Of a DNA stretch of 64,000 nt, positions 1-64,000 are shown in pieces. The notes beneath the pieces are model-generated. The model did no database searches and had not been told where the DNA came from. It saw only the letters and a list, made by a program, of their open reading frames with translations. The stretch comes from a virus. The position numbers were made by a program, and so were the translations under genes. The DNA is taken from positions 51,010-115,009 of IMG/VR virus record IMGVR_UViG_3300007640_000030. The stretch is one strand, 5' to 3'. Within the stretch, counting starts at the first letter, position 1, and each line of letters begins with the position of its first letter.

Positions 1-117
1 GAACCCTTTATTGTCCTTATAAATCTGTACAGGGATCTTATTAATTTTTTTATCGTAGACGATAGTACCAGTTGGTTTTCGTCCCAACTTCTCACGAAGT
101 TCTAAAAAAGTTTGCAT
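1..117 (-). CDS. Partial N-terminus of a probable prohead-core-region protein (gp68-like)
   Basis: The first 39 residues of a gene run off the left edge, starting MQTFLELREKLGRKPTG. The ATG at 117 is preceded by AGGGAA four bases upstream, and a late TATAAATA box lies just before it. A start of the form MxTFxxLREKL in this place, after portal and gp67-like genes, resembles the small gp68 prohead-core-region protein of T4-like marine phages. The assignment rests on position and this short N-terminus, so it is tentative. Confidence 0.5.
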   Translation of the reverse strand, partial: MQTFLELREKLGRKPTGTIVYDKKINKIPVQIYKDNKGF

Positions 118-134
118 AAGTTTCCCTTGACTAT

Positions 135-142
135 TATTTATA
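135..142 (-). promoter_or_regulatory. Late promoter box TATAAATA for the gene starting at 117
   Basis: There is an exact match to the T4 late promoter -10 octamer on the minus strand, 18 bases upstream of the ATG at 117. In T4 such boxes are read by the gp55 sigma factor with gp33 and the sliding clamp. Confidence 0.75.
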
Positions 143-147
143 CAAAT

Positions 148-492
148 TTAGATTTCTGCACCAGAATAAATTTCTTTACCCTCTTGTTCAGCGGTGTCCT
201 CATCTTCGAGTTCTAACTCGTACTCGTCGAGTTCATCCAGTTCATCTTCATCTTCTACATCGAAGAAATCATCGTCTTCTAGATCGATGTCTTCGTCAGA
301 GTTAAAGATACTAGATGCGACTGCCGCTTTCTCGGCGTCAAGACGTGCAGTCATCTTGTCCGCCATCATGGTGTCAAACTGTTCCTTCGCTTTGTTGAAG
401 TTACCAGCCTGCACCATGTCAATAAAATCCTGTTGCATAGATGTAGGGATCTCTTGATCAACTACGTCTTCAACTGTTTCGTTATCACTCAT
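148..492 (-). CDS. gp67: gp67-like prohead core protein
   Basis: This 114-residue protein has a helical N-terminal half and a strongly acidic C-terminal half (Asp/Glu runs from about residue 66 to 105). T4 gp67 is a small acidic core component of the prohead scaffold, later degraded by the gp21 protease, and it lies directly after portal gene 20, as here. The ATG has a good ribosome binding site (GGAGA, 8 bases away). The identification rests on synteny, size and acidity, because this class of protein is poorly conserved. Confidence 0.65.
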   Translation of the reverse strand: MSDNETVEDVVDQEIPTSMQQDFIDMVQAGNFNKAKEQFDTMMADKMTARLDAEKAAVASSIFNSDEDIDLEDDDFFDVEDEDELDELDEYELELEDEDTAEQEGKEIYSGAEI

Positions 493-589
493 CTTCAGGT
501 TCTCCTATTTTCTCATAGTCATCGTGACGGTCTTCTTGACCATCATGGTTTAAATCAAAGAACTGTGCCAACCACTCCAAGTAATTCAT
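485..589 (-). CDS. 34-residue protein with an EF-hand-type calcium loop
   Basis: A short reading frame fills the gap between portal and gp67-like genes. Its ATG overlaps the portal stop codon by one base (TAATG) and its end overlaps the gp67-like start by eight bases, which suggests translational coupling. The product starts MNYLEWLAQFFDLN. Residues 12-23 (DLNHDGQEDRHD) carry Asp, Asn, Asp, Gly, Asp and Asp at EF-hand loop positions 1, 3, 5, 6, 9 and 12. Position 8, usually hydrophobic, is Glu. Calcium binding is inferred from the motif only. The tight packing on both sides argues that the gene is real. Confidence 0.6.
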   Translation of the reverse strand: MNYLEWLAQFFDLNHDGQEDRHDDYEKIGEPEDE

Positions 590-2106
590 TACTGGAATTC
601 GTCGCCATCGTCCGCCTCTCCTCCGTCACCTTTATCGTTTTCGGATTCGACCTCATCTTTCATCTGTTCGATGTCATCATCTGACATCATCATAACATTT
701 TTCATTACCCATTCACGCGAGAAGTATTCACCAACATACTGTGTAATTCTGTCCATAGTATCCAGACGTTCCCTTAACAACTCAGCGTTCTTAAGTTCGG
801 TGAAGTGGTTGTCACGAATAAAGTCGATGACGATATCGTTCTTCCACTCATCCCAATCCTCATCGGTGATGATACCCTTGAGGACAAGTTGTTTCTTGAT
901 GATGCCCAAGAACATCATAGAGAAACGTCTGCGAAGTCTATCAACAAACTTCTGGAACTTTACTTCGTCCCTATTGATTTCTGTTGAACGACCTAACGAG
1001 AACTGGGCTTCTTGTTCCAGTCTATTGATAGGTACATTCAATGAACGGTACAGTTTCTTCTGGAAGTAGATGATGTCATCTATCTGTCCAAGGTTCTCCC
1101 CGCCAGGCAGGGTACTGATCTCTGTACCACGTCCACCCTCTCTACGAGGTAACCAGAAGTCTTCCAACATGGACATGTGTTTACGATCATCTTTGATCTG
1201 TCCAGTGTTTGCATCGTAGACTAACTTATTTCTATAACGAGACATGATGTCTTTCATGTGTTGTTCTGCCTTACCCGTAGGTAGGTTACCAACGTCGATA
1301 TAGAAAATTCTTCTCTCAGGTGCACGTGCGAGACGATAGATCACCAGAGAGTCTTCCATCATCCTTAACTGGTTGACGGGTTTAATTGCCTTGTGTAGAT
1401 AAGACACTACACGTTTGCGAGAGGGGTCAAGTAGACCCGAAGTCACATACGAAACAGAATCCGGAGACAATTTGATGCCTTGGTTCGCACCCGCCTTCTC
1501 TTGATAGATGTAAAACTCATTTACACTATCAACGATTTTGGCGTCTGTCTTTTGATCCTTTTTGTATTTGACCTCTTTTACTTTGCGGATCTTAGAGGAG
1601 TCGATTGACCGGATCTCTTGAATACCCGCCTTGAGGTTTGATTCGTTTACTACTAGATGGTGTACGATACGACCATCAACGTACCACGATCTAAAGATAT
1701 CGTGGGCGTGATCATTGAAGTTCATCATAGAACATACATTGTCAAATTCTTCAACAATCAGTTTCTTAATTCTGTCGGGTGCCTCTACCTTATCAAGAAC
1801 GATTTCAACGGATGACTCTGCATCAGATGCACTGATAGACTCATTAACAATATCTTCGATGGCGGCATCTACTTCAGGATGTTCTGCGATACCACGATAT
1901 TTTTTGATGAGTTCTGCATTGTCTTTCGCTTCGTTCCCATTCATGTCAATATATTGACCGAAGTGGGCTCCACTGGCAGTTACATACCCCGCGCCATCAT
2001 CATCCTGTTTTGGGACAATAGAGGGGAGTTTTTCCTGTTCTTTATCTTTCTTCTGGATCCTCTTTAACTCGAATCCAAAAAGTTTGATACCGTTGTTCTC
2101 TGCCAT
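589..2106 (-). CDS. gp20: Portal vertex protein gp20
   Basis: This is the 505-residue dodecameric portal of the head, through which DNA is packaged and the neck attached. It starts MAENNGIKLFGFELKR, a typical marine T4-like gp20 start, and has the family features LSPDSVSYVTSGLLD, the region VYRLARAPERRIFYIDVGNLP and the DNA-tunnel-proximal segment following it. The length is close to T4 gp20 (524). I chose the ATG at 2106. An upstream in-frame TTG at 2115 is less likely. It lies between the tail tube gene and the core protein genes as in T4. The C-terminus is rich in Asp/Glu. Confidence 0.95.
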   Translation of the reverse strand: MAENNGIKLFGFELKRIQKKDKEQEKLPSIVPKQDDDGAGYVTASGAHFGQYIDMNGNEAKDNAELIKKYRGIAEHPEVDAAIEDIVNESISASDAESSVEIVLDKVEAPDRIKKLIVEEFDNVCSMMNFNDHAHDIFRSWYVDGRIVHHLVVNESNLKAGIQEIRSIDSSKIRKVKEVKYKKDQKTDAKIVDSVNEFYIYQEKAGANQGIKLSPDSVSYVTSGLLDPSRKRVVSYLHKAIKPVNQLRMMEDSLVIYRLARAPERRIFYIDVGNLPTGKAEQHMKDIMSRYRNKLVYDANTGQIKDDRKHMSMLEDFWLPRREGGRGTEISTLPGGENLGQIDDIIYFQKKLYRSLNVPINRLEQEAQFSLGRSTEINRDEVKFQKFVDRLRRRFSMMFLGIIKKQLVLKGIITDEDWDEWKNDIVIDFIRDNHFTELKNAELLRERLDTMDRITQYVGEYFSREWVMKNVMMMSDDDIEQMKDEVESENDKGDGGEADDGDEFQ

Positions 2107-2133
2107 ATATTCCAAACTCTACTATAGTAAGAA

Positions 2134-2159
2134 GGTACGGAGAGTTACCCCTCCGTACC
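2134..2159. terminator. Hairpin between gp19 and gp20, possible attenuator
   Basis: A perfect 9-base-pair inverted repeat (GGTACGGAG, 8-base loop, CTCCGTACC) lies in the gap between the tube gene and the portal gene. In the direction of transcription (minus) it is followed by TTCTTACT, which is only moderately T-rich. It may therefore reduce read-through into gp20 rather than terminate fully, or it may protect the 3' end of the gp19 message. Confidence 0.5.
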
Positions 2160-2176
2160 CTATACTTATACCACCA

Positions 2177-2704
2177 TTAATTGGTAGTGTTAGACTCCCA
2201 GTACTGGACTTGGAATTCACAAGTGAAGTCCTCAATCGCATCTACTGTTTCATAATTCACGTCGATGGCCGCAACGTTAGTTGGGAAACACCCACGGAAA
2301 TTATATGTCTTGATAGTTGACCCATCCTTGTCCAACTGTTCAACGATCAGGTCAGCCTGATAGTCAACGGGGTTGGTAAGACCAGTGTTTGCTTGGTGAG
2401 AATTAATACCATTCATCCACTGTTCGAGTGAGTTACGTACCAAGAAGTCCGTATCGTTGATGATAGTCACGGTCCACGTACCGAAGGTACGGTCACCGGC
2501 GATCTTCAACTGTCTACCACGAAACGGGATTGTAACAACCCCCATTTCGGATGCGGGCAACTGTGCCGCCTTACATAGGAAAGATGTGAGTTCCACATCT
2601 CCCCCTGCATATGCGGGGAAGTTAACAGTCGCCTTGAACATGTTGGCGCGAGCGCCACCACCTCTTAACTTCGACTTGAAGTCATCTACTCCTAAAATTG
2701 CCAT
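2177..2704 (-). CDS. gp19: Tail tube protein gp19
   Basis: This 175-residue protein is the main tail tube subunit, stacked as hexameric rings inside the sheath. It starts MAILGVDDFKSKLRGGGARANMF and contains tube-fold elements such as LCKAAQLPASEMGVVTIPFRGRQ and the segment IINDTDFLVRNSLEQWMNGIN. T4 gp19 is 163 residues. It lies 20 bases downstream of the sheath gene and before the portal gene, as in T4. Confidence 0.95.
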   Translation of the reverse strand: MAILGVDDFKSKLRGGGARANMFKATVNFPAYAGGDVELTSFLCKAAQLPASEMGVVTIPFRGRQLKIAGDRTFGTWTVTIINDTDFLVRNSLEQWMNGINSHQANTGLTNPVDYQADLIVEQLDKDGSTIKTYNFRGCFPTNVAAIDVNYETVDAIEDFTCEFQVQYWESNTTN

Positions 2705-2723
2705 TTCTTAAGCTCCTGTTATC

Positions 2724-4562
2724 TTAGACCGCACCCACAACTTCATCAAACTGGACACCCGTTCTAACTGCAACAAAGTTCAGTGTTACGTAGTTGATTG
2801 AACGTGCGGGTTTGATAAAGATGGAAGCGACAAATTCGTTTCTATCGACCACAGCGGGCGTGTTGTTTGTTTCGTCACATACAACACGGAAGTCTGTGAT
2901 ACCTCTTCGACCCCTGATCTCACGCAACAGAGGTTCGACAACGTTCACGAATTCTGCACGAGTAAACTCGTCGTTGAATTCAAACAGGATGTTCTTCGCA
3001 GCGGCAGCGATTGAACGCTCCAGTGCAAGGAACAATCTACGAACGTTGATTCTGTCGAATGCAGAAGGTCTGTTCTCATGGGTTTTATCCCCGAAGAGTA
3101 CGATTGCAGCGCCAGGAATGTTGGCGATGGGGTTAATACCCGCCTTATACAATGTATCTCTCTGAGTCTTGTTAGGAGTAATTGCAAGATCGGTTACACC
3201 GACATAATTACCTCTACGTTGACCAGCAGGGGAGAACCAAGGAGCGGCCACCGCATCTGTTGCAGCCATAAGACCAGCAGTAGATGATGCAGCAGGAATG
3301 AAGACATACTTGTCATTGTACTTGTCGAAAACCTTGAGGTAGTTGTTATCGACTACTAGGTACGATGAGTTTGTCAAACTATTTGCAAACGTAACCGCAT
3401 TGGAAACCGCAGTGCCAGCGGCGACACCAACAGTATCATTACGCTTAGGTGAAGTCACGACAACACAGTCTTTACGAGTCTGTTGTGCGATACCGTTAAG
3501 ATCATTGACAATAGTAACAGCGTCACTGTCATTCACTGATCCGTTACCTACAGGTGAGATCAGGAAGTCTACTGTGACGTTCTCTGTATCTTCAAACAAG
3601 TCGAATGCAGTACCAATATCACCAGCGGTGAAGTCAGTGTCATCTGCACCATTCGAAAGTTTGATGAGTGCGTTATTGTCTGAGTCCCAATTCAACCATC
3701 CAGAAGTTCCTGTACTAAAGTTAGTAGCGGAATCTACTTCAGGAGTGGTTCCCCAGTACTGACCAATACCCTGTCCACCAGCAAGAGTGGAAGAGAATGC
3801 AGAGTCACCATCAAAGTAACCAGACATTCTGATATATCCAGAAGACTGGTTGATGGCGTCTACCACGTACTGTGGTTCACCTTCTGTAGATACCGCACCT
3901 TTTGCAACTGAAAGGTGTGGGAAGGTTTCGAGTACCGAGCCAGGCGTACCTGTGAATTCACCCTTGCGGTCAATAACCGCAACGTGGATTTCATCCAAAG
4001 TACCTGAACGATCTGTCGCCCAAGAACTTGAAGTGGGTGCACGGTCAAAGGAACCACGATAGTCCCATTGATTAAAGTAACGATCTGCACTGTCGGCAGG
4101 ACAGAATGTTACTGAAAGTCCGTTACCCAAAGCGCCAGGGAATCTCGAAATGAATGCACCAGAGTTATTGGTGGATGCATTGAGAGAACTCTTGACTGTG
4201 GTATCGAAGTGATTAGTGTTTTTTACTACGATGTTGTCTCCGGAGTCACTGGTGTTCACATCCGCGGCATAACCGGAATGTGCGTTTTTAGAACCATTGT
4301 GACCACGTACAACAAACAACGAGTTTGAGTACTTTAAAAAGTACACGGCAGACAAAAAGTCTGTCGCATGATCTTCATTAGGTGCGGCGAAAACTTGCAC
4401 TAGACCAGCTTCATCTGCTACTAGTGTGCGTTCCTCTGCCGGGCCCCAACGAAACTTACCTACAAACGCACCAGTCGAAGTTGTGACATTAGGAGCGAAT
4501 CCTGAGAGGTCGATCTCTTTGACTGTGATTGCAGGAGAAGCAGACGGTGTGGTTAATGCCAT
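2724..4562 (-). CDS. gp18: Tail sheath protein gp18
   Basis: This 612-residue contractile sheath subunit (T4 gp18 is 659) begins with the family motif SPAITVKEIDLSGFAP and GAFVGKFRWGP. Its C-terminal part has the conserved core FDRINVRRLFLALERSI and the Phe-Asn-Asp-Glu-Phe region used for inter-subunit strand exchange. The middle (about 90-330) is the variable protruding domain. The ATG follows an AAGGA ribosome binding site. A late TATAAATA box lies 66 bases upstream. Confidence 0.95.
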   Translation of the reverse strand: MALTTPSASPAITVKEIDLSGFAPNVTTSTGAFVGKFRWGPAEERTLVADEAGLVQVFAAPNEDHATDFLSAVYFLKYSNSLFVVRGHNGSKNAHSGYAADVNTSDSGDNIVVKNTNHFDTTVKSSLNASTNNSGAFISRFPGALGNGLSVTFCPADSADRYFNQWDYRGSFDRAPTSSSWATDRSGTLDEIHVAVIDRKGEFTGTPGSVLETFPHLSVAKGAVSTEGEPQYVVDAINQSSGYIRMSGYFDGDSAFSSTLAGGQGIGQYWGTTPEVDSATNFSTGTSGWLNWDSDNNALIKLSNGADDTDFTAGDIGTAFDLFEDTENVTVDFLISPVGNGSVNDSDAVTIVNDLNGIAQQTRKDCVVVTSPKRNDTVGVAAGTAVSNAVTFANSLTNSSYLVVDNNYLKVFDKYNDKYVFIPAASSTAGLMAATDAVAAPWFSPAGQRRGNYVGVTDLAITPNKTQRDTLYKAGINPIANIPGAAIVLFGDKTHENRPSAFDRINVRRLFLALERSIAAAAKNILFEFNDEFTRAEFVNVVEPLLREIRGRRGITDFRVVCDETNNTPAVVDRNEFVASIFIKPARSINYVTLNFVAVRTGVQFDEVVGAV

Positions 4563-4627
4563 GACTGTTTTCCTTTTTTCGTTTACAAATTATGAGTTTA
4601 ACATGATACGGGTCTATTCAACACTTT

Positions 4628-4635
4628 TATTTATA
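4628..4635 (-). promoter_or_regulatory. Late promoter box TATAAATA for gp18
   Basis: An exact late octamer lies in the 86-base gap between terminase and sheath genes, giving the very abundant sheath and tube proteins their own late start. The bases just upstream (CCTTTTT in the transcript) can pair with the AAAAAGG ribosome binding site of gp18, an arrangement discussed in the findings. Confidence 0.8.
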
Positions 4636-4648
4636 AAAAGGGAGAATT

Positions 4649-6250
4649 TCACCAGTTATCCTGTTTCCAGACTTGCCACTCATTTTCTATAATCGGTTCC
4701 TCAACTATATTTTCTAATCCAGTATCAACAAAACCGAATGGGGGTACATCGTCTTCGATCTCCTTCATTCTTCTTTCAAATAACATCTGTTTGATGTTGA
4801 TGTCGGTCATATCTGCAAAGAATTGCGTTGAGACAAAATACCCAAACAGTACTAAGTTCATCATGAGATCATCGTGGTTTCCTTCAGACGCCTCATAAGA
4901 CTGACCCTTCGATACGAACGTCGATATCTCTAGTATGGTATTCTCATCAACAATTTCCAACTTGCGGTTTTCAAGGATGTCCTTGATTGCAGAACAGCCC
5001 AGACGTTTGACCTTACGGTTCATTTCAATACCAATACCAGACGCTTTTACTGAACTGGTAACGTGAACATTCTCATACTCCAAGTCATGATATAATCCAT
5101 TACATACCACCGAACCCGCATCATTTGATTCAATTACTACGTATGCGTTGTTGTAGAGATTCGAATACTTATAGATAAAGTTGGGTAAGAGAATTGGAGA
5201 TATAGTGTTACAGCGATAAACCGCAACCTGTTTAAAAGGTTGGACCGATATGTCGATTACGTTAAACGTAGAATAATCCTGCCCTCTACCTTTTGATACA
5301 TCTACTAAGGTGATGTATTCGTGACCCTTTTGAGGGGTCTGATATACCAAGAAGTTCCCACCTTCGAGAACTTCAATTGGCGGTTTTGATCGAAAGTCAA
5401 GCAGAGTCTCTGCATTGATTAAAGTATCACCCGTCCCGAAAAATGTGTTCCCGAACTCCTGATCAAACTGGAGTTGAGATGTATTTGATATAGTCTGTTT
5501 CTTCCACTCCTCATCACGGCCTGGCACATCCCACCAGTTTACTGTGAATGCCTGATACTCATTAACTTTTTGTACCGCCCCTTCCCATATCTTGTGGAAA
5601 GTGTTTCCGATACCGTTTGCAGTAGATGTGATGACAACCTTTGTGTCCTTTCCAGAAGAGATGACAGGGTAGGTAGAAGTATAGAATTCAGAAGCCCGTT
5701 CAACGAAAGCAAACTCATCAAGAAATAGAAGGTTAACAGACATACCACGGATAGAACTGCCACTGGTAGCAGCAGCGATAATACGACTATTGTTGGAAAA
5801 TTCGATGCTACCTTTGTTGAGTGCTTTGCAGCCCGGTTGGAGAAAGAAAGGTAAATTTTCAAGGGCGAGTGTAACACGCGCTAACATCTCCCTTGCAGTT
5901 GAACCCTTGTTTGCAAGAATTGCAATAGTCTTTTCGGGATGAAAGATTGCATACCATAGAAGGTAGACCACAGACGAAATAGATTTGCCGGACTGTCTAC
6001 AAGCGAGTACAATAGAAAATCTGTTCTCGTTGAAGTGTCGGAACATTTTCTCTTGGTATGGATACAAGTCGAAGTTGACAAGTCCCTTATCAAGTGATAT
6101 AATCTTGACATAGGTCTTCGCAAAGTATGCGGGATTTTGCATACATTTCTGATATTCCGAAACCTTGTGAGAATCCCATTCCTCGTTAACCCCATCCTTT
6201 TTAACGTTAGGATTACCAAGGTAATTATTCTTCTCGTATGGGCTCTGCAT
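4649..6250 (-). CDS. gp17: Terminase large subunit gp17
   Basis: This 533-residue DNA-packaging motor has an N-terminal ATPase and a C-terminal nuclease. Walker A is ACRQSGKS (83-90) and Walker B is LLFLDE (174-179). Coupling motif III follows as VVITSTANG. The nuclease half starts near LVDVSKGRGQDYSTF, with the expected catalytic Asp. The start used here is the ATG at 6250, preceded by AAGGTGA; an in-frame TTG three bases upstream is less likely. It overlaps gp16 by 26 bases, consistent with coupled synthesis of the two terminase subunits. Confidence 0.96.
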   Translation of the reverse strand: MQSPYEKNNYLGNPNVKKDGVNEEWDSHKVSEYQKCMQNPAYFAKTYVKIISLDKGLVNFDLYPYQEKMFRHFNENRFSIVLACRQSGKSISSVVYLLWYAIFHPEKTIAILANKGSTAREMLARVTLALENLPFFLQPGCKALNKGSIEFSNNSRIIAAATSGSSIRGMSVNLLFLDEFAFVERASEFYTSTYPVISSGKDTKVVITSTANGIGNTFHKIWEGAVQKVNEYQAFTVNWWDVPGRDEEWKKQTISNTSQLQFDQEFGNTFFGTGDTLINAETLLDFRSKPPIEVLEGGNFLVYQTPQKGHEYITLVDVSKGRGQDYSTFNVIDISVQPFKQVAVYRCNTISPILLPNFIYKYSNLYNNAYVVIESNDAGSVVCNGLYHDLEYENVHVTSSVKASGIGIEMNRKVKRLGCSAIKDILENRKLEIVDENTILEISTFVSKGQSYEASEGNHDDLMMNLVLFGYFVSTQFFADMTDINIKQMLFERRMKEIEDDVPPFGFVDTGLENIVEEPIIENEWQVWKQDNW

Positions 6251-6572
6251 CAATCACCTTTTGTTCATTCTGTAGAAATCTTTGGAGTTCAGTCGTAGAC
6301 CCGATAAAGAGATTGTTGTTTGTAGTACCGACTTGTTTGGGTTCCTCTTTCTCTACGTCCTTTTTCTTCTTGTTCAGTTCCATCAACTTGTCGTTGATGT
6401 CTGCCATGTTCTTCATCATGGTGGACAGGACTTCAAACGCACGAGGGTGTTCACTCTGTCGAGCGACCTCAATCATCAGATCCATAGACTCACGTCCCTT
6501 CTCAAGGATGTCGTAATACGTCTCCCTAGAATACTCGTAGTCTGTCTTTATATTCTTGTTGTCTTCACTCAT
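6225..6572 (-). CDS. gp16: Terminase small subunit gp16-like
   Basis: This 115-residue, mostly helical and highly charged protein has a central segment predicted to be coiled coil (about 35-75, including MADINDKLMELNKKKKD). T4 gp16 (164 residues) is a ring-forming small terminase with a central coiled coil, and its gene lies directly upstream of gene 17. The ATG overlaps the gp15 stop (ATGA). Sequence similarity in this family is weak, so the call depends on synteny, size and the coiled coil. Confidence 0.75.
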   Translation of the reverse strand: MSEDNKNIKTDYEYSRETYYDILEKGRESMDLMIEVARQSEHPRAFEVLSTMMKNMADINDKLMELNKKKKDVEKEEPKQVGTTNNNLFIGSTTELQRFLQNEQKVIDAEPIREE

Positions 6573-7342
6573 CCGGCGCTATCCAAATACTGTACATTAA
6601 AACCATAGTCACTATCCGGACTCACATCAATTGGATCCGGTGTAATATTTATGTTATGAATAAAGGTGTCACTGTCTGCACCCATGAGATACAGATTGTT
6701 ATTAACCTCTCTAATAATACTCTGAGTTTTCTCCGGTCCATAGAAAGACAGTTTCATGGTGAAGGTTAGATCATAAACGATTGTCCTTCTTGTCTCTAAA
6801 GGTCCATCGTAGGTATCTTGAAAGGTTATTCCTGTGAGGACGATTGGCACGTCCTCTTTAATATTCATCTCATCCGCAAAGGGTTTTACAGTAATTGAAT
6901 ACTGTGGGTTGAAGTATGGAATGATTTGTTCTACAATCTGTAGTGCATCATCTTGTGTCTTTGCAAACACACTGAGTTGGAAGTCGATGTCGTAGGGTAC
7001 AGATGTGTACACCCGTTTACGTTTGTAATCATCTCCCGCTACGTTTTCGTAGAAAGAGTTTACCTTGGGTAACTGTCTGAGTGAGTCATACCGCATGTTG
7101 GTGATCTCGAAAGACATTCTAGGTAGTTTGACTGCAACTCTACGTTCTGCCTCTTCACCTCTCTGCATGGCTTCAAGTCTTTCGATAAAGTCTCTTCGGG
7201 GTGCATAGGACAGAGGAACCTTAGCGGTAGATATAGTCTGTCCACTTGCGTTCTGTCTTAGGACATAAAGGTTATTGAACAACGATCCGAATACGGATAC
7301 CGCAGTCCTCACTCTCTTGTTGTAAAACCAAGTACCAAACAT
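6569..7342 (-). CDS. gp15: Tail sheath stabiliser / tail completion protein gp15
   Basis: This 257-residue protein (T4 gp15 is 272) forms the ring that caps the finished tail and joins it to the head. It starts MFGTWFYNKRVRTAVSVFGSLFNNLYVLRQ, matching the T4 gp15 start pattern MFGYFYN...GDLFSN. It also has the family region FAKTQDDALQIVEQIIPYFNPQ, equivalent to the T4 segment ending VEQILPYFQPHF. It overlaps gp14 and gp16 by one and four bases. Confidence 0.92.
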   Translation of the reverse strand: MFGTWFYNKRVRTAVSVFGSLFNNLYVLRQNASGQTISTAKVPLSYAPRRDFIERLEAMQRGEEAERRVAVKLPRMSFEITNMRYDSLRQLPKVNSFYENVAGDDYKRKRVYTSVPYDIDFQLSVFAKTQDDALQIVEQIIPYFNPQYSITVKPFADEMNIKEDVPIVLTGITFQDTYDGPLETRRTIVYDLTFTMKLSFYGPEKTQSIIREVNNNLYLMGADSDTFIHNINITPDPIDVSPDSDYGFNVQYLDSAG

Positions 7343-9087
7343 TAACTCATATCTCCAAACGGGTTACTTTCTGAGAAGTCTAAGAAGTCGCCCTCAAAGT
7401 CATCGAATATCTTATTCTGTGCGGTATTCTGAATCTCCTGTAACTCAGTCACCAATGAAGGAACGTGTTGCACCGAACCACTAGTAACCATGCGTGTTGT
7501 ATTGAACTCGTGGAACTTCCCGTCTGTCGCACCTACGTGTGCGAGTTGCAGTACACGATCTGAATCTGACCAGTCTGTTACCTCGCCCTTCATTGTGTAT
7601 GTAGGGAATACCTGAGTAACGATCTGTCCCGTAGCGAAGTTTCCTCCGTTTACAGGTGTATTGAAAGATACAGTAGGTGTACCGTTGTAGTTGAAACCAG
7701 CAGTGTCTACTGTTAAAGATCCAATTCCACCCGAAGAGTTCAACACCGCAGTAACCGTAGGTAGAGTTCCGTTAGCGTGTTCAAGTAGAGATGTTCTTGA
7801 GTCACTATCATGTTCTACAGTAGGAACAGTGATTGTGTCGGAGTCTCCGGAATAACGACTTGCGAGAATCTGATTTTCTGTACCCGCAGAAACCTTGATC
7901 TCATCGATGTGACCGGAGAGACCACCATAAGATATACCATCCAGATCACGGGCGGCAACCGCACCAAACGAATACGTACCACTGATAAAGTCCGCAGTAT
8001 TTGGAAGGGTAACGTTTGGTGTGACTCTACTTCCGTTTATGAACATGTACATGGTATCGCTGTCTTGACCGATACCTATGTGGTTCCAAGATCCCAAACT
8101 GAGAGTGACACCACCAACAATTTGTGCAGAGTCTCCCTCATTGTCTGCACGAGAGTATACAATACCTCCGCCTGAACCGACACCAAAGATATACTGTTTA
8201 GTACCTCCGTCTTGTCCACCACCAATGGTGAACATGGCACCTTGACCCGAAGTCGGATATGCATTGAGTCTCAGGAAGTATTCGACAAAACCACTACTGT
8301 CGATGAGTTTAAGATCGTTACCTTCAATACCTCTAGAGAGGGACATGTTGATAGAGTTTTCACCGAACTTAGCGGTGTTACCGGCCGAGTCGAAACCAGA
8401 GAATGTTGCAACAACCGCACCCGCACTATCATATCCCGCACCGGCGTGAGTAACTGTAAGTCCTGTAATACCTCCGTTGAAATCCAATCCATCAACGGTT
8501 GCGGTGGCGATACTACCCGTAGTATCATTAGGATGCATTGTCAGTGCATACTGATATGCACCCTCATATTCGATGATGTCAATATCGTCGATACCCGTGT
8601 CAAAGTCTTCGTCACTGTACTCGAAGAGTTCGCACTGAAGTCTGAACGTAGGTAGTTGACTGAGTTGGTAGAAAGGAGTTTCGGTTTCTACCTTAGTGAT
8701 CTGCCAGATAGACTCTGACAATGGTGTGTAGATTACATCACCCTCACGTGGACGGAAGTTATTTTCGGTCAGATAGTCACCGATCAGTTTCTTCCAACGT
8801 CTACGTGCAACAACAAAGGTAGCTTGGTCACGCAACTCAATACCGAATTTCGTAAACAAGTCACCCTCACCCTGCCATCCTTCCACGTTCTCAATATACA
8901 TCTCCACCTTATACGCATCAGTGAAGCGTGACGGAACGTCATCAAGAAAGACTTTATCTTTATTGACGATCTCTCGTGGAATGTAGTATACGTCTTGTCC
9001 GTAAAACTTCAGTGACTCAATCACCAAGTCTTCGTATAAGTTCTGTTCACTCTTTACAGACTGACTGATATATGGGTTGGTTGGCAT
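7342..9087 (-). CDS. gp14: Neck protein gp14 with a large inserted lectin-like domain
   Basis: Residues 1-175 match the gp14 head-closure or neck family (PTNPYISQSVKSEQNLYEDLVIESLKFYG start, then the region WQITKVETETPFYQLSQLPTFRLQCELFEYS). The last 90 residues match the family end. Between them, about residues 180-490, is an insertion that makes this protein 581 residues instead of T4's 256. It contains a concanavalin/LamG-like beta sandwich (about 230-420) with MSLSRGIEGNDLKLIDS, GVTLSLGSWNHIGIG and MYMFINGSR. The insertion may decorate the neck with a carbohydrate-binding module. Confidence 0.88.
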   Translation of the reverse strand: MPTNPYISQSVKSEQNLYEDLVIESLKFYGQDVYYIPREIVNKDKVFLDDVPSRFTDAYKVEMYIENVEGWQGEGDLFTKFGIELRDQATFVVARRRWKKLIGDYLTENNFRPREGDVIYTPLSESIWQITKVETETPFYQLSQLPTFRLQCELFEYSDEDFDTGIDDIDIIEYEGAYQYALTMHPNDTTGSIATATVDGLDFNGGITGLTVTHAGAGYDSAGAVVATFSGFDSAGNTAKFGENSINMSLSRGIEGNDLKLIDSSGFVEYFLRLNAYPTSGQGAMFTIGGGQDGGTKQYIFGVGSGGGIVYSRADNEGDSAQIVGGVTLSLGSWNHIGIGQDSDTMYMFINGSRVTPNVTLPNTADFISGTYSFGAVAARDLDGISYGGLSGHIDEIKVSAGTENQILASRYSGDSDTITVPTVEHDSDSRTSLLEHANGTLPTVTAVLNSSGGIGSLTVDTAGFNYNGTPTVSFNTPVNGGNFATGQIVTQVFPTYTMKGEVTDWSDSDRVLQLAHVGATDGKFHEFNTTRMVTSGSVQHVPSLVTELQEIQNTAQNKIFDDFEGDFLDFSESNPFGDMS

Positions 9088-9091
9088 ACTG

Positions 9092-9853
9092 TTATCCTAT
9101 AAAGAACATAGGTCCAACATCTTCCTCTTCCCTAAACTTAGTTAAGATTCTTTCGATGTCAGTTTGTGCATCCTCGTAGATTTGTCGCCCAGATATGGTG
9201 ACACCGCCAGGAAGTTGCATCCCTTCAAATTTCAATAAATTCTGTCCCCACTGTTTTTTGATGATTGCAGTTGTGTATTCTTTTAGGAACTTGTGGTTCC
9301 ACAGAGACAAGTAGTCCGAACTACCAGAAGACGGAGTTCGAATACCGTAAACCTCAATAACAACATAGTCACCCACACTCACCTTCTCGCTACTCATATA
9401 GAAGTAGAGTCGGTTCTCTTGTTTTGAAAATGTCACTTCGGGCATACCCGTTAGTTTCATATCAAGTAGAGACAGGTGTTGTTGCAACATTTCGTAGTAC
9501 GCAATATCACCGGCATAATTATTTAGATCGGTGATATCGTTCAACATCATCTGATATTTGATGTCGAAGAAGTTGGTTGTTTGTGACACAGTATTAACAG
9601 GGAACATACGGACCACAGTGTTAATGTCTGTATTCCCCAGATCCAGATATCCATTATTGATGTCCGTCTGTGACAATTGATGAGACACGTAGAAACGGCG
9701 AGACCCATCCGGATGATGTTCCCGAAACCATTGCAAAGACTCATCAACCCTGTCATCCAGTTGTTCGTCATCTATATTGATTTCGATGACCGGATGTCCA
9801 AGTGCACGTAAACAATAATCTATAAACTCGTCTCTAGTATTTGGTGTCGCCAT
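9092..9853 (-). CDS. gp13: Neck protein gp13
   Basis: This 253-residue head-completion protein binds the portal and joins it to gp14. It starts MATPNTRDEFIDYCLRALGHPVIEINIDDEQLDDRVDE, the typical family start in which the C-R-L-G-x-P-V-I-x-I-N stretch is conserved. Later it has the conserved region YLSLWNHKFLKEYTTAIIKKQWGQNL. T4 gp13 is 309 residues. It lies immediately upstream of gp14 in the transcript, as in T4. Confidence 0.94.
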   Translation of the reverse strand: MATPNTRDEFIDYCLRALGHPVIEINIDDEQLDDRVDESLQWFREHHPDGSRRFYVSHQLSQTDINNGYLDLGNTDINTVVRMFPVNTVSQTTNFFDIKYQMMLNDITDLNNYAGDIAYYEMLQQHLSLLDMKLTGMPEVTFSKQENRLYFYMSSEKVSVGDYVVIEVYGIRTPSSGSSDYLSLWNHKFLKEYTTAIIKKQWGQNLLKFEGMQLPGGVTISGRQIYEDAQTDIERILTKFREEEDVGPMFFIG

Positions 9854-9864
9854 TTGTTATTCCT

Positions 9865-12800
9865 TTAGTTCAACAAAGTTCCACTAGAATTATACACGTT
9901 GATCCTGTAGTAAGAACCGTGTTGACCATCAAGTAAGTCTGCATCTAGGCCGGATGTTGCACCATCCACAGTTTTGATTGCAGTCAAGAGTTCGTTTGCG
10001 GTAGAGTATGTCTCACTGAATGAGAACACACCCGTCCCAGAGTTATAGGATAAGTCTCCACCTGCACTTACCAACCCTCTTACTTCTGCATCGGTACGTT
10101 CAGTGAAACTCATCACACCAGTACCAGAGTTGTAACTTAGGTCACCACCCGCACTGATCAGTCCACGAACTTGAGCGTCTGTTCTCTGAGTGAATGTTAA
10201 TTGTCCACTTGCAGAATCGTAAGTTAAGTCACCACCAACGTTCAGAGCGTTACGGGCCCTTGTGTCTGTGTAGTACAGATTGGTTGACCCTTCAGGAAGA
10301 TCGTCGGTCTTCAAATGGTTGATACCATCACTGTCAATAGTTGCAGTGAGGGTTACGTTACCACTTCCGTTAAACGAAACCGCACTCGCAGTCACGTCTC
10401 CCGTAATAGAGAAGTTACGTGAGTTCTGTAGAATGGTTGCAGACCCAGCGTTACCTGACACCGTACCTGTCACATTACCTGTCACATTACCTTCTAATGT
10501 GTCAACTACAAGGATACCGGCGGAGAAAGAAGAGTCCGTGATATCGATTGAACCAGAAGGTTCTGGATAGTATTCGTCAACCAGTCTCCATCTACTTGCG
10601 GACACATCGTAGAACATACCCACGTGGGTATATCCAACACCCGTACCACCCGTGTTTCTGTTAGAGAAGAAACCAGTGTCTACGTCTGTAGGAGCGGCAG
10701 TACCAGTCCACTTATCACCTGTAGTGTGACCAGTTGTCGCACCAAAGTTGATAGAGATACCGGCGTCAAGTAACTGATCACCACCCGTGATATTGATTCC
10801 GGTTGCCTGAGGTGATGCGGAATCATAACCCCATTCAAACTGATCGGGTGTCCCTGTTGTACCAATCTTCACATAGAAGTTTGTAGATGCAGTTCCAGAG
10901 AAGTGTCCTGCAAAGTACGCATCGTCCAGACCACTACCCGTAAAGGCGGTGTTGGTCTCACCGATTGTGTCACCAGCGTTGAGGTAGTTAAACGCCGCAC
11001 CGATAGAGACGTTCTCCGAAGACGCAATAGTCTGAGTACCCAATACTGTGAGGTTACCATCGACCTGTAGGTCATCACCAATGTGTGCAGAAGTTCTTAC
11101 ACGGAAACTATTGACAGAGTGGTTCTGTTGGTTTATAATAACCTTACCGTTTGTGACAGAGGATTCAATAACCCAACCCAAACACATTGGATAGTTCGGG
11201 TATGTGGGAGATGCATTCTGAGTTGCACCATCTGTCAGACCCGCAAAGAAGTTTTGACCAGCGGTTAGATGCGAGGTGTCGAAGTCATCCAGTACACCCG
11301 CAACGCAGATCATACCATACGTACCATCCGCAATGTCTTCTGCAGCGAGACCTTGTACGTTATACTTGGAGTCATCTGTTGCATTTGCAAGTGCAACGGT
11401 AGGACATTCCCTACCATCATCTGCTGTTCTGTTACCACTGTAGTAGAGGGGTTTACCCTTTGAGATCGTAGAACCAGTGTCATTGTACACTCGTTCCATG
11501 ACCTGTTGACCAAGTTCAATTGCTACGTCTACGTCTGTGTAGAAATTTAGATTCTTGTGATGTGGATCATACCACATTGCACCTTCAGCGAATCCAATGT
11601 GACTGTCTGCCCAGTTAGTCTTGAAGTTAATCTGTCCAATAGATGCAGAGTCACCTGTGATCTTGGCGAACGTTACGTCACTTGTTGTTGCAACAGCCTG
11701 TCCGATTGCGACAGAACCGTTTGTGATTGTGACTCCAGTACCACCAGAGAACAATGCTCTAGTTTCCGAAGAATCGATAGAGATGTTACCAGTAGAACTA
11801 TTGTAGTTTACACCACCACTTGCAGAGATAAGACCACGGACTTCTGCGTCCGTTCTTTCTGTGAAAGAGAATTGTCCGGTTGCACTGTCATACGTTAAGT
11901 CACCTGATACTGACAGAAGATTTCTTACTTCTGCGTCTGTTCTTTCTGTGAAAGTAAGTTGTCCTGTACTTGAGTCGTATGTCAGATCACCACCAACGTT
12001 GAGTGCGTTACGGGCCCTAGTATCCGTGTAGAAGAGATTTGTCCCTTCTGTCATGTTACTGGTGTTGAGTGTAATGGCCTTCGCACTGTCTATCTGACCC
12101 TGTGCGTTGATCGAAAGTTGAACAACAGAAGAGTCACCACCATACGTACCACTAGTTACACCACTCGCAGTAATAGAGTATACACCCGAAGCGGAGTCAT
12201 ACGTTAATCCCGTACCCTGTACAAGGTGTGCACGAACCTCTGTTGCAGAAGGACCAATAAAGGTAAATCTACCGGAGGCGGAGTCATAGGAGAACGTTCC
12301 ATCTCCACCATTCTGTTGTGCACCAATTGCGTTACGTGCACGGGTGTCCGTGAAGTATAGGTTGGTATTACCTTCAGATAAAGAGTTGGTTGTCTTCAGT
12401 CCAAAGTCTGAGTCGAACCTACCGTTTGTGTAGTACAGGTTGGTTCCCTCAGAGATATCCGAAGTCGTTTTTGTAGCGAGTCTTGTATCAAACCTAGTGT
12501 CTGTATAATAAAGGTTAGTTCCTTCCGCAACGTTCGTCGTTGTTTTAGTTCCAAATGCACTATCGAACCGAGCGTCCGTATAATACAGATTGGTCCCTTC
12601 GGACAGATTTGTGGTTGACTTATCAGAGAAGTCACTATCAAAACGATTCGTTGTGTAGTAAAGATTACTACCTTCCGAAATGTCGCCGGTATTTTTCTGG
12701 GCGAGTCTTGCATCGAAAGCACTGTCTACACGAGATTGTGTGTAGTACAGGTTTGTGGTTTCTTGAAGATCCGCAGTACTAAAAGGTGCAAGAGTAACGT

Positions 12801-13317
12801 CTGCTTCATACGTAGTCGTATCACTTGCAGTAATTGTAAGTTTTGCGTTAGTCGGATTATATCCAAATGAGTCTAGGGTCGCGGCAGTAGCGGTTGTGAT
12901 AGAGGTAACTTGACCCTGAGAATCGACAGTGACAACGGGAACGAGTGTTGCACTACCGTAAGTCCCAGCGGTAACCCCTGTAGCCGTAACTTCAATAATA
13001 CCAGTCGAAGCGTTGTATGTGATACCAGTTCCACCCGATATCGCATTCTTCGCATCCGAATCTGTTCTTACTGACGTGTAGTATAGATTATTGTTACCCT
13101 CTGAAAACGCATCTGTTGTAAAGGAATTGGAGTCCCCCAATGATATGGACGTTCCGTTGATGGTCGTAGTAGAGTTCTCTAGCGAACTATTGGGTATTGT
13201 GGGTAGATTGATTACATCAATCGTACCATCCGAACCCGCCAGTTGCGACCTATCGTCTTTTACAAAACCAGATGTTGTCAGAAGACTTGACAAATATCTC
13301 GCTTTTGATTGTGCCAT
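9865..13317 (-). CDS. Large tail fibre protein with NLYYTD repeats
   Basis: This 1150-residue fibre-like protein carries repeats of the motif EGTNLYYTDTRFD about every 25 residues (about 190-330), plus later modules of the form ARNALNVGGDLTYDSxTGQL. A middle region (about 560-700) has a different texture, with YDPHHKNLNFYTDVDVAIELGQ and a peptidase- or chaperone-like head domain typical of phage fibre shafts. A further receptor-type module is at about 790-920. The C-terminus ends DADLLDGQHGSYYRINVY followed by NSSGTLLN, typical of T4-like distal fibres. Host recognition is inferred. A late promoter precedes it. Confidence 0.8.
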   Translation of the reverse strand: MAQSKARYLSSLLTTSGFVKDDRSQLAGSDGTIDVINLPTIPNSSLENSTTTINGTSISLGDSNSFTTDAFSEGNNNLYYTSVRTDSDAKNAISGGTGITYNASTGIIEVTATGVTAGTYGSATLVPVVTVDSQGQVTSITTATAATLDSFGYNPTNAKLTITASDTTTYEADVTLAPFSTADLQETTNLYYTQSRVDSAFDARLAQKNTGDISEGSNLYYTTNRFDSDFSDKSTTNLSEGTNLYYTDARFDSAFGTKTTTNVAEGTNLYYTDTRFDTRLATKTTSDISEGTNLYYTNGRFDSDFGLKTTNSLSEGNTNLYFTDTRARNAIGAQQNGGDGTFSYDSASGRFTFIGPSATEVRAHLVQGTGLTYDSASGVYSITASGVTSGTYGGDSSVVQLSINAQGQIDSAKAITLNTSNMTEGTNLFYTDTRARNALNVGGDLTYDSSTGQLTFTERTDAEVRNLLSVSGDLTYDSATGQFSFTERTDAEVRGLISASGGVNYNSSTGNISIDSSETRALFSGGTGVTITNGSVAIGQAVATTSDVTFAKITGDSASIGQINFKTNWADSHIGFAEGAMWYDPHHKNLNFYTDVDVAIELGQQVMERVYNDTGSTISKGKPLYYSGNRTADDGRECPTVALANATDDSKYNVQGLAAEDIADGTYGMICVAGVLDDFDTSHLTAGQNFFAGLTDGATQNASPTYPNYPMCLGWVIESSVTNGKVIINQQNHSVNSFRVRTSAHIGDDLQVDGNLTVLGTQTIASSENVSIGAAFNYLNAGDTIGETNTAFTGSGLDDAYFAGHFSGTASTNFYVKIGTTGTPDQFEWGYDSASPQATGINITGGDQLLDAGISINFGATTGHTTGDKWTGTAAPTDVDTGFFSNRNTGGTGVGYTHVGMFYDVSASRWRLVDEYYPEPSGSIDITDSSFSAGILVVDTLEGNVTGNVTGTVSGNAGSATILQNSRNFSITGDVTASAVSFNGSGNVTLTATIDSDGINHLKTDDLPEGSTNLYYTDTRARNALNVGGDLTYDSASGQLTFTQRTDAQVRGLISAGGDLSYNSGTGVMSFTERTDAEVRGLVSAGGDLSYNSGTGVFSFSETYSTANELLTAIKTVDGATSGLDADLLDGQHGSYYRINVYNSSGTLLN
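12365..12765 (-). repeat. 75-base repeats encoding 25-residue fibre units
   Basis: About five consecutive units within the fibre gene each encode a 25-residue block with SEGTNLYYT, then RFDS and TKTT at fixed spacing. They are diverged at DNA level but keep the reading frame and period, as in triple-stranded fibre shafts that lengthen by unit duplication. Confidence 0.7.
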
Positions 13318-13368
13318 TAGTCGTTCCCTTTAACTCATTTCGTGTTGGTCATATCCAACATTCTCTTC

Positions 13369-13376
13369 TATTTATA
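13369..13376 (-). promoter_or_regulatory. Late promoter box TATAAATA for the 1150-residue fibre gene
   Basis: An exact late octamer lies 52 bases upstream of the ATG at 13317, just after the end of the preceding fibre gene. A small hairpin (TGTTGG / CCAACA) lies between box and start codon. Confidence 0.75.
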
Positions 13377-13377
13377 C

Positions 13378-14733
13378 TTAAATGAAATACAGGCCGGTGA
13401 TATTAACCCGACCACTTGAATCCATCGTTACTCCACTGTTGTTACCAGCGCCGTCCTCTGTCTCCAATGTTATTTCACTTGAATTTGCCTGTAATCGTGC
13501 AACCAATGTGTCCCCGTCTGTATATGATAGTCCCCCATCAGTTGCCGCCGAAAATACATAATGTTGTCCCGAAGAGTCCTCTGAGGTATAGGGTAGTCCC
13601 GTAACCTTGATGTCTCCTGTACCATTATGTCCACTCCACACAAGTTGTAATGTAAAGTTGACGGTATCCCCTATTCGGTTATATCGTCCAACTTGCGTAG
13701 CGTATGTTCCTGTTCCTGCCGATGTAGAACCCGCAATAACCGGAGTGAAACTTCCGGTCTTGTATTCTTCCATCAGGTAGGCGTCTGTTGTTCCCCCAAT
13801 GTAAATACCCGCATCAACCTTTACATCCTCGTAAGACGGTCTTGCGTCTGGTGTCGGGTAAGAGTTTATCTGTACTTCATCTGTACCCGCAAGTCCTACA
13901 GTAAACGTCACCGAAGTTCCGTTTATTGCAGTGTAATCCGTATCCGGATTCATCAACACACCGTTGTTAAACACCTTGATAGAACCGGCGTTATATTGTA
14001 GTGTGTTACCTTCTGTGTCTACACCACTAAGAACCGTCTGACCTTCAGTCGGTTCGAAGAAATATTCGTTAAAGGTACTTGATGAAGTATTGAACTGAGG
14101 GAATGCGAAAATCTGAAGGTAGTCACCTACAGTCGCTCCTGTTGTCAAAACAACACTTGTACCATTCGAGGCAGTGTAGTCTATGTTGGGGTCAAGTAAG
14201 ACACCGTTGTTATAGACCTGAAGATATCCTGCCGCATAATTAAGAGTTCTTGTATTGTTGTCAGAACCAGTAAATGTTGTTTGGAGAGCAGTCGCAGTAT
14301 AGTTGTATTCTTGGATCTGGATGTCATTCGTAATACTAACGATCTGGACCTTATCACCAGAATCCGCTCCCGCTGTCAACGTGACTGTGGTTCTGTCACT
14401 ATCAACGGCGTAGTCTACATTAGGATCAAGTAGAACACCGTTGAGATACAAATCTATTAGAGCGGGGGTAACCGTTAAGGTTAACCCATTTTCATCCGCG
14501 CCAGTAAAAGCCGTCTGTCCAGAATCAGCTGCTTCATAGTAAAATTCGGTTAGGGCGGTAGTAGTTGCGGATGGATTTACTGTTACAATGGACTCTGTTC
14601 CATTGACATCTTTCTTGATGTACAGTTTACCATCGTATGTGTTAATCGCAACTTCACCCAGCGCAAGCTGACCTACAGTTGGTATTTTACCCGCTACGGC
14701 ACTCCTTTTAAGCCGGAACGTAGTATTTGACAT
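13378..14733 (-). CDS. Tail fibre-like protein with four C-terminal-directed beta repeats
   Basis: This 451-residue protein has an N-terminus (MSNTTFRLKRSAVAGKIPTVGQLALGEVAINTYDGKLYIKK) of a type common at the head-proximal end of phage fibre proteins. Three or four repeats of about 75 residues follow (about 65-300), each with the pattern Y-x-x-x-x-x-Q-T-x-F-T-G-x-D, then VYNNGVLLDPNxDYT and an LTxGAxxGDxVQI end. The last 130 residues form a separate beta-rich tip domain (TYATQVGRYNRIGDTVNFTLQLVWSG) resembling phage tip or adhesin modules. The role in adhesion is inferred. Confidence 0.7.
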   Translation of the reverse strand: MSNTTFRLKRSAVAGKIPTVGQLALGEVAINTYDGKLYIKKDVNGTESIVTVNPSATTTALTEFYYEAADSGQTAFTGADENGLTLTVTPALIDLYLNGVLLDPNVDYAVDSDRTTVTLTAGADSGDKVQIVSITNDIQIQEYNYTATALQTTFTGSDNNTRTLNYAAGYLQVYNNGVLLDPNIDYTASNGTSVVLTTGATVGDYLQIFAFPQFNTSSSTFNEYFFEPTEGQTVLSGVDTEGNTLQYNAGSIKVFNNGVLMNPDTDYTAINGTSVTFTVGLAGTDEVQINSYPTPDARPSYEDVKVDAGIYIGGTTDAYLMEEYKTGSFTPVIAGSTSAGTGTYATQVGRYNRIGDTVNFTLQLVWSGHNGTGDIKVTGLPYTSEDSSGQHYVFSAATDGGLSYTDGDTLVARLQANSSEITLETEDGAGNNSGVTMDSSGRVNITGLYFI

Positions 14734-14763
14734 TTGTCATCCTTTAGACCCTATAAAGGGATT

Positions 14764-16776
14764 TTAATATGTACCGCCATCCAACGTGGAGATAGTTACC
14801 GCACCAGACGTGACAGTAAACTGATCCGAATCAAATGACGCAACGCCAAGGTTACTTACCGTGGCGAGTTCTGCTGCGATGGTTAGTTCATTTGTACCAT
14901 CGTTATATGTTAAATCAATACCTTCTCCAGCAGTCAGAAGGTTTGCAACTTCACTATCAACCAGTTGTTCAAATGTGACACCGTTAATAGTGAGAGACGT
15001 TGCCTCTACGTTACCCGCAACAGTAAGTGCACCTGTAACATCTAGAGGTTTGTTTGCAACCCACTTATCACCCGTAGCGGCATAAGTGAATTCTGCGTTT
15101 GCACCACCAATTGCGATACCCGCACCGTCAGCGGCAGCTGCATTTGCAGCGGAGTCCGCAAGTGTGATCTTAAGATCATTAATGGTCAACTCTGTTGAGT
15201 TGATGGTTGTAGTGGTGCCTTGGACGGTTAAATTTCCAAGAATGTATACGTCCCCAGAATCCCCAGTCGGGTTCGGGTCAAGATACATGATACCATTAGA
15301 GTCTGTAGTACTAACGGTATTACCGTCGATTTTGATGTTGTCTACTACAAGAGAAGTTAACCCAACCACATCGGTGATCGTGTCACCAAGACTCACATCC
15401 GTGGAACCAATATTAATTCCATCGTTTGCAAGTTGTGCATTGTCAACACCACCAGCAGCGATAACCACGTTACCCGCAGTGACAGTAAAGTCGTTCGCAT
15501 CGAACGATGCAATACCTTTATTTGAGTCGTTCGCATCCTCACCCGCAACTGTGATAATCGTACCACTGTGGGTGACATCCATACCCTCTCCACCAAAGAT
15601 GGCGATGGTATGGTTATTCGGTACTATAGAACCAGTGTCCGTCTGTACTGACTTAATTACGGACTGAACAAGAGATATGTCTCCACCGTTTGCGGTAAAG
15701 TCATCCACCAAGAACGATGCAACACCCTTCTGATTAGAGTCCGCATCCGCAACGGTAACGGTTAGTGTAGAACCCGAAGCAGAGGTACTCGTACCTTGAA
15801 TACTATTACCAACAATGTCAAACTTGTGACCACTTACACCTACGTCACTACCGTCTGTACCAATGTTTTTGACTACGGTGTCTTCTAGTGTGACGTGTCC
15901 GGAAGAAACATCGAAGTCAGCTGAATCTAGAGAGACCGCACCCTTGGTAGAGATACCTCCGTCCGGAAGATTGTACGTAAACGTGTTGGACGCAGAATCT
16001 AAACTGACCGTCAGATTACCGGACGCCGCCAGAGTCAAATCTGAATCTAGTATAGAAATCGCATGGTTGTTGACGGTAAGTGTTGTTGCAACCGCAACGG
16101 TACTCGCAGCGGTTAGTCTGCCTTGTTGGTCTACCGTGAACGTTGGTATTGTGGTTGCGGATCCGTAACTGCCAGGCGTTACCGCAGTATCGTCTAGGGT
16201 GTAGGTTATCGTGTCATTAGTTACAACACTGGTTAGACCGACCCCACTCGCAAACGTGAGAACACCCGATACAGAAGAGAACGAATCTGAGTCTGAAGCG
16301 TCATCCGCAATAGTAAACGATACATTAGCAATCTGTGTATCAACGTATGATTTGTTGACCGCATCACTATCCGCAATCGGAGTTGCGACATTAAGGATAC
16401 GTGAACCACTAACATTGATGTTACTGTTGTCTGGTGCAATTAACAGACCGCCCGTAGTGGTAGTGATCGCACCACCGTTTAGGTCGATATTATCTACAAT
16501 CAGGTGATCTAGTTTTGAATTCGAGTCTGCAATTAATGCGGTATTCGCAGTGAGTGTACCGAAAGGAGCGTTACCTGTACCACCAAGAAGATCAACGTAA
16601 TACTTACCACCGATCACTTCATGATTTGCGGCATCTCCGTTTGTTTCTGTCCCTGTACCTACGTAAAGTCTATCCCCTCCGGCACCATTAAAATAGGAAT
16701 ACGCGAGTTCGCCTTGCGCGAGCGTTGTGGGATTACCACTAGTCCCAGAACGTTTTATTCTTATAATTGATGCCAT
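14764..16776 (-). CDS. Tail fibre-like structural protein
   Basis: This 670-residue protein starts MASIIRIKRSGTSGNPTTLAQGELAYSYFNG, the same type of fibre N-terminus as its neighbour. The rest is beta-rich and repetitive: blocks of ISLVQSVIKSVQTDTGS, VASFLVDDFTANGGD and IASFDANDFTVTAGN recur, with a phage-fibre segment DVYILGNLTVQGTTTTINST near residue 500. It ends STLDGGTY, similar to the next gene's ending INGGQY. No enzymatic motif is visible. It abuts the next gene with one base of overlap. Confidence 0.7.
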   Translation of the reverse strand: MASIIRIKRSGTSGNPTTLAQGELAYSYFNGAGGDRLYVGTGTETNGDAANHEVIGGKYYVDLLGGTGNAPFGTLTANTALIADSNSKLDHLIVDNIDLNGGAITTTTGGLLIAPDNSNINVSGSRILNVATPIADSDAVNKSYVDTQIANVSFTIADDASDSDSFSSVSGVLTFASGVGLTSVVTNDTITYTLDDTAVTPGSYGSATTIPTFTVDQQGRLTAASTVAVATTLTVNNHAISILDSDLTLAASGNLTVSLDSASNTFTYNLPDGGISTKGAVSLDSADFDVSSGHVTLEDTVVKNIGTDGSDVGVSGHKFDIVGNSIQGTSTSASGSTLTVTVADADSNQKGVASFLVDDFTANGGDISLVQSVIKSVQTDTGSIVPNNHTIAIFGGEGMDVTHSGTIITVAGEDANDSNKGIASFDANDFTVTAGNVVIAAGGVDNAQLANDGINIGSTDVSLGDTITDVVGLTSLVVDNIKIDGNTVSTTDSNGIMYLDPNPTGDSGDVYILGNLTVQGTTTTINSTELTINDLKITLADSAANAAAADGAGIAIGGANAEFTYAATGDKWVANKPLDVTGALTVAGNVEATSLTINGVTFEQLVDSEVANLLTAGEGIDLTYNDGTNELTIAAELATVSNLGVASFDSDQFTVTSGAVTISTLDGGTY

Positions 16777-17159
16777 TAGTATTGGCCTCCGTTAATAGTC
16801 TGTTGTTCCAGTGACGTACTCGCTTCAAAATTCTCAGATGTCGAGTTGTATATTAACACACTTCCATTGACTTTTGAGGATGTATCTACATCCGACAACT
16901 CGTCGAGAGTTAATGCGCCCTCCTCGGCGGATTCGACCCTTTGAGGTTTCCAAAGTCCTTCAGTTGCGTTCCATACGAGAGAGTCACCGTTTACTTTACC
17001 TGAAGTATCAATACCACGGATTTCATCAATGTTGATTATCCTTGGATCAACTTTTCTTACAGGTTTACCAACCGTTACCTTTTTTACAATCGTGACATTT
17101 TTTGTTGCAACATTATCAACGTTTACAGTATTTGATCCTGTACGTATTCTTATAGCCAT
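16776..17159 (-). CDS. Small fibre-associated structural protein
   Basis: This 127-residue protein has a lysine-rich, valine-rich N-terminus (TKNVTIVKKVTVGKPVRKVDP) and two tandem repeats (VNGDSLVWNATEGLWKPQ and VNGSVLIYNSTSENFEAS, each preceded by an I/L-D-E-L/I-x-x-D/I-D-T-S motif). It ends INGGQY, like the ending of the next gene. The repeats resemble the short modules that open phage fibre proteins. The function is unknown, and a structural role is inferred from its place in the fibre block. Confidence 0.6.
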   Translation of the reverse strand: MAIRIRTGSNTVNVDNVATKNVTIVKKVTVGKPVRKVDPRIINIDEIRGIDTSGKVNGDSLVWNATEGLWKPQRVESAEEGALTLDELSDVDTSSKVNGSVLIYNSTSENFEASTSLEQQTINGGQY

Positions 17160-17166
17160 CGATCAA

Positions 17167-17526
17167 TTACCTTGTAACAGATGGTGAAACTGATATTTTA
17201 CCTTGTAGTACTCTTTCTATAAGTGTGTTGGAATTGGAGTCTTGATGCGAGATTTCTACGTCATAGACATATCTACCACGAGAACTCAATGCATCGGTTT
17301 GACTATTGGTGAGGGAAAGTATGAGAACCCCGTCAGTTGCGGGATCTGCAATTACAGATGTGAAGTCGATAACGTCTGCACTATCTGTAGAGTTGTAATT
17401 TCGTTTCAATTTGGCGGCAGCGCTGTACCCAGTCAAATTCTTTTTGGAACCATCTTGTTCCACCAAATTTAACTCGATTGCAACGTCTGCACCCTGATCA
17501 ATTATAATATCTTCGTAGTGTGCCAT
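17167..17526 (-). CDS. Small fibre-cluster structural protein
   Basis: This 119-residue beta-rich protein has the pattern MAHYEDIIIDQGADVAIEL, then GYSAAAKLKRNYNSTDSADVIDF and a C-terminal stretch GRYVYDVEI...RVLQGKISVSP. It resembles small immunoglobulin-like baseplate or fibre proteins found in cyanophage-type T4-like genomes, but I cannot name it. Its ribosome binding site lies inside one arm of a hairpin and its late promoter lies in the loop (see 17529-17583). It is the first gene of the late unit that continues into the fibre genes. Confidence 0.6.
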   Translation of the reverse strand: MAHYEDIIIDQGADVAIELNLVEQDGSKKNLTGYSAAAKLKRNYNSTDSADVIDFTSVIADPATDGVLILSLTNSQTDALSSRGRYVYDVEISHQDSNSNTLIERVLQGKISVSPSVTR

Positions 17527-17528
17527 TC

Positions 17529-17583
17529 CCAGTTTCCAACCTAGATGAATACTATGTTTTTATTTATATAAACGGGAAACTGG
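17529..17583 (-). promoter_or_regulatory. Hairpin that would sequester the ribosome binding site of the 17526 gene
   Basis: A perfect 9-base inverted repeat, CCAGTTTCC at 17575-17583 (5' in the transcript, read on the minus strand) and GGAAACTGG at 17529-17537, ends two bases before the ATG. A late TATAAATA box (17561-17568) lies in the loop. A transcript read through from upstream would fold and hide the start region, whereas one starting at the late box would lack the 5' arm. T4 genes e and soc are regulated in this way. The base pairing is visible and the regulation is inferred. Confidence 0.6.
17561..17568 (-). promoter_or_regulatory. Late promoter box TATAAATA in the hairpin loop
   Basis: An exact late octamer lies 34 bases upstream of the ATG at 17526. 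It starts the late unit for the small structural proteins and fibres from 17526 downward, just after the end of the embedded early cassette. Confidence 0.8.
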
Positions 17584-17591
17584 AAATCGGA

Positions 17592-18299
17592 TTATTCAGA
17601 ACTAATTTCGTATAACAGATCGTCCTGAAGGTTTTGTGAGTTCTCCATGTGGTTCCAGATAAAGGATACCGTTAACCTCCAACAGTCCGTAGACGCTGCA
17701 TGATAACACACCCTATCCTTTTCGTGTTGACCACCAAAGTATCCGGCCTTGATCTGCCAACCAGATTCGTCCGGAATGGTTACTATCTCTCTTGTTTTGG
17801 GATCAAGATACTTGAACCACCCATCTCCAGTCTCAGACCAAGAACATATCAAATTGTATGCAGACGCATTCCAATTGTTATGCCATGAGATGTACCCGCC
17901 TGGCGGATAGTAACAGAACAACGCATTGTTCTTTGCACCAAGAAAATTTACCAGATCTGTATTGTGCGCGTAGAGTTTAGTGATGAACTCATTAGTCCAC
18001 ACTGGATCGTGGCCAGGTTTGAACAACTTGACATTTTGATCTGGTTGGTGTGGTTTGAAACCATACCCAACTAGGTGATCAGGAAACCCTTCATGTTTAT
18101 CACCTTCAACCTCAACCACATACTTGAGATAATCTTCGCTGGTCCACTTCTCTCGTTGACCTTCGGTGTCATCAAGTTCGGACTCACAGTGATATCTAAG
18201 ATTTTTTTGAAAACCCTCTACGTCATCGGTTAACAGTTTTCTACAGTTTTCCAACATCTCTAGGAACTCAGAGTTCCGGAGAGGTATGTCTGTCATCAT
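17592..18299 (-). CDS. 2OG-Fe(II) oxygenase-like protein, divergent
   Basis: This 235-residue protein has a C-terminal half that looks like the double-stranded beta helix of 2-oxoglutarate/iron oxygenases: PGGYISWHNNWNASAYN (H140, N142), a W-S-E-T-G-D-G-W-F-K-Y strand, then VCYHAASTDCWRLTVSFIW with H200 and R208. The usual second metal ligand (Asp/Glu two residues after the first His) is Asn here, so it may be inactive, a halogenase-like variant, or a different cupin. It starts with a four-base overlap (ATGA) with the glycosyltransferase gene, so the two are co-translated. Confidence 0.5.
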   Translation of the reverse strand: MMTDIPLRNSEFLEMLENCRKLLTDDVEGFQKNLRYHCESELDDTEGQREKWTSEDYLKYVVEVEGDKHEGFPDHLVGYGFKPHQPDQNVKLFKPGHDPVWTNEFITKLYAHNTDLVNFLGAKNNALFCYYPPGGYISWHNNWNASAYNLICSWSETGDGWFKYLDPKTREIVTIPDESGWQIKAGYFGGQHEKDRVCYHAASTDCWRLTVSFIWNHMENSQNLQDDLLYEISSE

Positions 18300-19054
18300 A
18301 AAATATATCCATCCTTATCAAGACCGCATGAGTAATGTCTAATGATTACTGGTTTACCCGATTCGGGTTTTGTCCTTGCCCAGTTCCATGCGTTATAATA
18401 ATTCCAACGAACATCGTCTTCAAAGACACCGATCTTCAAGTCCTTGTACTTCTCTTCTTTGGTGGTCAACCACCAGAGTGAGAACTGATCCCAAGAACGA
18501 AGAGACTCAGCGTATCCTTTTGGCCACCATTCATGATCCATTTGACGCCTTGTCAAATCCCACCAGTCATCCATGAATTCTTTTACCAGAGGGACGGTCA
18601 TATCATAGAGACATATACCACCACACAAAGTAAACGCTGTCTTTCCTTCCGGTGTGTCGAACTCCCACTCTGCATAGGTGTAACTTCTTTCTTCGGTGAG
18701 TTTGGAGAATACTACATCACCCTTATCGAATTCGTCCCAACAGGTTAGGATGTCTTCATGTTCGACTTCCATATCCGCATCAAGGTACATCGTTTGATCA
18801 TATGGGGTTTTCGCCATACCCCATAACTTTGCACGATAGTGATCGGAACACCAGATTACTTGATCAAAGATTTCACGATGGATCTCTTCGAACATCCACT
18901 CTTCAGTAAAGAGTGTGATCTTCGCATCCTCGTAATAGTCAAGGATAGACTCTGCCAGATTGATTGCGTACCTATAGAAATTAATTTTCTTAGATGCGAC
19001 AATTACAAAACCTCTACTCTTCTCCGTCACTCTCTTCCGCCTTCTTGAGTTCAT
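18296..19054 (-). CDS. Glycosyltransferase, GT-A fold (GT8-like)
   Basis: In this 252-residue protein the conserved part begins at GFVIVASKKINFYRYAINLAESI and carries the metal- and sugar-nucleotide-binding D-x-D motif at D92-A-D94 (MYLDADME). The acceptor-side segment CGGICLYDM follows, as do W-rich segments and a closing HYSCGLDKDG. This layout matches GT-A enzymes of the GT8/glycogenin type. The substrate is unknown. The first 14 basic residues overlap the upstream gene by 41 bases, so the true start could lie slightly downstream. It lies in a sigma70-driven cassette inside the late fibre block. Confidence 0.7.
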   Translation of the reverse strand: MNSRRRKRVTEKSRGFVIVASKKINFYRYAINLAESILDYYEDAKITLFTEEWMFEEIHREIFDQVIWCSDHYRAKLWGMAKTPYDQTMYLDADMEVEHEDILTCWDEFDKGDVVFSKLTEERSYTYAEWEFDTPEGKTAFTLCGGICLYDMTVPLVKEFMDDWWDLTRRQMDHEWWPKGYAESLRSWDQFSLWWLTTKEEKYKDLKIGVFEDDVRWNYYNAWNWARTKPESGKPVIIRHYSCGLDKDGYIL

Positions 19055-19481
19055 CCATCAGGATCATAATTGCATATAGGTTCACTTCGACCTTATTCTT
19101 TGCCCGACGAAGTTTAGATTTTAGAGGACGGTTTTTAGAGTCTTTGATCTCCGGAACCTCAAAGGCTTCCAACTTGTAGTTGAAGAGTTCTTCCAACTTT
19201 CTCGCCTTAGCGTGTTCAAGTTGTCGTTGTTTCTCTTCTTCAGATTCTCTCTTCTTGCGAACGTTGCGTTCTTCGGTGTTCTCGTCAATGAGTTCTTGAC
19301 CCAAGAATTCAACAACCTCAACGAAGTCCGGATTCTCGTTTCCTTCGGAGTCAGTCTTTTTTAACTTCATTACTTGTCGAGTTACTCGACCAACATCATC
19401 CTCCATCTCAAGGATGCAGTTTAACATTTCTTTTTCACTGGTTTCCCAGAAGGCGTTGTCAAGCCATTTCCTATAACTCAT
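19014..19481 (-). CDS. Unknown helical protein opening the embedded early cassette
   Basis: This 155-residue, highly charged protein has a long helical segment rich in Glu, Lys and Arg (about 70-105), probably coiled coil, and a basic stretch NRPLKSKLRRAKNKVEVN. It starts MSYRKWLDNAFWETSEKEML. I do not recognise the family. The ATG has an AGGAG ribosome binding site 8 bases upstream (AGGAGATTATGAA then ATG), and a perfect sigma70 promoter lies upstream. It is the first gene of a three-gene unit with the glycosyltransferase and oxygenase-like genes. Confidence 0.7.
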   Translation of the reverse strand: MSYRKWLDNAFWETSEKEMLNCILEMEDDVGRVTRQVMKLKKTDSEGNENPDFVEVVEFLGQELIDENTEERNVRKKRESEEEKQRQLEHAKARKLEELFNYKLEAFEVPEIKDSKNRPLKSKLRRAKNKVEVNLYAIMILMDELKKAEESDGEE

Positions 19482-19525
19482 TTCATAATCTCCTAATTGG
19501 CGAAATTAATAGTATATAGTGTGTT

Positions 19526-19554
19526 ATTATACAACACTAGATCATTCGTGTCAA
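19526..19554 (-). promoter_or_regulatory. Perfect sigma70 promoter inside the late fibre cluster
   Basis: On the minus strand there is TTGACA (19549-19554), a 17-base spacer and TATAAT (19526-19531), consensus in both boxes. The TGA within TTGACA is the stop codon of the 1168-residue repeat protein. It would be read by unmodified host polymerase, so the cassette below it should be expressed early, unlike the genes on both sides. Confidence 0.85.
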
Positions 19555-22500
19555 GCGGATCTCACATATAACGTGTATGTTTGGATTGTGGACGAACCGG
19601 AATCGATGGTTGTACCTGTGTAGTTACCAACGAAAGTTCTTTGATAGTTTCCAATGAACCCACGACTGTAGTCTCCAATGAAGTCACGTGCGTAGTTACC
19701 CACGTAATCTCCAGCGAAGGTTTGTGTACTTGTTCTTGTTGATGTACGAGTGTACGCAGAATTTCGGGTTCTAGTAAACGCTGAGGTTCTGGTTCTCTGC
19801 GAATCTCTGGTTGAGTTTCTTGAATACTCTCCAATGAAGTTTCTCGCATAGTTACCGATAAAGTCACCCGTGAATATAGTTTCTCTGTCTCTTGAGTAGT
19901 TACCCACGAAGTCACGTGTATAGTCTCCGACATAGTTACCAAGGTAGTTACCTTCGAAGTTGCGTGTATAGTTACCAATAAAGTTTCTGGCGTAGTCACC
20001 TATAAAGTTACCCGCAAAGGTATTGACGCTGTTCCGTGTGTAATTACCAAGGAACCCACGAGTGTAGTCACCAATGAAATCTCTGTTACTAGTACGTGTA
20101 GAGGTTCTTGCGTAGGTTGACGATCTGTTTCTAGTATAGGACGATACGCGAGTTCTTGTATATTGTGAATAACGAGTCCTCAAAGAAGTTCTTGTGTAGT
20201 TGCCAATAAAGTCCCCAGTATAGTTACCAAGGAAGTTACGTGCATAGTTACCCACATAGTCACCAGCGAAACCTCTTGAGTAGTTACCCACATAGTCACC
20301 GGCGAAGTTTCTCGCATAGTTACCAGTGAAGTCCCCTACGAAAGTCCTTGCGTAGTTTTGAGAATAAGCGGATACTCTGGTTCGGGTACTTGTTCTACTG
20401 TAAGCAGACACGCGAGTACGTGTGTAATCAGTTGCACGGGTACGTTGATAGTCGGTTACACGGGTACGTTGATAGTTGAGTGTTCGATAGAAGTTTCGTG
20501 CATAGTTACCAACGTAATTTACGTTTTCGTTGATGTAGTCTCCCGCATAGGCAACCGCATTTTCATTAACATAGTCACCCACGAAGTTGCCAACGTAGTC
20601 ACCCAAATATGATCCGGTTCTTAAATAGTTACCAGTATAGGTTACGTTACGAGTGTAGTTACCAACGAAGTCACCCGTATAGTTTATGGTACGAGCGTAG
20701 TTACCAGTATAGGTTACGCTACGAGTGTAGTTACCTGTAAAGTTACCAGCGTAACTGAATGTACGAGTATAATCTCCGGTATATGTAGCGTTACGAGTGT
20801 AGTTACCTACGAAGTTCGCCAAGTAGTATACGAGACGGAAATAGTCACCCGTATAACTGAGGTTACGACTGTAGTTTCCGGTGAACGTTGCGTTTCTGTA
20901 GTACGTAAGTGTACGAGAGAAGTTTTGGGTTCTACCATACACCGAACCATACGGAGCCGGAGTCGATCTGTAATAGTAGACATCACGTGTGTAGTTAAGT
21001 GTTCTACTGTATCCTTGTGAACCAACTCTGTTTCTGGTATATGAGGCCGATCCAGTACTGGTTCTAGTGTAATACAAAGTACGTGCATAGTTTTGCTGAC
21101 GATCTCTGGTGTAGTCCAGTGTAGCTACACGGTTCCTAGTATAGTTACCAGTTGCAGTACTTGTACGTGTACTGGTCCTTGTATAATCTAAAGTTGCAGG
21201 ACGTGCACGAGTGTATGCTACAGTTCTTGCGTAGTTGGTTGCACGAGTACGTGTATAATCTAAAGTTGCGGGACGTGCACGAGTATAATCAAGAGGCGCA
21301 GTACTAGTCCTCTGATAATTGGTTGCACGAGTACGTTGATAGTTTACGGTTCCTGCGTAGTTACCTACGTAGTTGACATTACCCAGATAGTCACCCGCAT
21401 ATGCGCGAGCGTATGCACCTTGTCGAGTATAGTCTCCAACAAAATCACCCACGTAGTTACCAAGGAAGTTACCTACGTAGTTACCCACAAAACTTCTGTT
21501 ATAGTTACCTACGTAATTACCAGCGAAGTTTCTGTTGTAGTTACCCAGATAGTTAGATACACGGTTTCTGGTACTGTTTCGTGTGTACGCTGAACTTCTT
21601 GTACGTGTACTCGTTCGAGTATATGTTGAAAGTCTTGTACGTGTACTCGTTCGAGTGTAGGTAGAAGTTCTGGTTCTCTGAGAATCTCTAGTTGAGTTTC
21701 TAGTATAGTTACCTACGTAATCACCGGCAAAACTTCTCTGATAGTTACCCAAGAAATTTCTGTTATAGTTACCAAGGAAGTTACGTGCGTAGTTACCAAC
21801 ATAGTCCCCAGCGTAAGATGACACACGAGTTCTTGTGTAGTTGGATATTCTATTGCGAGTGTAGTTACCAATAAAGTCACCGACAAAGTTGGTCACTCTA
21901 TCCCTTTGGTAAGTAGAAGGTCTGGTTCTGGAGTACGCAGAGACTCTGGTGCGAACCGAAGTTCTTTGACTATCCCTTGTATAATTGGAAACTCTAGTTC
22001 TGGAGTAGTTACCAATAAAGTTACCGGCGTAGTCTGTTATTCTGGTTCGAGAGTATGTTGATACTCTGGTGCGAGAGTAGTTCCCGATAAAGTCGCCAAT
22101 ATAATTACCCAGATAATCGCGGGTGTAATCACCAATAAAGTTTCTGGTATAATTACCAACATAATCACCAGCGTAATTCGAGACACGGCTTCTAAGAGAC
22201 GTGCGAGTATACGTAGAACCCCGTGTCCGTGTATAGTTCGAACTTCGAGTCCTACTGTATGCAGAATTCCTGTTTCGGGTGTAGTTTGTTTCAACAATAT
22301 TTTTCTTCGTATCTGTTGCAGTTCCTACCGAAGTCCAAGTACCCGCATCTGTTGGTGCACCTTGTGATGAGGATCTCAGTTGGTATGATCCTATTTCTCC
22401 AGACGTTGCACGAAGTGTACGCACAAAAGATCCTATCAAGTCTGAGATGTCACTGTCCGCCATCTCTTTAAGATCGCCACCACTAAGACCAACGGGTCTG

Positions 22501-23057
22501 ACTGTGGTGGGTGCGGTCATTGCGGTTCTTTGATAGATGTTATATTGTGTTGTAGTACCGTCTGTCTGTGTATCCGTAAATACGTTAGAAACTTTTACTG
22601 CATAGTCACCACTAGGTGCGGCAGTCGCTAACTTGTAGATGCCCGGATAGTCCGAAGTTGCAATACGTGAGTTTACTCGACGCGCAAGAACGTTCAGATC
22701 AGAATCAGGCATCTCATAAAAACTAGGAGTGGAACCGCCATCTGTTGCGTAACCTATGGGACGAAGACTACCAGTGTCCGGAGATTCTGTTCCCGCAACC
22801 TGATATACTGTTGTAGTCGTTGACCCCGAAGTAATTGAAGACGCTGGGTGAGTTCCCACCGCTTCGTTGTAGAAGGTGTTAACGAACGATCCAATAGAGG
22901 TGTTACCAGTAGATGTTAGAGTTAAATCCGACACACCAGTAGTCGCGGCAAGGTTATCCTTACCGACGATATAAGAGATGTAGTTCTCCTCACCAGAGGT
23001 CATCTCTTGCAGATCGCCTGCGGTTCCCTCTAATTTCAATGGTATGTTAGATGACAT
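19551..23057 (-). CDS. Giant Tyr/Arg/Gly tetrapeptide-repeat fibre-like protein A
   Basis: This 1168-residue protein has a conserved N-terminal part (1-258) with two related DLKEMxxSD-type segments, resembling structural proteins with a GDLQEMTSGEENYISYIVG start. A repeat region (259 to about 1148) is made of four-residue units such as YTRN, FIGN, YVGD, YSRT and RVST. A short conserved tail follows (IQTYTLYVRSA). Position 1 of each unit is Tyr, Phe, Arg or Ser, position 3 is Gly, Arg or Ser, and position 4 is Asn, Asp, Thr or Ser. The phase is broken by two-residue inserts in the middle (about 560-900). A virion fibre or surface role is inferred from its place and its paralogue next door. Confidence 0.75.
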   Translation of the reverse strand: MSSNIPLKLEGTAGDLQEMTSGEENYISYIVGKDNLAATTGVSDLTLTSTGNTSIGSFVNTFYNEAVGTHPASSITSGSTTTTVYQVAGTESPDTGSLRPIGYATDGGSTPSFYEMPDSDLNVLARRVNSRIATSDYPGIYKLATAAPSGDYAVKVSNVFTDTQTDGTTTQYNIYQRTAMTAPTTVRPVGLSGGDLKEMADSDISDLIGSFVRTLRATSGEIGSYQLRSSSQGAPTDAGTWTSVGTATDTKKNIVETNYTRNRNSAYSRTRSSNYTRTRGSTYTRTSLRSRVSNYAGDYVGNYTRNFIGDYTRDYLGNYIGDFIGNYSRTRVSTYSRTRITDYAGNFIGNYSRTRVSNYTRDSQRTSVRTRVSAYSRTRPSTYQRDRVTNFVGDFIGNYTRNRISNYTRTRVSSYAGDYVGNYARNFLGNYNRNFLGNYQRSFAGDYVGNYTRNSTRDSQRTRTSTYTRTSTRTRLSTYTRTSTRTRSSAYTRNSTRNRVSNYLGNYNRNFAGNYVGNYNRSFVGNYVGNFLGNYVGDFVGDYTRQGAYARAYAGDYLGNVNYVGNYAGTVNYQRTRATNYQRTSTAPLDYTRARPATLDYTRTRATNYARTVAYTRARPATLDYTRTSTRTSTATGNYTRNRVATLDYTRDRQQNYARTLYYTRTSTGSASYTRNRVGSQGYSRTLNYTRDVYYYRSTPAPYGSVYGRTQNFSRTLTYYRNATFTGNYSRNLSYTGDYFRLVYYLANFVGNYTRNATYTGDYTRTFSYAGNFTGNYTRSVTYTGNYARTINYTGDFVGNYTRNVTYTGNYLRTGSYLGDYVGNFVGDYVNENAVAYAGDYINENVNYVGNYARNFYRTLNYQRTRVTDYQRTRATDYTRTRVSAYSRTSTRTRVSAYSQNYARTFVGDFTGNYARNFAGDYVGNYSRGFAGDYVGNYARNFLGNYTGDFIGNYTRTSLRTRYSQYTRTRVSSYTRNRSSTYARTSTRTSNRDFIGDYTRGFLGNYTRNSVNTFAGNFIGDYARNFIGNYTRNFEGNYLGNYVGDYTRDFVGNYSRDRETIFTGDFIGNYARNFIGEYSRNSTRDSQRTRTSAFTRTRNSAYTRTSTRTSTQTFAGDYVGNYARDFIGDYSRGFIGNYQRTFVGNYTGTTIDSGSSTIQTYTLYVRSA
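19614..22283 (-). repeat. 12-base periodic repeat region encoding tetrapeptides (gene A)
   Basis: About 2.67 kb is built from 12-base units encoding [YFRS]-x-[GRS]-[NDTS]. Frequent units in the plus strand look like GTAGTTACC plus three variable bases. Units are diverse at the third and fourth codon and the frame is kept for dozens of consecutive units, with occasional six-base insertions. Confidence 0.85.
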
Positions 23058-23075
23058 ATTTACTCCTGTTGTGAG

Positions 23076-23083
23076 TATTTATG
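23076..23083 (-). promoter_or_regulatory. Possible variant late promoter CATAAATA for repeat protein A
   Basis: One mismatch from the late octamer, 18 bases upstream of the ATG at 23057. The TAA in it is the stop codon of repeat protein B. It is plausible because every other late unit starts with such a box, but the first base is unusual. Confidence 0.4.
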
Positions 23084-25673
23084 CATATTTAACATACAAG
23101 GTATACGTTTCGATAAGTTCCGTTGAACTGCCGACAGTCTCACCTGTGTAGTTACCAGTGAAGGTTCGAGAGTAATTTCCAATAAACCCTCTTGCATAAT
23201 CGCCAATATAATCTCCTAAAAATCCTCTAGTATAATCGCCTATGAAATCTCTAGAATATGAGGACGTTCTAGTTGCCGTGAAATTTGAGTTCCTGTTTCT
23301 TGTATAAGGACCAACGGTACTGTCTCTAGTATACGTAGAACTTCGAGTTCTAGTGTAAGTACTTGATCTTACTCTAGTCGAGTCTCTTGTAGAATTTCGA
23401 GTGTAATCACTACCTATAGTTCTCTGAGAATCTCTAGTTGAGTTTCTAGTATATGTAGATGTCCGTGTTACTCTAAAGTAGTTACGTGCGTAATTACCAA
23501 TATAATTCGCTAAGAAGTCCCCAGTGTAGTTACCAATGAAATTTCTACTGTATGCAGAATTCCTGTTTCGTGTAAAGTTACGTGAGTAATTACCCCCAAA
23601 ATCACGTGAGTAATTACCAGTGAAGTCACCTATGAAAGTTCTCGCATAGTCACCTATAAAGTTACCCCCAAAATCACGTGAGAAATTTGAGGACCGACTT
23701 CTTGTAAATACTCGCTGATAGTTTCCAATATAGTTGGCGACAAAAAGTCTTGCATACGATGAGATCCGATCTCTCGTAAACGCTCTTGCGTAATTCGAGG
23801 TTCGGTTTCTGGTAAAATTCGCGTTATAAGTTTCTACACGAACTCTTTGGAAAGCCGCTGTATATTGTGAAGTTCTAGTATAGACTGATGGGAACTCGCC
23901 CGCAATCCAGTTCCACTGCCAAGGTGGACCAATCGAAACAATAGTTCTACTGTAGTTCGGTGCATTACCTGAATAGTTTCCGGTAAACGATCTACTATAT
24001 GACAGAGGCCCTTCCGTTGCGATATTTCGGGAGTAGACTCCTAAGTAATATATGGGGCCTTGAGCTGCATTCCAAGGATCCCAGTTTGGATTCGGACGAA
24101 ACCGATTGTAATATGCCGTTCTGTTATAAAAAGAGTTTCTTGTGTAGTCTCCAGTAAAGAACCGTGTATAGTTACGGGAATAGTTACCTATAAAGGTTCT
24201 ATTATAAGTCGAGTGTCTAGTTTGTTGACGATCTCTGGTATACGCACGTGCGTAGTTACCCGCAAAAGAACGAGAGTAGTATTCATACCTAGTACGTGTA
24301 GAGGTTCTGTTGTACTGAGAGTTTCTATTTGCAACACTATTTCTTGAGTAATAAGAAGTCCTCGTTCTGGTATACGCTGAACTTCTTACCCTAGAGAAAG
24401 TTCTAGAATATGAAGAGGTACGAGTCTGCGTTCTTACAGCGGTCTGATTTGATGTCCTATCACGAGTGAAGTTTCGGGAATACCCCGTAAGAAAGTTACG
24501 GGCGTAGTTACCAGTAAAGTCTCCGGTATAGTTACCGACAAACCCTCTTTGATAGTTACCAATAAAGTCTCCGATATAGTTACCCGCAAAATTACGTGAG
24601 TAATTACCTACGAAACCACGAGAATAGTTACCTATAAAGTTTGCAATGTAGTTGCCTTGATAAGTCGCAACAAAGTCGCCTACGAAATTTCTAGAATATG
24701 TGGACGTTCTATTCCTAGTGTAATTCGATACTCTAGTTCTGTTATAAATTCCCGCATAGGTTGACTGTCTGTCTCTGGTATACGTGGAGTTTCTGGTACG
24801 AGTATACGAAGTTTGAATTAGGTCTCTTCTACGGTTTGTCGCAGAACCCACTGCTCTCCAACTACCACTACCAGAAGGTGCACCCTGAGAACTTGATCTC
24901 AAAACATATGAACCAATCCCATCAGAAGCAGAACGTCTAGTCTTTGCACGTTGTCCAAGAGAAACTTTTATCGCACGATCCGACATCACACCAATGCCGA
25001 GGTAGTTACCACCACTGTCTCTGTTTATGCAGGATAGGAGTGTTGTGTTACCATCACTGTCTGTAATAGACGAAGGTGCAGTCTGACTCTCTCTTCTCCA
25101 GATAGAAAAATTGTCTGTAGTATTCGTATCGACTTCGATATTATCTGTAAAAACGTCTTCTATGAATTTGACATATCCTGCCCCAGGCGATGTCGTACTA
25201 TTACTGAGTTTAAAAGATCCAAGATAATCGGACAACGCGATTCGACCATTTAGTCTATCGACTAAACGATTCATGTCAGAATCCGCCATCTCATAAACAC
25301 CTTCCGCACCAAGATCGGTACTACCGTCTGTGAGAGGGTTGTAGTATGCAATAGGTTTTGTGAAGTCGGAATCAGTCTCGTCCGCTGTACCGTATTTTTG
25401 GTACAGAGTAGTCGTAGTTGATGTTGACGTAATTGCAGAAGTTGGATGCGTTCCACTTGGTTCGTTTATGAGGGTATCAACAAACGAACCTACGGTGTTT
25501 GCATTAGTACTAGTAAGTGTTAGATTTCCAATCTCATTGTCGCCATCACTATCCGCACAGAAGTGTTGCCCAATCAGATATGATAGGTAATTTTCTTCTG
25601 TACTACTAAGTCTCTTTAGATCGCCTTGATCGGGACTGTTGAGTTTTAATGGCTTACTCTTCGCAATTGGCAT
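23079..25673 (-). CDS. Tyr/Arg/Gly tetrapeptide-repeat fibre-like protein B
   Basis: This 864-residue protein is a paralogue of the next gene. The N-terminal part (1-289) has LKLNSPDQGDLKRLSSTEEN and later GSYVLRSSSQGAPSGSGSW, matching GSYQLRSSSQGAPTDAGTW in protein A. The repeat region (290 to about 844) uses the same four-residue units (YTRN, FIGN, YSRT). A central interruption near residues 530-640 contains non-repeat, Pro/Trp-rich sequence (RPNPNWDPWNAAQGPIYYLG and GPPWQWNWIAGEFP). The C-terminus LIETYTLYVKYA matches that of protein A. It arose by tandem duplication and then diverged in repeat content. Confidence 0.75.
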   Translation of the reverse strand: MPIAKSKPLKLNSPDQGDLKRLSSTEENYLSYLIGQHFCADSDGDNEIGNLTLTSTNANTVGSFVDTLINEPSGTHPTSAITSTSTTTTLYQKYGTADETDSDFTKPIAYYNPLTDGSTDLGAEGVYEMADSDMNRLVDRLNGRIALSDYLGSFKLSNSTTSPGAGYVKFIEDVFTDNIEVDTNTTDNFSIWRRESQTAPSSITDSDGNTTLLSCINRDSGGNYLGIGVMSDRAIKVSLGQRAKTRRSASDGIGSYVLRSSSQGAPSGSGSWRAVGSATNRRRDLIQTSYTRTRNSTYTRDRQSTYAGIYNRTRVSNYTRNRTSTYSRNFVGDFVATYQGNYIANFIGNYSRGFVGNYSRNFAGNYIGDFIGNYQRGFVGNYTGDFTGNYARNFLTGYSRNFTRDRTSNQTAVRTQTRTSSYSRTFSRVRSSAYTRTRTSYYSRNSVANRNSQYNRTSTRTRYEYYSRSFAGNYARAYTRDRQQTRHSTYNRTFIGNYSRNYTRFFTGDYTRNSFYNRTAYYNRFRPNPNWDPWNAAQGPIYYLGVYSRNIATEGPLSYSRSFTGNYSGNAPNYSRTIVSIGPPWQWNWIAGEFPSVYTRTSQYTAAFQRVRVETYNANFTRNRTSNYARAFTRDRISSYARLFVANYIGNYQRVFTRSRSSNFSRDFGGNFIGDYARTFIGDFTGNYSRDFGGNYSRNFTRNRNSAYSRNFIGNYTGDFLANYIGNYARNYFRVTRTSTYTRNSTRDSQRTIGSDYTRNSTRDSTRVRSSTYTRTRSSTYTRDSTVGPYTRNRNSNFTATRTSSYSRDFIGDYTRGFLGDYIGDYARGFIGNYSRTFTGNYTGETVGSSTELIETYTLYVKYA
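23142..24806 (-). repeat. 12-base periodic repeat region encoding tetrapeptides (gene B)
   Basis: About 1.66 kb of the same kind of tetrapeptide-encoding units as in gene A, richer in Arg-containing units (TRTR, SRTF) and interrupted near 23900-24130 by a Pro/Trp-rich insert. Confidence 0.8.
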
Positions 25674-25690
25674 TACTACCGTCCCTTAAC

Positions 25691-28297
25691 TTAAGTGTTT
25701 AACAGAGTGCCATTTTCGTCATACACATTGACCACTCTACTTGCCATGTGATTTAGGGCGTTTACAATACTTGATGTCGCCCCCGCACTATCGAAGAAGG
25801 CGGCCAGGTTTGCAAGTGAACCGATTCTACTATCTAGTGTTCCCGCATCACCCTGAACGTCTTGCACGTCACCCGCAAGTACGTTCAATGCAGTCACAAC
25901 ATTGTCTTTATCATTTGCACCAGCGAAAGTGGTATTGTCTAAGTCTGCAAGATGTCCAATCGCAGAGTCGAGATCGTTGATTGCGGCCCTGTTGGACGTT
26001 GAGTGAATCCAACTGTAGGTATTGTCCGCATTCCATTCTACTGAGACACCAATGATTCCCTCATTAGAATCCATCTGAGATTCGAGATTAGTTACCCTAC
26101 CCTTGGTTGTCTGAAGATCAGTAGTAGCGGAATCCAACTCAGTGTGGATTTCGTTGATCGCACCACCCAAGTGAGTTGATGTTGTGCCAAGTGTAGTACC
26201 CTCAGTGACCGTTCCGGTAATCGTGACGTTCGAAGAACTATCGATCCCGATTGCCTTGGTCGTATTACTATAGATGTCAAGGGTTTTTGCACCGGCAGGA
26301 TTTCTTAACGATCCGTAAGTGATACCATTGTCTTTCAGGTATACGATACCAGTACCAGCGTCAAGACTAATACCACTAGAAACATCTAGTGTCAATGCAC
26401 CTGTTCTACTAATGGTGTTCCCACCTACCGTGATGTTGCCACCCGTAGTAACGTTCGCACCAGAGAATGTCAGTGCAGTAGTCGTACCGGACTTGACGAT
26501 GAGGTTACCGGATGTGTTGGTTAACGCACCGTACTGAGTTCCACCGTCTTTGAGGAATACGTCTCCGCCATCTGCATCTAGTGTTATATCACCAGAAATG
26601 TCTAGTGTCAAGTCTCCGTCACGAGAAATTGTACCAGATGACATAATGTGGTAAGCAGTGATTCCTCCATCATTAATATAGATGTCACCATCGTCAGCAT
26701 CAAGGACAATAGCATGATCGGCATCAACTCTTACTGTTCCGTATGCACCAGAAGCATTAAGATCAATATAACCGTTAGTTGTGTTTACAGCAAAACCAAT
26801 GGCACTATTGACAATTGCAGAATCAGATGTTATAATAACAGCACTATCTGCTGATAGAGTGTATCTACCAAGAGTAGTATGTGACATATCGTCTGTAGAA
26901 GTTACAGTATATGTCCCATTAGCACTATCGATTACGTTACCCGATACTGTCTGAGTCAGATTACCGTTAACCTCAAGTGTATTCGTTGCACCTAGACCAT
27001 AAGAGAACCTTGCAGTTCCATTATCTTTAAAGTCGATGTCTCCGCCGTCTGCGTCGAGTACTATATCACCCGCAACGTCAACTGTCAAGTTGCCAGCCGG
27101 AACGTCAATCTCTTTGTTGGTTCCCGCAATGAACTGGAACTGAGTAGTACCGCCGTCTTTGATGTAGGTGTTACCACCATCAGCGTCAAGAGTAATGTTA
27201 CCAGAAACATCAAGTGTAGTGTGACCAGTTCTAGAGACAATACCGTCTACGAGACTGAAATCAAATGCCGCACTATCGTCATCTTTGAGTGTGACGTTAC
27301 CACCATCTGCGTCAAGGATGATATCTCCACCCGCATCCACAGTAGCGTTTCCGGTAGGTACTACTTCGTATGTCCCAGTGTTTCCGACATGATAGTTTCC
27401 ACCCGCACTCTCTGTGTAGGTTCCTGAAACCACTTCGGAAAGATTACCTGTGACATCTAGTGTGTTAGATGCACCAAGACCATAGGCGAAACGTGTTGTC
27501 CCCGCCCCTAAGAAATCTATGTTAAGAGTACCGGCGTCCAGTACTATATCACCAGAAACATCATGTGTCAAGTTTCCGGTTACTGTTACCGTGTTGGTTG
27601 AACCCAGAGAGTAGTCAAAATGCGTTGCACCACCGTCCTTAAGATATACGTTACCTCCGTCTGCGTCGAGAGTAATGTCTCCCCCCGCATCTAAGTATAC
27701 GTTACCGGCCGCAGAGTCCGCAGTTCTAATCCTGAGACTGTGGGTGTATGTTTGTACAAAATCGGCGGCACTGTCTCTAAGATTAAAATGTGCGTACTGA
27801 TCGGAGTCACTGAGGAAGGTAACATCCCCTCCATCTAAGTTAACCTCTAGGTCACCCGCACCATCAAATCGGAAGTCACCTCCCGCATTAATCTTGAGTG
27901 TACTTGCGTCAAAGACCGCTTCGATCTCGTTGATCGCATCTTTGATCGTGTTCGCTTCAACATTTAGAGTATCTGAGTCACCACCGATATATGCATCGAT
28001 AGCGTTCATTGCACCCGTCATACCACTATCACGGACACGATTGATTGCGTAGGAGATGTAGTTCAGATCATTCTTTACATCACCACCGCCTGCACCATGA
28101 AGGTCAGAGTCGAGTTCGTTTAATGCACTAACAACATCAGAAGAGTCTGATCTTTGCGCGACCCCAGTGTTTCCTAGAGTGAACGCTCTCGTCGTTGTGG
28201 TTAGAAGATCCGGATCGCCAACGTTATTAGAGATAGTATTGATGTTATCTCTAAGTACCTTAAACGTATCTGTTATGAGTGTAATAGGGCGTGCCAT
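25691..28297 (-). CDS. Tail fibre-like beta-solenoid protein
   Basis: This 868-residue protein has an N-terminus (MARPITLITDTFKVLRDNINTISNNVGD) typical of phage structural proteins with a helical start. A long series of repeats of about 45-55 residues follows, each containing GDITLDADGGxxxxKDGGT, then a TxxVxGNLTxDVSGDI link. The regular Asp/Gly/Val pattern suggests a beta-helix shaft. The C-terminal part turns helical (NEIHTELDSATTDLQTTKGRVTNLESQMDSNEG) and ends RVVNVYDENGTLLNT, similar to the end of the 1150-residue fibre. A late box lies 150 bases upstream inside the preceding gene. Confidence 0.75.
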   Translation of the reverse strand: MARPITLITDTFKVLRDNINTISNNVGDPDLLTTTTRAFTLGNTGVAQRSDSSDVVSALNELDSDLHGAGGGDVKNDLNYISYAINRVRDSGMTGAMNAIDAYIGGDSDTLNVEANTIKDAINEIEAVFDASTLKINAGGDFRFDGAGDLEVNLDGGDVTFLSDSDQYAHFNLRDSAADFVQTYTHSLRIRTADSAAGNVYLDAGGDITLDADGGNVYLKDGGATHFDYSLGSTNTVTVTGNLTHDVSGDIVLDAGTLNIDFLGAGTTRFAYGLGASNTLDVTGNLSEVVSGTYTESAGGNYHVGNTGTYEVVPTGNATVDAGGDIILDADGGNVTLKDDDSAAFDFSLVDGIVSRTGHTTLDVSGNITLDADGGNTYIKDGGTTQFQFIAGTNKEIDVPAGNLTVDVAGDIVLDADGGDIDFKDNGTARFSYGLGATNTLEVNGNLTQTVSGNVIDSANGTYTVTSTDDMSHTTLGRYTLSADSAVIITSDSAIVNSAIGFAVNTTNGYIDLNASGAYGTVRVDADHAIVLDADDGDIYINDGGITAYHIMSSGTISRDGDLTLDISGDITLDADGGDVFLKDGGTQYGALTNTSGNLIVKSGTTTALTFSGANVTTGGNITVGGNTISRTGALTLDVSSGISLDAGTGIVYLKDNGITYGSLRNPAGAKTLDIYSNTTKAIGIDSSSNVTITGTVTEGTTLGTTSTHLGGAINEIHTELDSATTDLQTTKGRVTNLESQMDSNEGIIGVSVEWNADNTYSWIHSTSNRAAINDLDSAIGHLADLDNTTFAGANDKDNVVTALNVLAGDVQDVQGDAGTLDSRIGSLANLAAFFDSAGATSSIVNALNHMASRVVNVYDENGTLLNT

Positions 28298-28522
28298 CTA
28301 TAATTTCTCTACTAGTTGCGAAAGAAGGGATTTAATTTCACTCATCTCCTCTTCCAATGATTTTACAGTTTCGACCATGTGAACATGTTCCGCTTCTTGG
28401 TCTTTTCGTTTCTGTCTTCTTTGTTGTGTTAATGCAACGTCTTCTTTATTTATATTAACCACAACCCCAGACTGATTTCGGAAAAAACCATCAGCGTCTT
28501 CTATCTTCGTCAATTTACTCAT
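28298..28522 (-). CDS. Small coiled-coil protein
   Basis: This 74-residue protein has a C-terminal half (about 33-74, including QRRQKRKDQEAE and MVETVKSLEEEMSEIKSLLSQLVEKL) with heptad spacing of Leu/Val/Ile, so probably a coiled coil. It could be an assembly chaperone or a trimer-forming fibre linker. It directly precedes the solenoid fibre gene with no gap and follows the large DUF4815-type protein. I do not recognise a named family. A late promoter box for the next gene lies within its coding sequence. Confidence 0.65.
   Translation of the reverse strand: MSKLTKIEDADGFFRNQSGVVVNINKEDVALTQQRRQKRKDQEAEHVHMVETVKSLEEEMSEIKSLLSQLVEKL
28447..28454 (-). promoter_or_regulatory. Late promoter box TATAAATA inside the coiled-coil gene
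   Basis: An exact late octamer lies within the 74-residue gene (over the codons for VNINKED), 150 bases before the solenoid fibre start. It would give that fibre its own late start. Because it lies in coding sequence it could be a chance match. Confidence 0.5.
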
Positions 28523-28530
28523 TACGTACC

Positions 28531-31500
28531 TTAAATTACAGCGATGACCCTCAAGTCTCGAACGATTGGAACCTTCGCACTATTTGTTGATTTGAAAACA
28601 ATCTTTACTTGGAACTTCCGGAACGCAGTCAAGTCAGTACCACCTGTATTGTTGGTATCCCCAAAACCACCAATCGTGTATCGATACTCACGATAGATTG
28701 ACGGGTTGGTATCGGTAGGCATTGTATTGTCCGAATATGCAGGAACCCAAGAACTGTTCAACAGTCCACTTTCCGCATCAGTAGTCTTGTAATAGACATC
28801 GAAATCTGTTGAGGGGTGTCTGTTTGCAGCCAGTATGATTTTAAGTCCAATTGCATCCTGTTCCAGAGTTACTGGAATTGTAACGTGTTTTGCAAGGTGC
28901 GTACCGGCGAATGGGTGTCTTTCATCAACCCAACTAATTGGTACGTTGAAACCATTCGTAGCAGCAGAATCTTGTTTGTCAATCAAGTTACCAACAAGAG
29001 TCAGACCCGCACGTTGCATGTCGATTACCGGAGAAACCCTACTGTCAGTTGTAGTCATGTACATCCTGATTACCGAAGACTTGGGATATGAATAGACACC
29101 CAATTCGTCCGCCTCATTCATTCTATTCGCAATCATCCTAGGTGCATCAAAGTAATAGTTCGAACCATTCTTCAATGGTTGCCAAGCTGCGGACTGACTA
29201 AATCTACCATCGGCAGAGTCAACCAGAGAAGATTGTGACAAGAACTTACCAACCATAGTAATGTTAGTTGTCTCAGGTTTCATTGTCATAATTGTGGGGT
29301 TGACAATTTCAAAAGTCATGTTAGTATGTGCAGTACACTTACCACCACCAAACCTTCCGTCCGCATTTGCAGATGAGTCAGCGGCGAACTGGAATGCAGT
29401 TCCGTCTACACGGGTAACGAGTCTTTCACCCATAATGTCCGAACCAAGAATACCGTTGTAAGTTGTCGAAGAGTCAAGTCCAAAAATCTTAGTCTTGTCA
29501 CCATACCTCAAACCGTGGTTCTTGTTGATAACGGTGATTGTATTACTACCGTTGTAACTACGGAAGGGATTCTTCGACAGAACCAATGGGGGTACATTAA
29601 CGTTTTCAAGATATGCGTTACCCTGAGAAACGAAGTCCGCCCTCTTGATTTTAAATGCAAGGTCTTCGTCCTGAGAAGGTTCCCACAACGTAGAGTTCTG
29701 AGACTTGAACAACGATCCCAAGTATGGTTGTTTCGCAATTCTCTTCTCTGTAGATCCAAGTTCGAAATCGGTCACGTGTGAGATGAACACCTTGTATTCC
29801 ATCGAGGCAGAGATAAGAACGATTGCATACTCTGTCCTACCTTTCAGGAAGATCGGTTCATCAAATTTAAATGTCGTTCCATTCGCCAACATTTCCGCAG
29901 TAGTTGGATCTTGAATATTTACATCATCCGGATCTTTGATCGCAGTAACCTGAGCGGGAGTTTTGAATACAGTAGATCCAGGCACAATAGTATGTGCACT
30001 AGGTACACCATTCACAACTGGTCTAAGTTGCAATTGAACCGGAATGTCTCCCGCATCCTTAGTTGCAAAGTAAACTTCAATCTCAGTCGCAAATATACCG
30101 TTCTGTTCGTCAATAGAGAACGTCTGTGCGAGAGGGTCACTATAGACAGGAGGTGGAATTGGTACGACTGTTACGTCCGTTACCGTATCCGTTTCTGTTG
30201 TGTTCGTTACAGTTTCGGTGATAGTAGATTCTGTCTGAATGTCTGTAGCAGTACTTGACGTAATAGCGTTACTTGTCGTAACAGTAGATTCTGTATTTGA
30301 ATTCACGTCTTCTACTGTAGTGGACTCACCGACAATCTCCAATACACGTGTACTATGAACCGTGTCTTGCATTACATCGATGTGACCAACCGCATCATAC
30401 AACGCCGTTGCGAATGAGAGAGACTCATCCTTATTATACACACTAATGTCGATCAATGCAAATTCTCTTGTACCACATTGGAATCGCATAGCACTGTTAT
30501 TAGGAATCTCAAACTCACCTGTTACTGTACCGTTTGCATCAGAAAGAAGAAGTGCATCGGCGACATCTTCACTGTGACCAACCGAAGGAATTAGGTTAGT
30601 TCTACGGAACTCAGGATTACGTTGCGAAATTCTTTCGAAATCTGTAGTTCCTTTGATGAATGTACCAACGTAAGTTTGGTCAAAGAATGGGAAGTAACGA
30701 GTGTTCGGTCTGAGACCAGTACCACGGAAACTTACCACACGAGAACGCATGAAAGGAATAGTAAGAACGTCGATAACGTTAGTACCCACAGTTTCTCTAA
30801 TTGTATGTTCACCAGCCACACGGTTAACCGTTGTGGTTGTACTAGTTGATGTTGTGGTAGTTGTATCTGTGGTCCACTCAGTATCAGTAGATGTCGTAGT
30901 TGTTTGTGCCAAACTGGTGTTTGTGACGGTCTCGAACTGTTCTCTTGTTTCGATATCAGTTGTAGTCACAGTATCAGTCGTAGTTACGATAGATCCAAAC
31001 GCACCTCCCACACCCGCACGAACAAACGTGTCTCTACCACCTTGACCAAATTCCCATACATCGCCCGGCCCCCAAGGTACAATTTCCCAACCGTTCACTT
31101 CAGTAGTCACAAATTCTTCTGTCCCTTGCGAAACAATTTCGGACTGTGTACCCAAAGACTCTGTATTTGAAGTAGTACCAGTTACAACCCATTCCCCCTG
31201 AGAAACGTTTACTGATACACCTGTAATACGAGGTGTACTAACATCTACCGTTGTGGTTGTATTTGTACCTGTTACCTGAGATGAAGTTGCACCAACTTGA
31301 AGATCGTTAATGTCTACTCCACCCCAATCCCACTGGTGCGAGTTCCAAAGAACCGCCTGAGAAGTATCAAGTACCGCACCCTGATCAATAACGTGAGGCG
31401 CTGCAATTTCCGTCTCCCTCCAGTGATCAGATGCGGGAGACAAGTCGATGTGTCCTTCGATCTTTTCGATGTGGAAGGGGTTTAGGTTTTCTGTCCTAGA

Positions 31501-34248
31501 CGCAACAGGTTGTTCTAACCAATTAACTTCGGTATAATCAAGTAATATCAAGTCACCTTTCTTAGTCACCGCATCTTGTGCAGCCTGTGCAGAATCCCAG
31601 AACAAATCGATGTTGTGTGTTCTGTGTGAAGGACGCAAAAGTTTTTCTTGTGGGTCAAGTGACGCACGATACTCTACGTTCTTTGTATCTGAGAATAAGT
31701 GATTTGCAAAGTTGTCCACAAAGAAACCGGACTTAGTTCTACTCAAACCATTGGAGTCTTGTACCTGTAAACTTAGGGTTGACAACTCCAATAGAGAGAG
31801 TGTCGCCATCTCTTCTACCTTATCAATCCTCTTATCCAGTTTACCAATGTCTTCCATTGTGTATCCCTTCATGGGAAGAAGACGCGATTTCAAGTCCTTG
31901 GTGTGAAGAGTGAAAGGTTCGAGGTGGAACTTATACAAATCGATACAGTCAACGGGTGTTGTTGGGAAAGAAGGATCCAACTCAGGAACACCTTGCAAGT
32001 ATCTCAACTCACCGTTCTGAGAGAGAATCAACTTGTCTTTACGTCCAACATAATACGCCACGTCAGCGGAAACTAGATCCGAAGGTTGTGGTAGTTCGTT
32101 GACAACGTTAAAAGATCCAGAACCGTTAGTTGCAGGACGGAAGTCAACTACGTCTCTAAGTGAGACAAGTCTTCCATCATCTGTTCTGTGTACCGGAATA
32201 TCTCTGTAGTTTACCTGTCCTGTATAGGAGTTTACAGCAAAGAAGTCACCGTTACCGTGTTCGAAATATTTGTATCGAACGAATACTGGTTCCTGATCTG
32301 AGTCAAGACCAGTGTTTTTGTAGATGAGTCTACCGTCATCGTAGTGAGTGTCTTTCAAACCCGTGTCGAGAATGAAGTTACCGAAGATGTTATCACCATC
32401 GGAGTCGTATTTTCGGACTCTCAAAAGTTGATAGATATCGGACTTACCAAGTTCGATGTACTTGTTTCCGTTTCCATCCGAATCCAGAGTCGCTGTTGTC
32501 GTTGTCTCTTGCAAAGTCTTGGATCGAATAGTTGCATTACTCTTTCGAACGTAAGTTGCAATCTCGTAGATAGTACCGCTGCTCAGACCACTAATCGTAG
32601 CAGTGTTTCCTCCTCCACCAACAGATACAGTCCAACCCGTAACAAACGCATCAGTTGAACTAGCGATTACCCAATCACCAGTATTTGTAAACGCTTCGTC
32701 AAGACTGGTTAATGTTATTGTAACGTTACCTGAACCATCTGCTGTACCACTCTTTACCCTTTGACCCGTGACAGACATATCACTGAAAGACTGAGGTCTT
32801 GGGAAGGGAAGGTCAAACATCAGTTTCTTTTTCTTGGTATCAAAAAGAGTCTGGTTGTTCGCTACATAGTTGTTGTAGTATGTTCCCGCACTACCGAACG
32901 AACGAACATCTCTCGAACTCTTGTTCGCTGTGGTGATTCGAATGTTAAACACGTGTAACTTATAGAGACCGTTCTGCCACTCTGTAATTGCACGGGCTCT
33001 ACATGTACCAATTGCAGTACCACCAAGATTTGCGGAATCATAAAGAGTCATCTCTTCACACGAACCGAAATCGGGCATACCTTGACCACCAGCCGTATTA
33101 GATACCACAAAGTAGTTACCGTAATCAACCGGCACACTTTCGTTGTTAAAGGTATACGTCTGTTTTGGTCTGTCTACCAGAAGTGTAGAAGGTGCTCTGA
33201 TATCAACACGATAACCATTAATGTATGCGGTGCCAGGCGTTACCTTTAATTTGAATGTGTCATCATCATTGGGTGTAAAGTTCGCCTTGAAATACTTCTT
33301 AATGAAGTTACCAGAAATCTCTTTATTTCGTACAGCGACAAAATCTTTTACCGAATTGAAACCATCAACCTTCTTCGCCTGACTGGTAATCACACCAAGG
33401 TAAATATTCGCCGCACGTACATAGTTTTCGTCTGCCGCAAGATCTGTTTTCTTAATAAGAGTTAATCTAATTCTGTATCGATCAGCGCCGGGCGAGGATC
33501 GGTTTGGAGTCGCACCTTGGTTGTCGAACAACGCCTCGTTATCAGAAGAAGTTACAATGTCTTGCGTAACCTTAAATCCAACCTCTCCAGTAAAGTTTTG
33601 TGCATACTTCTGTGTGACAATAATTTGATTTTCGTTGAACACGAAGTGTCCCTGAACATAGAAACTACCAGCGTTTACTTCAAAAAGGTTACCCAATCCG
33701 ATTGCGGGGTTTGTTGAAGTGTTGGTTGTTTGTACGTCAAAGGCTACTGCTGACAGTCCAATATTACCAGTCAACGTTTCGCCGGGCGTTACTCTTGGGT
33801 TGGTTGCTAAAACTGGTCCACCGAACCCATCAGAATCCGCTTGGTCTCCAGCGTCCAGATATTGAACGTAAAGTGTTTCGGGATCACCCGTATTGGTATC
33901 TGCGGCAATAGCATGTACTACCTTTACCTTCAGTCCTGATTGACCACCTGTGAGAATTACGTTTCTCAGAGTTGTTTTATCTGCGGGTAAAGGGGTAGTC
34001 GCTGCAATTTTAATAAACGGTAGGTCATTATAGTGTGACATACCGCCTGGATTTACAGGTGCACCATCAACAAAGATGTTACTTGCAAACCTCTCAATCT
34101 CCGATTGGATTATGGTTTGAAGTTGAGTTAACTCACGGGCCTGAAGTGCACGTCCACTGTTAAAGAGGATTCGATGATAGTTATCACTATCTTTAAAATC
34201 ATCCTTATAGGAAGTTCTAAAAATCTGTTCTGTATACGGTTTTACCAT
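28531..34248 (-). CDS. Very large virion structural protein with DUF4815-type N-terminus
   Basis: This 1905-residue protein starts MVKPYTEQIFRTSYKDDFKDSDNYHRILFNSGRALQARELTQLQTIIQ, which matches the DUF4815 family of large virion proteins in marine T4-like phages. Segments of note are INGYRVDIRAPSTLLVDRPKQTY and FKVDLPFPRPQ-like strands, and two Thr/Ser-rich low-complexity stretches (about 1080-1145 and 1319-1363) that look like flexible linkers. The C-terminal region has repeated beta-rich modules. It is probably an adaptor or fibre-base protein on the baseplate rim, inferred from its place between gp8 and the fibre cluster. It may occupy the role of gp10 in T4, but similarity to gp10 is not evident. 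Confidence 0.75.
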   Translation of the reverse strand: MVKPYTEQIFRTSYKDDFKDSDNYHRILFNSGRALQARELTQLQTIIQSEIERFASNIFVDGAPVNPGGMSHYNDLPFIKIAATTPLPADKTTLRNVILTGGQSGLKVKVVHAIAADTNTGDPETLYVQYLDAGDQADSDGFGGPVLATNPRVTPGETLTGNIGLSAVAFDVQTTNTSTNPAIGLGNLFEVNAGSFYVQGHFVFNENQIIVTQKYAQNFTGEVGFKVTQDIVTSSDNEALFDNQGATPNRSSPGADRYRIRLTLIKKTDLAADENYVRAANIYLGVITSQAKKVDGFNSVKDFVAVRNKEISGNFIKKYFKANFTPNDDDTFKLKVTPGTAYINGYRVDIRAPSTLLVDRPKQTYTFNNESVPVDYGNYFVVSNTAGGQGMPDFGSCEEMTLYDSANLGGTAIGTCRARAITEWQNGLYKLHVFNIRITTANKSSRDVRSFGSAGTYYNNYVANNQTLFDTKKKKLMFDLPFPRPQSFSDMSVTGQRVKSGTADGSGNVTITLTSLDEAFTNTGDWVIASSTDAFVTGWTVSVGGGGNTATISGLSSGTIYEIATYVRKSNATIRSKTLQETTTTATLDSDGNGNKYIELGKSDIYQLLRVRKYDSDGDNIFGNFILDTGLKDTHYDDGRLIYKNTGLDSDQEPVFVRYKYFEHGNGDFFAVNSYTGQVNYRDIPVHRTDDGRLVSLRDVVDFRPATNGSGSFNVVNELPQPSDLVSADVAYYVGRKDKLILSQNGELRYLQGVPELDPSFPTTPVDCIDLYKFHLEPFTLHTKDLKSRLLPMKGYTMEDIGKLDKRIDKVEEMATLSLLELSTLSLQVQDSNGLSRTKSGFFVDNFANHLFSDTKNVEYRASLDPQEKLLRPSHRTHNIDLFWDSAQAAQDAVTKKGDLILLDYTEVNWLEQPVASRTENLNPFHIEKIEGHIDLSPASDHWRETEIAAPHVIDQGAVLDTSQAVLWNSHQWDWGGVDINDLQVGATSSQVTGTNTTTTVDVSTPRITGVSVNVSQGEWVVTGTTSNTESLGTQSEIVSQGTEEFVTTEVNGWEIVPWGPGDVWEFGQGGRDTFVRAGVGGAFGSIVTTTDTVTTTDIETREQFETVTNTSLAQTTTTSTDTEWTTDTTTTTSTSTTTTVNRVAGEHTIRETVGTNVIDVLTIPFMRSRVVSFRGTGLRPNTRYFPFFDQTYVGTFIKGTTDFERISQRNPEFRRTNLIPSVGHSEDVADALLLSDANGTVTGEFEIPNNSAMRFQCGTREFALIDISVYNKDESLSFATALYDAVGHIDVMQDTVHSTRVLEIVGESTTVEDVNSNTESTVTTSNAITSSTATDIQTESTITETVTNTTETDTVTDVTVVPIPPPVYSDPLAQTFSIDEQNGIFATEIEVYFATKDAGDIPVQLQLRPVVNGVPSAHTIVPGSTVFKTPAQVTAIKDPDDVNIQDPTTAEMLANGTTFKFDEPIFLKGRTEYAIVLISASMEYKVFISHVTDFELGSTEKRIAKQPYLGSLFKSQNSTLWEPSQDEDLAFKIKRADFVSQGNAYLENVNVPPLVLSKNPFRSYNGSNTITVINKNHGLRYGDKTKIFGLDSSTTYNGILGSDIMGERLVTRVDGTAFQFAADSSANADGRFGGGKCTAHTNMTFEIVNPTIMTMKPETTNITMVGKFLSQSSLVDSADGRFSQSAAWQPLKNGSNYYFDAPRMIANRMNEADELGVYSYPKSSVIRMYMTTTDSRVSPVIDMQRAGLTLVGNLIDKQDSAATNGFNVPISWVDERHPFAGTHLAKHVTIPVTLEQDAIGLKIILAANRHPSTDFDVYYKTTDAESGLLNSSWVPAYSDNTMPTDTNPSIYREYRYTIGGFGDTNNTGGTDLTAFRKFQVKIVFKSTNSAKVPIVRDLRVIAVI

Positions 34249-34260
34249 TTCTTCACAACC

Positions 34261-35673
34261 TTAGAGTTGAATTACTATTTTAATATCTTCGGTCTGATCG
34301 TTAGACCTAAAGACCGCTGCGCGGTTATCAATATATAGAAGTTCTCCGGAGTGTTTATCTACAACTCCCGTAAGAACCTTGTCCACTGTAGCAGTAGTTG
34401 CACCACCACCCTCTACGATAGAGATAGTTTCGCCAGAATCGAATACCGTAAATCCGGTGTATTCGTTCTGTGAGATAAACACACTGTTCGAGTCTGTATC
34501 GACAATGTATGCCTTAGCACCAGAAGTACCACCTTGAATTACGAGGTCGTTTACAAAAGGACCATCCGTAATTGAAGTTAAGTCTAGAGAGTTGAGTGCA
34601 AGTCCGGTCTCTTCTGTAAATGCAGAATCCACCAATTGAGATTTCATGATGTTCTTGAACAATCCGATTTGACGGAAATCTTGTGACACAACAAATGTGT
34701 TCTTACCATTTACCGCCTCACCACCATCTGGTTTAGTGTTAAACATAATTGCAGAAGACTTGAGGTCATTACGTGCATCAAAACCAAGTCCTTTTTCGGG
34801 TCCAATGATGGGTCTGATTGACCCACCGGCGCCACCACCACCAGTCAAGGTTACGTTTGCGTAAGTATAGTTTTGACCGAATGCGATAGAACCATCGGAA
34901 CTATCCTTGACATAAACTTTAGTGATTGTGTTACCCGCAGTCTCAACAACCGCCTTTGCGTTTGTACCGTCTCCAACTATTGTGGCAGTAGGTGCACTTG
35001 TATATCCGGTTCCACCATTTACAATAGTGTAACCCAAAATCTGTCCACCAACCGCAGCCTGTTGAATCAGTTGTTGTTCTACGTCTTCCGCAGGAGAGTC
35101 GGAGTCAACTCCAATTTGATCTAACAGAAGTGTCGCACCTGAACTGTCTTGCATTTTCGCAACGGGAATGTACGCAGACGAAATAAACTTAGACGCCTTC
35201 AATGCACCAATAGAGTACAGGAATTTCCACATGTAACCGTCCACAGTTCGGAACGGAGTACCCTCAGTGTTTCCTGTTGGTTGAATTGTAGATGCGATTA
35301 CCTGAGGCGGGTTGGCGTTTGTTCTACTCTGTTGCAGACAGATATAAACCTGTTGGTTATCGTTCATGGCGTAATAGGAGTTTGTGGGATAACCGTCTTG
35401 GTTATCGTTGTATCCAGAATAAACCGCACCAGATACCCAGTTCTCACGAGGAACGACAAAGGAAATGTCTGTGATATTTTTTACTGACTGTAAATCAAGA
35501 CGAAGGTTTCTTTCATCCCGAACAGTATTATGAGGAACAGGTGCAACATCAGAATCATTCCAATCCTGAGAACGACCAATTCCCGCATAATAGTAATTAT
35601 CGGAATCTTTAAAATCCTTATATATGTCAACAAGGAGTTGTTTTTTTAATTTATCTGTAATAACCGCAGCCAT
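34261..35673 (-). CDS. gp8: Baseplate wedge protein gp8
   Basis: This 470-residue protein matches T4 gp8 (334) in several places: YYAGIGRSQDWNDSDVAPVPHNTVRDE (T4: FGRSEPWSSNENE...), FVVPRENWVSGAVY (T4: VIPRRDWGDTRYP), FRTVDGYMWKFLYSI (T4: DGYVWEYLFEI), and the end HSGELLYIDNRAAVFRSNDQTEDIKIVIQL (T4: HSGEMIYMENRPPIIM-MDQTEEINILF). The length excess is mostly a beta-rich insertion around residues 200-400. gp8 is a wedge component that links gp7, gp6 and the periphery. Confidence 0.9.
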   Translation of the reverse strand: MAAVITDKLKKQLLVDIYKDFKDSDNYYYAGIGRSQDWNDSDVAPVPHNTVRDERNLRLDLQSVKNITDISFVVPRENWVSGAVYSGYNDNQDGYPTNSYYAMNDNQQVYICLQQSRTNANPPQVIASTIQPTGNTEGTPFRTVDGYMWKFLYSIGALKASKFISSAYIPVAKMQDSSGATLLLDQIGVDSDSPAEDVEQQLIQQAAVGGQILGYTIVNGGTGYTSAPTATIVGDGTNAKAVVETAGNTITKVYVKDSSDGSIAFGQNYTYANVTLTGGGGAGGSIRPIIGPEKGLGFDARNDLKSSAIMFNTKPDGGEAVNGKNTFVVSQDFRQIGLFKNIMKSQLVDSAFTEETGLALNSLDLTSITDGPFVNDLVIQGGTSGAKAYIVDTDSNSVFISQNEYTGFTVFDSGETISIVEGGGATTATVDKVLTGVVDKHSGELLYIDNRAAVFRSNDQTEDIKIVIQL

Positions 35674-35688
35674 TTATCTCGTCCTATT

Positions 35689-36732
35689 TTATGCCAATAT
35701 AGCGCCTTCAGAATCACCACCAACGTTCAACACAATCCATTCCGTTCCGTCCCAAAGACATGTAGCAGATTGATTTACGAGTAATGTAATCGTCGAATAA
35801 TTTTGCAAATTAGTTGGTGTGATTACCGCCGATCCACTATTCTGATTTATAAGATACTTAATTGTACCTTTATCGTCGTTTGATAGATCCCCCATACCAC
35901 ACGTGATACCACTACCCAAGTTAAACCAAGTTAAAGGAACGTTTGTGTTTACAGATCCTCCGGTTGCGGTAGTAAAGTTTTCATACCCAAGTTGCAGTCT
36001 GGTAGACAACTTAATTGCACCTGATCCCTTGGACTGAATATCCAGATCGATGTGGTTATCATCTCCAACGGCAGAAATTGTGGGTGGGTTGTTGTTTGTG
36101 TTGTTCTGAATCTTAACGTGGTTAATCGCCCCAGCAGTTCTCGCAAATTCCAGATACTCATTACCATTACTGTCTTGGAAGTTACCGCCTCCCGAAACAC
36201 CACCAATCTTCGCATTTTCGATGACGGGTGCGTGAAGTTCTTTATTTGTTAGTGTCTGTTGGTGATTGTTGAACGTAAACTCATCACTATCAGTCAATGG
36301 GGGTAATGTGATTGTACGACTTGCCGCAATGTTCGAAGACACCAGATCATATGTGTGACTTGAGTCTGTGTCCCAAATTTTAATTGCGGCCGAAGAGTCC
36401 GGGCCCAATGATTTGAAATACGGAGTAACTAAAGTTTTGTTTGTGAGGGTCTGTGTCGCCGAGTCTGAAATCAACACACCAGTATGATCTGGTAGTGTCA
36501 AAATTTGATTTGAAGTCGGTGTAGGTGGTCCCAACCTTACTTCATAAGTTGCACTATCAAAAACTAAGTGGTTACTATCAAACGAGACTTGTGGCATCAA
36601 AACGGTACTGTCTCCACCCAGTTTGAGGTAGAGTTCGGTAAGGTTTTGTTCTATCTTTAGGGTTGCCGCACGAAGTGTATCACCTGTACCATCGTTGGCG
36701 GTAGTCCCTCTATTAAGAAGTTGTCTTGTCAT
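35689..36732 (-). CDS. Tail fibre-like protein next to the wedge genes
   Basis: This 347-residue protein starts MTRQLLNRGTTANDGTGDTLRAATLKIEQNLTELYLKLG, a phage-fibre attachment motif of the type NDGTGDTLRxA found in many marine T4-like fibre-like proteins. It then has a fibre shaft pattern: TNKTLVTPYFK, LTNKELHAPVIENAKIGG. Its C-terminus is a compact beta domain (TCGMGDLSNDDKGTIKYLINQN). It has its own late promoter. It could be a short fibre or a fibre-to-baseplate adaptor. Confidence 0.7.
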   Translation of the reverse strand: MTRQLLNRGTTANDGTGDTLRAATLKIEQNLTELYLKLGGDSTVLMPQVSFDSNHLVFDSATYEVRLGPPTPTSNQILTLPDHTGVLISDSATQTLTNKTLVTPYFKSLGPDSSAAIKIWDTDSSHTYDLVSSNIAASRTITLPPLTDSDEFTFNNHQQTLTNKELHAPVIENAKIGGVSGGGNFQDSNGNEYLEFARTAGAINHVKIQNNTNNNPPTISAVGDDNHIDLDIQSKGSGAIKLSTRLQLGYENFTTATGGSVNTNVPLTWFNLGSGITCGMGDLSNDDKGTIKYLINQNSGSAVITPTNLQNYSTITLLVNQSATCLWDGTEWIVLNVGGDSEGAILA

Positions 36733-36760
36733 CTTTAGTTACCCTAAAATCCTATACGTC

Positions 36761-36768
36761 TATTTATA
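36761..36768 (-). promoter_or_regulatory. Late promoter box TATAAATA for the 347-residue fibre gene
   Basis: An exact octamer in the 42-base gap upstream of the ATG at 36732. Transcription could continue through gp8 and the large structural gene. Confidence 0.75.
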
Positions 36769-36774
36769 CTAGTA

Positions 36775-37827
36775 TTACAGATTGTTGTTGTAATCTGAAT
36801 CAAATAATTCGTCAAGGTTACTGATATCGTCCGAATCCTTCCAATCAAACTTGTCTTGGTCGATAGTTTCTGTAGAACTGATATCGAAACCACTGTGTGA
36901 AACTGCACCAGTGTTACCATCCGAATCTTCATCAAGAGTCGGAGAATCGACTTCGATCATCTCAGCGATACTGGTGTACAAGTTGGCGACCTCTTCGAGA
37001 GTCGCATCCTTAACGTCACTAAGATCGTTACCGTACTGATTCGGTTGTGTTGTCTGGTTACCCAGTGTCGTTCTAAACAATTGCGTTGTCCCGTCTGGTG
37101 CGTTGAAATCGAACAGACCAGTTGCACTTGTTCTCGCAATCGGAGTTATTGCAGCCTCTGTTTCGATAATAAATGGCGGTACATCGAATACGCCCGGATT
37201 TGGTTGATCTTCAATATCCATATCCACGGAGGTAACGATCTGTACCTCACCCCCAAGATACATTCCCGCAGGGTGTGCAAATAATTTGTATACCTCTCTC
37301 CACGTCTCTATAGAGAGTTCTGTCTTAATCAGGATGGCGAACATCTGATATAGTTTGTCGTTGGTTAAGTACCTCTGAGACTCTGGACCAATGTGATCTT
37401 CACCAACAAAGAAAACTTGTTCTTTACCGTAGATGACATCGGGGTCAATCTGAAAGAATGTACGGAAGAACTGTTGTATCGTGAACTTCGTACCCTTCGA
37501 ACGATAAAGTGTATTCGAGTATTTTGCGGCCTCTCTTTTATCAGGGAACCCTTCGAAGTACGCTTGACCAAGAAGAAGTTCGTCCTCAATGAACGACAAT
37601 AGTTCCAATTCAGTTTGCGTAATATCACGTGCAAAGAATAACTGCTTGATGATATGTGAGGGAGATAGGTCATCTTCCTCAAACGAATAATACTCTTTTA
37701 TGAAGTTTACCAGATTGGGATAATCTTGGACAATCCAATCCGGTATGACCTCTTCGATATAGTAGTCTTGTACGTTAAGATTACGTCTTCCTATATCTAA
37801 TAGAGTTCTGTCACGTAGGTGCGCCAT
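36775..37827 (-). CDS. Baseplate wedge-type structural protein (possible gp7 counterpart)
   Basis: This 350-residue protein starts MAHLRDRTLLDIGRRNLNVQDYYIEEVIPDWIVQDYPNLVNFIKEYY. An IVxDYPNLVxFIKxYYxFxE stretch is typical of a conserved baseplate-associated protein of marine T4-like phages encoded right after gp6. The C-terminal third is acidic (DDISNLDELFDSDYNNNL). Its place between gp6 and gp8 is that of T4 gp7, but it is much shorter than T4 gp7 (1032 residues) and clear similarity is not visible, so the gp7 equivalence is inferred from position only. Confidence 0.6.
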   Translation of the reverse strand: MAHLRDRTLLDIGRRNLNVQDYYIEEVIPDWIVQDYPNLVNFIKEYYSFEEDDLSPSHIIKQLFFARDITQTELELLSFIEDELLLGQAYFEGFPDKREAAKYSNTLYRSKGTKFTIQQFFRTFFQIDPDVIYGKEQVFFVGEDHIGPESQRYLTNDKLYQMFAILIKTELSIETWREVYKLFAHPAGMYLGGEVQIVTSVDMDIEDQPNPGVFDVPPFIIETEAAITPIARTSATGLFDFNAPDGTTQLFRTTLGNQTTQPNQYGNDLSDVKDATLEEVANLYTSIAEMIEVDSPTLDEDSDGNTGAVSHSGFDISSTETIDQDKFDWKDSDDISNLDELFDSDYNNNL

Positions 37828-37836
37828 CTAAATACC

Positions 37837-39666
37837 TTAATTAGTCGCAGTTACTAGTACACCCTTAGCGGTAGTACGATCAACGTCTTGTTCCAAAATG
37901 TATTCTCTGAGTGGAGTGATCGCACTCTGGTTTGCAGGAACTACCGCAATCTTTATTGTTGTCCCACCACCCACAAGAGAGTCAACCTGTAGTCCAATAA
38001 TGTTGACAATACCTAGCGTTGCATTATATGTTCCAACGTTGTCAACAACAATTTTATTGGTGGCAAGGTTAACAACCTGTAACTTGTTACTTGACAGTTT
38101 GTTTCTTAACTGACACGTCTGGTTTCTAAAGTTGAAAGAACCAGAAGTGATACGATACTGTACGTCATCAGGATCCGCAATCGGAACAGGGAAAGTAAAT
38201 GTGTAATCTTTCTCCTGAGTCAGTGCAGGAGTAAGTCTCTGTTGCATTCTAATGTTTGCACGAGATGATAGTACCGCAGGACTGACTTCATCGATCAACG
38301 CTAACATGTTTGATCTACGGAAAGAGGTTTCAAATTTACCCACCGCTCCGGTAAAGTAGTTGTTAATGACTTTACGTACCCTGTCCTGAATCGTGTTAAT
38401 TGACAGTGTGGTCAGTCTTGGGTTAAACTGGAAGAACACTTCCGGTTCTACATAAGTGATGATAGGATCAGTAAACTTAATATCAAAAGAAGCGACACCC
38501 AGTTGATTCGACAGATCCTCAACCGCAGTCTTTGTGATTTCAATACGATCCGCAGGAACATCAGCGTTAAACTTGATTGACATGAACACAGTTCCAAATT
38601 CTGGTTCGGTGTTGTCTTCTCCACCCCACGCCTTGATGTCATAGATTAGGTTTGAAAAGTTCCGCAGTACAAGAGAAGAATAGTCAACGTGAGTTACCAT
38701 CCTGTTTTGTGCGGCGTACTGGTAAGGCGCATTCTTACGAATGGACTCCAAGGACTCCTTCTCCGCACCACCAACCGATTTACTTCTGGTTGTTACCGAA
38801 GGTGTTCTGTAAGTGGTGTTGTTAATCTTGATTTGTGTTTGGGGTTGGAAGATAACACCATCATTACCGTTAACTCCGTTACAAGACAGATAGTCCACCA
38901 CAATCTTATATCCCGCCTCAGGTGTTTGCCCCAGAGTAGTACCGTTACCGAACGATAGTTCGAAGTATCCGTTGGGTGTCTCTTTCAGGATATAAAGGGT
39001 TGACTGTTCACTGATCGTTGTCGCCTTAAGAATATTAGTGTATGTCACAAAGTTTGATGACGTAGGACTCTCGTAGACTTTTACGACAGCGGTGTTGATG
39101 TCCATATTGGGATCAGGAATTATGTAGAGAGCGTACTCATCATTTTCACCCGCGATAAAGGTACGAGTCTGTTGCGTCCCCTCGTAGATAGGAATGTTGA
39201 CGTTACCATCTAAGGTGGCGAATCTGTAATATCCCGCTCCATCATCCGTTGCAATAATAGTCTCTTGAGTCTGAAATCTGTATATCGTTGAGTCAATGAC
39301 CGAAGTAAATTCAAACCCAGACGCGAGACTGATAGAGTCTTGTCTGTCTTCGATTGAAGACAAGTTCAACGCCATTCGAATCCTCGCCTCAGCGGATGTC
39401 TTAGAATCAGGAATATATCCAATACCCTCTGCAAGAGATACCAGAGAACTACGAAGTTGTGCAGTAGAGAGGAATGACTCGTTTAATGCAAAGTTGGCGG
39501 TAAGACCATTCAGGTGAGTGTTGTACGCAAGAACGTCCAACAGGTTGGAGAGTGCGGATGTCTCGAAATTATAATCTGCAAACTCTCCTCGTTCAATCAA
39601 GTAATTCTTCAGGTTGTTCTTGATGTTGTTGAAGTCTAGTGCAGAGGATTTAATTGTTGTAGTCAT
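37837..39666 (-). CDS. gp6: Baseplate wedge protein gp6
   Basis: This 609-residue wedge core protein (T4 gp6 is 660) forms the ring that holds the baseplate in both states. Its start is MTTTIKSSALDFNNIKNNLKNYLIERGEFADYNFE followed by SALSNLLDVLAYNTHLNGLTANFALNESFLSTAQ, the hallmark of gp6/J-like proteins. The C-terminal half contains FFQFNPRLTTLS and a TFRRSNMLALIDE segment where the dimerisation domain lies. It ends two bases from gp25, as in T4-type clusters. Confidence 0.95.
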   Translation of the reverse strand: MTTTIKSSALDFNNIKNNLKNYLIERGEFADYNFETSALSNLLDVLAYNTHLNGLTANFALNESFLSTAQLRSSLVSLAEGIGYIPDSKTSAEARIRMALNLSSIEDRQDSISLASGFEFTSVIDSTIYRFQTQETIIATDDGAGYYRFATLDGNVNIPIYEGTQQTRTFIAGENDEYALYIIPDPNMDINTAVVKVYESPTSSNFVTYTNILKATTISEQSTLYILKETPNGYFELSFGNGTTLGQTPEAGYKIVVDYLSCNGVNGNDGVIFQPQTQIKINNTTYRTPSVTTRSKSVGGAEKESLESIRKNAPYQYAAQNRMVTHVDYSSLVLRNFSNLIYDIKAWGGEDNTEPEFGTVFMSIKFNADVPADRIEITKTAVEDLSNQLGVASFDIKFTDPIITYVEPEVFFQFNPRLTTLSINTIQDRVRKVINNYFTGAVGKFETSFRRSNMLALIDEVSPAVLSSRANIRMQQRLTPALTQEKDYTFTFPVPIADPDDVQYRITSGSFNFRNQTCQLRNKLSSNKLQVVNLATNKIVVDNVGTYNATLGIVNIIGLQVDSLVGGGTTIKIAVVPANQSAITPLREYILEQDVDRTTAKGVLVTATN

Positions 39667-39667
39667 C

Positions 39668-40123
39668 TTACCTTAACCTGTTTATCGACGTAGTTAACGT
39701 AACTTCTTCCGACGAGTTAATCACATTAAAAACAAGTGTTACGTCTATTGAGTTATAATCCGGTTGAACGTTTACCACGATCTTTAGAGTTCTACTGTTG
39801 ACTCTAGGTTCGTATGCCTTGATCGCATTACGAATGTTCCTAGCCAGTTTCTTTTCTATTTCTTTTTCGGTAAGTTCAAACAGGTACGATGTTATGTTCG
39901 TACCAAAATACGGTTTAAAGGGTCTTTCCCTATAATTAGTCAACATGAGGTTCTTGACGGCCTGTTTCACCGCAGCCGCCTCAGTCTTCTTGTAAATGTC
40001 ACCGGATACTGGTTTTGCCTTGAATGCAATATCTAGATCAATATACTTGCGGTTTCTTGTAGTCGCAAGACTTACTGTGTCCAGACCAAAATCTTCGGTG
40101 GCAAGCGCTCTTTTAATTGCCAT
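39668..40123 (-). CDS. gp25: Baseplate wedge protein gp25
   Basis: This 151-residue protein belongs to the gp25-like family (lysozyme-like fold without the active site) that joins sheath initiation to the wedge. The family motif is present as KEIEKKLARNIRNAIKAYEPRVN and the RPFKPYFGTNITSYLFEL segment (the E-x-R/P-R-V and P-x-x-G sites). T4 gp25 is 132 residues. It lies directly upstream of gp6 in the transcript and has its own late promoter. Confidence 0.95.
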   Translation of the reverse strand: MAIKRALATEDFGLDTVSLATTRNRKYIDLDIAFKAKPVSGDIYKKTEAAAVKQAVKNLMLTNYRERPFKPYFGTNITSYLFELTEKEIEKKLARNIRNAIKAYEPRVNSRTLKIVVNVQPDYNSIDVTLVFNVINSSEEVTLTTSINRLR

Positions 40124-40150
40124 GTTGACTCTCGTGTGTTATAATATCTT

Positions 40151-40158
40151 TATTTATA
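40151..40158 (-). promoter_or_regulatory. Late promoter box TATAAATA for gp25-gp6
   Basis: An exact octamer lies 28 bases upstream of the gp25 ATG, with its end overlapping the stop region of the preceding gene. Confidence 0.75.
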
Positions 40159-40750
40159 CCTTTTTCTCAAGAACCTCAACAAGTTCTTTGTTAGAAAATA
40201 AGTATCCGTTGTACTGAGTCTGAACCACGTTCGTGTATGTGACATCAAAGTTCTTAGGCACGTTGGGCATCTCTATCAGGATTTGAGAGGTAAGTGATCC
40301 ATCAGGATTAAAGATATCATAATCCAGAACCAACCTGTTGAACTTCATGTGATCCTTCCAGAACTTTGCAACGTCATATGTTGCCGCATGATCGATCTTT
40401 CCGTTTCCACCATACACCTGATATACAATCATTCTCCCATCTTCTTTCAGGGCGTTATCTCCCTTACAGACTTCATTTGGGCCTGGTTCGTAGACACCCT
40501 CAGAAACCGCAACTCGAATAGTTCTGAATAGTTTGGTGTCCATGTTTACTGCATTGATCATCTGCGCCTGTAGATACAGGTTTCTTGCAAGTTGTGATCT
40601 CTTCTCCGCAGTACCAAGGTGACCAATACCAGACGCACCGTGTCCCAGAAACGTTGCAATATTGATACCGGCTGCAAGAGGTAACTGTGAAGTTATGAAC
40701 CTACCTTGAGTTTTTCTTGGATCGTACTTTGGGTTTGGTCTATAGATCAT
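40154..40750 (-). CDS. Conserved baseplate-cluster protein of unknown function
   Basis: This 198-residue protein starts MIYRPNPKYDPRKTQGRFITSQL and has central features GHGASGIGHLGTAEKRSQL and a beta-rich C-terminal half (RMIVYQVYGGNGKIDHAATYD, then NGYLFSNKELVEVLEK). I recognise it only as a type found in the hub-to-gp25 interval of marine T4-like phages. It overlaps the spike-like gene by four bases, so it may help make or decorate the hub. No catalytic motif is seen. Confidence 0.65.
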   Translation of the reverse strand: MIYRPNPKYDPRKTQGRFITSQLPLAAGINIATFLGHGASGIGHLGTAEKRSQLARNLYLQAQMINAVNMDTKLFRTIRVAVSEGVYEPGPNEVCKGDNALKEDGRMIVYQVYGGNGKIDHAATYDVAKFWKDHMKFNRLVLDYDIFNPDGSLTSQILIEMPNVPKNFDVTYTNVVQTQYNGYLFSNKELVEVLEKKV

Positions 40751-42276
40751 GCAGAATCCTCCGTGGTGGGTAACGTGGATGCCCTGAGAGGATCTTCAAT
40801 ACCTTCTCTGTCGAGGAATGCAAGTCTTTGCGCCTCTGCGTTACGGATGTCCTCTCTTGTTTGTGGATCAAGACCAAGAGTAACCTGTTGTCCCAAATGT
40901 TCTTCTGTATTACCCAAAGGTATCATACCCATGATGGATGTGGGATCCGCGCCTGTAGAACGACCAATCGCTTCGGGAATGGAGAAGACAGATTCTTCAT
41001 TGATCAGTCCATCCGCCATTGCCTGTAACTGTAGTGCGTCTCTATTATTGACATCTCGCATTGCGGATCTTAAATTCTGTGTGGAGGCTTCTTCTTCACC
41101 ACCATGAAAGACACCACCGTATCCATCATTTTTGAGGATCTTATTTTTGAGATCATCACCCGCATCAATAGATACTGTCTTGATACCATAAGGTCCACCC
41201 AACAAACTAGTCGCAACCAATGCACTAGGAATAGTTGGAATAGATGGGGGTGTCGGTAAAGGCGGAGCAGTGAAATCTGGAATAGTAGGAGCAGAACCAC
41301 CAAGTGAGGACGCAGAGATTGCAGTCCCAGAAGTGATAGAAGTCTTCGACGCAACCGCACTCAACGAACAACCCAAGAAACCACCATAGAATGCGGCACC
41401 AGATGCATAGGGGACCGGACCCGCTGGACCCATATAGGTTTTTCCTACGAAGTCAACTAGTGTACCACCAAACGAACCAGTTACACCAATCACCGAACAG
41501 TGCATACCCGTCATGTTAACAACCCTAGATGATGCAGCGACTTCTTTCTTACCAGATAACATAATAGTACCATCAGAAGTCAATTGCATTGTCCCTTCTG
41601 TTGCGGCACTAAATCCTTGTTTTGCATTGATCTGGTGTGCACCAAGTGTGGTATCGATTCTTCCACCAACGGTCAAGTTAGTCTGGAATTTTTTAGTCGT
41701 AGACTCACGGTTACCGGAAGTCTGGTCACGATAGTTCTTGAACACCTTCTCGTTCTTGTGACCCTTGGTTCGGATATTGTAGTTACCACCAATGTCAACA
41801 TTGTAGTTACCTTCGACGTACATATCGACATTACCCTTGTACGCCATCTTCGTATCACCTTCTACGATGATACGCATGTCACCACCAACGGTTTCCAATT
41901 TCTTGTTTACAGAAGAAATGTAGATTGTCCCGTCCGGACGAATCTCTATACCCGCACCCGTGCGGTGTTTAATCAAGATTCTCTCACCCCCCGCCGTGTC
42001 ATCATATTCGATGACGTGACCGGAGTAAGTTTCCTTAACCTGATTGTAGGGATACTCTGAGGGTCTGGTTGGTTTTAGTTCGAGATCAACTTGTGGAAAG
42101 GAACCCGTGACCATGAGGTCATTAATAAAATCACCTCTCGCCGCCTTGTTGATAGAACTTTCTCCCCAGTATTGTTTACGGGGAAACTCACCGGAAGGAT
42201 CTTGGAACCCATAAAGGGGAACCTGTTGAGTCGCTTCTTCTGCCGCTGTCTCTATTGTAATATTATCATCTGCCAT
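40747..42276 (-). CDS. gp5C-like: Baseplate spike protein, gp5 C-terminal beta-helix type
   Basis: This 509-residue protein has repeats of the gp5/VgrG needle type in residues about 95-210: GAGIEIRPDGTIYIS, KLETVGGDMRIIVEGDTKMAYKGNVDMYVEGNYNVDIGGNYNIRTKG (valine/glycine every few residues), the signature of a triple-stranded beta helix. Later regions (GMHCSVIGVTGSFGGTLVDFVGKTY) continue the helix or form a cap, followed by a Pro/Ser-rich linker and a helical tail. In T4 the same helix is the C-terminal part of gp5. Here it is a separate gene just downstream of an amidase gene. Confidence 0.7.
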   Translation of the reverse strand: MADDNITIETAAEEATQQVPLYGFQDPSGEFPRKQYWGESSINKAARGDFINDLMVTGSFPQVDLELKPTRPSEYPYNQVKETYSGHVIEYDDTAGGERILIKHRTGAGIEIRPDGTIYISSVNKKLETVGGDMRIIVEGDTKMAYKGNVDMYVEGNYNVDIGGNYNIRTKGHKNEKVFKNYRDQTSGNRESTTKKFQTNLTVGGRIDTTLGAHQINAKQGFSAATEGTMQLTSDGTIMLSGKKEVAASSRVVNMTGMHCSVIGVTGSFGGTLVDFVGKTYMGPAGPVPYASGAAFYGGFLGCSLSAVASKTSITSGTAISASSLGGSAPTIPDFTAPPLPTPPSIPTIPSALVATSLLGGPYGIKTVSIDAGDDLKNKILKNDGYGGVFHGGEEEASTQNLRSAMRDVNNRDALQLQAMADGLINEESVFSIPEAIGRSTGADPTSIMGMIPLGNTEEHLGQQVTLGLDPQTREDIRNAEAQRLAFLDREGIEDPLRASTLPTTEDSA

Positions 42277-44201
42277 TATACATCAAACCTATCTTTTACA
42301 TATCCTTTAACATCGAACGCAGGATCAGAAGAGGCAGTGTCAATGTCTTGATGACCTACTACCTCTACGCCTGGATACCTTCTATACCAGTTTACCAACA
42401 AAGACTCTAGGGTGTTAAACTGTTGTCTAGTGTAAGATCCGATACCTTTATATCTGTCCGGATTCTCAGTTCCGGTTGCCGCATTAATACCACCAACCAT
42501 AATGATATCGATGGAATTATTCGCAATGGTTGGATCAGTGACCGCAGTCACTTTGTTAGAGGGTATACCTCTTTCCAGAGTACCGTCTCTCCTGATCACA
42601 TAGTGGTATTGCATACCATCATACCCTCTGTCTATCATCCTTTGATGAATGTCTCTAGAAGTTAGGTACTGGTTGATGTAAGTGTTACTACCGTGGATAA
42701 CAATTTTGGTTATATCGCGGTCTGTAACCATAACCTCTTGTGCGAGTTCCTCATAGGAATCACACGTAAGAAATTTAGGCGTTCCATCTACATTGACATC
42801 TGATTCATACTGTGAACCATAGTCTTTGAGATTCTTGTTCTTAGAAAAGAAATCGTTCTGAGACACAAACAAGTTTCCTTGCATTGTGGTGTCAAAGATT
42901 GAAACGTTGTCTTCGATGTTGACAAAGATTTCTTCAAAGTCTGCAATTATCGCAGGATCAACACCCGCCAACTTTGCGCGATCAACGATGTTATCCTGTA
43001 GTTGAGACGTGTTATTGAAAGAAACGGTTGCGTTAACAATCGGTATCATATCGGGATGCAAGTTAGTGTTCTTTCCTACAATCGTCTTGACTGCATTTGC
43101 AATATCCTTTTCCTTTCCAGAGTTGATCTGATCCATGATCTTACCTGTCTCTGACCTACTTAGAGATGCACCACCAGTGATTTTAGTAATGTCCTTACCC
43201 AAGTTCGCACTGTAGATTTCGTTCAGGTTTTGAAGGATACCAGCGTTTGCACTGATAGTCGCACCTAACCTTTCCGCCTTTGCGATTGTTTCCATAATAG
43301 GATCTGCAATAGCCACCGCTGCATCTATCGTATCACCAATAGAATTTAAGGTGTCGTTGATACCCGTTGTTATATCATTGAAACCAGCCTCAACTTCTTT
43401 AAACGCATTTCCAATTCCCGTCTCTTCAGTAAGAGTGTCGAGGAATACGTCCGCAGGATTTGTGATGATATCCGTTGCAGTCAGAAGTGGTCCAGTAAAG
43501 TTGTTGATCGCATTACCCAATGTATCGAATTGATTACCCAGTTCTTGGATATTTGAGATATCTCCAAATCCTTGGAATGCATCTCCGATACCATTCAGTC
43601 CACCTTGCAAGTCGTTACCTAACTGAGTCGCTTTGTCTTTCATTATAGTACCGGCTTTTTCTGCCGCAGAACCAGTTGCCGCACCCACATTCAGATTTGA
43701 TGCAAGGTCTGCAAGTGCACCCAGTGCGGTAATCAATCTCATGAGTCCCGCAATAGTGTCACCTATACCACCACCAATACTATTAATCTCTGCACTCAAC
43801 GCAGACAAGTCAGAAGAGTCTGTCCAGAATTCTACCGACAGTACATTCCAGTTGTCTTCGCTGATGGTTGTTTTACCATCACTATCACCGTGGCCACCCA
43901 TTTGAACCACGGTTTCATTCTGCAATTGTGTTGCGGTCTTTGCACCAGACTTAAGTGCAAAATCATCCGCTTGAACAAGGTTAGTACCGTTCCCCTTCTG
44001 CGCCGCATTGTCCGTGGAGTTCAGAGAGATGATACCACTAGTACCCACAGGACCATGTTCAACGGCCTTGTTTACGTTGTTCGTAATCTGGTTGTCCCGA
44101 ACCAGAGATACCGCCTTATTCAAATTACTTGAATGTGTACGTTTACTACTCTGGTTCTGTAGATTTAGAGTTTGGTTGACTTGTTGTTTAGTTAGTGACA
44201 T
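42276..44201 (-). CDS. Baseplate-associated N-acetylmuramoyl-L-alanine amidase
   Basis: In this 641-residue protein, residues 1-490 are helical and structural (LINFTG, ITKITGGASLSRSETGKIMDQIN). Residues about 500-640 form a zinc amidase of the Amidase_2 type: H503 in IVIHGS, the HYVIRRDGTLERGIP segment shared with T7 lysozyme, GHQDID with H617, and DPAFDVKGY with D626. His, His and Asp are the expected zinc ligands. It should cut peptidoglycan cross-links during injection. It overlaps genes on both sides by one base, which couples its synthesis to the OB-fold and spike genes. T4 uses a lysozyme domain at this place in gp5. Confidence 0.85.
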   Translation of the reverse strand: MSLTKQQVNQTLNLQNQSSKRTHSSNLNKAVSLVRDNQITNNVNKAVEHGPVGTSGIISLNSTDNAAQKGNGTNLVQADDFALKSGAKTATQLQNETVVQMGGHGDSDGKTTISEDNWNVLSVEFWTDSSDLSALSAEINSIGGGIGDTIAGLMRLITALGALADLASNLNVGAATGSAAEKAGTIMKDKATQLGNDLQGGLNGIGDAFQGFGDISNIQELGNQFDTLGNAINNFTGPLLTATDIITNPADVFLDTLTEETGIGNAFKEVEAGFNDITTGINDTLNSIGDTIDAAVAIADPIMETIAKAERLGATISANAGILQNLNEIYSANLGKDITKITGGASLSRSETGKIMDQINSGKEKDIANAVKTIVGKNTNLHPDMIPIVNATVSFNNTSQLQDNIVDRAKLAGVDPAIIADFEEIFVNIEDNVSIFDTTMQGNLFVSQNDFFSKNKNLKDYGSQYESDVNVDGTPKFLTCDSYEELAQEVMVTDRDITKIVIHGSNTYINQYLTSRDIHQRMIDRGYDGMQYHYVIRRDGTLERGIPSNKVTAVTDPTIANNSIDIIMVGGINAATGTENPDRYKGIGSYTRQQFNTLESLLVNWYRRYPGVEVVGHQDIDTASSDPAFDVKGYVKDRFDV

Positions 44202-45052
44202 TATCCACCACCCATATCATCATTGATTCTATTCGCTGCGTCAAGTGCAAGATCTCTATTAGTTTCTTGGAACTGGTTTAAAGCTTCCAAACTTGCAAAT
44301 ACTGTGTTACTATTGTTCTGAGTATTTTTACTAATTGTTGTCGCCCTATTCAGATTCGACTCTTTCGCCTTCTCAACAATATATTCCATTTGACCTGAAA
44401 AGGTATCCCAGAGCTCTGTAGAGTTTCGAAGTCTTTCTTGGTCAGTTGCACTCCAACCACCAATTCCATATCGCGTTTCGTCTTCACTATATCCAGTAAC
44501 CATACCAGAACTTATGTCCAAAGCCGCCGCCATACCTATCGCTTGGTCTCTGGTGTACCCCTGATCCATTAAGTACCGTATAGTTTCGGATTGTCTGGCG
44601 AGTCTGGTTTCTTGAGTGATTGCACCAGTATTATCGTCTTCCACCAAATCTTTGTTAATAAAACTTATTACCGCCTCCAAAGCCTGTTCTATGAAGCCCG
44701 GATCATTTCCGACCTGTACTGGAGAGGCGAACTCGTACTGAGGTAGTGATCCCAGAACTATAGGTGTTTGTGACGCCTTACCGTCCATGAAGAATCCGAA
44801 GACGTTGGTTCCCGCCTCTAGTCTTGGTGTTGCACCAAGTCCAGAAGTACCACCTTCAGTAGTGGGGATCAATACTTGCGCCCAAGGTAAATCACCTTGT
44901 GGTATGTCCGCAGTCGATGGAGACATTGTACCGTGAATTCTGATACACACACGTCCCTCTAGTTTCTCTCCTTTAGGGGGACGTGCGTCAACAACGGTGG
45001 CTATAAACCAACGTACATTGTCTCCGTAGAACTGTACAGGTAACTCTTTCAT
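44201..45052 (-). CDS. gp5N-like: gp5-like hub OB-fold protein with a degenerate lysozyme-like domain
   Basis: In this 283-residue protein, residues 1-115 have the gp5 OB-fold pattern (VDARPPKGEKLEGRVCIRIHG, LPWAQVLIPTT, RLEAGTNVFGFFMDGKASQTPIVLGSLP). After a linker, about 140-230, comes a segment IRYLMDQGYTRDQAIGMAAALDISSGM followed by YGIGGWSATDQERL, which resembles the phage tail lysozyme domain (usual form xGILGNLxxESG, then GIAQW). The family's Glu in the ES step seems replaced (DISSG), so catalysis is doubtful. It is the first of three consecutive genes that together match the T4 gp5 domain order. Confidence 0.75.
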   Translation of the reverse strand: MKELPVQFYGDNVRWFIATVVDARPPKGEKLEGRVCIRIHGTMSPSTADIPQGDLPWAQVLIPTTEGGTSGLGATPRLEAGTNVFGFFMDGKASQTPIVLGSLPQYEFASPVQVGNDPGFIEQALEAVISFINKDLVEDDNTGAITQETRLARQSETIRYLMDQGYTRDQAIGMAAALDISSGMVTGYSEDETRYGIGGWSATDQERLRNSTELWDTFSGQMEYIVEKAKESNLNRATTISKNTQNNSNTVFASLEALNQFQETNRDLALDAANRINDDMGGG

Positions 45053-45055
45053 CTG

Positions 45056-46426
45056 TTATCCTAAACTTGGGTCATACGAAAACTTGGTCACTTCCATAGT
45101 AATGGTATGGGTTGGAATTGAAAATGTATGTGCAATTCCAGTAACCAAGAACGTACCACTCTTCATCTTATCTATTTGTTCAGGTGCGTTTTCTAAGTCA
45201 GTATTATCCGCATACACTCTGAGTTCAACCAGATCACCCACACCCTTTTTGTTTTGGAGAAACTTTGCACCGTTGATAGAAACCTCGTATGTATTTTTTT
45301 GCATAGCCGCCCTCACTGCGTTTGCAGTCAAAACAGGCATATATTCATCGATAGATTCTTCATAGTGGAAACTCTTAAATTCTTGTGTGTAAATATTCTC
45401 CGAAACAATCGTATGATACTGAGCAGCGTCATTGACATGCATTGGTCCCGCGCCCCTAACATTAAATGCAGGATCATATATGTTCTGTGGATTACCTCTA
45501 AACAACGGTCCCATCTTACCAACACTCTCCATCATTGAGTTGTGTCTACTGGCGATAATCGGATTGTCACCATTGATGTTGGTGACCGACAATCTAGATC
45601 CAGTACTCGCACCCTTCTGAACCTGAGCCATCTGATCTCCCATGTTCTTTGCACGTATTGAATTTATGTGCCAGTGTTTTTTCTCTAGTGACTCAAGAGT
45701 AGGACCACCAGTTTCATATTCTTGACTTTGAACAGTTGCACTACTAAAAACATAAGGATTTGCCGCATTAAAAGGAGTCTGTTCCATTAGGATGTCTAGA
45801 GAGGCCAGTCGAATATTACTCTCGTGTATGTTGGAATATAAAAAGTATGGCATCTCTTTATGGTTTGTCGCTCTGTTCATCATCCACCTTATCGCATCTA
45901 AAGGACTAAGATAAGGAATGTAACCTTTCCATTTCGTTTGTTTAGAAGGTCTGGCACGATCAATGTTCACAGCCGCGCCCATGTCAGCGCCACACTTAAG
46001 TATCTCAAGAACGAAATTATCTTTGATTGTTCTGGATAATTTTTTTAGATTACTTGCAACAGCGTGTTCTTCGATTATTTCAAATATGACCAAAGACGAT
46101 GTTCCTTCTGCGTTCGCCTTTACACTATCTTCTAATCTTTTCATAACAAATGTTTTACCTTCAAGTCCTCCACTAACAGGGTGGTCCACGCCAGGGGTTT
46201 CTGCCTTGATGACAAGATCAAGTCTCTCACTACCCATAGGTTTCATTTTAGTAAAGATACCCGTGTTGTCAGCGAATGCGATTCGACCAGTAACATAAGG
46301 TACGTAGATGTTTTCATACAACACGATCTCTGCAACGAAATCGGTTACTTCTTTTTTTACACCACGATCCGCTGTGATTACGGCGTATTCGAGACGCCAC
46401 TGTTGAGTACTCTTAGTATTAAACAT
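45056..46426 (-). CDS. gp27: Baseplate hub protein gp27-like
   Basis: This 456-residue protein has the N-terminal gp27/VgrG hub pattern DFVAEIVLYENIYVPYVTGRIAFADNTGIFTKMKPMGSERLDLVIKAE, in which a hub strand is followed by the D-x-x-x-I-x segment. The next domain (LDAIRWMMNRATN) and a second hub-type barrel at the C-terminus (KFLQNKKGVGDLVELRVYADN) follow. T4 gp27 is 391 residues. It lies next to gp5-like genes as in T4, forms a trimer under the tube and carries the spike. Confidence 0.85.
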   Translation of the reverse strand: MFNTKSTQQWRLEYAVITADRGVKKEVTDFVAEIVLYENIYVPYVTGRIAFADNTGIFTKMKPMGSERLDLVIKAETPGVDHPVSGGLEGKTFVMKRLEDSVKANAEGTSSLVIFEIIEEHAVASNLKKLSRTIKDNFVLEILKCGADMGAAVNIDRARPSKQTKWKGYIPYLSPLDAIRWMMNRATNHKEMPYFLYSNIHESNIRLASLDILMEQTPFNAANPYVFSSATVQSQEYETGGPTLESLEKKHWHINSIRAKNMGDQMAQVQKGASTGSRLSVTNINGDNPIIASRHNSMMESVGKMGPLFRGNPQNIYDPAFNVRGAGPMHVNDAAQYHTIVSENIYTQEFKSFHYEESIDEYMPVLTANAVRAAMQKNTYEVSINGAKFLQNKKGVGDLVELRVYADNTDLENAPEQIDKMKSGTFLVTGIAHTFSIPTHTITMEVTKFSYDPSLG

Positions 46427-47565
46427 TATGGGGTACGACCCGCTTGTTTGTTATAGAATTCTTTTGCGACTCTTTCAATAACACTTTTTTTAAGAATCTT
46501 GATCTTCTTGAGATCGTCATTGAATTCTTCAAATCGTTCTCGTACAGTAACCGGATACGCACCCGCAGGAAGTATTCCAGTGTACGGATCTATGTGCACC
46601 CATTCACTTGATATTCTTACCTCTGCATTGTCAAAGTTTTCGACTGCATTTACTGCCTCTTGTTTTTCATACGAGACTAAAATATTTGTGTTTGTGTCAA
46701 GGTCAAACGCAGTGTACGTTCTTCTCTCGTAATGATGCACAGCGTTGTACTGTTCCGACTCTTTCCAGATAACCGCAACCACGTTCAATCCAGTTCTAGG
46801 GTTGACGAAGTACAAAGACTCACCCTCACCAAAGTTATTGTCTAGTGGGTTGGAAATAAAGATTTCTGCCGATACGTAATACGAAGAACCCTCTTTATAG
46901 TTCACGTTGTTTATTTCGAATATACGGTTGTTTTTACCTTTGGGTAGTGTGATTTCCACATCACTAGATATTTCGATATCGTCCTGAAAGACTCTCCACT
47001 GTGAAGGACTATGGAACTTTTCATTCTCTAGTGTCAACTCATAAGTTGCATACCCGTTAACGTTGGGTTCAAAGGTAATCGATCTTGTCAACGGTATCAC
47101 CGTATTTGTTGTATCGATAATAAGTTGACCCAAAGTCGGATCCCTTCTCAAGATAGTACCAATAGTACCAGACTCAGATCCATAGACTATCTGTCCAACC
47201 TTGAACGCTGGTTCGAGCGCGTTGTCGGTTGTGAAGTCCTCTTTGGTTGTGATAGTTCTGTGGGGATACTTCTCTTTTACCGTATCCAGTATCAGTTCAT
47301 TTGCAACAGGCCAACCACACTCTCTCAATTTGTCGTTCATCATATAGAACGTCCAGTAGTACTGATCGTCTCCGTACAATCTCAACGAAAGACTATCCGG
47401 ACGTTCTCCGGACTTGATCACATAGTCCTGATAAAAGGAAGACTCCGTTTTAACCTGATCCAGTAGATCAACATAAGTCGATAGATTCTGGTAGAGTACC
47501 GGCGCTTCACCATCACCGAATTTATACCTGAGTCGTTTTGTGTTGGAGAAATATTTTGATGACAT
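46426..47565 (-). CDS. gp53: Baseplate wedge protein gp53, extended
   Basis: In this 379-residue protein the first 100 residues match gp53 (YQNLSTYVDLLDQVKTESSFYQDYVIKSGERPDSLSLRLYGDDQYYWTFYMMNDKLRECGW, equivalent to the T4 RPEELANAIYGNPQLYWVLLMCN). The end (DLKKIKILKKSVIERVAKEFY) matches the T4 end. T4 gp53 is 196 residues, so about 180 extra beta-rich residues (about 130-290) are inserted in the middle. gp53 clamps adjacent wedges around the hub. Confidence 0.88.
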   Translation of the reverse strand: MSSKYFSNTKRLRYKFGDGEAPVLYQNLSTYVDLLDQVKTESSFYQDYVIKSGERPDSLSLRLYGDDQYYWTFYMMNDKLRECGWPVANELILDTVKEKYPHRTITTKEDFTTDNALEPAFKVGQIVYGSESGTIGTILRRDPTLGQLIIDTTNTVIPLTRSITFEPNVNGYATYELTLENEKFHSPSQWRVFQDDIEISSDVEITLPKGKNNRIFEINNVNYKEGSSYYVSAEIFISNPLDNNFGEGESLYFVNPRTGLNVVAVIWKESEQYNAVHHYERRTYTAFDLDTNTNILVSYEKQEAVNAVENFDNAEVRISSEWVHIDPYTGILPAGAYPVTVRERFEEFNDDLKKIKILKKSVIERVAKEFYNKQAGRTP

Positions 47566-47566
47566 C

Positions 47567-48691
47567 TTAGTACCCCGACTTTATATCTTTCTTCTCTAGT
47601 GCAGCGGCTTCAATAAACGACAACGTTAGGTCAACTTCTAAAGGTTCACCGCCTGGCAGAATCGCCATCGTTGAAGCGTTGAATGTAGTACTGACATCCC
47701 TGAGATATGATTCTTTTATTTTGGGCGCTTTCCATTCGCCACCATAATCGATAGTGATATCAAACTTGTCGGGGAACTTATAACCCAAACCACTGACCCC
47801 AGCAACGTCAAAAGTTTCTGGATATAATGATTCTCTAAAAAACTGGATAATCGCTTGGATCGCCTTTGCCTCTTTTTGACTTCTTGCAATCATTTTGAAC
47901 GCAAATTGAAATTCTCGAAGGTTTACTTTATTGAATAGTACACGAGTGTTGGGGTTTGCGGTTACACCCAATTCGTTTTTAATCGCACCTCGAACTCCTT
48001 GATCCGGAATGAGGGTTGCGAGTTGAGTCATACCAAGTCTCGCCTGATCGGTCTTGCCACCCTCAGTGGCAGCGGTTCTAATTTGAGTAATCAAATTTTG
48101 GATACTATCTACGACAGAACCACCCGCACCACGGGCAATTTGTCCAACGGTTGCATTACTCGCCCCCCTAATCTTGTCTGCGGTTATACCACCCAGAAAT
48201 CCAAGATCCATTGCATCATATACAACATTGTCTCTGTACTGTAAGCCAGGCGGGAGATATAGAGTTACACCTCCTCCAGTATTCGTCTCCGCTTTCGATT
48301 GGGCGGGTGGATTTTCTGAACCACCCTCTTCGTCATTTTCTTCAGGTGCTTCTTCACCTTCGTTTCCCTCTGTTGCGTCACCATCCACCTGAACTTCATC
48401 GTTCGAAATAGATTGTTGTTCTTCATTCTGTCCATCAAACGATGTATGTTCTTCTTGGGTGGGATCAGTATTCGTCTCCGCATCCTCTGTTCTGGTGTCA
48501 GTATTATCATTATCAGGCGATTCGGGGGGATTTGTTGCTTCTTCCTCCGCCTGAGTCGCAGCTGCTCCAGAGGGATCAGATTCCATATCTGTATTTCCTT
48601 CTCCCACCGCACCGCCAGAACTAGCGGACTTTTGGATGGCAAAAGTAACTGTTCCCGCATATTCGTCTGAGTATTCTAATGGATAGCGCAT
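47567..48691 (-). CDS. gp48: Baseplate-tail tube cap protein gp48 with acidic insertion
   Basis: In this 374-residue protein the C-terminal part (about 245-374) matches gp48: TRVLFNKVNLREFQFAFKMIARSQKEAKAIQAIIQFFRESLYPE followed by DITIDYGGEWKAPKIKESYL. gp48 is the ring that seats the first tube ring on the hub. Residues about 17-135 are highly acidic and Pro/Thr/Asn-rich, without apparent fold; I know of nothing like it in T4 gp48 (364 residues). The start region (MRYPLEYSDEYAGTVTF) matches the usual start of the family. Confidence 0.85.
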   Translation of the reverse strand: MRYPLEYSDEYAGTVTFAIQKSASSGGAVGEGNTDMESDPSGAAATQAEEEATNPPESPDNDNTDTRTEDAETNTDPTQEEHTSFDGQNEEQQSISNDEVQVDGDATEGNEGEEAPEENDEEGGSENPPAQSKAETNTGGGVTLYLPPGLQYRDNVVYDAMDLGFLGGITADKIRGASNATVGQIARGAGGSVVDSIQNLITQIRTAATEGGKTDQARLGMTQLATLIPDQGVRGAIKNELGVTANPNTRVLFNKVNLREFQFAFKMIARSQKEAKAIQAIIQFFRESLYPETFDVAGVSGLGYKFPDKFDITIDYGGEWKAPKIKESYLRDVSTTFNASTMAILPGGEPLEVDLTLSFIEAAALEKKDIKSGY

Positions 48692-48730
48692 CTCTTAACC
48701 TACTAAATAAGTTGTGTAGTTTTACACGTT

Positions 48731-48738
48731 TATTTATA
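48731..48738 (-). promoter_or_regulatory. Late promoter box TATAAATA for the gp48-to-gp5 unit
   Basis: An exact octamer on the minus strand in the 56-base gap between divergent gp48 and gp4. No plus-strand late box is visible here for gp4, although the box is nearly symmetric at its 3' end. Confidence 0.75.
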
Positions 48739-48747
48739 TGGTTTTGT

Positions 48748-49224
48748 ATGGCGTACTCAGGTAGATATCCCGTTAAAAATAAATCTAAGTATCTTGGAGA
48801 CCCCAATGGTGTGGTGTATCGATCTCTTTGGGAGAAACACGCATTTAAGTGGTGTGACAACAACTCCAATGTCAAACGTTGGGGTAGTGAAGAGGTTATT
48901 ATACCATATCTATATGAGGTTGACAAGAGATATCACAGATACTTTATGGATCTGGTGATCGAATATAAGGACGGTAACATAGTCCTCGTGGAGATCAAAC
49001 CAGACAAAGAGACACGCCCACCTACCGGAAAACGTAAAACCAAGTTACTGGTAGAACAATCGTTGACCTATGTCAAGAACCAGAACAAATGGAAGGCGGC
49101 AGAGAAGTACGCAAAGGAACGGGGTTGGAAGTTTGAAATCTGGACAGAGAAGAGATTATCTGCAATGGGAATTCTACCCAAGGCATTCAAACCACTCAAA
49201 CCATTTCCCAAAAAGAAAAGATAA
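48748..49224 (+). CDS. gp4: Head completion nuclease-fold protein gp4
   Basis: This 158-residue protein starts MAYSGRYPVKNKSKYLGDPNGVVYRSLWEKHAFKW, the hallmark of the gp4 head-completion family (T4: 150 residues). It carries a PD-(D/E)xK-like core: E29, D68 in YFMDLVIEY, and E82-I-K84 in VLVEIKP. gp4 acts after DNA packaging and is needed for tail joining. It opens the plus-strand unit. I chose the ATG at 48748; longer frames upstream lack the motif and a ribosome site. Confidence 0.92.
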   Translation: MAYSGRYPVKNKSKYLGDPNGVVYRSLWEKHAFKWCDNNSNVKRWGSEEVIIPYLYEVDKRYHRYFMDLVIEYKDGNIVLVEIKPDKETRPPTGKRKTKLLVEQSLTYVKNQNKWKAAEKYAKERGWKFEIWTEKRLSAMGILPKAFKPLKPFPKKKR

Positions 49225-49240
49225 ATGCCATTGTAAATCG

Positions 49241-49248
49241 TATAAATA
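49241..49248 (+). promoter_or_regulatory. Late promoter box TATAAATA for the 49273 unit
   Basis: An exact octamer on the plus strand, 25 bases upstream of the GTG start at 49273. It would supply late transcription of the gp54-like, gp26/gp51 and tape measure genes. Confidence 0.8.
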
Positions 49249-49272
49249 AAGAAGTAACTAAGAGGGTCCGGT

Positions 49273-49878
49273 GTGGCAACTACAGCGAAATCAAATGTAA
49301 TTAACAGATTGGAACAACAGGCGTTCCGTGCAGGGATCACACCCCGTACAAAGGAAAGTCGCGCATGGTTTCTAAAGAAGGCGTCTAACCTACGCAGTAT
49401 TAACCGTGAAGGATTGATGTCATCGGATCCTATTAAGAGGAAGGGTACGAGTGTTGTGGGTAGAATGTACATGTTCTTCTATGACCCCAAACACAAAGAG
49501 ACTCTTCCCTACTACGATGCGTTTCCTCTCGTGTTCATCATTGGTCCTGCCAAGGGTGGGTTCATGGGGTTAAACATCCACTACCTACCCCCATTGTTAC
49601 GTGCAAAGTTTCTGGATGCACTTATGGACATTGCGGGAAAGAACATCGATGACGGAACCAAACTGGATCTATCATACGAGGTATTGGTCAAGGCATCGAA
49701 ACTGAAGTATTACAAACCCTGTCTGAAACATTACCTGAACAGTCAAGTCCAGAGTAAGTTCGCAGAGGTTCCGGCACCGGAGTGGGAGATCGCAACTTTC
49801 CTACCAACCGCAGACTGGAGAAAGAGGAATAGACAGAAGGTCTACTACGATTCAAGGCGTATTATAAATGGCTACTAG
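49273..49878 (+). CDS. Conserved structural protein near gp4 (possible gp2 DNA end protector)
   Basis: This 201-residue protein starts with GTG (AAGAGG ribosome site, 7-8 bases upstream). It has RGITPRTKESRAWFLKKASNL-type basic start residues, then MYMFFYDPKHKETLPYYDAFPLVFII and GFMGLNIHYLPPLLRAKFLDALMD. This family sits next to gp4 in marine T4-like phages and is sometimes labelled gp2 (DNA end protector), which lies next to gene 4 in T4. Basic N- and C-termini fit DNA binding. It overlaps the next gene by 11 bases. Confidence 0.55.
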   Translation: MATTAKSNVINRLEQQAFRAGITPRTKESRAWFLKKASNLRSINREGLMSSDPIKRKGTSVVGRMYMFFYDPKHKETLPYYDAFPLVFIIGPAKGGFMGLNIHYLPPLLRAKFLDALMDIAGKNIDDGTKLDLSYEVLVKASKLKYYKPCLKHYLNSQVQSKFAEVPAPEWEIATFLPTADWRKRNRQKVYYDSRRIINGY

Positions 49879-50575
49879 TATAGAAGAACTCAAGGCGGCC
49901 GCGAGTAAGAGCGAAGGGTTCGCAATGTCGAACATGTTCGAGATTGTCCTACCCAGTAAGTTTGGTATGAGTTCGAGAGACATTAACGTCATCTGTAAAT
50001 CAACAGAACTGCCTGGCAGACAGATGATGACACAGGATCAACAGGTAGGTACAGTTCTTAGAAAAGTTGTCAACGGGTTCGCAACCGTAGATTTGAACTT
50101 AACCTTCTATGTCATGAACGATCACAAAATTACATCCTACTTCGATGAGTGGATGAAGGCGTGTTACGATCAGGAATCAAATCAAATACAATATTACAAA
50201 GATTACGTTCAGGACATCGACATCAAACAACTTCAGAAAGGGTATGCGTTTAGTCTATTTAAGAAACAATTAGGGTTCCTAGATAGTATACCCTCATCGA
50301 TCCGTGCGAGGATTTTTGACGGTAACCCAGACTTCCAACAGGGTGAGATTGACTTCGGTTTTGGAAAAGACGCTGCGGTTATTCGTCACATAAAATTACT
50401 TGAGGCGTTTCCGGTCACTGTCAATGCGATACAGTTAGGGGGCGATCAGACTGATCAGATTACGGAGTTTACCGTACAGTTGTCTTATAGAGACTGGCGG
50501 TCAAAAGAAGCAGACGGACCAACAAGCGGTTTTGGTGGTTCAATTCTATCAGGGATACTTGATAGAGTATTTTAA
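49868..50575 (+). CDS. gp54: Tail tube initiator gp54-like
   Basis: This 235-residue tube-fold protein has FAMSNMFEIVLPSKFGMSSRDINVICKSTELPGRQMMTQDQQVG (related to the tube gp19 region CKAAQLPASEMGVV), then LTFYVMNDHKITSYFDEWMKACYD. Shared with gp19 are the strand order and the STELPGR-type loop. T4 gp54 (320) sits between the hub cap gp48 and the first tube ring. The presence of a separate gp19 gene at 2177 makes gp54 the most likely identity here. Confidence 0.75.
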   Translation: MATSIEELKAAASKSEGFAMSNMFEIVLPSKFGMSSRDINVICKSTELPGRQMMTQDQQVGTVLRKVVNGFATVDLNLTFYVMNDHKITSYFDEWMKACYDQESNQIQYYKDYVQDIDIKQLQKGYAFSLFKKQLGFLDSIPSSIRARIFDGNPDFQQGEIDFGFGKDAAVIRHIKLLEAFPVTVNAIQLGGDQTDQITEFTVQLSYRDWRSKEADGPTSGFGGSILSGILDRVF

Positions 50576-50598
50576 CATTGCTAAATTAGGAGCGTGAA

Positions 50599-51306
50599 AT
50601 GGCATTACCAAAGTTAAACACCAGTCCATCGTATGAATGTACGATTCCCTCGACGGGGAAAAAAGTTTCATTCAGACCTTACTTGGTTAAAGAAGAAAAG
50701 GTCTTGATGATGGCAATGGAGACTCAAGACCAGAAACAGGCACTACGTGCGATTGTAGATACAATCGATGCGTGTATCACGAGTGAAGGTTTTCAGGGAA
50801 AGAAGTTGACAACCTTTGACATTGAGTATCTGTTCACTCAGATTAGGTCAAAGTCAGTTGGTGAGGTATCTACTATTTTGTTGAGATGTGAATCATGTGA
50901 TGCACAGAACGAGTATGAGATAGACATCTCCTCCGTTAAAGTAGAAGCACCCAATACCGAAAATGTTATTGAACTGAGTGACGGTGTTAGTGTTGAAATG
51001 AGATACCCAATGTACGAACATGTCAGTAAAGTCAATTTCACCGGAAAGGAAATTGAAATTGGATTCGCTATGGTTGGTGCGTGTATTCAGGCCGTCATCA
51101 CAGGAGACGAAAGGATCGAGGCGGACGAAGTTTCCAAGACAGAGATCAATGAGTTTCTTGAGTCAATGACGCAGGGTCAGTTTAAGAAACTGGCAGACTA
51201 CCTTGAGAGTCTACCCGCACTGAGACACAATGCAGAATATACCTGTAATAAGTGTGGGGAAGAAAACAAACAGATGTTAAGGGGAATGTCGGATTTTTTA
51301 TCATAA
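50599..51306 (+). CDS. gp26: Baseplate hub assembly protein gp26, with putative zinc site
   Basis: This 235-residue protein (T4 gp26: 208) has the family start MALPKLNTSPSYECTIPSTGKKVSFRPYLVKEEKVLMMAMETQDQ. Two CxxC pairs (C97/C100 in LLRCESCDAQ, C216/C219 in TCNKCGEEN) suggest a zinc finger, seen in marine T4-like gp26 proteins. It ends in a slippery sequence (T TTT TTA at 51294-51300), where ribosomes could slip into the -1 frame and continue for 63 residues. The AGGAG ribosome site lies 7 bases from the ATG. Synteny 26-51-tape measure matches T4 order. Confidence 0.9.
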   Translation: MALPKLNTSPSYECTIPSTGKKVSFRPYLVKEEKVLMMAMETQDQKQALRAIVDTIDACITSEGFQGKKLTTFDIEYLFTQIRSKSVGEVSTILLRCESCDAQNEYEIDISSVKVEAPNTENVIELSDGVSVEMRYPMYEHVSKVNFTGKEIEIGFAMVGACIQAVITGDERIEADEVSKTEINEFLESMTQGQFKKLADYLESLPALRHNAEYTCNKCGEENKQMLRGMSDFLS

Positions 51307-51491
51307 ACCTTTCTCATGATAATTTGGTCAATTATTTTAAGACCAACTTTTCATTAATGCAACATCATCATTACAGTCTAACAGAACTTGAAATGATGAT
51401 GCCATGGGAAAGGGAAATTTATGTTACATTATTGGTTGAGTGGATTAAAGAAGAGAATGAACGTAGACAACAAGAATCCAAAATGAGATAA
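51252..51491 (+). CDS. gp51: gp51-like hub assembly extension in the -1 frame
   Basis: This -1 frame open region after gp26 encodes about 63 residues from 51300: IINLSHDNLVNYFKTNFSLMQ, then HHHYSLTELEMMMPWEREIYVTLLVEWIKEENERRQQE. Similar short sequences are annotated as gp51 in marine T4-like phages. A GTG at 51252 and an ATG at 51357 are possible internal starts but neither has a ribosome site. It most probably is made as a C-terminal extension of gp26 (about 297 residues in all), like the lambda G-GT tail assembly chaperones. The tape measure gene starts four bases after its stop. Confidence 0.65.
   Translation: MWGRKQTDVKGNVGFFIINLSHDNLVNYFKTNFSLMQHHHYSLTELEMMMPWEREIYVTLLVEWIKEENERRQQESKMR
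51279..51346 (+). promoter_or_regulatory. Probable programmed -1 ribosomal frameshift site
   Basis: The heptamer T TTT TTA (51294-51300) lies in the gp26 frame, six bases before its stop at 51304. It is preceded by AAGGGGA (51279-51285), a Shine-Dalgarno-like element ending 8 bases upstream, which stimulates -1 slippage in bacteria. A 6-base-pair stem (TTGGTC 51324-51329, GACCAA 51341-51346) lies 23 bases downstream, farther than the usual 5-9 bases. After slippage, reading continues ATC ATA AAC into the -1 frame. Confidence 0.7.
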
Positions 51492-51495
51492 ACCA

Positions 51496-53799
51496 ATGGC
51501 AGAAGCAACAATAGGTGGTTTGGGTAATGTTATTGACTTGATGCGTCAAGAAAATAATAACCGTAACCAAGCGCTCCAAAGAAGTCAAGAAGGGACAGAG
51601 AAGAATACCTCTGATCTCAATAAGACTATGCGTGAGATTCTCGCAGAGATAAAACAGGATCGTTTGCAGAACGAAGAAGATCGACGAGACAAGAAAAAAG
51701 AAAAAGCACCTATTTTCAAAGCACCTGAAATAAAATTAGACAAATCCTTTAGTGGTATCCTTTTGGGTCTTGGCGCTGTGATAGGCGAGACCGTAAGAAG
51801 AATCAAAGACATGGTGCAACGGTTTTTCGGTGCTGTTAAACTGGCGTTTTCTAGACTATTTTCTGTAGCTGGTATAACGAATCTAACGAAAGGTCTCCAG
51901 AGATCTATAACAAATTTCTACAAAGCGTTTAGAGGTGGTTTCTTCAAAGCCCTAGATGGATCATTAAGATACAACCTTAGAGAGGCCAACGGTAAATTCA
52001 AGAAAATGAATTTTGCCGAAAGAATGGTTTCTAATATAGGGAAGATATTTGGTTTCATAGCAAGACCATTCAATGCGATTATCAAATGGTGGAATGCATC
52101 CAAACTTGGTTCGTTCACAAACTCTATCGTCCAAAAAGTGTTTGGTTTTTTTGGAAAAATATTTGGTTTTCTAGGAGACACACTTAAGGCTACCATTGGT
52201 GTTGGTGATGATCTTTTCAAGGCTGGCGGTAATAAGATCATGTCTTTGGTGAAAGGTGTATTCACCAAACTTCTTTGGCCTATTCAAATTATTATTTCAC
52301 TCTTCGACTTCTTCACCGGATTCTTGGGTGACTGGCAAAGAACCGCCGAATCTGATATGAACATCTTTACCAGAATTCTAAGTGCAACTTGGGAAGGTCT
52401 CAAAGGTGTGTTCGTTGGTTTCTTCGGTACTATTGGTGATTTACTGCAAGACGGAATGAAGTGGATACTGGACAAGATTGGTCTTGGTTCTGTTACGGAT
52501 AGAATCAACGAACTAATGCCTGGCGGTATTAGTGGAATGATAGCATCCATATTTGATTGGGTTCGTAAACTATTCAGTTCACCAATCGAAGCGTTGAAAG
52601 ATATCTTCACCCAGTTCATACCTTGGATGGGTCAATTTGCACAGACCATGTTCATGAATCTCGCAGACATGGTTAAGTGGGGATTGAAGGGGATATGGGG
52701 AGGTCTGACCTACGTATTCACTGACGTTCTCCCTAGTCTCTTCGCGTGGTTGGATGAGACAATGACCGCATTTAAAGAATCCCTATTTACGTATGCATCA
52801 GAGACATTTGATTATCTTATGGGAATTCCGGGCAGAATAGGTGAGTCGTTTATGGGCGCCTATGATGCAGTAATTGACTGGTGGGAAAACGAACCCGACA
52901 AATGGGGAAGTATGGTGGATTCAGCTACCCAACTTTGGGAAGATATTAAAAATTGGGTAAGCAATATATTTTCAGATGCATGGGATGCATTGACGGATTG
53001 GTGGGATGATGAAACTGATACTGCCGCAATGAGAGATAATCCACCAGAGACTAATGATGCAGTAGATACCGAAACTCGACCACCTCCTCCTCCGCCTGAG
53101 AGACCTCAGACAGCCTCACGTAGGACTCGTAACCGACCTCGCCCTCAATTAGGGACATCCGGTCAAGAACCAGAAGAACCCATGTCAGGTTTACCACCAT
53201 CAGACGATATTGTTGCTTTGGGTGAATGGTTGCAGGGAAAAGGACTACATGTATCTGGCCACGAGGCATTTGGTGAAGTTGGAACACATGGTGAAAACTC
53301 CAGACACTATAGGGGTGACGCATTAGATATTAACTTTGTCGGTCCTAATGATGAACGTTATGTTGAGGCAGACAATCCCGAACAGGCTGCGGTCTTCGAT
53401 GTACTACGCGATAAATTAGAAACCGCAGGTTATAGTGTGATGTGGAGAACTGGTGGTCACATGGATCACATGCATGTGTCTAAAGGCACTCAAGAAGGAA
53501 CGGCTGAATACCGAAGAGAACGATTGGCATCAATGAACGCGAGAGGTATACCAGCGCCAGGTTCTCCACAAGCGCCTGGCACAACATCAAGAACCATGGC
53601 GGGAACTCAACTTGCAAATGCAGGGAATATGGGTGCGGGTGGTGGTAATCCTATTATTATGCAGACTAACGTTGGTGGGTCTTCTTCGTCAACACAAGTC
53701 AATAATAACAGTACTCAAGCGGCAGTCATTCCAAGTGTGTGGGATGTAAACGCCGCCTTCTTGACGAACAATCAGGCGGGCGCATTACCTATAACCTAA
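51496..53799 (+). CDS. gp29: Tape measure protein (gp29 position) with M15 peptidase domain
   Basis: This 767-residue protein begins with a helical, charged region (about 1-75). A long stretch of hydrophobic and amphipathic helices (about 80-500) follows, with Phe/Trp/Gly-rich segments such as KIFGFIARPFNAIIKWW and KVFGFFGKIFGFLGDTLKATIG, as expected for a tail-tube core and membrane-passing tape measure. A Pro-rich linker (520-560) leads to an M15 metallopeptidase domain: SRHYRGDALDI (H604, D611) and GHMDHMHVS (H660), the family's SxHxxGxAxD and HxH motifs. This domain could cut cell-wall peptides on injection. T4 gp29 is 590 residues and, to my knowledge, lacks this domain. Confidence 0.85.
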   Translation: MAEATIGGLGNVIDLMRQENNNRNQALQRSQEGTEKNTSDLNKTMREILAEIKQDRLQNEEDRRDKKKEKAPIFKAPEIKLDKSFSGILLGLGAVIGETVRRIKDMVQRFFGAVKLAFSRLFSVAGITNLTKGLQRSITNFYKAFRGGFFKALDGSLRYNLREANGKFKKMNFAERMVSNIGKIFGFIARPFNAIIKWWNASKLGSFTNSIVQKVFGFFGKIFGFLGDTLKATIGVGDDLFKAGGNKIMSLVKGVFTKLLWPIQIIISLFDFFTGFLGDWQRTAESDMNIFTRILSATWEGLKGVFVGFFGTIGDLLQDGMKWILDKIGLGSVTDRINELMPGGISGMIASIFDWVRKLFSSPIEALKDIFTQFIPWMGQFAQTMFMNLADMVKWGLKGIWGGLTYVFTDVLPSLFAWLDETMTAFKESLFTYASETFDYLMGIPGRIGESFMGAYDAVIDWWENEPDKWGSMVDSATQLWEDIKNWVSNIFSDAWDALTDWWDDETDTAAMRDNPPETNDAVDTETRPPPPPPERPQTASRRTRNRPRPQLGTSGQEPEEPMSGLPPSDDIVALGEWLQGKGLHVSGHEAFGEVGTHGENSRHYRGDALDINFVGPNDERYVEADNPEQAAVFDVLRDKLETAGYSVMWRTGGHMDHMHVSKGTQEGTAEYRRERLASMNARGIPAPGSPQAPGTTSRTMAGTQLANAGNMGAGGGNPIIMQTNVGGSSSSTQVNNNSTQAAVIPSVWDVNAAFLTNNQAGALPIT

Positions 53800-54155
53800 A
53801 GACCTAGTTCCAGTTGACGTATCTTGGTTGCGGAGATTGACTCAACCTCTTCCCCCAGATCTTCCTGCTCAATCGTGTATCCAACATCCCGACCATAGGT
53901 GATATGGGTGATGTTAGGTACAGCGATTATCACAAAGTCTTTATGGTGTTCATACCCTTCTTTTGCAAGTTCGAGTATGATGTTTGCCTTACGTTCCTCT
54001 ACGGTGTAAGGATTACTTTCGTCTACCTCAGTGTCACGAAGTAGTATCGCTACTTGACCAGTCTTTGAAAGGGCCCGTTCAAATAACTTAGTATGCCCTT
54101 GGTGCCACGGTTGAAACCTTCCAAGGAGTTGCGTAGTTGGTTTAAGTCGATCCAT
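53796..54155 (-). CDS. Nucleotidyltransferase, HxGH family (NMNAT/PPAT-like)
   Basis: This 119-residue protein has LLGRFQPWHQGHTKLFERAL (H18-x-G-H21, the nucleotide-binding HxGH motif) and ends SISATKIRQ, the counterpart of the ISGTxIR motif of adenylyltransferases and cytidylyltransferases. GRFQPxHxGH is closest to NMN adenylyltransferases. It starts inside the 3' end of the kinase gene but has its own GGAGG ribosome site, 7 bases before the ATG. Its stop overlaps the tape measure stop on the other strand. Confidence 0.75.
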   Translation of the reverse strand: MDRLKPTTQLLGRFQPWHQGHTKLFERALSKTGQVAILLRDTEVDESNPYTVEERKANIILELAKEGYEHHKDFVIIAVPNITHITYGRDVGYTIEQEDLGEEVESISATKIRQLELGL

Positions 54156-54484
54156 TCTTTAACCTCCAGATCATATGAATCAGGTACTTCGAATAACTTA
54201 TTAGTATCCTCGAATCGTCCTTCATCGATTGTATTCATCCAGATGGTGAAGTCGGCTTCTACGATATCACGGAGCTCCTTCAACGGACAAACAAAATCCA
54301 GAATTCCAACCTGATCGGCCATTCTTTTGGCCTGTCTTAACCTACCTTCGGGTGAGAAGTCCCAGTCATCAAACATCTCACGGTACGTATCCGCATTGTG
54401 ATGCGGAATCAGAAAATGGTAAGCCAACTCCCTTGCGAGAGTTGACTTCCCACTGCCCGGCAATCCAAGTATTAAAATTTTCAT
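54050..54484 (-). CDS. P-loop kinase, APS-kinase-like
   Basis: This 144-residue protein starts MKILILGLPGSGKSTLARELAYHF (P-loop GLPGSGKST, 7-15), then HNADTYREMF (substrate-side Asp), FSPEGRLRQAKRMADQ (counterpart of the FSxEDR segment of APS kinase) and FVCPLKELRD. The last 35 residues overlap the following nucleotidyltransferase in another frame. Whether the sulfur substrate is used is unknown; nucleotide or polynucleotide kinases are alternatives. With the neighbouring nucleotidyltransferase it forms a nucleotide-modifying pair. Confidence 0.65.
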   Translation of the reverse strand: MKILILGLPGSGKSTLARELAYHFLIPHHNADTYREMFDDWDFSPEGRLRQAKRMADQVGILDFVCPLKELRDIVEADFTIWMNTIDEGRFEDTNKLFEVPDSYDLEVKEWIDLNQLRNSLEGFNRGTKGILSYLNGPFQRLVK

Positions 54485-54495
54485 GCCGGTACTAC

Positions 54496-55422
54496 TTAGT
54501 CCTCATTCGCCATCTTTGCAAAGTAGGACAAGGTATCCTCATCATCGTCCGCTTCCGCACCTACACTAGGTTCGGGTGCAGCAACGATCTGAGGTTCAGG
54601 TGCAGAACGACCAACGTTCGACTCCGCAGTCTGAGTTAACGCCTCGTTACGTGCAGTTGCATTTCCACCAACTGCCTCACCCAGAACAATCTGAAGGCGA
54701 CCCTTCAGTTCTTCATAAGGTTTGAAGGAAGCAGGTGCAGTGAACTCAGTGAGATCAAACAACTGGTTGTAAGTCGCTTCGAGTTTAGTCTCATCCGCAT
54801 CGAACAATGCAGACACCGCCTTGAACTCAGACTTGTCGTAGTTACGGTAACCCGCAACGTTACGGATCTTCAACTGAAAGTCGGATCCATTCCAGAAGTC
54901 AAAGGGGTTGATTGGTTCCTCGCCCGGAAACTGAGGTTGCATGACATCCATGATCTTGTCAAAGATTTTCTTACCAAAATCATAGAGGAACACTTTACCG
55001 TTGTTTGCGGTATTCGCAGGGTCATTGACCACAAGGATGTTAGACACATAGTGAAGACGGCGCTTCTGTTTACGTGCAGTTTCCTTGTCATCCTCGACAC
55101 CAGAATTCCACAGACGGGAGTTCAATTCAGAGACAGGATCATTCTGACCAATAGTAGTCAGAGACTTCTCAATGTACCACTGACCTGTTGGTCCCTTGAA
55201 GAAGTGATCCCAGTAACGAGCCCAAGGGAGATCAGAACCTTCCGCTGCGGGAAGGAACCGGATTACGGCGTAACCGTTTCCGCTCTCATCTACTGTGGGT
55301 TTCCAGAATCGGTCATCACCATAACCTTTCTTTTCGGTAGTACCACCACCGTTCATTTCGGCTGCTGCTGTGACCAGTTTAGACACGTCCATAGACTTGG
55401 ACTTAAGATTTGCAAAAGACAT
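54496..55422 (-). CDS. gp32: Single-stranded DNA-binding protein gp32
   Basis: This 308-residue protein (T4: 301) has an N-terminal cooperativity segment (LKSKSMDVSKLVTAAAEM), the core VIRFLPAAEGSDLPWARYWDHFFKG, RLHYVSNILVVNDPANTANNGKVFLYDFGKKI and FQLKIRNVAGYRNYDKS, then a Pro-rich, acidic C-terminal tail (EADDDEDTLSYFAKMANED) used to recruit partners. gp32 coats single-stranded DNA in replication, recombination and repair. The zinc site of T4 gp32 is not visible (there is no Cys in the HYVSNI segment). It has overlapping sigma70 and late promoters and a repetitive leader. Confidence 0.93.
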   Translation of the reverse strand: MSFANLKSKSMDVSKLVTAAAEMNGGGTTEKKGYGDDRFWKPTVDESGNGYAVIRFLPAAEGSDLPWARYWDHFFKGPTGQWYIEKSLTTIGQNDPVSELNSRLWNSGVEDDKETARKQKRRLHYVSNILVVNDPANTANNGKVFLYDFGKKIFDKIMDVMQPQFPGEEPINPFDFWNGSDFQLKIRNVAGYRNYDKSEFKAVSALFDADETKLEATYNQLFDLTEFTAPASFKPYEELKGRLQIVLGEAVGGNATARNEALTQTAESNVGRSAPEPQIVAAPEPSVGAEADDDEDTLSYFAKMANED

Positions 55423-55432
55423 ATGTTTCTCC

Positions 55433-55464
55433 GTATATTTGCGTATATTGTATTAGTGTATATT
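55433..55464 (-). promoter_or_regulatory. Candidate gp32 autoregulatory leader with AATATAC repeats
   Basis: In the gp32 message leader the heptamer AATATAC occurs three times (plus-strand GTATATT at 55433-55439, 55443-55449 and 55458-55464) just before GGAGAAAC and the ATG. T4 gp32 represses its own translation by binding an unstructured A/U-rich leader. This A/U-rich, G-poor leader fits that role. The repeats are seen and the function is inferred. Confidence 0.5.
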
Positions 55465-55482
55465 TGTATCCACTTGATGCAT

Positions 55483-55512
55483 ATTATATACCAGTATTTA
55501 TACTCCTGTCAA
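55483..55512 (-). promoter_or_regulatory. sigma70 promoter for gp32
   Basis: TTGACA (55507-55512), an 18-base spacer and TATAAT (55483-55488) on the minus strand, both boxes consensus. The late octamer is embedded in the spacer. Confidence 0.75.
55495..55502 (-). promoter_or_regulatory. Late promoter box TATAAATA for gp32, within the sigma70 promoter
   Basis: An exact late octamer lies inside the spacer of the sigma70 promoter, so early and late polymerases would compete for the same DNA or simply keep gp32 on throughout infection. Confidence 0.75.
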
Positions 55513-55520
55513 GAGTTAAA

Positions 55521-56084
55521 TCAAGCCCAACCAACATATACCTCTCTCCACCCTTTGGTGATTAGAGTACACTCGTGGACTAGATTTGACGGGAAGATTA
55601 CAGTCTCCCCTATCTCTAGATCATGGTACGTTTGACCATCATCCAGATGTCTGATAATCAGAATGCCACCTTCTAGGTCTTCTGACTTGTTGACCATTGT
55701 AATCGTGGTCAGTGTTCTGCTTTTACCTTCACCCTCGACATACTGATAGTCTTCGGAACCATCGAACGTGTCTCTGTGAGGTACTAAAAAATCTCCTTCA
55801 TCGTAACGTAGGTAGTTACAATCAGTGATCGGGATACCAGTCTCTTCTTCTATGGACTGGTTGACATCCTCGAACCATTCGTGCAGGATGACTTTGTTCA
55901 CACTCTTGCGGGCGGTGTGACCACGCCTTACGTTGGTGTACTGTTCGTGTCTCTTCGAGTTAAACTTATCTAGGTAACTCTTTTCAGAAGAACCGTCATC
56001 CACATGCGAGTTCACCCACGGAGCGTCAAATCTCCGGAGTTCTTCGAGTTGTTCTTCTGATAAGACACGAACGGTCTTAAACAT
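55521..56084 (-). CDS. 2OG-Fe(II) oxygenase
   Basis: This 187-residue protein has the complete facial triad and 2-oxoglutarate site: PHRDTFD (H103, D105), LVHECTLITKGWREVYVGW (H170 and R180). The surrounding strands (NYLRYDEGDFLVPH, TLTTITMVNKSEDLEGGILII) match prolyl 4-hydroxylase-like enzymes common in marine T4-like phages. The target could be a protein, DNA base or small molecule; nothing in the sequence decides. It overlaps the gp33 gene by eight bases. Confidence 0.8.
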   Translation of the reverse strand: MFKTVRVLSEEQLEELRRFDAPWVNSHVDDGSSEKSYLDKFNSKRHEQYTNVRRGHTARKSVNKVILHEWFEDVNQSIEEETGIPITDCNYLRYDEGDFLVPHRDTFDGSEDYQYVEGEGKSRTLTTITMVNKSEDLEGGILIIRHLDDGQTYHDLEIGETVIFPSNLVHECTLITKGWREVYVGWA

Positions 56085-56322
56085 CTAGTGTGTTTACCTT
56101 GGGAATGAAGTTGAGACTCATCGCCTCGACTTCGAGTTTCTGTTTGATGTTGTCGTTGAGATACTTCTTCACGTCCTCGACTTCAATCTTGTTCTCTTCG
56201 CACAAGTGGATAATACTATCCAAGTACCCCAGACTCGTCTTCTTCACCGTCTCCTCGACCATCATCGAAAAGTTCTTTTTTGTCAGGAACTTTGAGTCCT
56301 CTTGGGTCAACGCCTTCTCCAT
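56077..56322 (-). CDS. gp33: Late transcription co-activator gp33
   Basis: This 81-residue protein starts MEKALTQEDSKFLTKKNFSMMVEETVKK and has the characteristic segment TSLGYLDSIIHLCEENKIEVEDVKKYLNDNIKQKLEVEAMSLNFIP, typical of gp33 in T4-like phages. gp33 links the sliding clamp to late transcription, working with gp55 at TATAAATA promoters as found here. I chose the ATG at 56322, which has AGGA 8 bases upstream. It lies 107 bases inside the preceding gene in another frame. Confidence 0.85.
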   Translation of the reverse strand: MEKALTQEDSKFLTKKNFSMMVEETVKKTSLGYLDSIIHLCEENKIEVEDVKKYLNDNIKQKLEVEAMSLNFIPKVNTLDV

Positions 56323-56875
56323 ACCATGCATCCTGTAGTTCGATAGTCCACACAGCGTTGATGTCGGGATAGTATACTCCGAACTGTCGGTTTGGTTCCC
56401 CGTTAGGATGATACGACATGGCAACACAGTATCGCAATACCTTGTGTTGTCTGTTGTCACCATAACGAAAATCTAACCACACACCATTACTGAGATAAGA
56501 CTTCATGTTTTGAATATAAGTTTTGAGATCATTATACTCAGAACGTTCCTTCCAATTGTTGGAGTTCTTCATATGACTGATACTCTTTAGCATCTGTTCA
56601 CTATCCTTGATCCACGCCTTGACCTTCTTCCAATGTATAAAATGATCTTCGGGTAAATCACGAATAGATTCGTGGATAGATGCAGATCCATCATGACCTC
56701 TTGCTTCACGAGCCTTTGCGAGACGTTCTGCCGCCGCCGCTTTCTGTTCTGGTGTCATGGGTTTCCGTTTACGTTTGACTTTCGTCTTTTTACGTTCAGG
56801 ATCAACCCCCATTGCACGTAACATGGCCTCTTCTTTTTTCTTACGGGTTTTAGCCGCCTTTTCGCCCTTAGTCAT
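56216..56875 (-). CDS. Conserved hypothetical protein overlapping gp33
   Basis: This 219-residue protein has a basic N-terminal 50 residues (KKEEAMLRAMGVDPERKKTKVKRKRKPMTP) and a compact C-terminal domain with FIHWKKVKAWIKDSEQMLKSI, VWLDFRYGDNRQHKVLRYCVAMSYHPNGEPNRQFGVYYPDINAVW. A protein of this type is common next to gp33 in marine T4-like phages but I know of no function. Its last 35 codons overlap the gp33 start in a different frame. The basic end suggests nucleic-acid contact. Confidence 0.75.
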   Translation of the reverse strand: MTKGEKAAKTRKKKEEAMLRAMGVDPERKKTKVKRKRKPMTPEQKAAAAERLAKAREARGHDGSASIHESIRDLPEDHFIHWKKVKAWIKDSEQMLKSISHMKNSNNWKERSEYNDLKTYIQNMKSYLSNGVWLDFRYGDNRQHKVLRYCVAMSYHPNGEPNRQFGVYYPDINAVWTIELQDAWYGEGVDPRGLKVPDKKELFDDGRGDGEEDESGVLG

Positions 56876-56891
56876 AACACCTCTATCTATA

Positions 56892-57470
56892 TCAGAGATA
56901 ACTCATGTTGTCCTCAATCATTACCCGTTGCAGATCAGATATGACATCCCAACAGGTATCGTTCCACAACTCTTCGAGTTCTTCGTGTTCGTCTTGCGCC
57001 TCATAGAGATCCAAGTCGGGGTCCACATCATGTTCTTTAAAGAACTCAGGGTTCGTCTCCTTCAACTTGTCATAGATGTCAGCGTCTTCCCAGTGTGCAC
57101 CGTCTTCCGAAGAAAACAACTCATCCGTATCTTCATCACGATAGGGTTCTAGTGTGTACGCACCAGCAAACAGTGGCATCTCATCTGAGTAGAAGAACAC
57201 ACCGATACAGTCAGGTGCGAACTCCAGTAGTTTGGTGTGTATGTCTTGGATACCCCAAGGTGCACTCCATGCCGCAGTACCAAGAATGAAAAACTCTTTT
57301 CCATCCCTGTCTTCCGCCGCATCCTCTACTGTCGCCCACTTTGCACCAACGTCATCGATACACTCAATTTCATGAAGGTCTTCAACCCCATCAAACAGTT
57401 CGACCAAAAAGTCCAACGCCTCATCAGTGAGGCGTTGAAAAGAGAGACTAAATTCTACATGATTTGCCAT
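56892..57470 (-). CDS. Acidic conserved hypothetical protein
   Basis: This 192-residue protein starts MANHVEFSLSFQRLTDEALDFLVELFDGVEDLHE and has the motif ILGTAAWSAPWGIQDIHTKLLEFAPDCIGVFFYSDEMPLFAGAYTLEP. It is strongly acidic throughout. The ATG overlaps the stop of the upstream gene by one base, so translation is coupled; upstream alternatives add only unconserved residues. I do not recognise the function. It is part of the early gene unit. Confidence 0.7.
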   Translation of the reverse strand: MANHVEFSLSFQRLTDEALDFLVELFDGVEDLHEIECIDDVGAKWATVEDAAEDRDGKEFFILGTAAWSAPWGIQDIHTKLLEFAPDCIGVFFYSDEMPLFAGAYTLEPYRDEDTDELFSSEDGAHWEDADIYDKLKETNPEFFKEHDVDPDLDLYEAQDEHEELEELWNDTCWDVISDLQRVMIEDNMSYL

Positions 57471-57739
57471 TACGCAGTCTCGAACGTTAGTACTTTGTCT
57501 ACACGGAAGGACCGCCACTCTTGAATGTCTGTATCAAACACTCGAAGGGTTGCGTCACCACCGACAGACTGATCGACAGAACCACCCTTGGGCATCTTGT
57601 CGGCTGGGATCCTATCGGACACCAGTGTCGCTTTCATTTCACGGATCAGGCCATCCTTAACCTTCTCGAAGGATAGGGACACTACACCTTCTCGTAGGGC
57701 GGATAACATGTCATCACGGGACATATCAATACTCATCAT
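57470..57739 (-). CDS. Small SH3-barrel-like protein (DUF2693-like)
   Basis: This roughly 89-residue protein starts MMSIDMSRDDMLSALREGVVSLSFEKVKDGLIREMKATLVSD and ends VFDTDIQEWRSFRVDKVLTFE. A phage family of small barrel proteins has the same core (V-V-x-x-x-F-x-K-x-D-G-x-x-R-x-M-K-A-T-L) with a late W-R-S-F/x-R segment. It may help recombination or bind nucleic acid. The start used is the first of two ATGs; it overlaps the end of the preceding gene by 14 bases and has GAGG 8 bases upstream. Confidence 0.65.
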   Translation of the reverse strand: MMSIDMSRDDMLSALREGVVSLSFEKVKDGLIREMKATLVSDRIPADKMPKGGSVDQSVGGDATLRVFDTDIQEWRSFRVDKVLTFETA

Positions 57740-57992
57740 CAAAGTTTCCTCTGTTACGGTTAACGGATATAGAGTCACTGTAGTGAGATGAGATGTAATT
57801 CTGTTCATCTCCCCAATACAGATCGTCACGGTTGTCAAGACTGCTGACAGTATTGTCATCATACTCATTCATCAGTCTTTGTTGGCGTCTACGGTCAGAC
57901 TGCCGTTTTCGGTTTTGTGCGTTCATACGATTCGCAACTTTCATAAACAGTGCATACCTTTCTGCTGAATTAAGTTGTTTACTGGAATCCAT
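57726..57992 (-). CDS. Small hypothetical protein, Arg/Asn/Asp-rich
   Basis: This 88-residue protein starts MDSSKQLNSAERYALFMKVANRMNAQNRKRQSDRRRQQRLM followed by an acidic, Asn/Ser-rich tail (DDNTVSSLDNRDDLYWGDEQN) ending NRGNFDDEY. No family is recognised. The basic first half and acidic second half suggest a nucleic-acid or protein-binding accessory factor. It lies in a tight early unit. Confidence 0.6.
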   Translation of the reverse strand: MDSSKQLNSAERYALFMKVANRMNAQNRKRQSDRRRQQRLMNEYDDNTVSSLDNRDDLYWGDEQNYISSHYSDSISVNRNRGNFDDEY

Positions 57993-57998
57993 TATACA

Positions 57999-58526
57999 TT
58001 AATCCACTTCCTCTGTCAAGAACCAATTTGGAATTTTACGTTTAGTCCACTTCATCTCAAAACGTTCTTGTTTCGTTTTGTAGAAGTTCCGGTAGGACTG
58101 AACCGGATCACCTTCAACCACACACTCAGGATGTGTTTTGAATGCAAGTTTGAATGGGGTCAAAGCCCGTGAGTCAGGAATGTTTTGCGGTGCCCACATA
58201 AGGTATTCACCATACTTCTCCCAAGACTTGTGTACCTTACCATACCGGAACGTGTACTCCTTGCAGAGTTCTTGCCAGTGACGGTAGTGCCAATAGTAGT
58301 TAGCACGTGACTCCATAGTCCAGAGAGTCGATGGATGTTTGGGATGCGCGATCTTGTACAAGTGATCGTTACCACCATCAAGTACACGATGTACAGTACA
58401 CAACATCTGGCAAGACTCAAGGGGCATCTTCACGATATGTTTATCGCATTGAGAACGTGCGGAGTCTATTGCACAAGGAAACTTGAAACCCCGTTTATCG
58501 TCATACTCAATACCAAATATATTCAC
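57999..58526 (-). CDS. Conserved phage protein of unknown function with HIVK...HRVLDG motif
   Basis: This 175-residue protein starts at a GTG overlapping the previous stop (GTGA). The conserved core CDKHIVKMPLESCQMLCTVHRVLDGG, HPKHPSTLWTMESRANYYWHYRHWQELCKEYTFRYGKVHKSW is typical of a widespread family in T4-like and other lytic phages. The invariant-looking His and Asp/Glu residues and the P-S-T-x-W step suggest a small enzyme, possibly acting on DNA, but I cannot name the activity. The AAGGGGG site 7-8 bases before GTG supports the start. Confidence 0.7.
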   Translation of the reverse strand: MNIFGIEYDDKRGFKFPCAIDSARSQCDKHIVKMPLESCQMLCTVHRVLDGGNDHLYKIAHPKHPSTLWTMESRANYYWHYRHWQELCKEYTFRYGKVHKSWEKYGEYLMWAPQNIPDSRALTPFKLAFKTHPECVVEGDPVQSYRNFYKTKQERFEMKWTKRKIPNWFLTEEVD

Positions 58527-58666
58527 TCTTCAACCCCCTTGTGTTTGCGGTAACCATTACGGTCACGTTTCTTACGATCAACATGCGTAGCAGGCTTGTT
58601 GAACTTATTGATAGTTCGTGCGACTGGATTAGTTTTGATTCGAAACACTTTTTTCTTGTTCTTCAT
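58523..58666 (-). CDS. 47-residue basic protein
   Basis: This short frame starts MKNKKKVFRIKTNPVARTI, contains NKFNKPATHVDRKKRDRNGYR and ends KHKGVEE. Its stop overlaps the GTG start of the next gene by four bases, and its ATG lies 38 bases inside the preceding small gene. Such tight overlaps on both sides, and strong basic character, support a real gene. No function is recognised. Confidence 0.6.
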   Translation of the reverse strand: MKNKKKVFRIKTNPVARTINKFNKPATHVDRKKRDRNGYRKHKGVEE

Positions 58667-58793
58667 ACATCCTCTCCAACCACTCAGAATTTTTGGTCAC
58701 GTATTCTTCATACGGTATTGGTTTTTCTCCCCACGTTCTTCTTTCTTCATTGTGGAGAAAATACATCTCTCTTAACCAAGTTTCGTATGACAT
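58629..58793 (-). CDS. 54-residue hypothetical protein
   Basis: The product starts MSYETWLREMYFLHNEERR and continues TWGEKPIPYEEYVTKNSEWLERMYEEQEK. It is helical, with regular aromatic residues. An AGGGGG ribosome site lies 5 bases before the ATG, and it follows the metallopeptidase gene by nine bases. Unknown function. Confidence 0.6.
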   Translation of the reverse strand: MSYETWLREMYFLHNEERRTWGEKPIPYEEYVTKNSEWLERMYEEQEKSVSNQN

Positions 58794-58802
58794 CTAGACC
58801 CC

Positions 58803-59243
58803 CTAGTTTGTAAACTTCGCCTCGAACGGAAAACATTTTAAGAACAACTGACCTTCCAGTCGATACGCTTCCTTCTCCCAAGGTTGGTTCTCGTACTGAA
58901 AACCCTCAGCGTTACGACCTTTCCACTTCCAACCCTTCGCACCCTCTGCGTCGAGTTGACCGCGAATGAACTGTCGAGCGTGAACCATCTCGTGTGCAAG
59001 GGTCTGCATCATTTCGATGAACCCAAACTTACGACCAGTCTCCGGACATTTCTTAGCGATTTGAATTTCTGCGTAGTCGTTATCTCCATTGCAGAGACCA
59101 TACGCACCGATATCTTTGTTAGTAAACTGAACGTCGATCCAAGGATTGCGGAGACGATTCATCCCCAATTCCTTGACCAAGTTGAGGATGAACTCCTCGA
59201 CAACGGGTTGATTAGCGATGCGACCTTCAATGAAACAATCCAT
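58803..59243 (-). CDS. SprT-like zinc metallopeptidase
   Basis: This 146-residue protein has QTLAHEMVHARQF with H84-E85-xx-H88, the HExxH zinc motif, and a downstream Glu-rich segment (ENQPWEKEAYRLEG) that probably supplies the third ligand or a final helix. The cysteine pair in CNGDNDYAEIQIAKKC is not a zinc finger. Small SprT-like proteins of this layout are common in marine T4-like phages. The substrate is unknown. It is the first gene of the early unit whose promoter lies at 59274-59302. Confidence 0.75.
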   Translation of the reverse strand: MDCFIEGRIANQPVVEEFILNLVKELGMNRLRNPWIDVQFTNKDIGAYGLCNGDNDYAEIQIAKKCPETGRKFGFIEMMQTLAHEMVHARQFIRGQLDAEGAKGWKWKGRNAEGFQYENQPWEKEAYRLEGQLFLKCFPFEAKFTN

Positions 59244-59273
59244 AACTACCCTCTCTCATCAATCTACAAGTAC

Positions 59274-59302
59274 AGTGTATCAGCCCTAACAGGAATTGTC
59301 AA
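59274..59302 (-). promoter_or_regulatory. sigma70 early promoter
   Basis: TTGACA (59297-59302), a 17-base spacer and TACACT (59274-59279) on the minus strand. The TGA in TTGACA is the stop of the 36-residue gene. It shares the 13-base stretch CAGGAATTGTCAA (plus strand) with the promoter at 61773-61801. Confidence 0.75.
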
Positions 59303-59409
59303 CCCCTACCCTTCAATAAAGCGTGATAAATTTTGCGATTCTTGGGTTTGACCTTCGCCTGTTTGAGGGCCTTCTCAACCGACTCTTTGTTGTATTTAAC
59401 CTTTGACAT
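59299..59409 (-). CDS. 36-residue basic protein
   Basis: Reads MSKVKYNKESVEKALKQ, then AKVKPKNRKIYHALLKGRG. It has an AGGAG ribosome site 9 bases upstream and lies five bases after the preceding gene. Very basic, helical. The short length keeps confidence moderate, but the spacing, ribosome site and lack of any other gene in the gap argue for expression. Confidence 0.55.
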   Translation of the reverse strand: MSKVKYNKESVEKALKQAKVKPKNRKIYHALLKGRG

Positions 59410-59413
59410 ATTT

Positions 59414-59668
59414 TCAGGCTCCTACGCACTGCCAATAACCACGTCCGAAGACCTCAATGGTCTGTTTTTCACCGGACACTATTTTGACGATCTCTAGGGG
59501 AGACCCACAGAAGTATGCGGCCGCCTCTCTACAATCATCAAACATGGATATGTGAATAACACCAGACAGAGGGCCCTTCCAATGGTCCGGACACTCGATC
59601 AACTTAAGACACTCTTCCAAATAACCATAGGTCTGACCACCAGACCCAACGATATCTTCAGCGTTCAT
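59414..59668 (-). CDS. Small early hypothetical protein
   Basis: This 84-residue protein starts MNAEDIVGSGGQTYGYLEECLKLIECPDHWKG and has HISMFDDCREAAAYFCGSPLEIVKIVSG. Four to five cysteines are present but not in an obvious zinc arrangement. The start overlaps the previous stop by one base (TAATG). Unknown function, second gene of the 59884 early unit. Confidence 0.65.
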   Translation of the reverse strand: MNAEDIVGSGGQTYGYLEECLKLIECPDHWKGPLSGVIHISMFDDCREAAAYFCGSPLEIVKIVSGEKQTIEVFGRGYWQCVGA

Positions 59669-59853
59669 TACACTACCTCCACGAGGACTTGTTCCTCACC
59701 ATCGAAAGAAAAGATGTTGACAGATTTGATATCTGGCAACTGGGCGGTGAAACAGATGGAACGGGCGTAATCCCGAGCCTTCTGAAGAGAATAAATGGGA
59801 GTGAATAAACCCGCCATGGGTTTACCGTCTAGAGTTTTCACGATGTATTGCAT
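59668..59853 (-). CDS. Small early hypothetical protein
   Basis: This 61-residue protein starts MQYIVKTLDGKPMAGLFTPIYSLQKARDYARSIC, with alternating strands and a helix, ending FSFDGEEQVLVEVV. No family is recognised. It is the first gene after the strong sigma70 promoter at 59884-59912 and carries the shared early leader (AAGATTGAGAAAGAGAG) before its ATG. Confidence 0.65.
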   Translation of the reverse strand: MQYIVKTLDGKPMAGLFTPIYSLQKARDYARSICFTAQLPDIKSVNIFSFDGEEQVLVEVV

Positions 59854-59859
59854 AACGAC

Positions 59860-59877
59860 CTCTCTTTCTCAATCTTA
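59860..59877 (-). repeat. Early leader repeat, copy 1
   Basis: The 18-base sequence CTCTCTTTCTCAATCTTA (plus strand) is identical to the copy at 61191-61208. It lies between the -10 box and the start codon, so it forms the 5' leader of early messages and supplies a purine-rich GAGAAAGAGAG near the ribosome site. Confidence 0.8.
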
Positions 59878-59883
59878 CATATA

Positions 59884-59912
59884 CATTATAGGGTATCGGG
59901 CAAGAAATGTCA
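59884..59912 (-). promoter_or_regulatory. Strong sigma70 early promoter with UP-like element
   Basis: TTGACA (59907-59912), a 17-base spacer and TATAAT (59884-59889), consensus in both boxes. Just upstream is an A/T-rich stretch (TTTTTGAAAAAAG in the transcript direction) like an UP element. It shares GCAAGAAATGTCAA (plus strand) with the promoter at 61216-61244. Confidence 0.85.
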
Positions 59913-59955
59913 AGAACTTTTTTCAAAAATAAGTTTAGGGAAATCAAGGACTTAG

Positions 59956-59986
59956 AAAAAAGTTGAGGGACTTACCGTGGTCCCTC
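59956..59986 (-). terminator. Intrinsic terminator closing the 61-60 kb early unit
   Basis: A perfect 7-base-pair stem (GAGGGAC, 8-base loop, GTCCCTC) on the minus strand is followed by AA-C-TTTTTT. It comes 26 bases after the stop of the 60012 gene, just before the next early promoter, so it separates the two early units. Confidence 0.75.
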
Positions 59987-60011
59987 GCGTGTCTATTAGG
60001 TGACAACCCCA

Positions 60012-60434
60012 TCATTTCCCCATCTTGGAGATTTCTGTGGCCTGTTTCGAGTCTATGACCGGAACCGCATTGGACTTGTGCATGGTTGCGATACCCTTCA
60101 CCAGAGTCCCTGTATACCGTTGTGGTTCTTTCTTAGGCGTCGAACCAGACATGGTATCGTGACTAGGGTACTTCTCCCTATGTTCCCGCGATTGTCTCTG
60201 GAAGAGACTCTCCTTGCGTTCCATAGGGACAAACTCTCGCTTGGTCTCAACCTTACCGTGCACCTTGTCGATGTACTGTTCCAGAGTCAACTTAGGACTA
60301 CCACAACGTTTCATCAACTTGTTGTACTCTCGAAGTTCCGTCTCCCACCGTGCGAGTTTCGCCTTGGTGATCTTGCGTTTCTTCTTACGTGTATTTAGGG
60401 TTGAGTACGCATGACCCATCAAATGCATGGTCAT
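60012..60434 (-). CDS. Basic conserved hypothetical protein
   Basis: This 140-residue protein starts MTMHLMGHAYSTLNTRKKKRKITKAKLARWETELREYNKLMKRCG and has GSPKLTLEQYIDKVHGKV, then a Lys/Arg/Thr-rich tail. The H-A-Y-S-T-x-x-T-R-K-K-K-R start is found in a family of cyanophage-type hypothetical proteins. It overlaps the previous gene by four bases (ATGA). Basic and probably nucleic-acid-binding, by inference only. Last gene before the terminator. Confidence 0.65.
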   Translation of the reverse strand: MTMHLMGHAYSTLNTRKKKRKITKAKLARWETELREYNKLMKRCGSPKLTLEQYIDKVHGKVETKREFVPMERKESLFQRQSREHREKYPSHDTMSGSTPKKEPQRYTGTLVKGIATMHKSNAVPVIDSKQATEISKMGK

Positions 60435-60625
60435 ACTAGTTCGACGATACCCTCGAAGGCCTCTTCGAATGTTGCAGTCAGGTTATCGTAATCACCGGAC
60501 ATCATCTCTTTGATGAGGGTGTCGATCTTTTCCCGACTCCAACCAAGTTGTCTACCAAACCTTTTTGCATAACCCATCAAAACGAACGCATTCCCATCAG
60601 GACCACTAGTATCAATAACTCGCAT
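60431..60625 (-). CDS. Small early hypothetical protein
   Basis: This 64-residue protein starts MRVIDTSGPDGNAFVLMGYAKRFGRQLGWSREKIDTLIKEM and ends FEEAFEGIVELV. The GPDGNAF segment is typical of a small T4-like phage family of unknown function. It overlaps both neighbours (TAATG upstream, ATGA downstream). Confidence 0.65.
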   Translation of the reverse strand: MRVIDTSGPDGNAFVLMGYAKRFGRQLGWSREKIDTLIKEMMSGDYDNLTATFEEAFEGIVELV

Positions 60626-60927
60626 TACGCAATCTCCTCAAAACCAATCGCAGCGACCTTGAACTTCTTGTTACCAAGAAGCATCTGGTCACCCATAGAT
60701 GTAGACCGAAGACCCATACCACCTTCGTGTAGAGGAGCCATAACAGTAACGTTGGGATTGAAATCACCATTGTCTTCGATGTCAGTCCGACTCCAAGAAC
60801 CCATAACGTTGTTAGTCCAACGATATGCATACTCAAGGGCTTCTGTACCCTCTAGGTCACCAACCTCAACCAGTGCAACTGTCCGAGGCGTATCCTCGAA
60901 TGCGGTGTGAATAACTGCAACTTGCAT
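60625..60927 (-). CDS. Small early hypothetical protein
   Basis: This 100-residue protein starts MQVAVIHTAFEDTPRTVALVEVGDLEGTEALEYAYRWTNNVMGSW and later has GMGLRSTSMGDQMLLGNKKFKVAAIGFEEI. The ATG at 60927 has an AAGGAG ribosome site 8 bases upstream, which decides the start over an upstream TTG. Mixed alpha/beta character. The family is known to me only as hypothetical in T4-like marine phages. Confidence 0.65.
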   Translation of the reverse strand: MQVAVIHTAFEDTPRTVALVEVGDLEGTEALEYAYRWTNNVMGSWSRTDIEDNGDFNPNVTVMAPLHEGGMGLRSTSMGDQMLLGNKKFKVAAIGFEEIA

Positions 60928-60939
60928 AATCAAATCTCC

Positions 60940-61182
60940 TTAAGCGAACAGGGGGCGCATGTTTTCAACGACCACGTTGTAGGCGTTGACTTCGTAACAC
61001 CAGTTGGAGAAGAACTCATCATCGTCCTGCTCATCGCCGGGCAGGGCAACGTAGTCGCTCCAGAGAACGTCCATCGACTGGAGACCCGCAAGGAGGTCAC
61101 CCTTGGCACGGGACTTCATGATCTGAACAGCTTCGTCAAACGACATCTCTTCGATCTGGTGGAAATGGGGAATACGGAACAT
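60940..61182 (-). CDS. Small acidic early protein
   Basis: This 80-residue protein starts MFRIPHFHQIEEMSFDEAVQIMKSRAKGDLLAGLQ and has an acidic stretch LPGDEQDDDEFFSN. I chose the ATG at 61182 because the shared leader (GAGAAAGAGAGAG) lies immediately upstream as the ribosome site. First gene of the 61216 early unit. Unknown function. Confidence 0.6.
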   Translation of the reverse strand: MFRIPHFHQIEEMSFDEAVQIMKSRAKGDLLAGLQSMDVLWSDYVALPGDEQDDDEFFSNWCYEVNAYNVVVENMRPLFA

Positions 61183-61190
61183 AGGAATCT

Positions 61191-61208
61191 CTCTCTTTCT
61201 CAATCTTA
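61191..61208 (-). repeat. Early leader repeat, copy 2
   Basis: Identical 18 bases to the copy at 59860-59877, again between the -10 box and the first start codon. Confidence 0.8.
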
Positions 61209-61215
61209 CCTGTAT

Positions 61216-61244
61216 ACTATACAGTCCTCTGCAAGAAATGTCAA
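61216..61244 (-). promoter_or_regulatory. sigma70 early promoter with UP-like element
   Basis: TTGACA (61239-61244), a 17-base spacer and TATAGT (61216-61221). Upstream in the transcript direction is TTTTTTTCAAAAAAAG, an A/T-rich near-palindrome. The spacer start TTTCTTGC is shared with the promoter at 59884-59912, indicating duplication of the promoter-leader cassette. Confidence 0.85.
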
Positions 61245-61263
61245 CACTTTTTTTGAAAAAAAG

Positions 61264-61560
61264 TTAATTTTCTTTTCCTTGCGAATCAATGGGTTGCATC
61301 GCTGCAACCCGATTCATAATCTCAAGGACACCATTGGGACTGACCCAACCCTCGACATTCTCACCTTCAACCAATGGAACCCAATCACCATTTGCGTCCC
61401 ATGCGGCCACTTCCACCGAAGCGAACCCTCCGGAGAAAGTACCCGTAGAGTACATACCATCACCCATCGCAAGGGATACGGTGAATCCGTTTTCGAATTT
61501 GATGGCGAAGTTACCCTTCTCCGCACCTCTATCAAAATTTTCCTTAAACATTTTAATCAT
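61264..61560 (-). CDS. Small early hypothetical protein
   Basis: This 98-residue protein starts MIKMFKENFDRGAEKGNFAIKFENGFTVSLAMGDGMYSTGTFSGGFASVEVAAWDANGDW and continues with a V-x-G-W-V-S-P-N-G-V-L segment. The beta-rich core with the G-N-F-x-I-x-F-E-N-G-F-T-V-S pattern is typical of a small phage family (predicted barrel). The start overlaps the preceding stop by one base. Unknown function. Confidence 0.65.
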   Translation of the reverse strand: MIKMFKENFDRGAEKGNFAIKFENGFTVSLAMGDGMYSTGTFSGGFASVEVAAWDANGDWVPLVEGENVEGWVSPNGVLEIMNRVAAMQPIDSQGKEN

Positions 61561-61739
61561 TATTGAAACTCCACCATAGCGTAAGCAGGAACCTTGAAAT
61601 TGTTGTCATAGAGACCAATCTCATCAAAACCGTACAGGACAAATCCATCCATAGGATCTTCTTTTGCCTCGTAGACAACCAAGTTATATCCAACCGGAAT
61701 CATACCTTCGAACTCATTAATGTTAGGAATCAGAATCAT
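61560..61739 (-). CDS. Small early hypothetical protein
   Basis: This 59-residue protein starts MILIPNINEFEGMIPVGYNLVVYEAKEDPMDGFVLYGFDEIG. The ATG at 61739 has GAGG 6 bases upstream and lies downstream of the promoter at 61773-61801; longer versions would begin inside the promoter. Beta-rich, unknown function. Confidence 0.6.
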   Translation of the reverse strand: MILIPNINEFEGMIPVGYNLVVYEAKEDPMDGFVLYGFDEIGLYDNNFKVPAYAMVEFQ

Positions 61740-61772
61740 TTCAAACCTCACTTTTCTCTCAATTACTTGTTT

Positions 61773-61801
61773 ATAATACAACACCCCGCAGGAATTGTCA
61801 A
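61773..61801 (-). promoter_or_regulatory. sigma70 early promoter with UP-like element
   Basis: TTGACA (61796-61801), a 17-base spacer and TATTAT (61773-61778), with a GAAAAAAAGAC stretch upstream. It faces a late promoter on the opposite strand at 61814-61821, so early leftward and late rightward units share this 50-base region. Confidence 0.8.
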
Positions 61802-61813
61802 GTCTTTTTTTCA

Positions 61814-61821
61814 TATAAATA
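61814..61821 (+). promoter_or_regulatory. Late promoter box TATAAATA (rightward)
   Basis: An exact octamer on the plus strand, 32 bases upstream of the ATG at 61854. A second TATAAATA (61847-61854) overlaps the start codon and is probably only ribosome-site context. Confidence 0.75.
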
Positions 61822-61853
61822 TAAGAAAAGCGCCATTAGGAAAAGGTATAAAT

Positions 61854-62117
61854 ATGAGTGAAGAGTTATTCGATTTTGGGTTCACATTCGCAAATGAGGA
61901 TGAACTCGAAGTTGTGCAACAGGCACAACAGACCAATCAGTTGAATACAACTGCGGTCATCTCCACTCAGGAGAAACTAGACAAGTTGTTCAATGCAATT
62001 CAACCGCTACTGAACAATCTGAAACAGAACCCTGAGAAGGAATATATATTGTGGCCGAACAGACTAGATAAGATAGAACAGTTCGAAGACTACATCCAAG
62101 GTATCTACAAGGGTTAA
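61854..62117 (+). CDS. Small conserved protein (MSEELFDFGF family)
   Basis: This 87-residue protein starts MSEELFDFGFTFANEDELEVVQQAQQ and ends LLNNLKQNPEKEYILWPNRLDKIEQFEDYIQ. A short protein of exactly this plan (D-E-L-F-D-F-G-F start, N-P-E-K-E-Y-I-x-W-P-N-R end) is widespread in T4-like marine phages and vibriophages; its role is not known to me. The ATG has AGGAAAAGG upstream. Longer upstream versions of the frame would cross the promoter. Confidence 0.8.
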   Translation: MSEELFDFGFTFANEDELEVVQQAQQTNQLNTTAVISTQEKLDKLFNAIQPLLNNLKQNPEKEYILWPNRLDKIEQFEDYIQGIYKG

Positions 62118-62121
62118 CTAA

Positions 62122-62991
62122 ATGAACTATCAAGACATCAATGAAGTCATCGTGACTACCCGTGAGAATGAACTCTATCAGGGTAAGACGGTCCACAGAC
62201 AAACGAGAAACGAACTACGTTTACTCATGGACGAAGCGTTCGCCACGTATAGAAATGGGGTAAACCGCAATCTGGTTGTTCGAAAGAATAACGTAGATCC
62301 CACACCGTCTATCATGACTAGAATTCCATTGGTGTGCAACATCATCGCCGGACGTGGATACAGGAACGTTCTGTTCGTGGGTTACTACAACGAAAACGAA
62401 ACCAACGAGTGGGTTGCATCTATGGAAGAGGTTGCGAAACACGATCAGATTCCTATCGAAGTTCGCAATCAAAGTCACGCTGCCCCAATGGAATTGAGTT
62501 ACCAGATGATTCCGGTCTTCCAAAAATTCTACGACTACGGGTTCGACATGACTGTCTTGTTACCACCCGCTGAACGTAACAGGGGTGTGGTTAAGTACAT
62601 GTATGATGCAACAGGTGTACAGACAACTCCCGCAAACAAACAGTACAAGTATGGTAGTGAGTCTACGGTTCTACAAGAACCTTTGGGTGAAGGTGAACTG
62701 TTGTATGATGCGGTGGTGTTTGCGGGTGTGCCTAAGAAATATGCAGATACTAGTTTTACCAGTAATGATATCAAAGAAGAGTGGGCGCCTTACTGTCAAC
62801 CCAACTTTGAGATCATGGACATCTCATATCAGGGACACGATCCATTGAGATATTCTGACCGCCACAATCAACTGGACCTAGAACCTCAGATCCAGAAGTC
62901 TTTCTCCGCAAGAGCAGAGACGGATAGAACAATGTTGATGGGAAGACCCGTGCACTATGATGGGTTCCGTAGAACCATCACTGCGTATTAA
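62122..62991 (+). CDS. Unknown protein of the late rightward unit
   Basis: This 289-residue protein starts MNYQDINEVIVTTRENELYQGKTVHRQTRNELRLLMDEAFATY. A possible Rossmann-like strand-loop is visible (CNIIAGRGYRNVLFVGYY), followed by GYNEN-like and PPAERNRGVVKYMYDA segments. The C-terminal half (VFAGVPKKYADTSFTSNDIKEEWAPYCQPNFEIMD) looks enzymatic but no catalytic motif is certain. I do not recognise it. Its stop overlaps the convergent zeta-like gene by four bases. Confidence 0.7.
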   Translation: MNYQDINEVIVTTRENELYQGKTVHRQTRNELRLLMDEAFATYRNGVNRNLVVRKNNVDPTPSIMTRIPLVCNIIAGRGYRNVLFVGYYNENETNEWVASMEEVAKHDQIPIEVRNQSHAAPMELSYQMIPVFQKFYDYGFDMTVLLPPAERNRGVVKYMYDATGVQTTPANKQYKYGSESTVLQEPLGEGELLYDAVVFAGVPKKYADTSFTSNDIKEEWAPYCQPNFEIMDISYQGHDPLRYSDRHNQLDLEPQIQKSFSARAETDRTMLMGRPVHYDGFRRTITAY

Positions 62992-63860
62992 TTCCAGTCT
63001 ACGCCTGCGGGTACGTAGTCTTTAATCTTACGACGAATCTCTTTATCCAGATCCGCAACTGACGTGGGTGGTTGACCCTTCTTCTTGACGTAGAAGTAAT
63101 TTGCGTCCTTGACGTAGGATCCACCCCTTCCAGACTTTGCGAGGTTCGCATCCACCCCAACCTTGTTGAACGCAAAGACGATATCTCCGTCCATGTACCT
63201 CTTCAACTTTTTACCCATGTTGATGATGTCACCCATTGTATTGGCGGCACCACGGTGAGTGTTGACTAGGATCTCAGATGGGACTCGACGTGAACGTGCC
63301 TGGTTTTGAGATTTTGCAACTTCGATGTCGTTGACAACCCAGACGATATGGATGTTCTCCTTATCGTATCCAAGACTTGCGGCCTGACGGGTGAGTCTTT
63401 CCAGTTTGGGTAGGTCTTTGAGTGTGGTATCAAAGATGATGTTGGGTTTCTTGTCTTTGGGTTGTAACAAAACTCCACGAAAGAGTGCCTTCTGTTTCCG
63501 GTTGTCCAGATCCAAATAGTCACCCATGATATCGTGAAGTTTCGATACGTTCTCAGGATTCTTTAGGTTCGCTGCAAGGTCAGCAAGATCAACACCAAGT
63601 TCTTTCTGAACTCTTGCACGAATGCTAGGGGCTCTGGACGCGAGAGTTTTAAGTTCATCGACATCCAGAGTCTTCCCTTCGATACCTACGAGGTTAGAGA
63701 GAACGAATCCTTTACCGGAACCCGCTCCCCCCGCCATGAAGACAATGTTTCCAAAACGAGGATACGCTTCTCCACCAAACGTGATCAACTTTTCAAGGAG
63801 CGATTCCGCCTCCTCGAAAAGGAAAGTTGTCTCATTTATATGCGCTTTGAATTTCTGCAT
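62988..63860 (-). CDS. P-loop NTPase, zeta-toxin-like kinase
   Basis: This 290-residue protein has FMAGGAGSGKGFVLS (P-loop GGAGSGKG, 44-51) and DVDELK soon after, then IIFDTTLKDLPKLERL and IVWVVNDIEVAKSQNQARSR, with RR residues typical of kinase lids. The layout of P-loop, D-x-D-E and arginine-rich lid is that of zeta toxin / AAA-like phage kinases. Zeta toxins phosphorylate the cell-wall precursor UNAG; the substrate here is unknown. No antitoxin is adjacent. The N-terminal MQKFKAHINETTFLFEEA is a T4-like phage type of start. A late box lies upstream. Confidence 0.7.
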   Translation of the reverse strand: MQKFKAHINETTFLFEEAESLLEKLITFGGEAYPRFGNIVFMAGGAGSGKGFVLSNLVGIEGKTLDVDELKTLASRAPSIRARVQKELGVDLADLAANLKNPENVSKLHDIMGDYLDLDNRKQKALFRGVLLQPKDKKPNIIFDTTLKDLPKLERLTRQAASLGYDKENIHIVWVVNDIEVAKSQNQARSRRVPSEILVNTHRGAANTMGDIINMGKKLKRYMDGDIVFAFNKVGVDANLAKSGRGGSYVKDANYFYVKKKGQPPTSVADLDKEIRRKIKDYVPAGVDWN

Positions 63861-63889
63861 GGCAGGGGGAACCTATGTTAGTTTACTTA

Positions 63890-63897
63890 TATTTATA
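63890..63897 (-). promoter_or_regulatory. Late promoter box TATAAATA for the zeta-like gene
   Basis: An exact octamer 29 bases upstream of the ATG at 63860. It overlaps the stop codon (TAA) of the truncated gene at the window edge. Confidence 0.75.
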
Positions 63898-64000
63898 CAA
63901 TCCAAGTTACTAACAGGACAATTACGCCAGTCCAAATTAGGACATTCGGGTAATTGGTCACAACTTCTTTGAAGTCAGCGACAGTACCTTTTACATAGTC
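63893..64000 (-). CDS. Partial C-terminus of a small membrane protein
   Basis: The last 35 residues of a gene that starts beyond the window, including FKEVVTNYPNVLIWTG followed by VIVLLVTWIV and a stop. This is a single hydrophobic helix of about 17 residues preceded by charged residues, so probably a membrane anchor or a small inner-membrane protein. Too little is present to name it. Confidence 0.5.
   Translation of the reverse strand, partial: DYVKGTVADFKEVVTNYPNVLIWTGVIVLLVTWIV

Follow-up and report, generated by a model that had tools for sequence, protein, structure and literature searches.

A probable -1 ribosomal frameshift linking gp26 to a gp51-like domain upstream of the tape measure gene in an uncultured phage

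The tail assembly chaperones of phages lambda (G/GT) and P2 (E/E+E') are made in a short and a long form through a -1 frameshift located just upstream of the tape measure gene, and the locus described here has the same layout. In the lambda system the roles of the short and long forms are coating of the tape measure protein and tethering of the tail-tube subunits; the lambda heptamer is G_GGA_AAG, unlike the T_TTT_TTA of the present locus. For the T4-like phages, the abstract of Vladimirov, Gautam and Davidson is said to report frameshifting as conserved in several groups, and T4 itself reportedly uses genes 26 and 51.

The passages of two later papers that take up this work relate that in some T4-like phages the short form and the fused long form are encoded by separate genes (PRFect, PMC10274946, citing Vladimirov, Gautam & Davidson 2022), and that polyT -1 frameshift signals occur in T4-like TAC-N genes (PMC12846349, citing the same study). 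The first-pass annotation of the locus was not aware of a described gp26/gp51 frameshift; by these accounts such a frameshift in T4-like phages has been in the literature since 2022 (Virology 566:9-15). Since the T4-like chaperone genes were thus already identified, the frameshift reported here is not a new idea. As far as these accounts describe them, the published chaperones share with the present locus the gp26/gp51 family, the position and a T-rich slip site; they differ in that the DNA studied here comes from another, uncultured phage.

Gene order and features of the locus

The window, that is, the whole 64,000-nucleotide stretch that was analysed, comes from the 115-kb record of an uncultured virus. 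Its plus strand encodes, in this order, a head closure protein, a DNA end protector, a tail tube-type protein, gp26, a gp51-like tail in the -1 frame, and the tape measure protein (Table 1). The gp26 family was recognized by matches to Pfam PF12322 (T4_baseplate, E 5e-60) and phrog_150 (E 3e-63), and the -1 frame tail matches phrog_634 (baseplate hub assembly catalyst, E 1.3e-27). The gp26 frame ends with the codons AGG GGA ATG TCG GAT TTT TTA TCA TAA. Direct reading and translation confirmed two statements of the first-pass annotation, namely that T TTT TTA stands in the correct phase at the end of gp26, and that the gp51-like frame stays open for 63 codons and ends four bases before the tape measure start.

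Table 1. Coordinates of features in the window
Feature	Position	Strand	Remarks
gp26 (TAC-N; most likely the short tail assembly chaperone)	50599..51306	+	235 aa, zero frame
SD-like AAGGGGA	51279..51285	+	8-base gap to heptamer
Slippery heptamer T_TTT_TTA	51294..51300	+	In phase X_XXY_YYZ, within gp26 frame
TAC-C ('gp51' tail), -1 frame extension	51300..51491	+	63 codons + stop (51489-51491)
Zero-frame stop TAA	51304..51306	+	3 bases past heptamer
Candidate stem-loop	51316..51354	+	Inner arms 51324-51329/51341-51346, outer arms 51316-51319/51351-51354
gp26-51 (TAC-NC), predicted frameshift product	50599..51491	+	297 aa, deduced from sequence
Tail length tape measure protein gene	51496..53799	+	767 aa, ATG at 51496; phrog_4200, phrog_58 tape measure E ~5e-14
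Nucleotidyltransferase ORF	53796-54155	-	
P-loop kinase ORF	54050-54484	-	

It is nearly certain, as judged from sequence, that programmed -1 ribosomal frameshifting lets a single start at this locus yield both a short and a long tail assembly chaperone. That slippage occurs, its rate, and the chaperone function of the products are what we infer. In the mechanism proposed, the majority of ribosomes would terminate after gp26. A minority would pause while the internal SD-like AAGGGGA pairs with 16S rRNA, and the paused ribosomes would slip by one base, from GA T TTT TTA to TTT TTT. They would then append the helical TAC-C to form gp26-51, whose predicted sequence runs ...D-F-L (residue 234), followed by the 63 residues encoded by 51300-51488. 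By analogy with lambda G/GT, both forms would act on the tape measure protein, which is made next, by coating and holding it: gp26 would form the coat, and the C domain would help to tether the tail-tube subunits.

Residues 597-662 of the tape measure protein include a weak M15-peptidase-like stretch (Pfam E 0.026), and phrog_13339 matches over the same residues (E 6e-7). On the minus strand, at 53796-54484, two overlapping ORFs in a -1 relation to each other jointly match one 230-residue family, phrog_10255. As the nucleotidyltransferase ORF, the second of the pair, has its own GGAGG just upstream of its ATG, this pair looks like a split two-domain enzyme, not a frameshift.

Conservation of the slip site and translation of the gp51 frame

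Relatives of gp26 were gathered from IMG/VR and from isolates, giving 163 distinct loci in which the gp51 domain was sought by profile in all three frames, with no slip site assumed. T_TTT_TTN is present in 159 of the 163 loci. The gp51 domain was detected in 154 loci, and in all 154 it lies in the -1 frame; after clustering at 50% identity (28 representatives), it lies in the -1 frame in 27 of the 27 that were readable. With motif, phase and -1 frame kept in 159/163 loci, chance is untenable as an explanation. The heptamer, its phase and the upstream SD-like element, whose conservation the first-pass annotation had proposed to examine, are kept in relatives. The amino acid before the T run varies (S, D, N, A, G), and the third base of its codon is always T. 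The Phe codon at the site is invariably TTT, versus 70% TTT among the Phe codons of these genes.

The heptamer carries no weight alone, because TTTTTTA occurs 14 times in the window against 14.3 expected; rarity of the motif was accordingly dropped as evidence, there being no enrichment. A sequencing slip is unlikely, since the run of six T is shared by six loci from other metagenomes with 100% identical gp26 (L001-L005, L023).

The four loci without T_TTT_TTN are two T4-group coliphages, which have gp51 on the other strand, and two distant relatives, Vibrio phage K351 and Aeromonas phage phiA8-29. In the latter two, A CTT TTC replaces the T run (at ~3145-3170 in L090, the K351 locus, and ~3230-3255 in L091, the phiA8-29 locus) and the -1 frame is still open; these phages may use a different slip or reinitiation. 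An ATG overlaps the gp26 stop in K351, and a scan with K351 gp26 as the query found no relatives. Among six further isolates, the canonical site was present in five (S-CAM1, ACG-2014b, pf16, phiM9 and AsFcp_2), and the sixth, Acinetobacter W16, is another split-gene case.

GenBank records annotate gp51 as a separate protein, which would require a small product initiated in its own frame (at the internal ATG 51357 or the upstream GTG 51252, or by termination-reinitiation near the gp26 stop). An ATG does overlap the gp26 stop in 8 loci, and 107 have one for the internal Met, but the annotated starts fall at various internal codons and disagree between records. From the last stop to the heptamer, the -1 frame contains no ATG, GTG or TTG in 150 of 159 loci, and in 22 of 155 loci no possible start codon occurs anywhere before the conserved internal Met. 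Unless unusual start codons are used, the conserved peptide of these 22 loci could therefore come only from ribosomes that had begun on gp26. Purifying selection acts in the -1 frame on the 18 codons that separate the heptamer from the Met (pN/pS 0.20), and the conserved Met is preceded by no SD-like sequence, the mean duplex dG being near 0 or positive. A separate gp51 would also leave the invariant T6 run and the T4 fusion described below unexplained. An independent start, which is very unlikely, was rejected on the start-codon, pN/pS and SD evidence; the earlier view that the gp51-like frame has no usable start of its own is supported. Slippage of RNA polymerase on the T6 run, yielding mixed messenger RNAs and no ribosomal slippage, is extremely improbable. 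The run of six T is present, and reaches eight in some relatives; a run of this length is usually a poor substrate for transcriptional slippage. The run stays in strict codon phase and is preceded by a selected SD-like element that only a ribosomal mechanism would need.

Ribosomal frameshifting into the gp51 frame is thus the preferred reading. What the sequences themselves show is the slip site with its phase and conservation, selection acting both on the -1 frame and on the SD-like element, and a fusion that is homologous to T4 gp51. The outcomes set against it beforehand (an unreachable gp51 frame, an internal Met start, an unconserved slip site) were not found. A joined gp26-51 product is annotated in none of the 21 isolate records examined; in isolate records with a -1 frame tail, gp51 is missing or is given its own start, which varies by record. 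Annotation as the gp26-51 frameshift product is indicated for the GenBank 'gp51' of cyanophages and their relatives.

Recoding signals around the slip site

The AAGGGGA reported by the first-pass annotation as ending eight bases upstream of the heptamer was confirmed. Its duplex with the anti-SD sequence has a dG of -8.3 kcal/mol in the window, and the mean over 159 loci is -6.7 kcal/mol at the site versus -1.3 kcal/mol at control positions. The Glu before the conserved Gly is encoded by GAG in 72 of 95 cases at the site, versus 14 of 65 Glu-Gly pairs elsewhere (p 1e-11); after thinning, the bias has p 9e-5 on 55 representatives and is not significant on 28. This excess of GAG at the site argues that the SD-like element, which lies ~8 bases upstream, has been selected and retained beyond the need for the amino acids. 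AAGGGGA is probably a ribosome-pausing stimulator. The dnaX gene of E. coli has a stimulating SD-like element ~10 bases upstream of its heptamer, comparable to the site in the window; dnaX depends in addition on a hairpin close downstream, whereas the stem in the window begins 15-23 bases away.

The 6-bp stem noted 23 bases downstream of the heptamer was likewise found on inspection, with the outer arm beginning 15 bases past the heptamer. In the lineage of the window, covariation of the stem is 0.207, versus 0.104 in shuffled and <=0.097 in slid controls (13 distinct sequences), and 77.6% of cells in the 6-bp stem are paired. As a classic stimulator this stem was set aside, its support being moderate at that level of pairing; a 23-base spacer is too long for one, and the stem may be incidental.

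Cyanophage-like relatives have a hairpin 5-10 bases past the heptamer, with a best stem of 7.9 bp versus 5.6 bp under synonymous recoding, and its paired changes exceed those of shuffled and slid controls. Hairpins ~6-10 bases past the heptamer were observed in L081, L096, L101, L110, L120, L140, L150 and others, that of L150 being AAGTATGGCTCA...TGAGTCATACTT. The chances are evenly divided that marine T4-like phages carry a selected recoding module of three parts, comprising the SD-like element, T_TTT_TTN and a hairpin that varies in sequence and position between lineages. In cyanophages this hairpin covaries and lies 5-10 bases from the heptamer, and in the lineage of the window the distance is 15-23 bases. 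If such a module exists, the stand-alone 'gp51' gene in hundreds of records is an annotation error. The SD-like element and the covarying cyanophage hairpin are possibly new details relative to the published T4-like frameshift, and the cyanophage loci would offer a simple test system for a recoding signal composed of these two elements.

Protein products and comparison with T4

An AlphaFold2 model of TAC-N is alpha/beta (mean pLDDT 88.7) and one of TAC-C is all-helical (pLDDT 84.3). A PDB search with the TAC-N model gave a probability >0.7 only for two chains of the HK97 tail assembly chaperone (2OB9; 0.80 and 0.72), with E ~0.8 to 1.1 and only ~89 columns aligned; this predicted structural match is suggestive, though not significant by E-value. 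Structures searched with the 65-residue TAC-C model gave nothing significant, the best match being a T4-type gp51 (E 0.76). No solved relatives of TAC-N were found by sequence, and a search of plasmids for the fused protein was likewise negative.

The profile of fused TAC-N and TAC-C aligns with T4 gp51 at positions 76-279 of 295, crossing the frameshift junction (E 3e-13 against 5000 shuffles), and T4 gp26 aligns with it over the N part only. T4 gp51 also has matches to PF12322 (residues 1-201) and to phrog_634 (residues 147-246). By these alignments, T4 gp51 is the same protein in the form of an ordinary in-frame fusion of the N and C domains. As profile, PHROGs and Pfam agree, T4 uses two genes where these phages use one. 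The proposal that gp26 and gp26-51 are the T4-type equivalent of G and GT is supported by this natural fusion, and the comparative evidence in relatives makes it most likely that they are the short and the long form of the tail assembly chaperone.

The first-pass annotation gave T4 genes 26 and 51 as adjacent; they are indeed neighbours, but they lie on opposite strands, which corrects that background, and T4 is therefore unable to use a gp26-gp51 frameshift. By the sequence evidence, the majority of the T4-like phages sampled would use the lambda-type strategy of a short and a long chaperone, and T4 is the exception, in which a second gene would have replaced slippage. T4 resembles the present locus in having gp26 as the N domain and gp51 as a single chain of N and C domains, and differs from it in encoding them as two separate genes with no frameshift.
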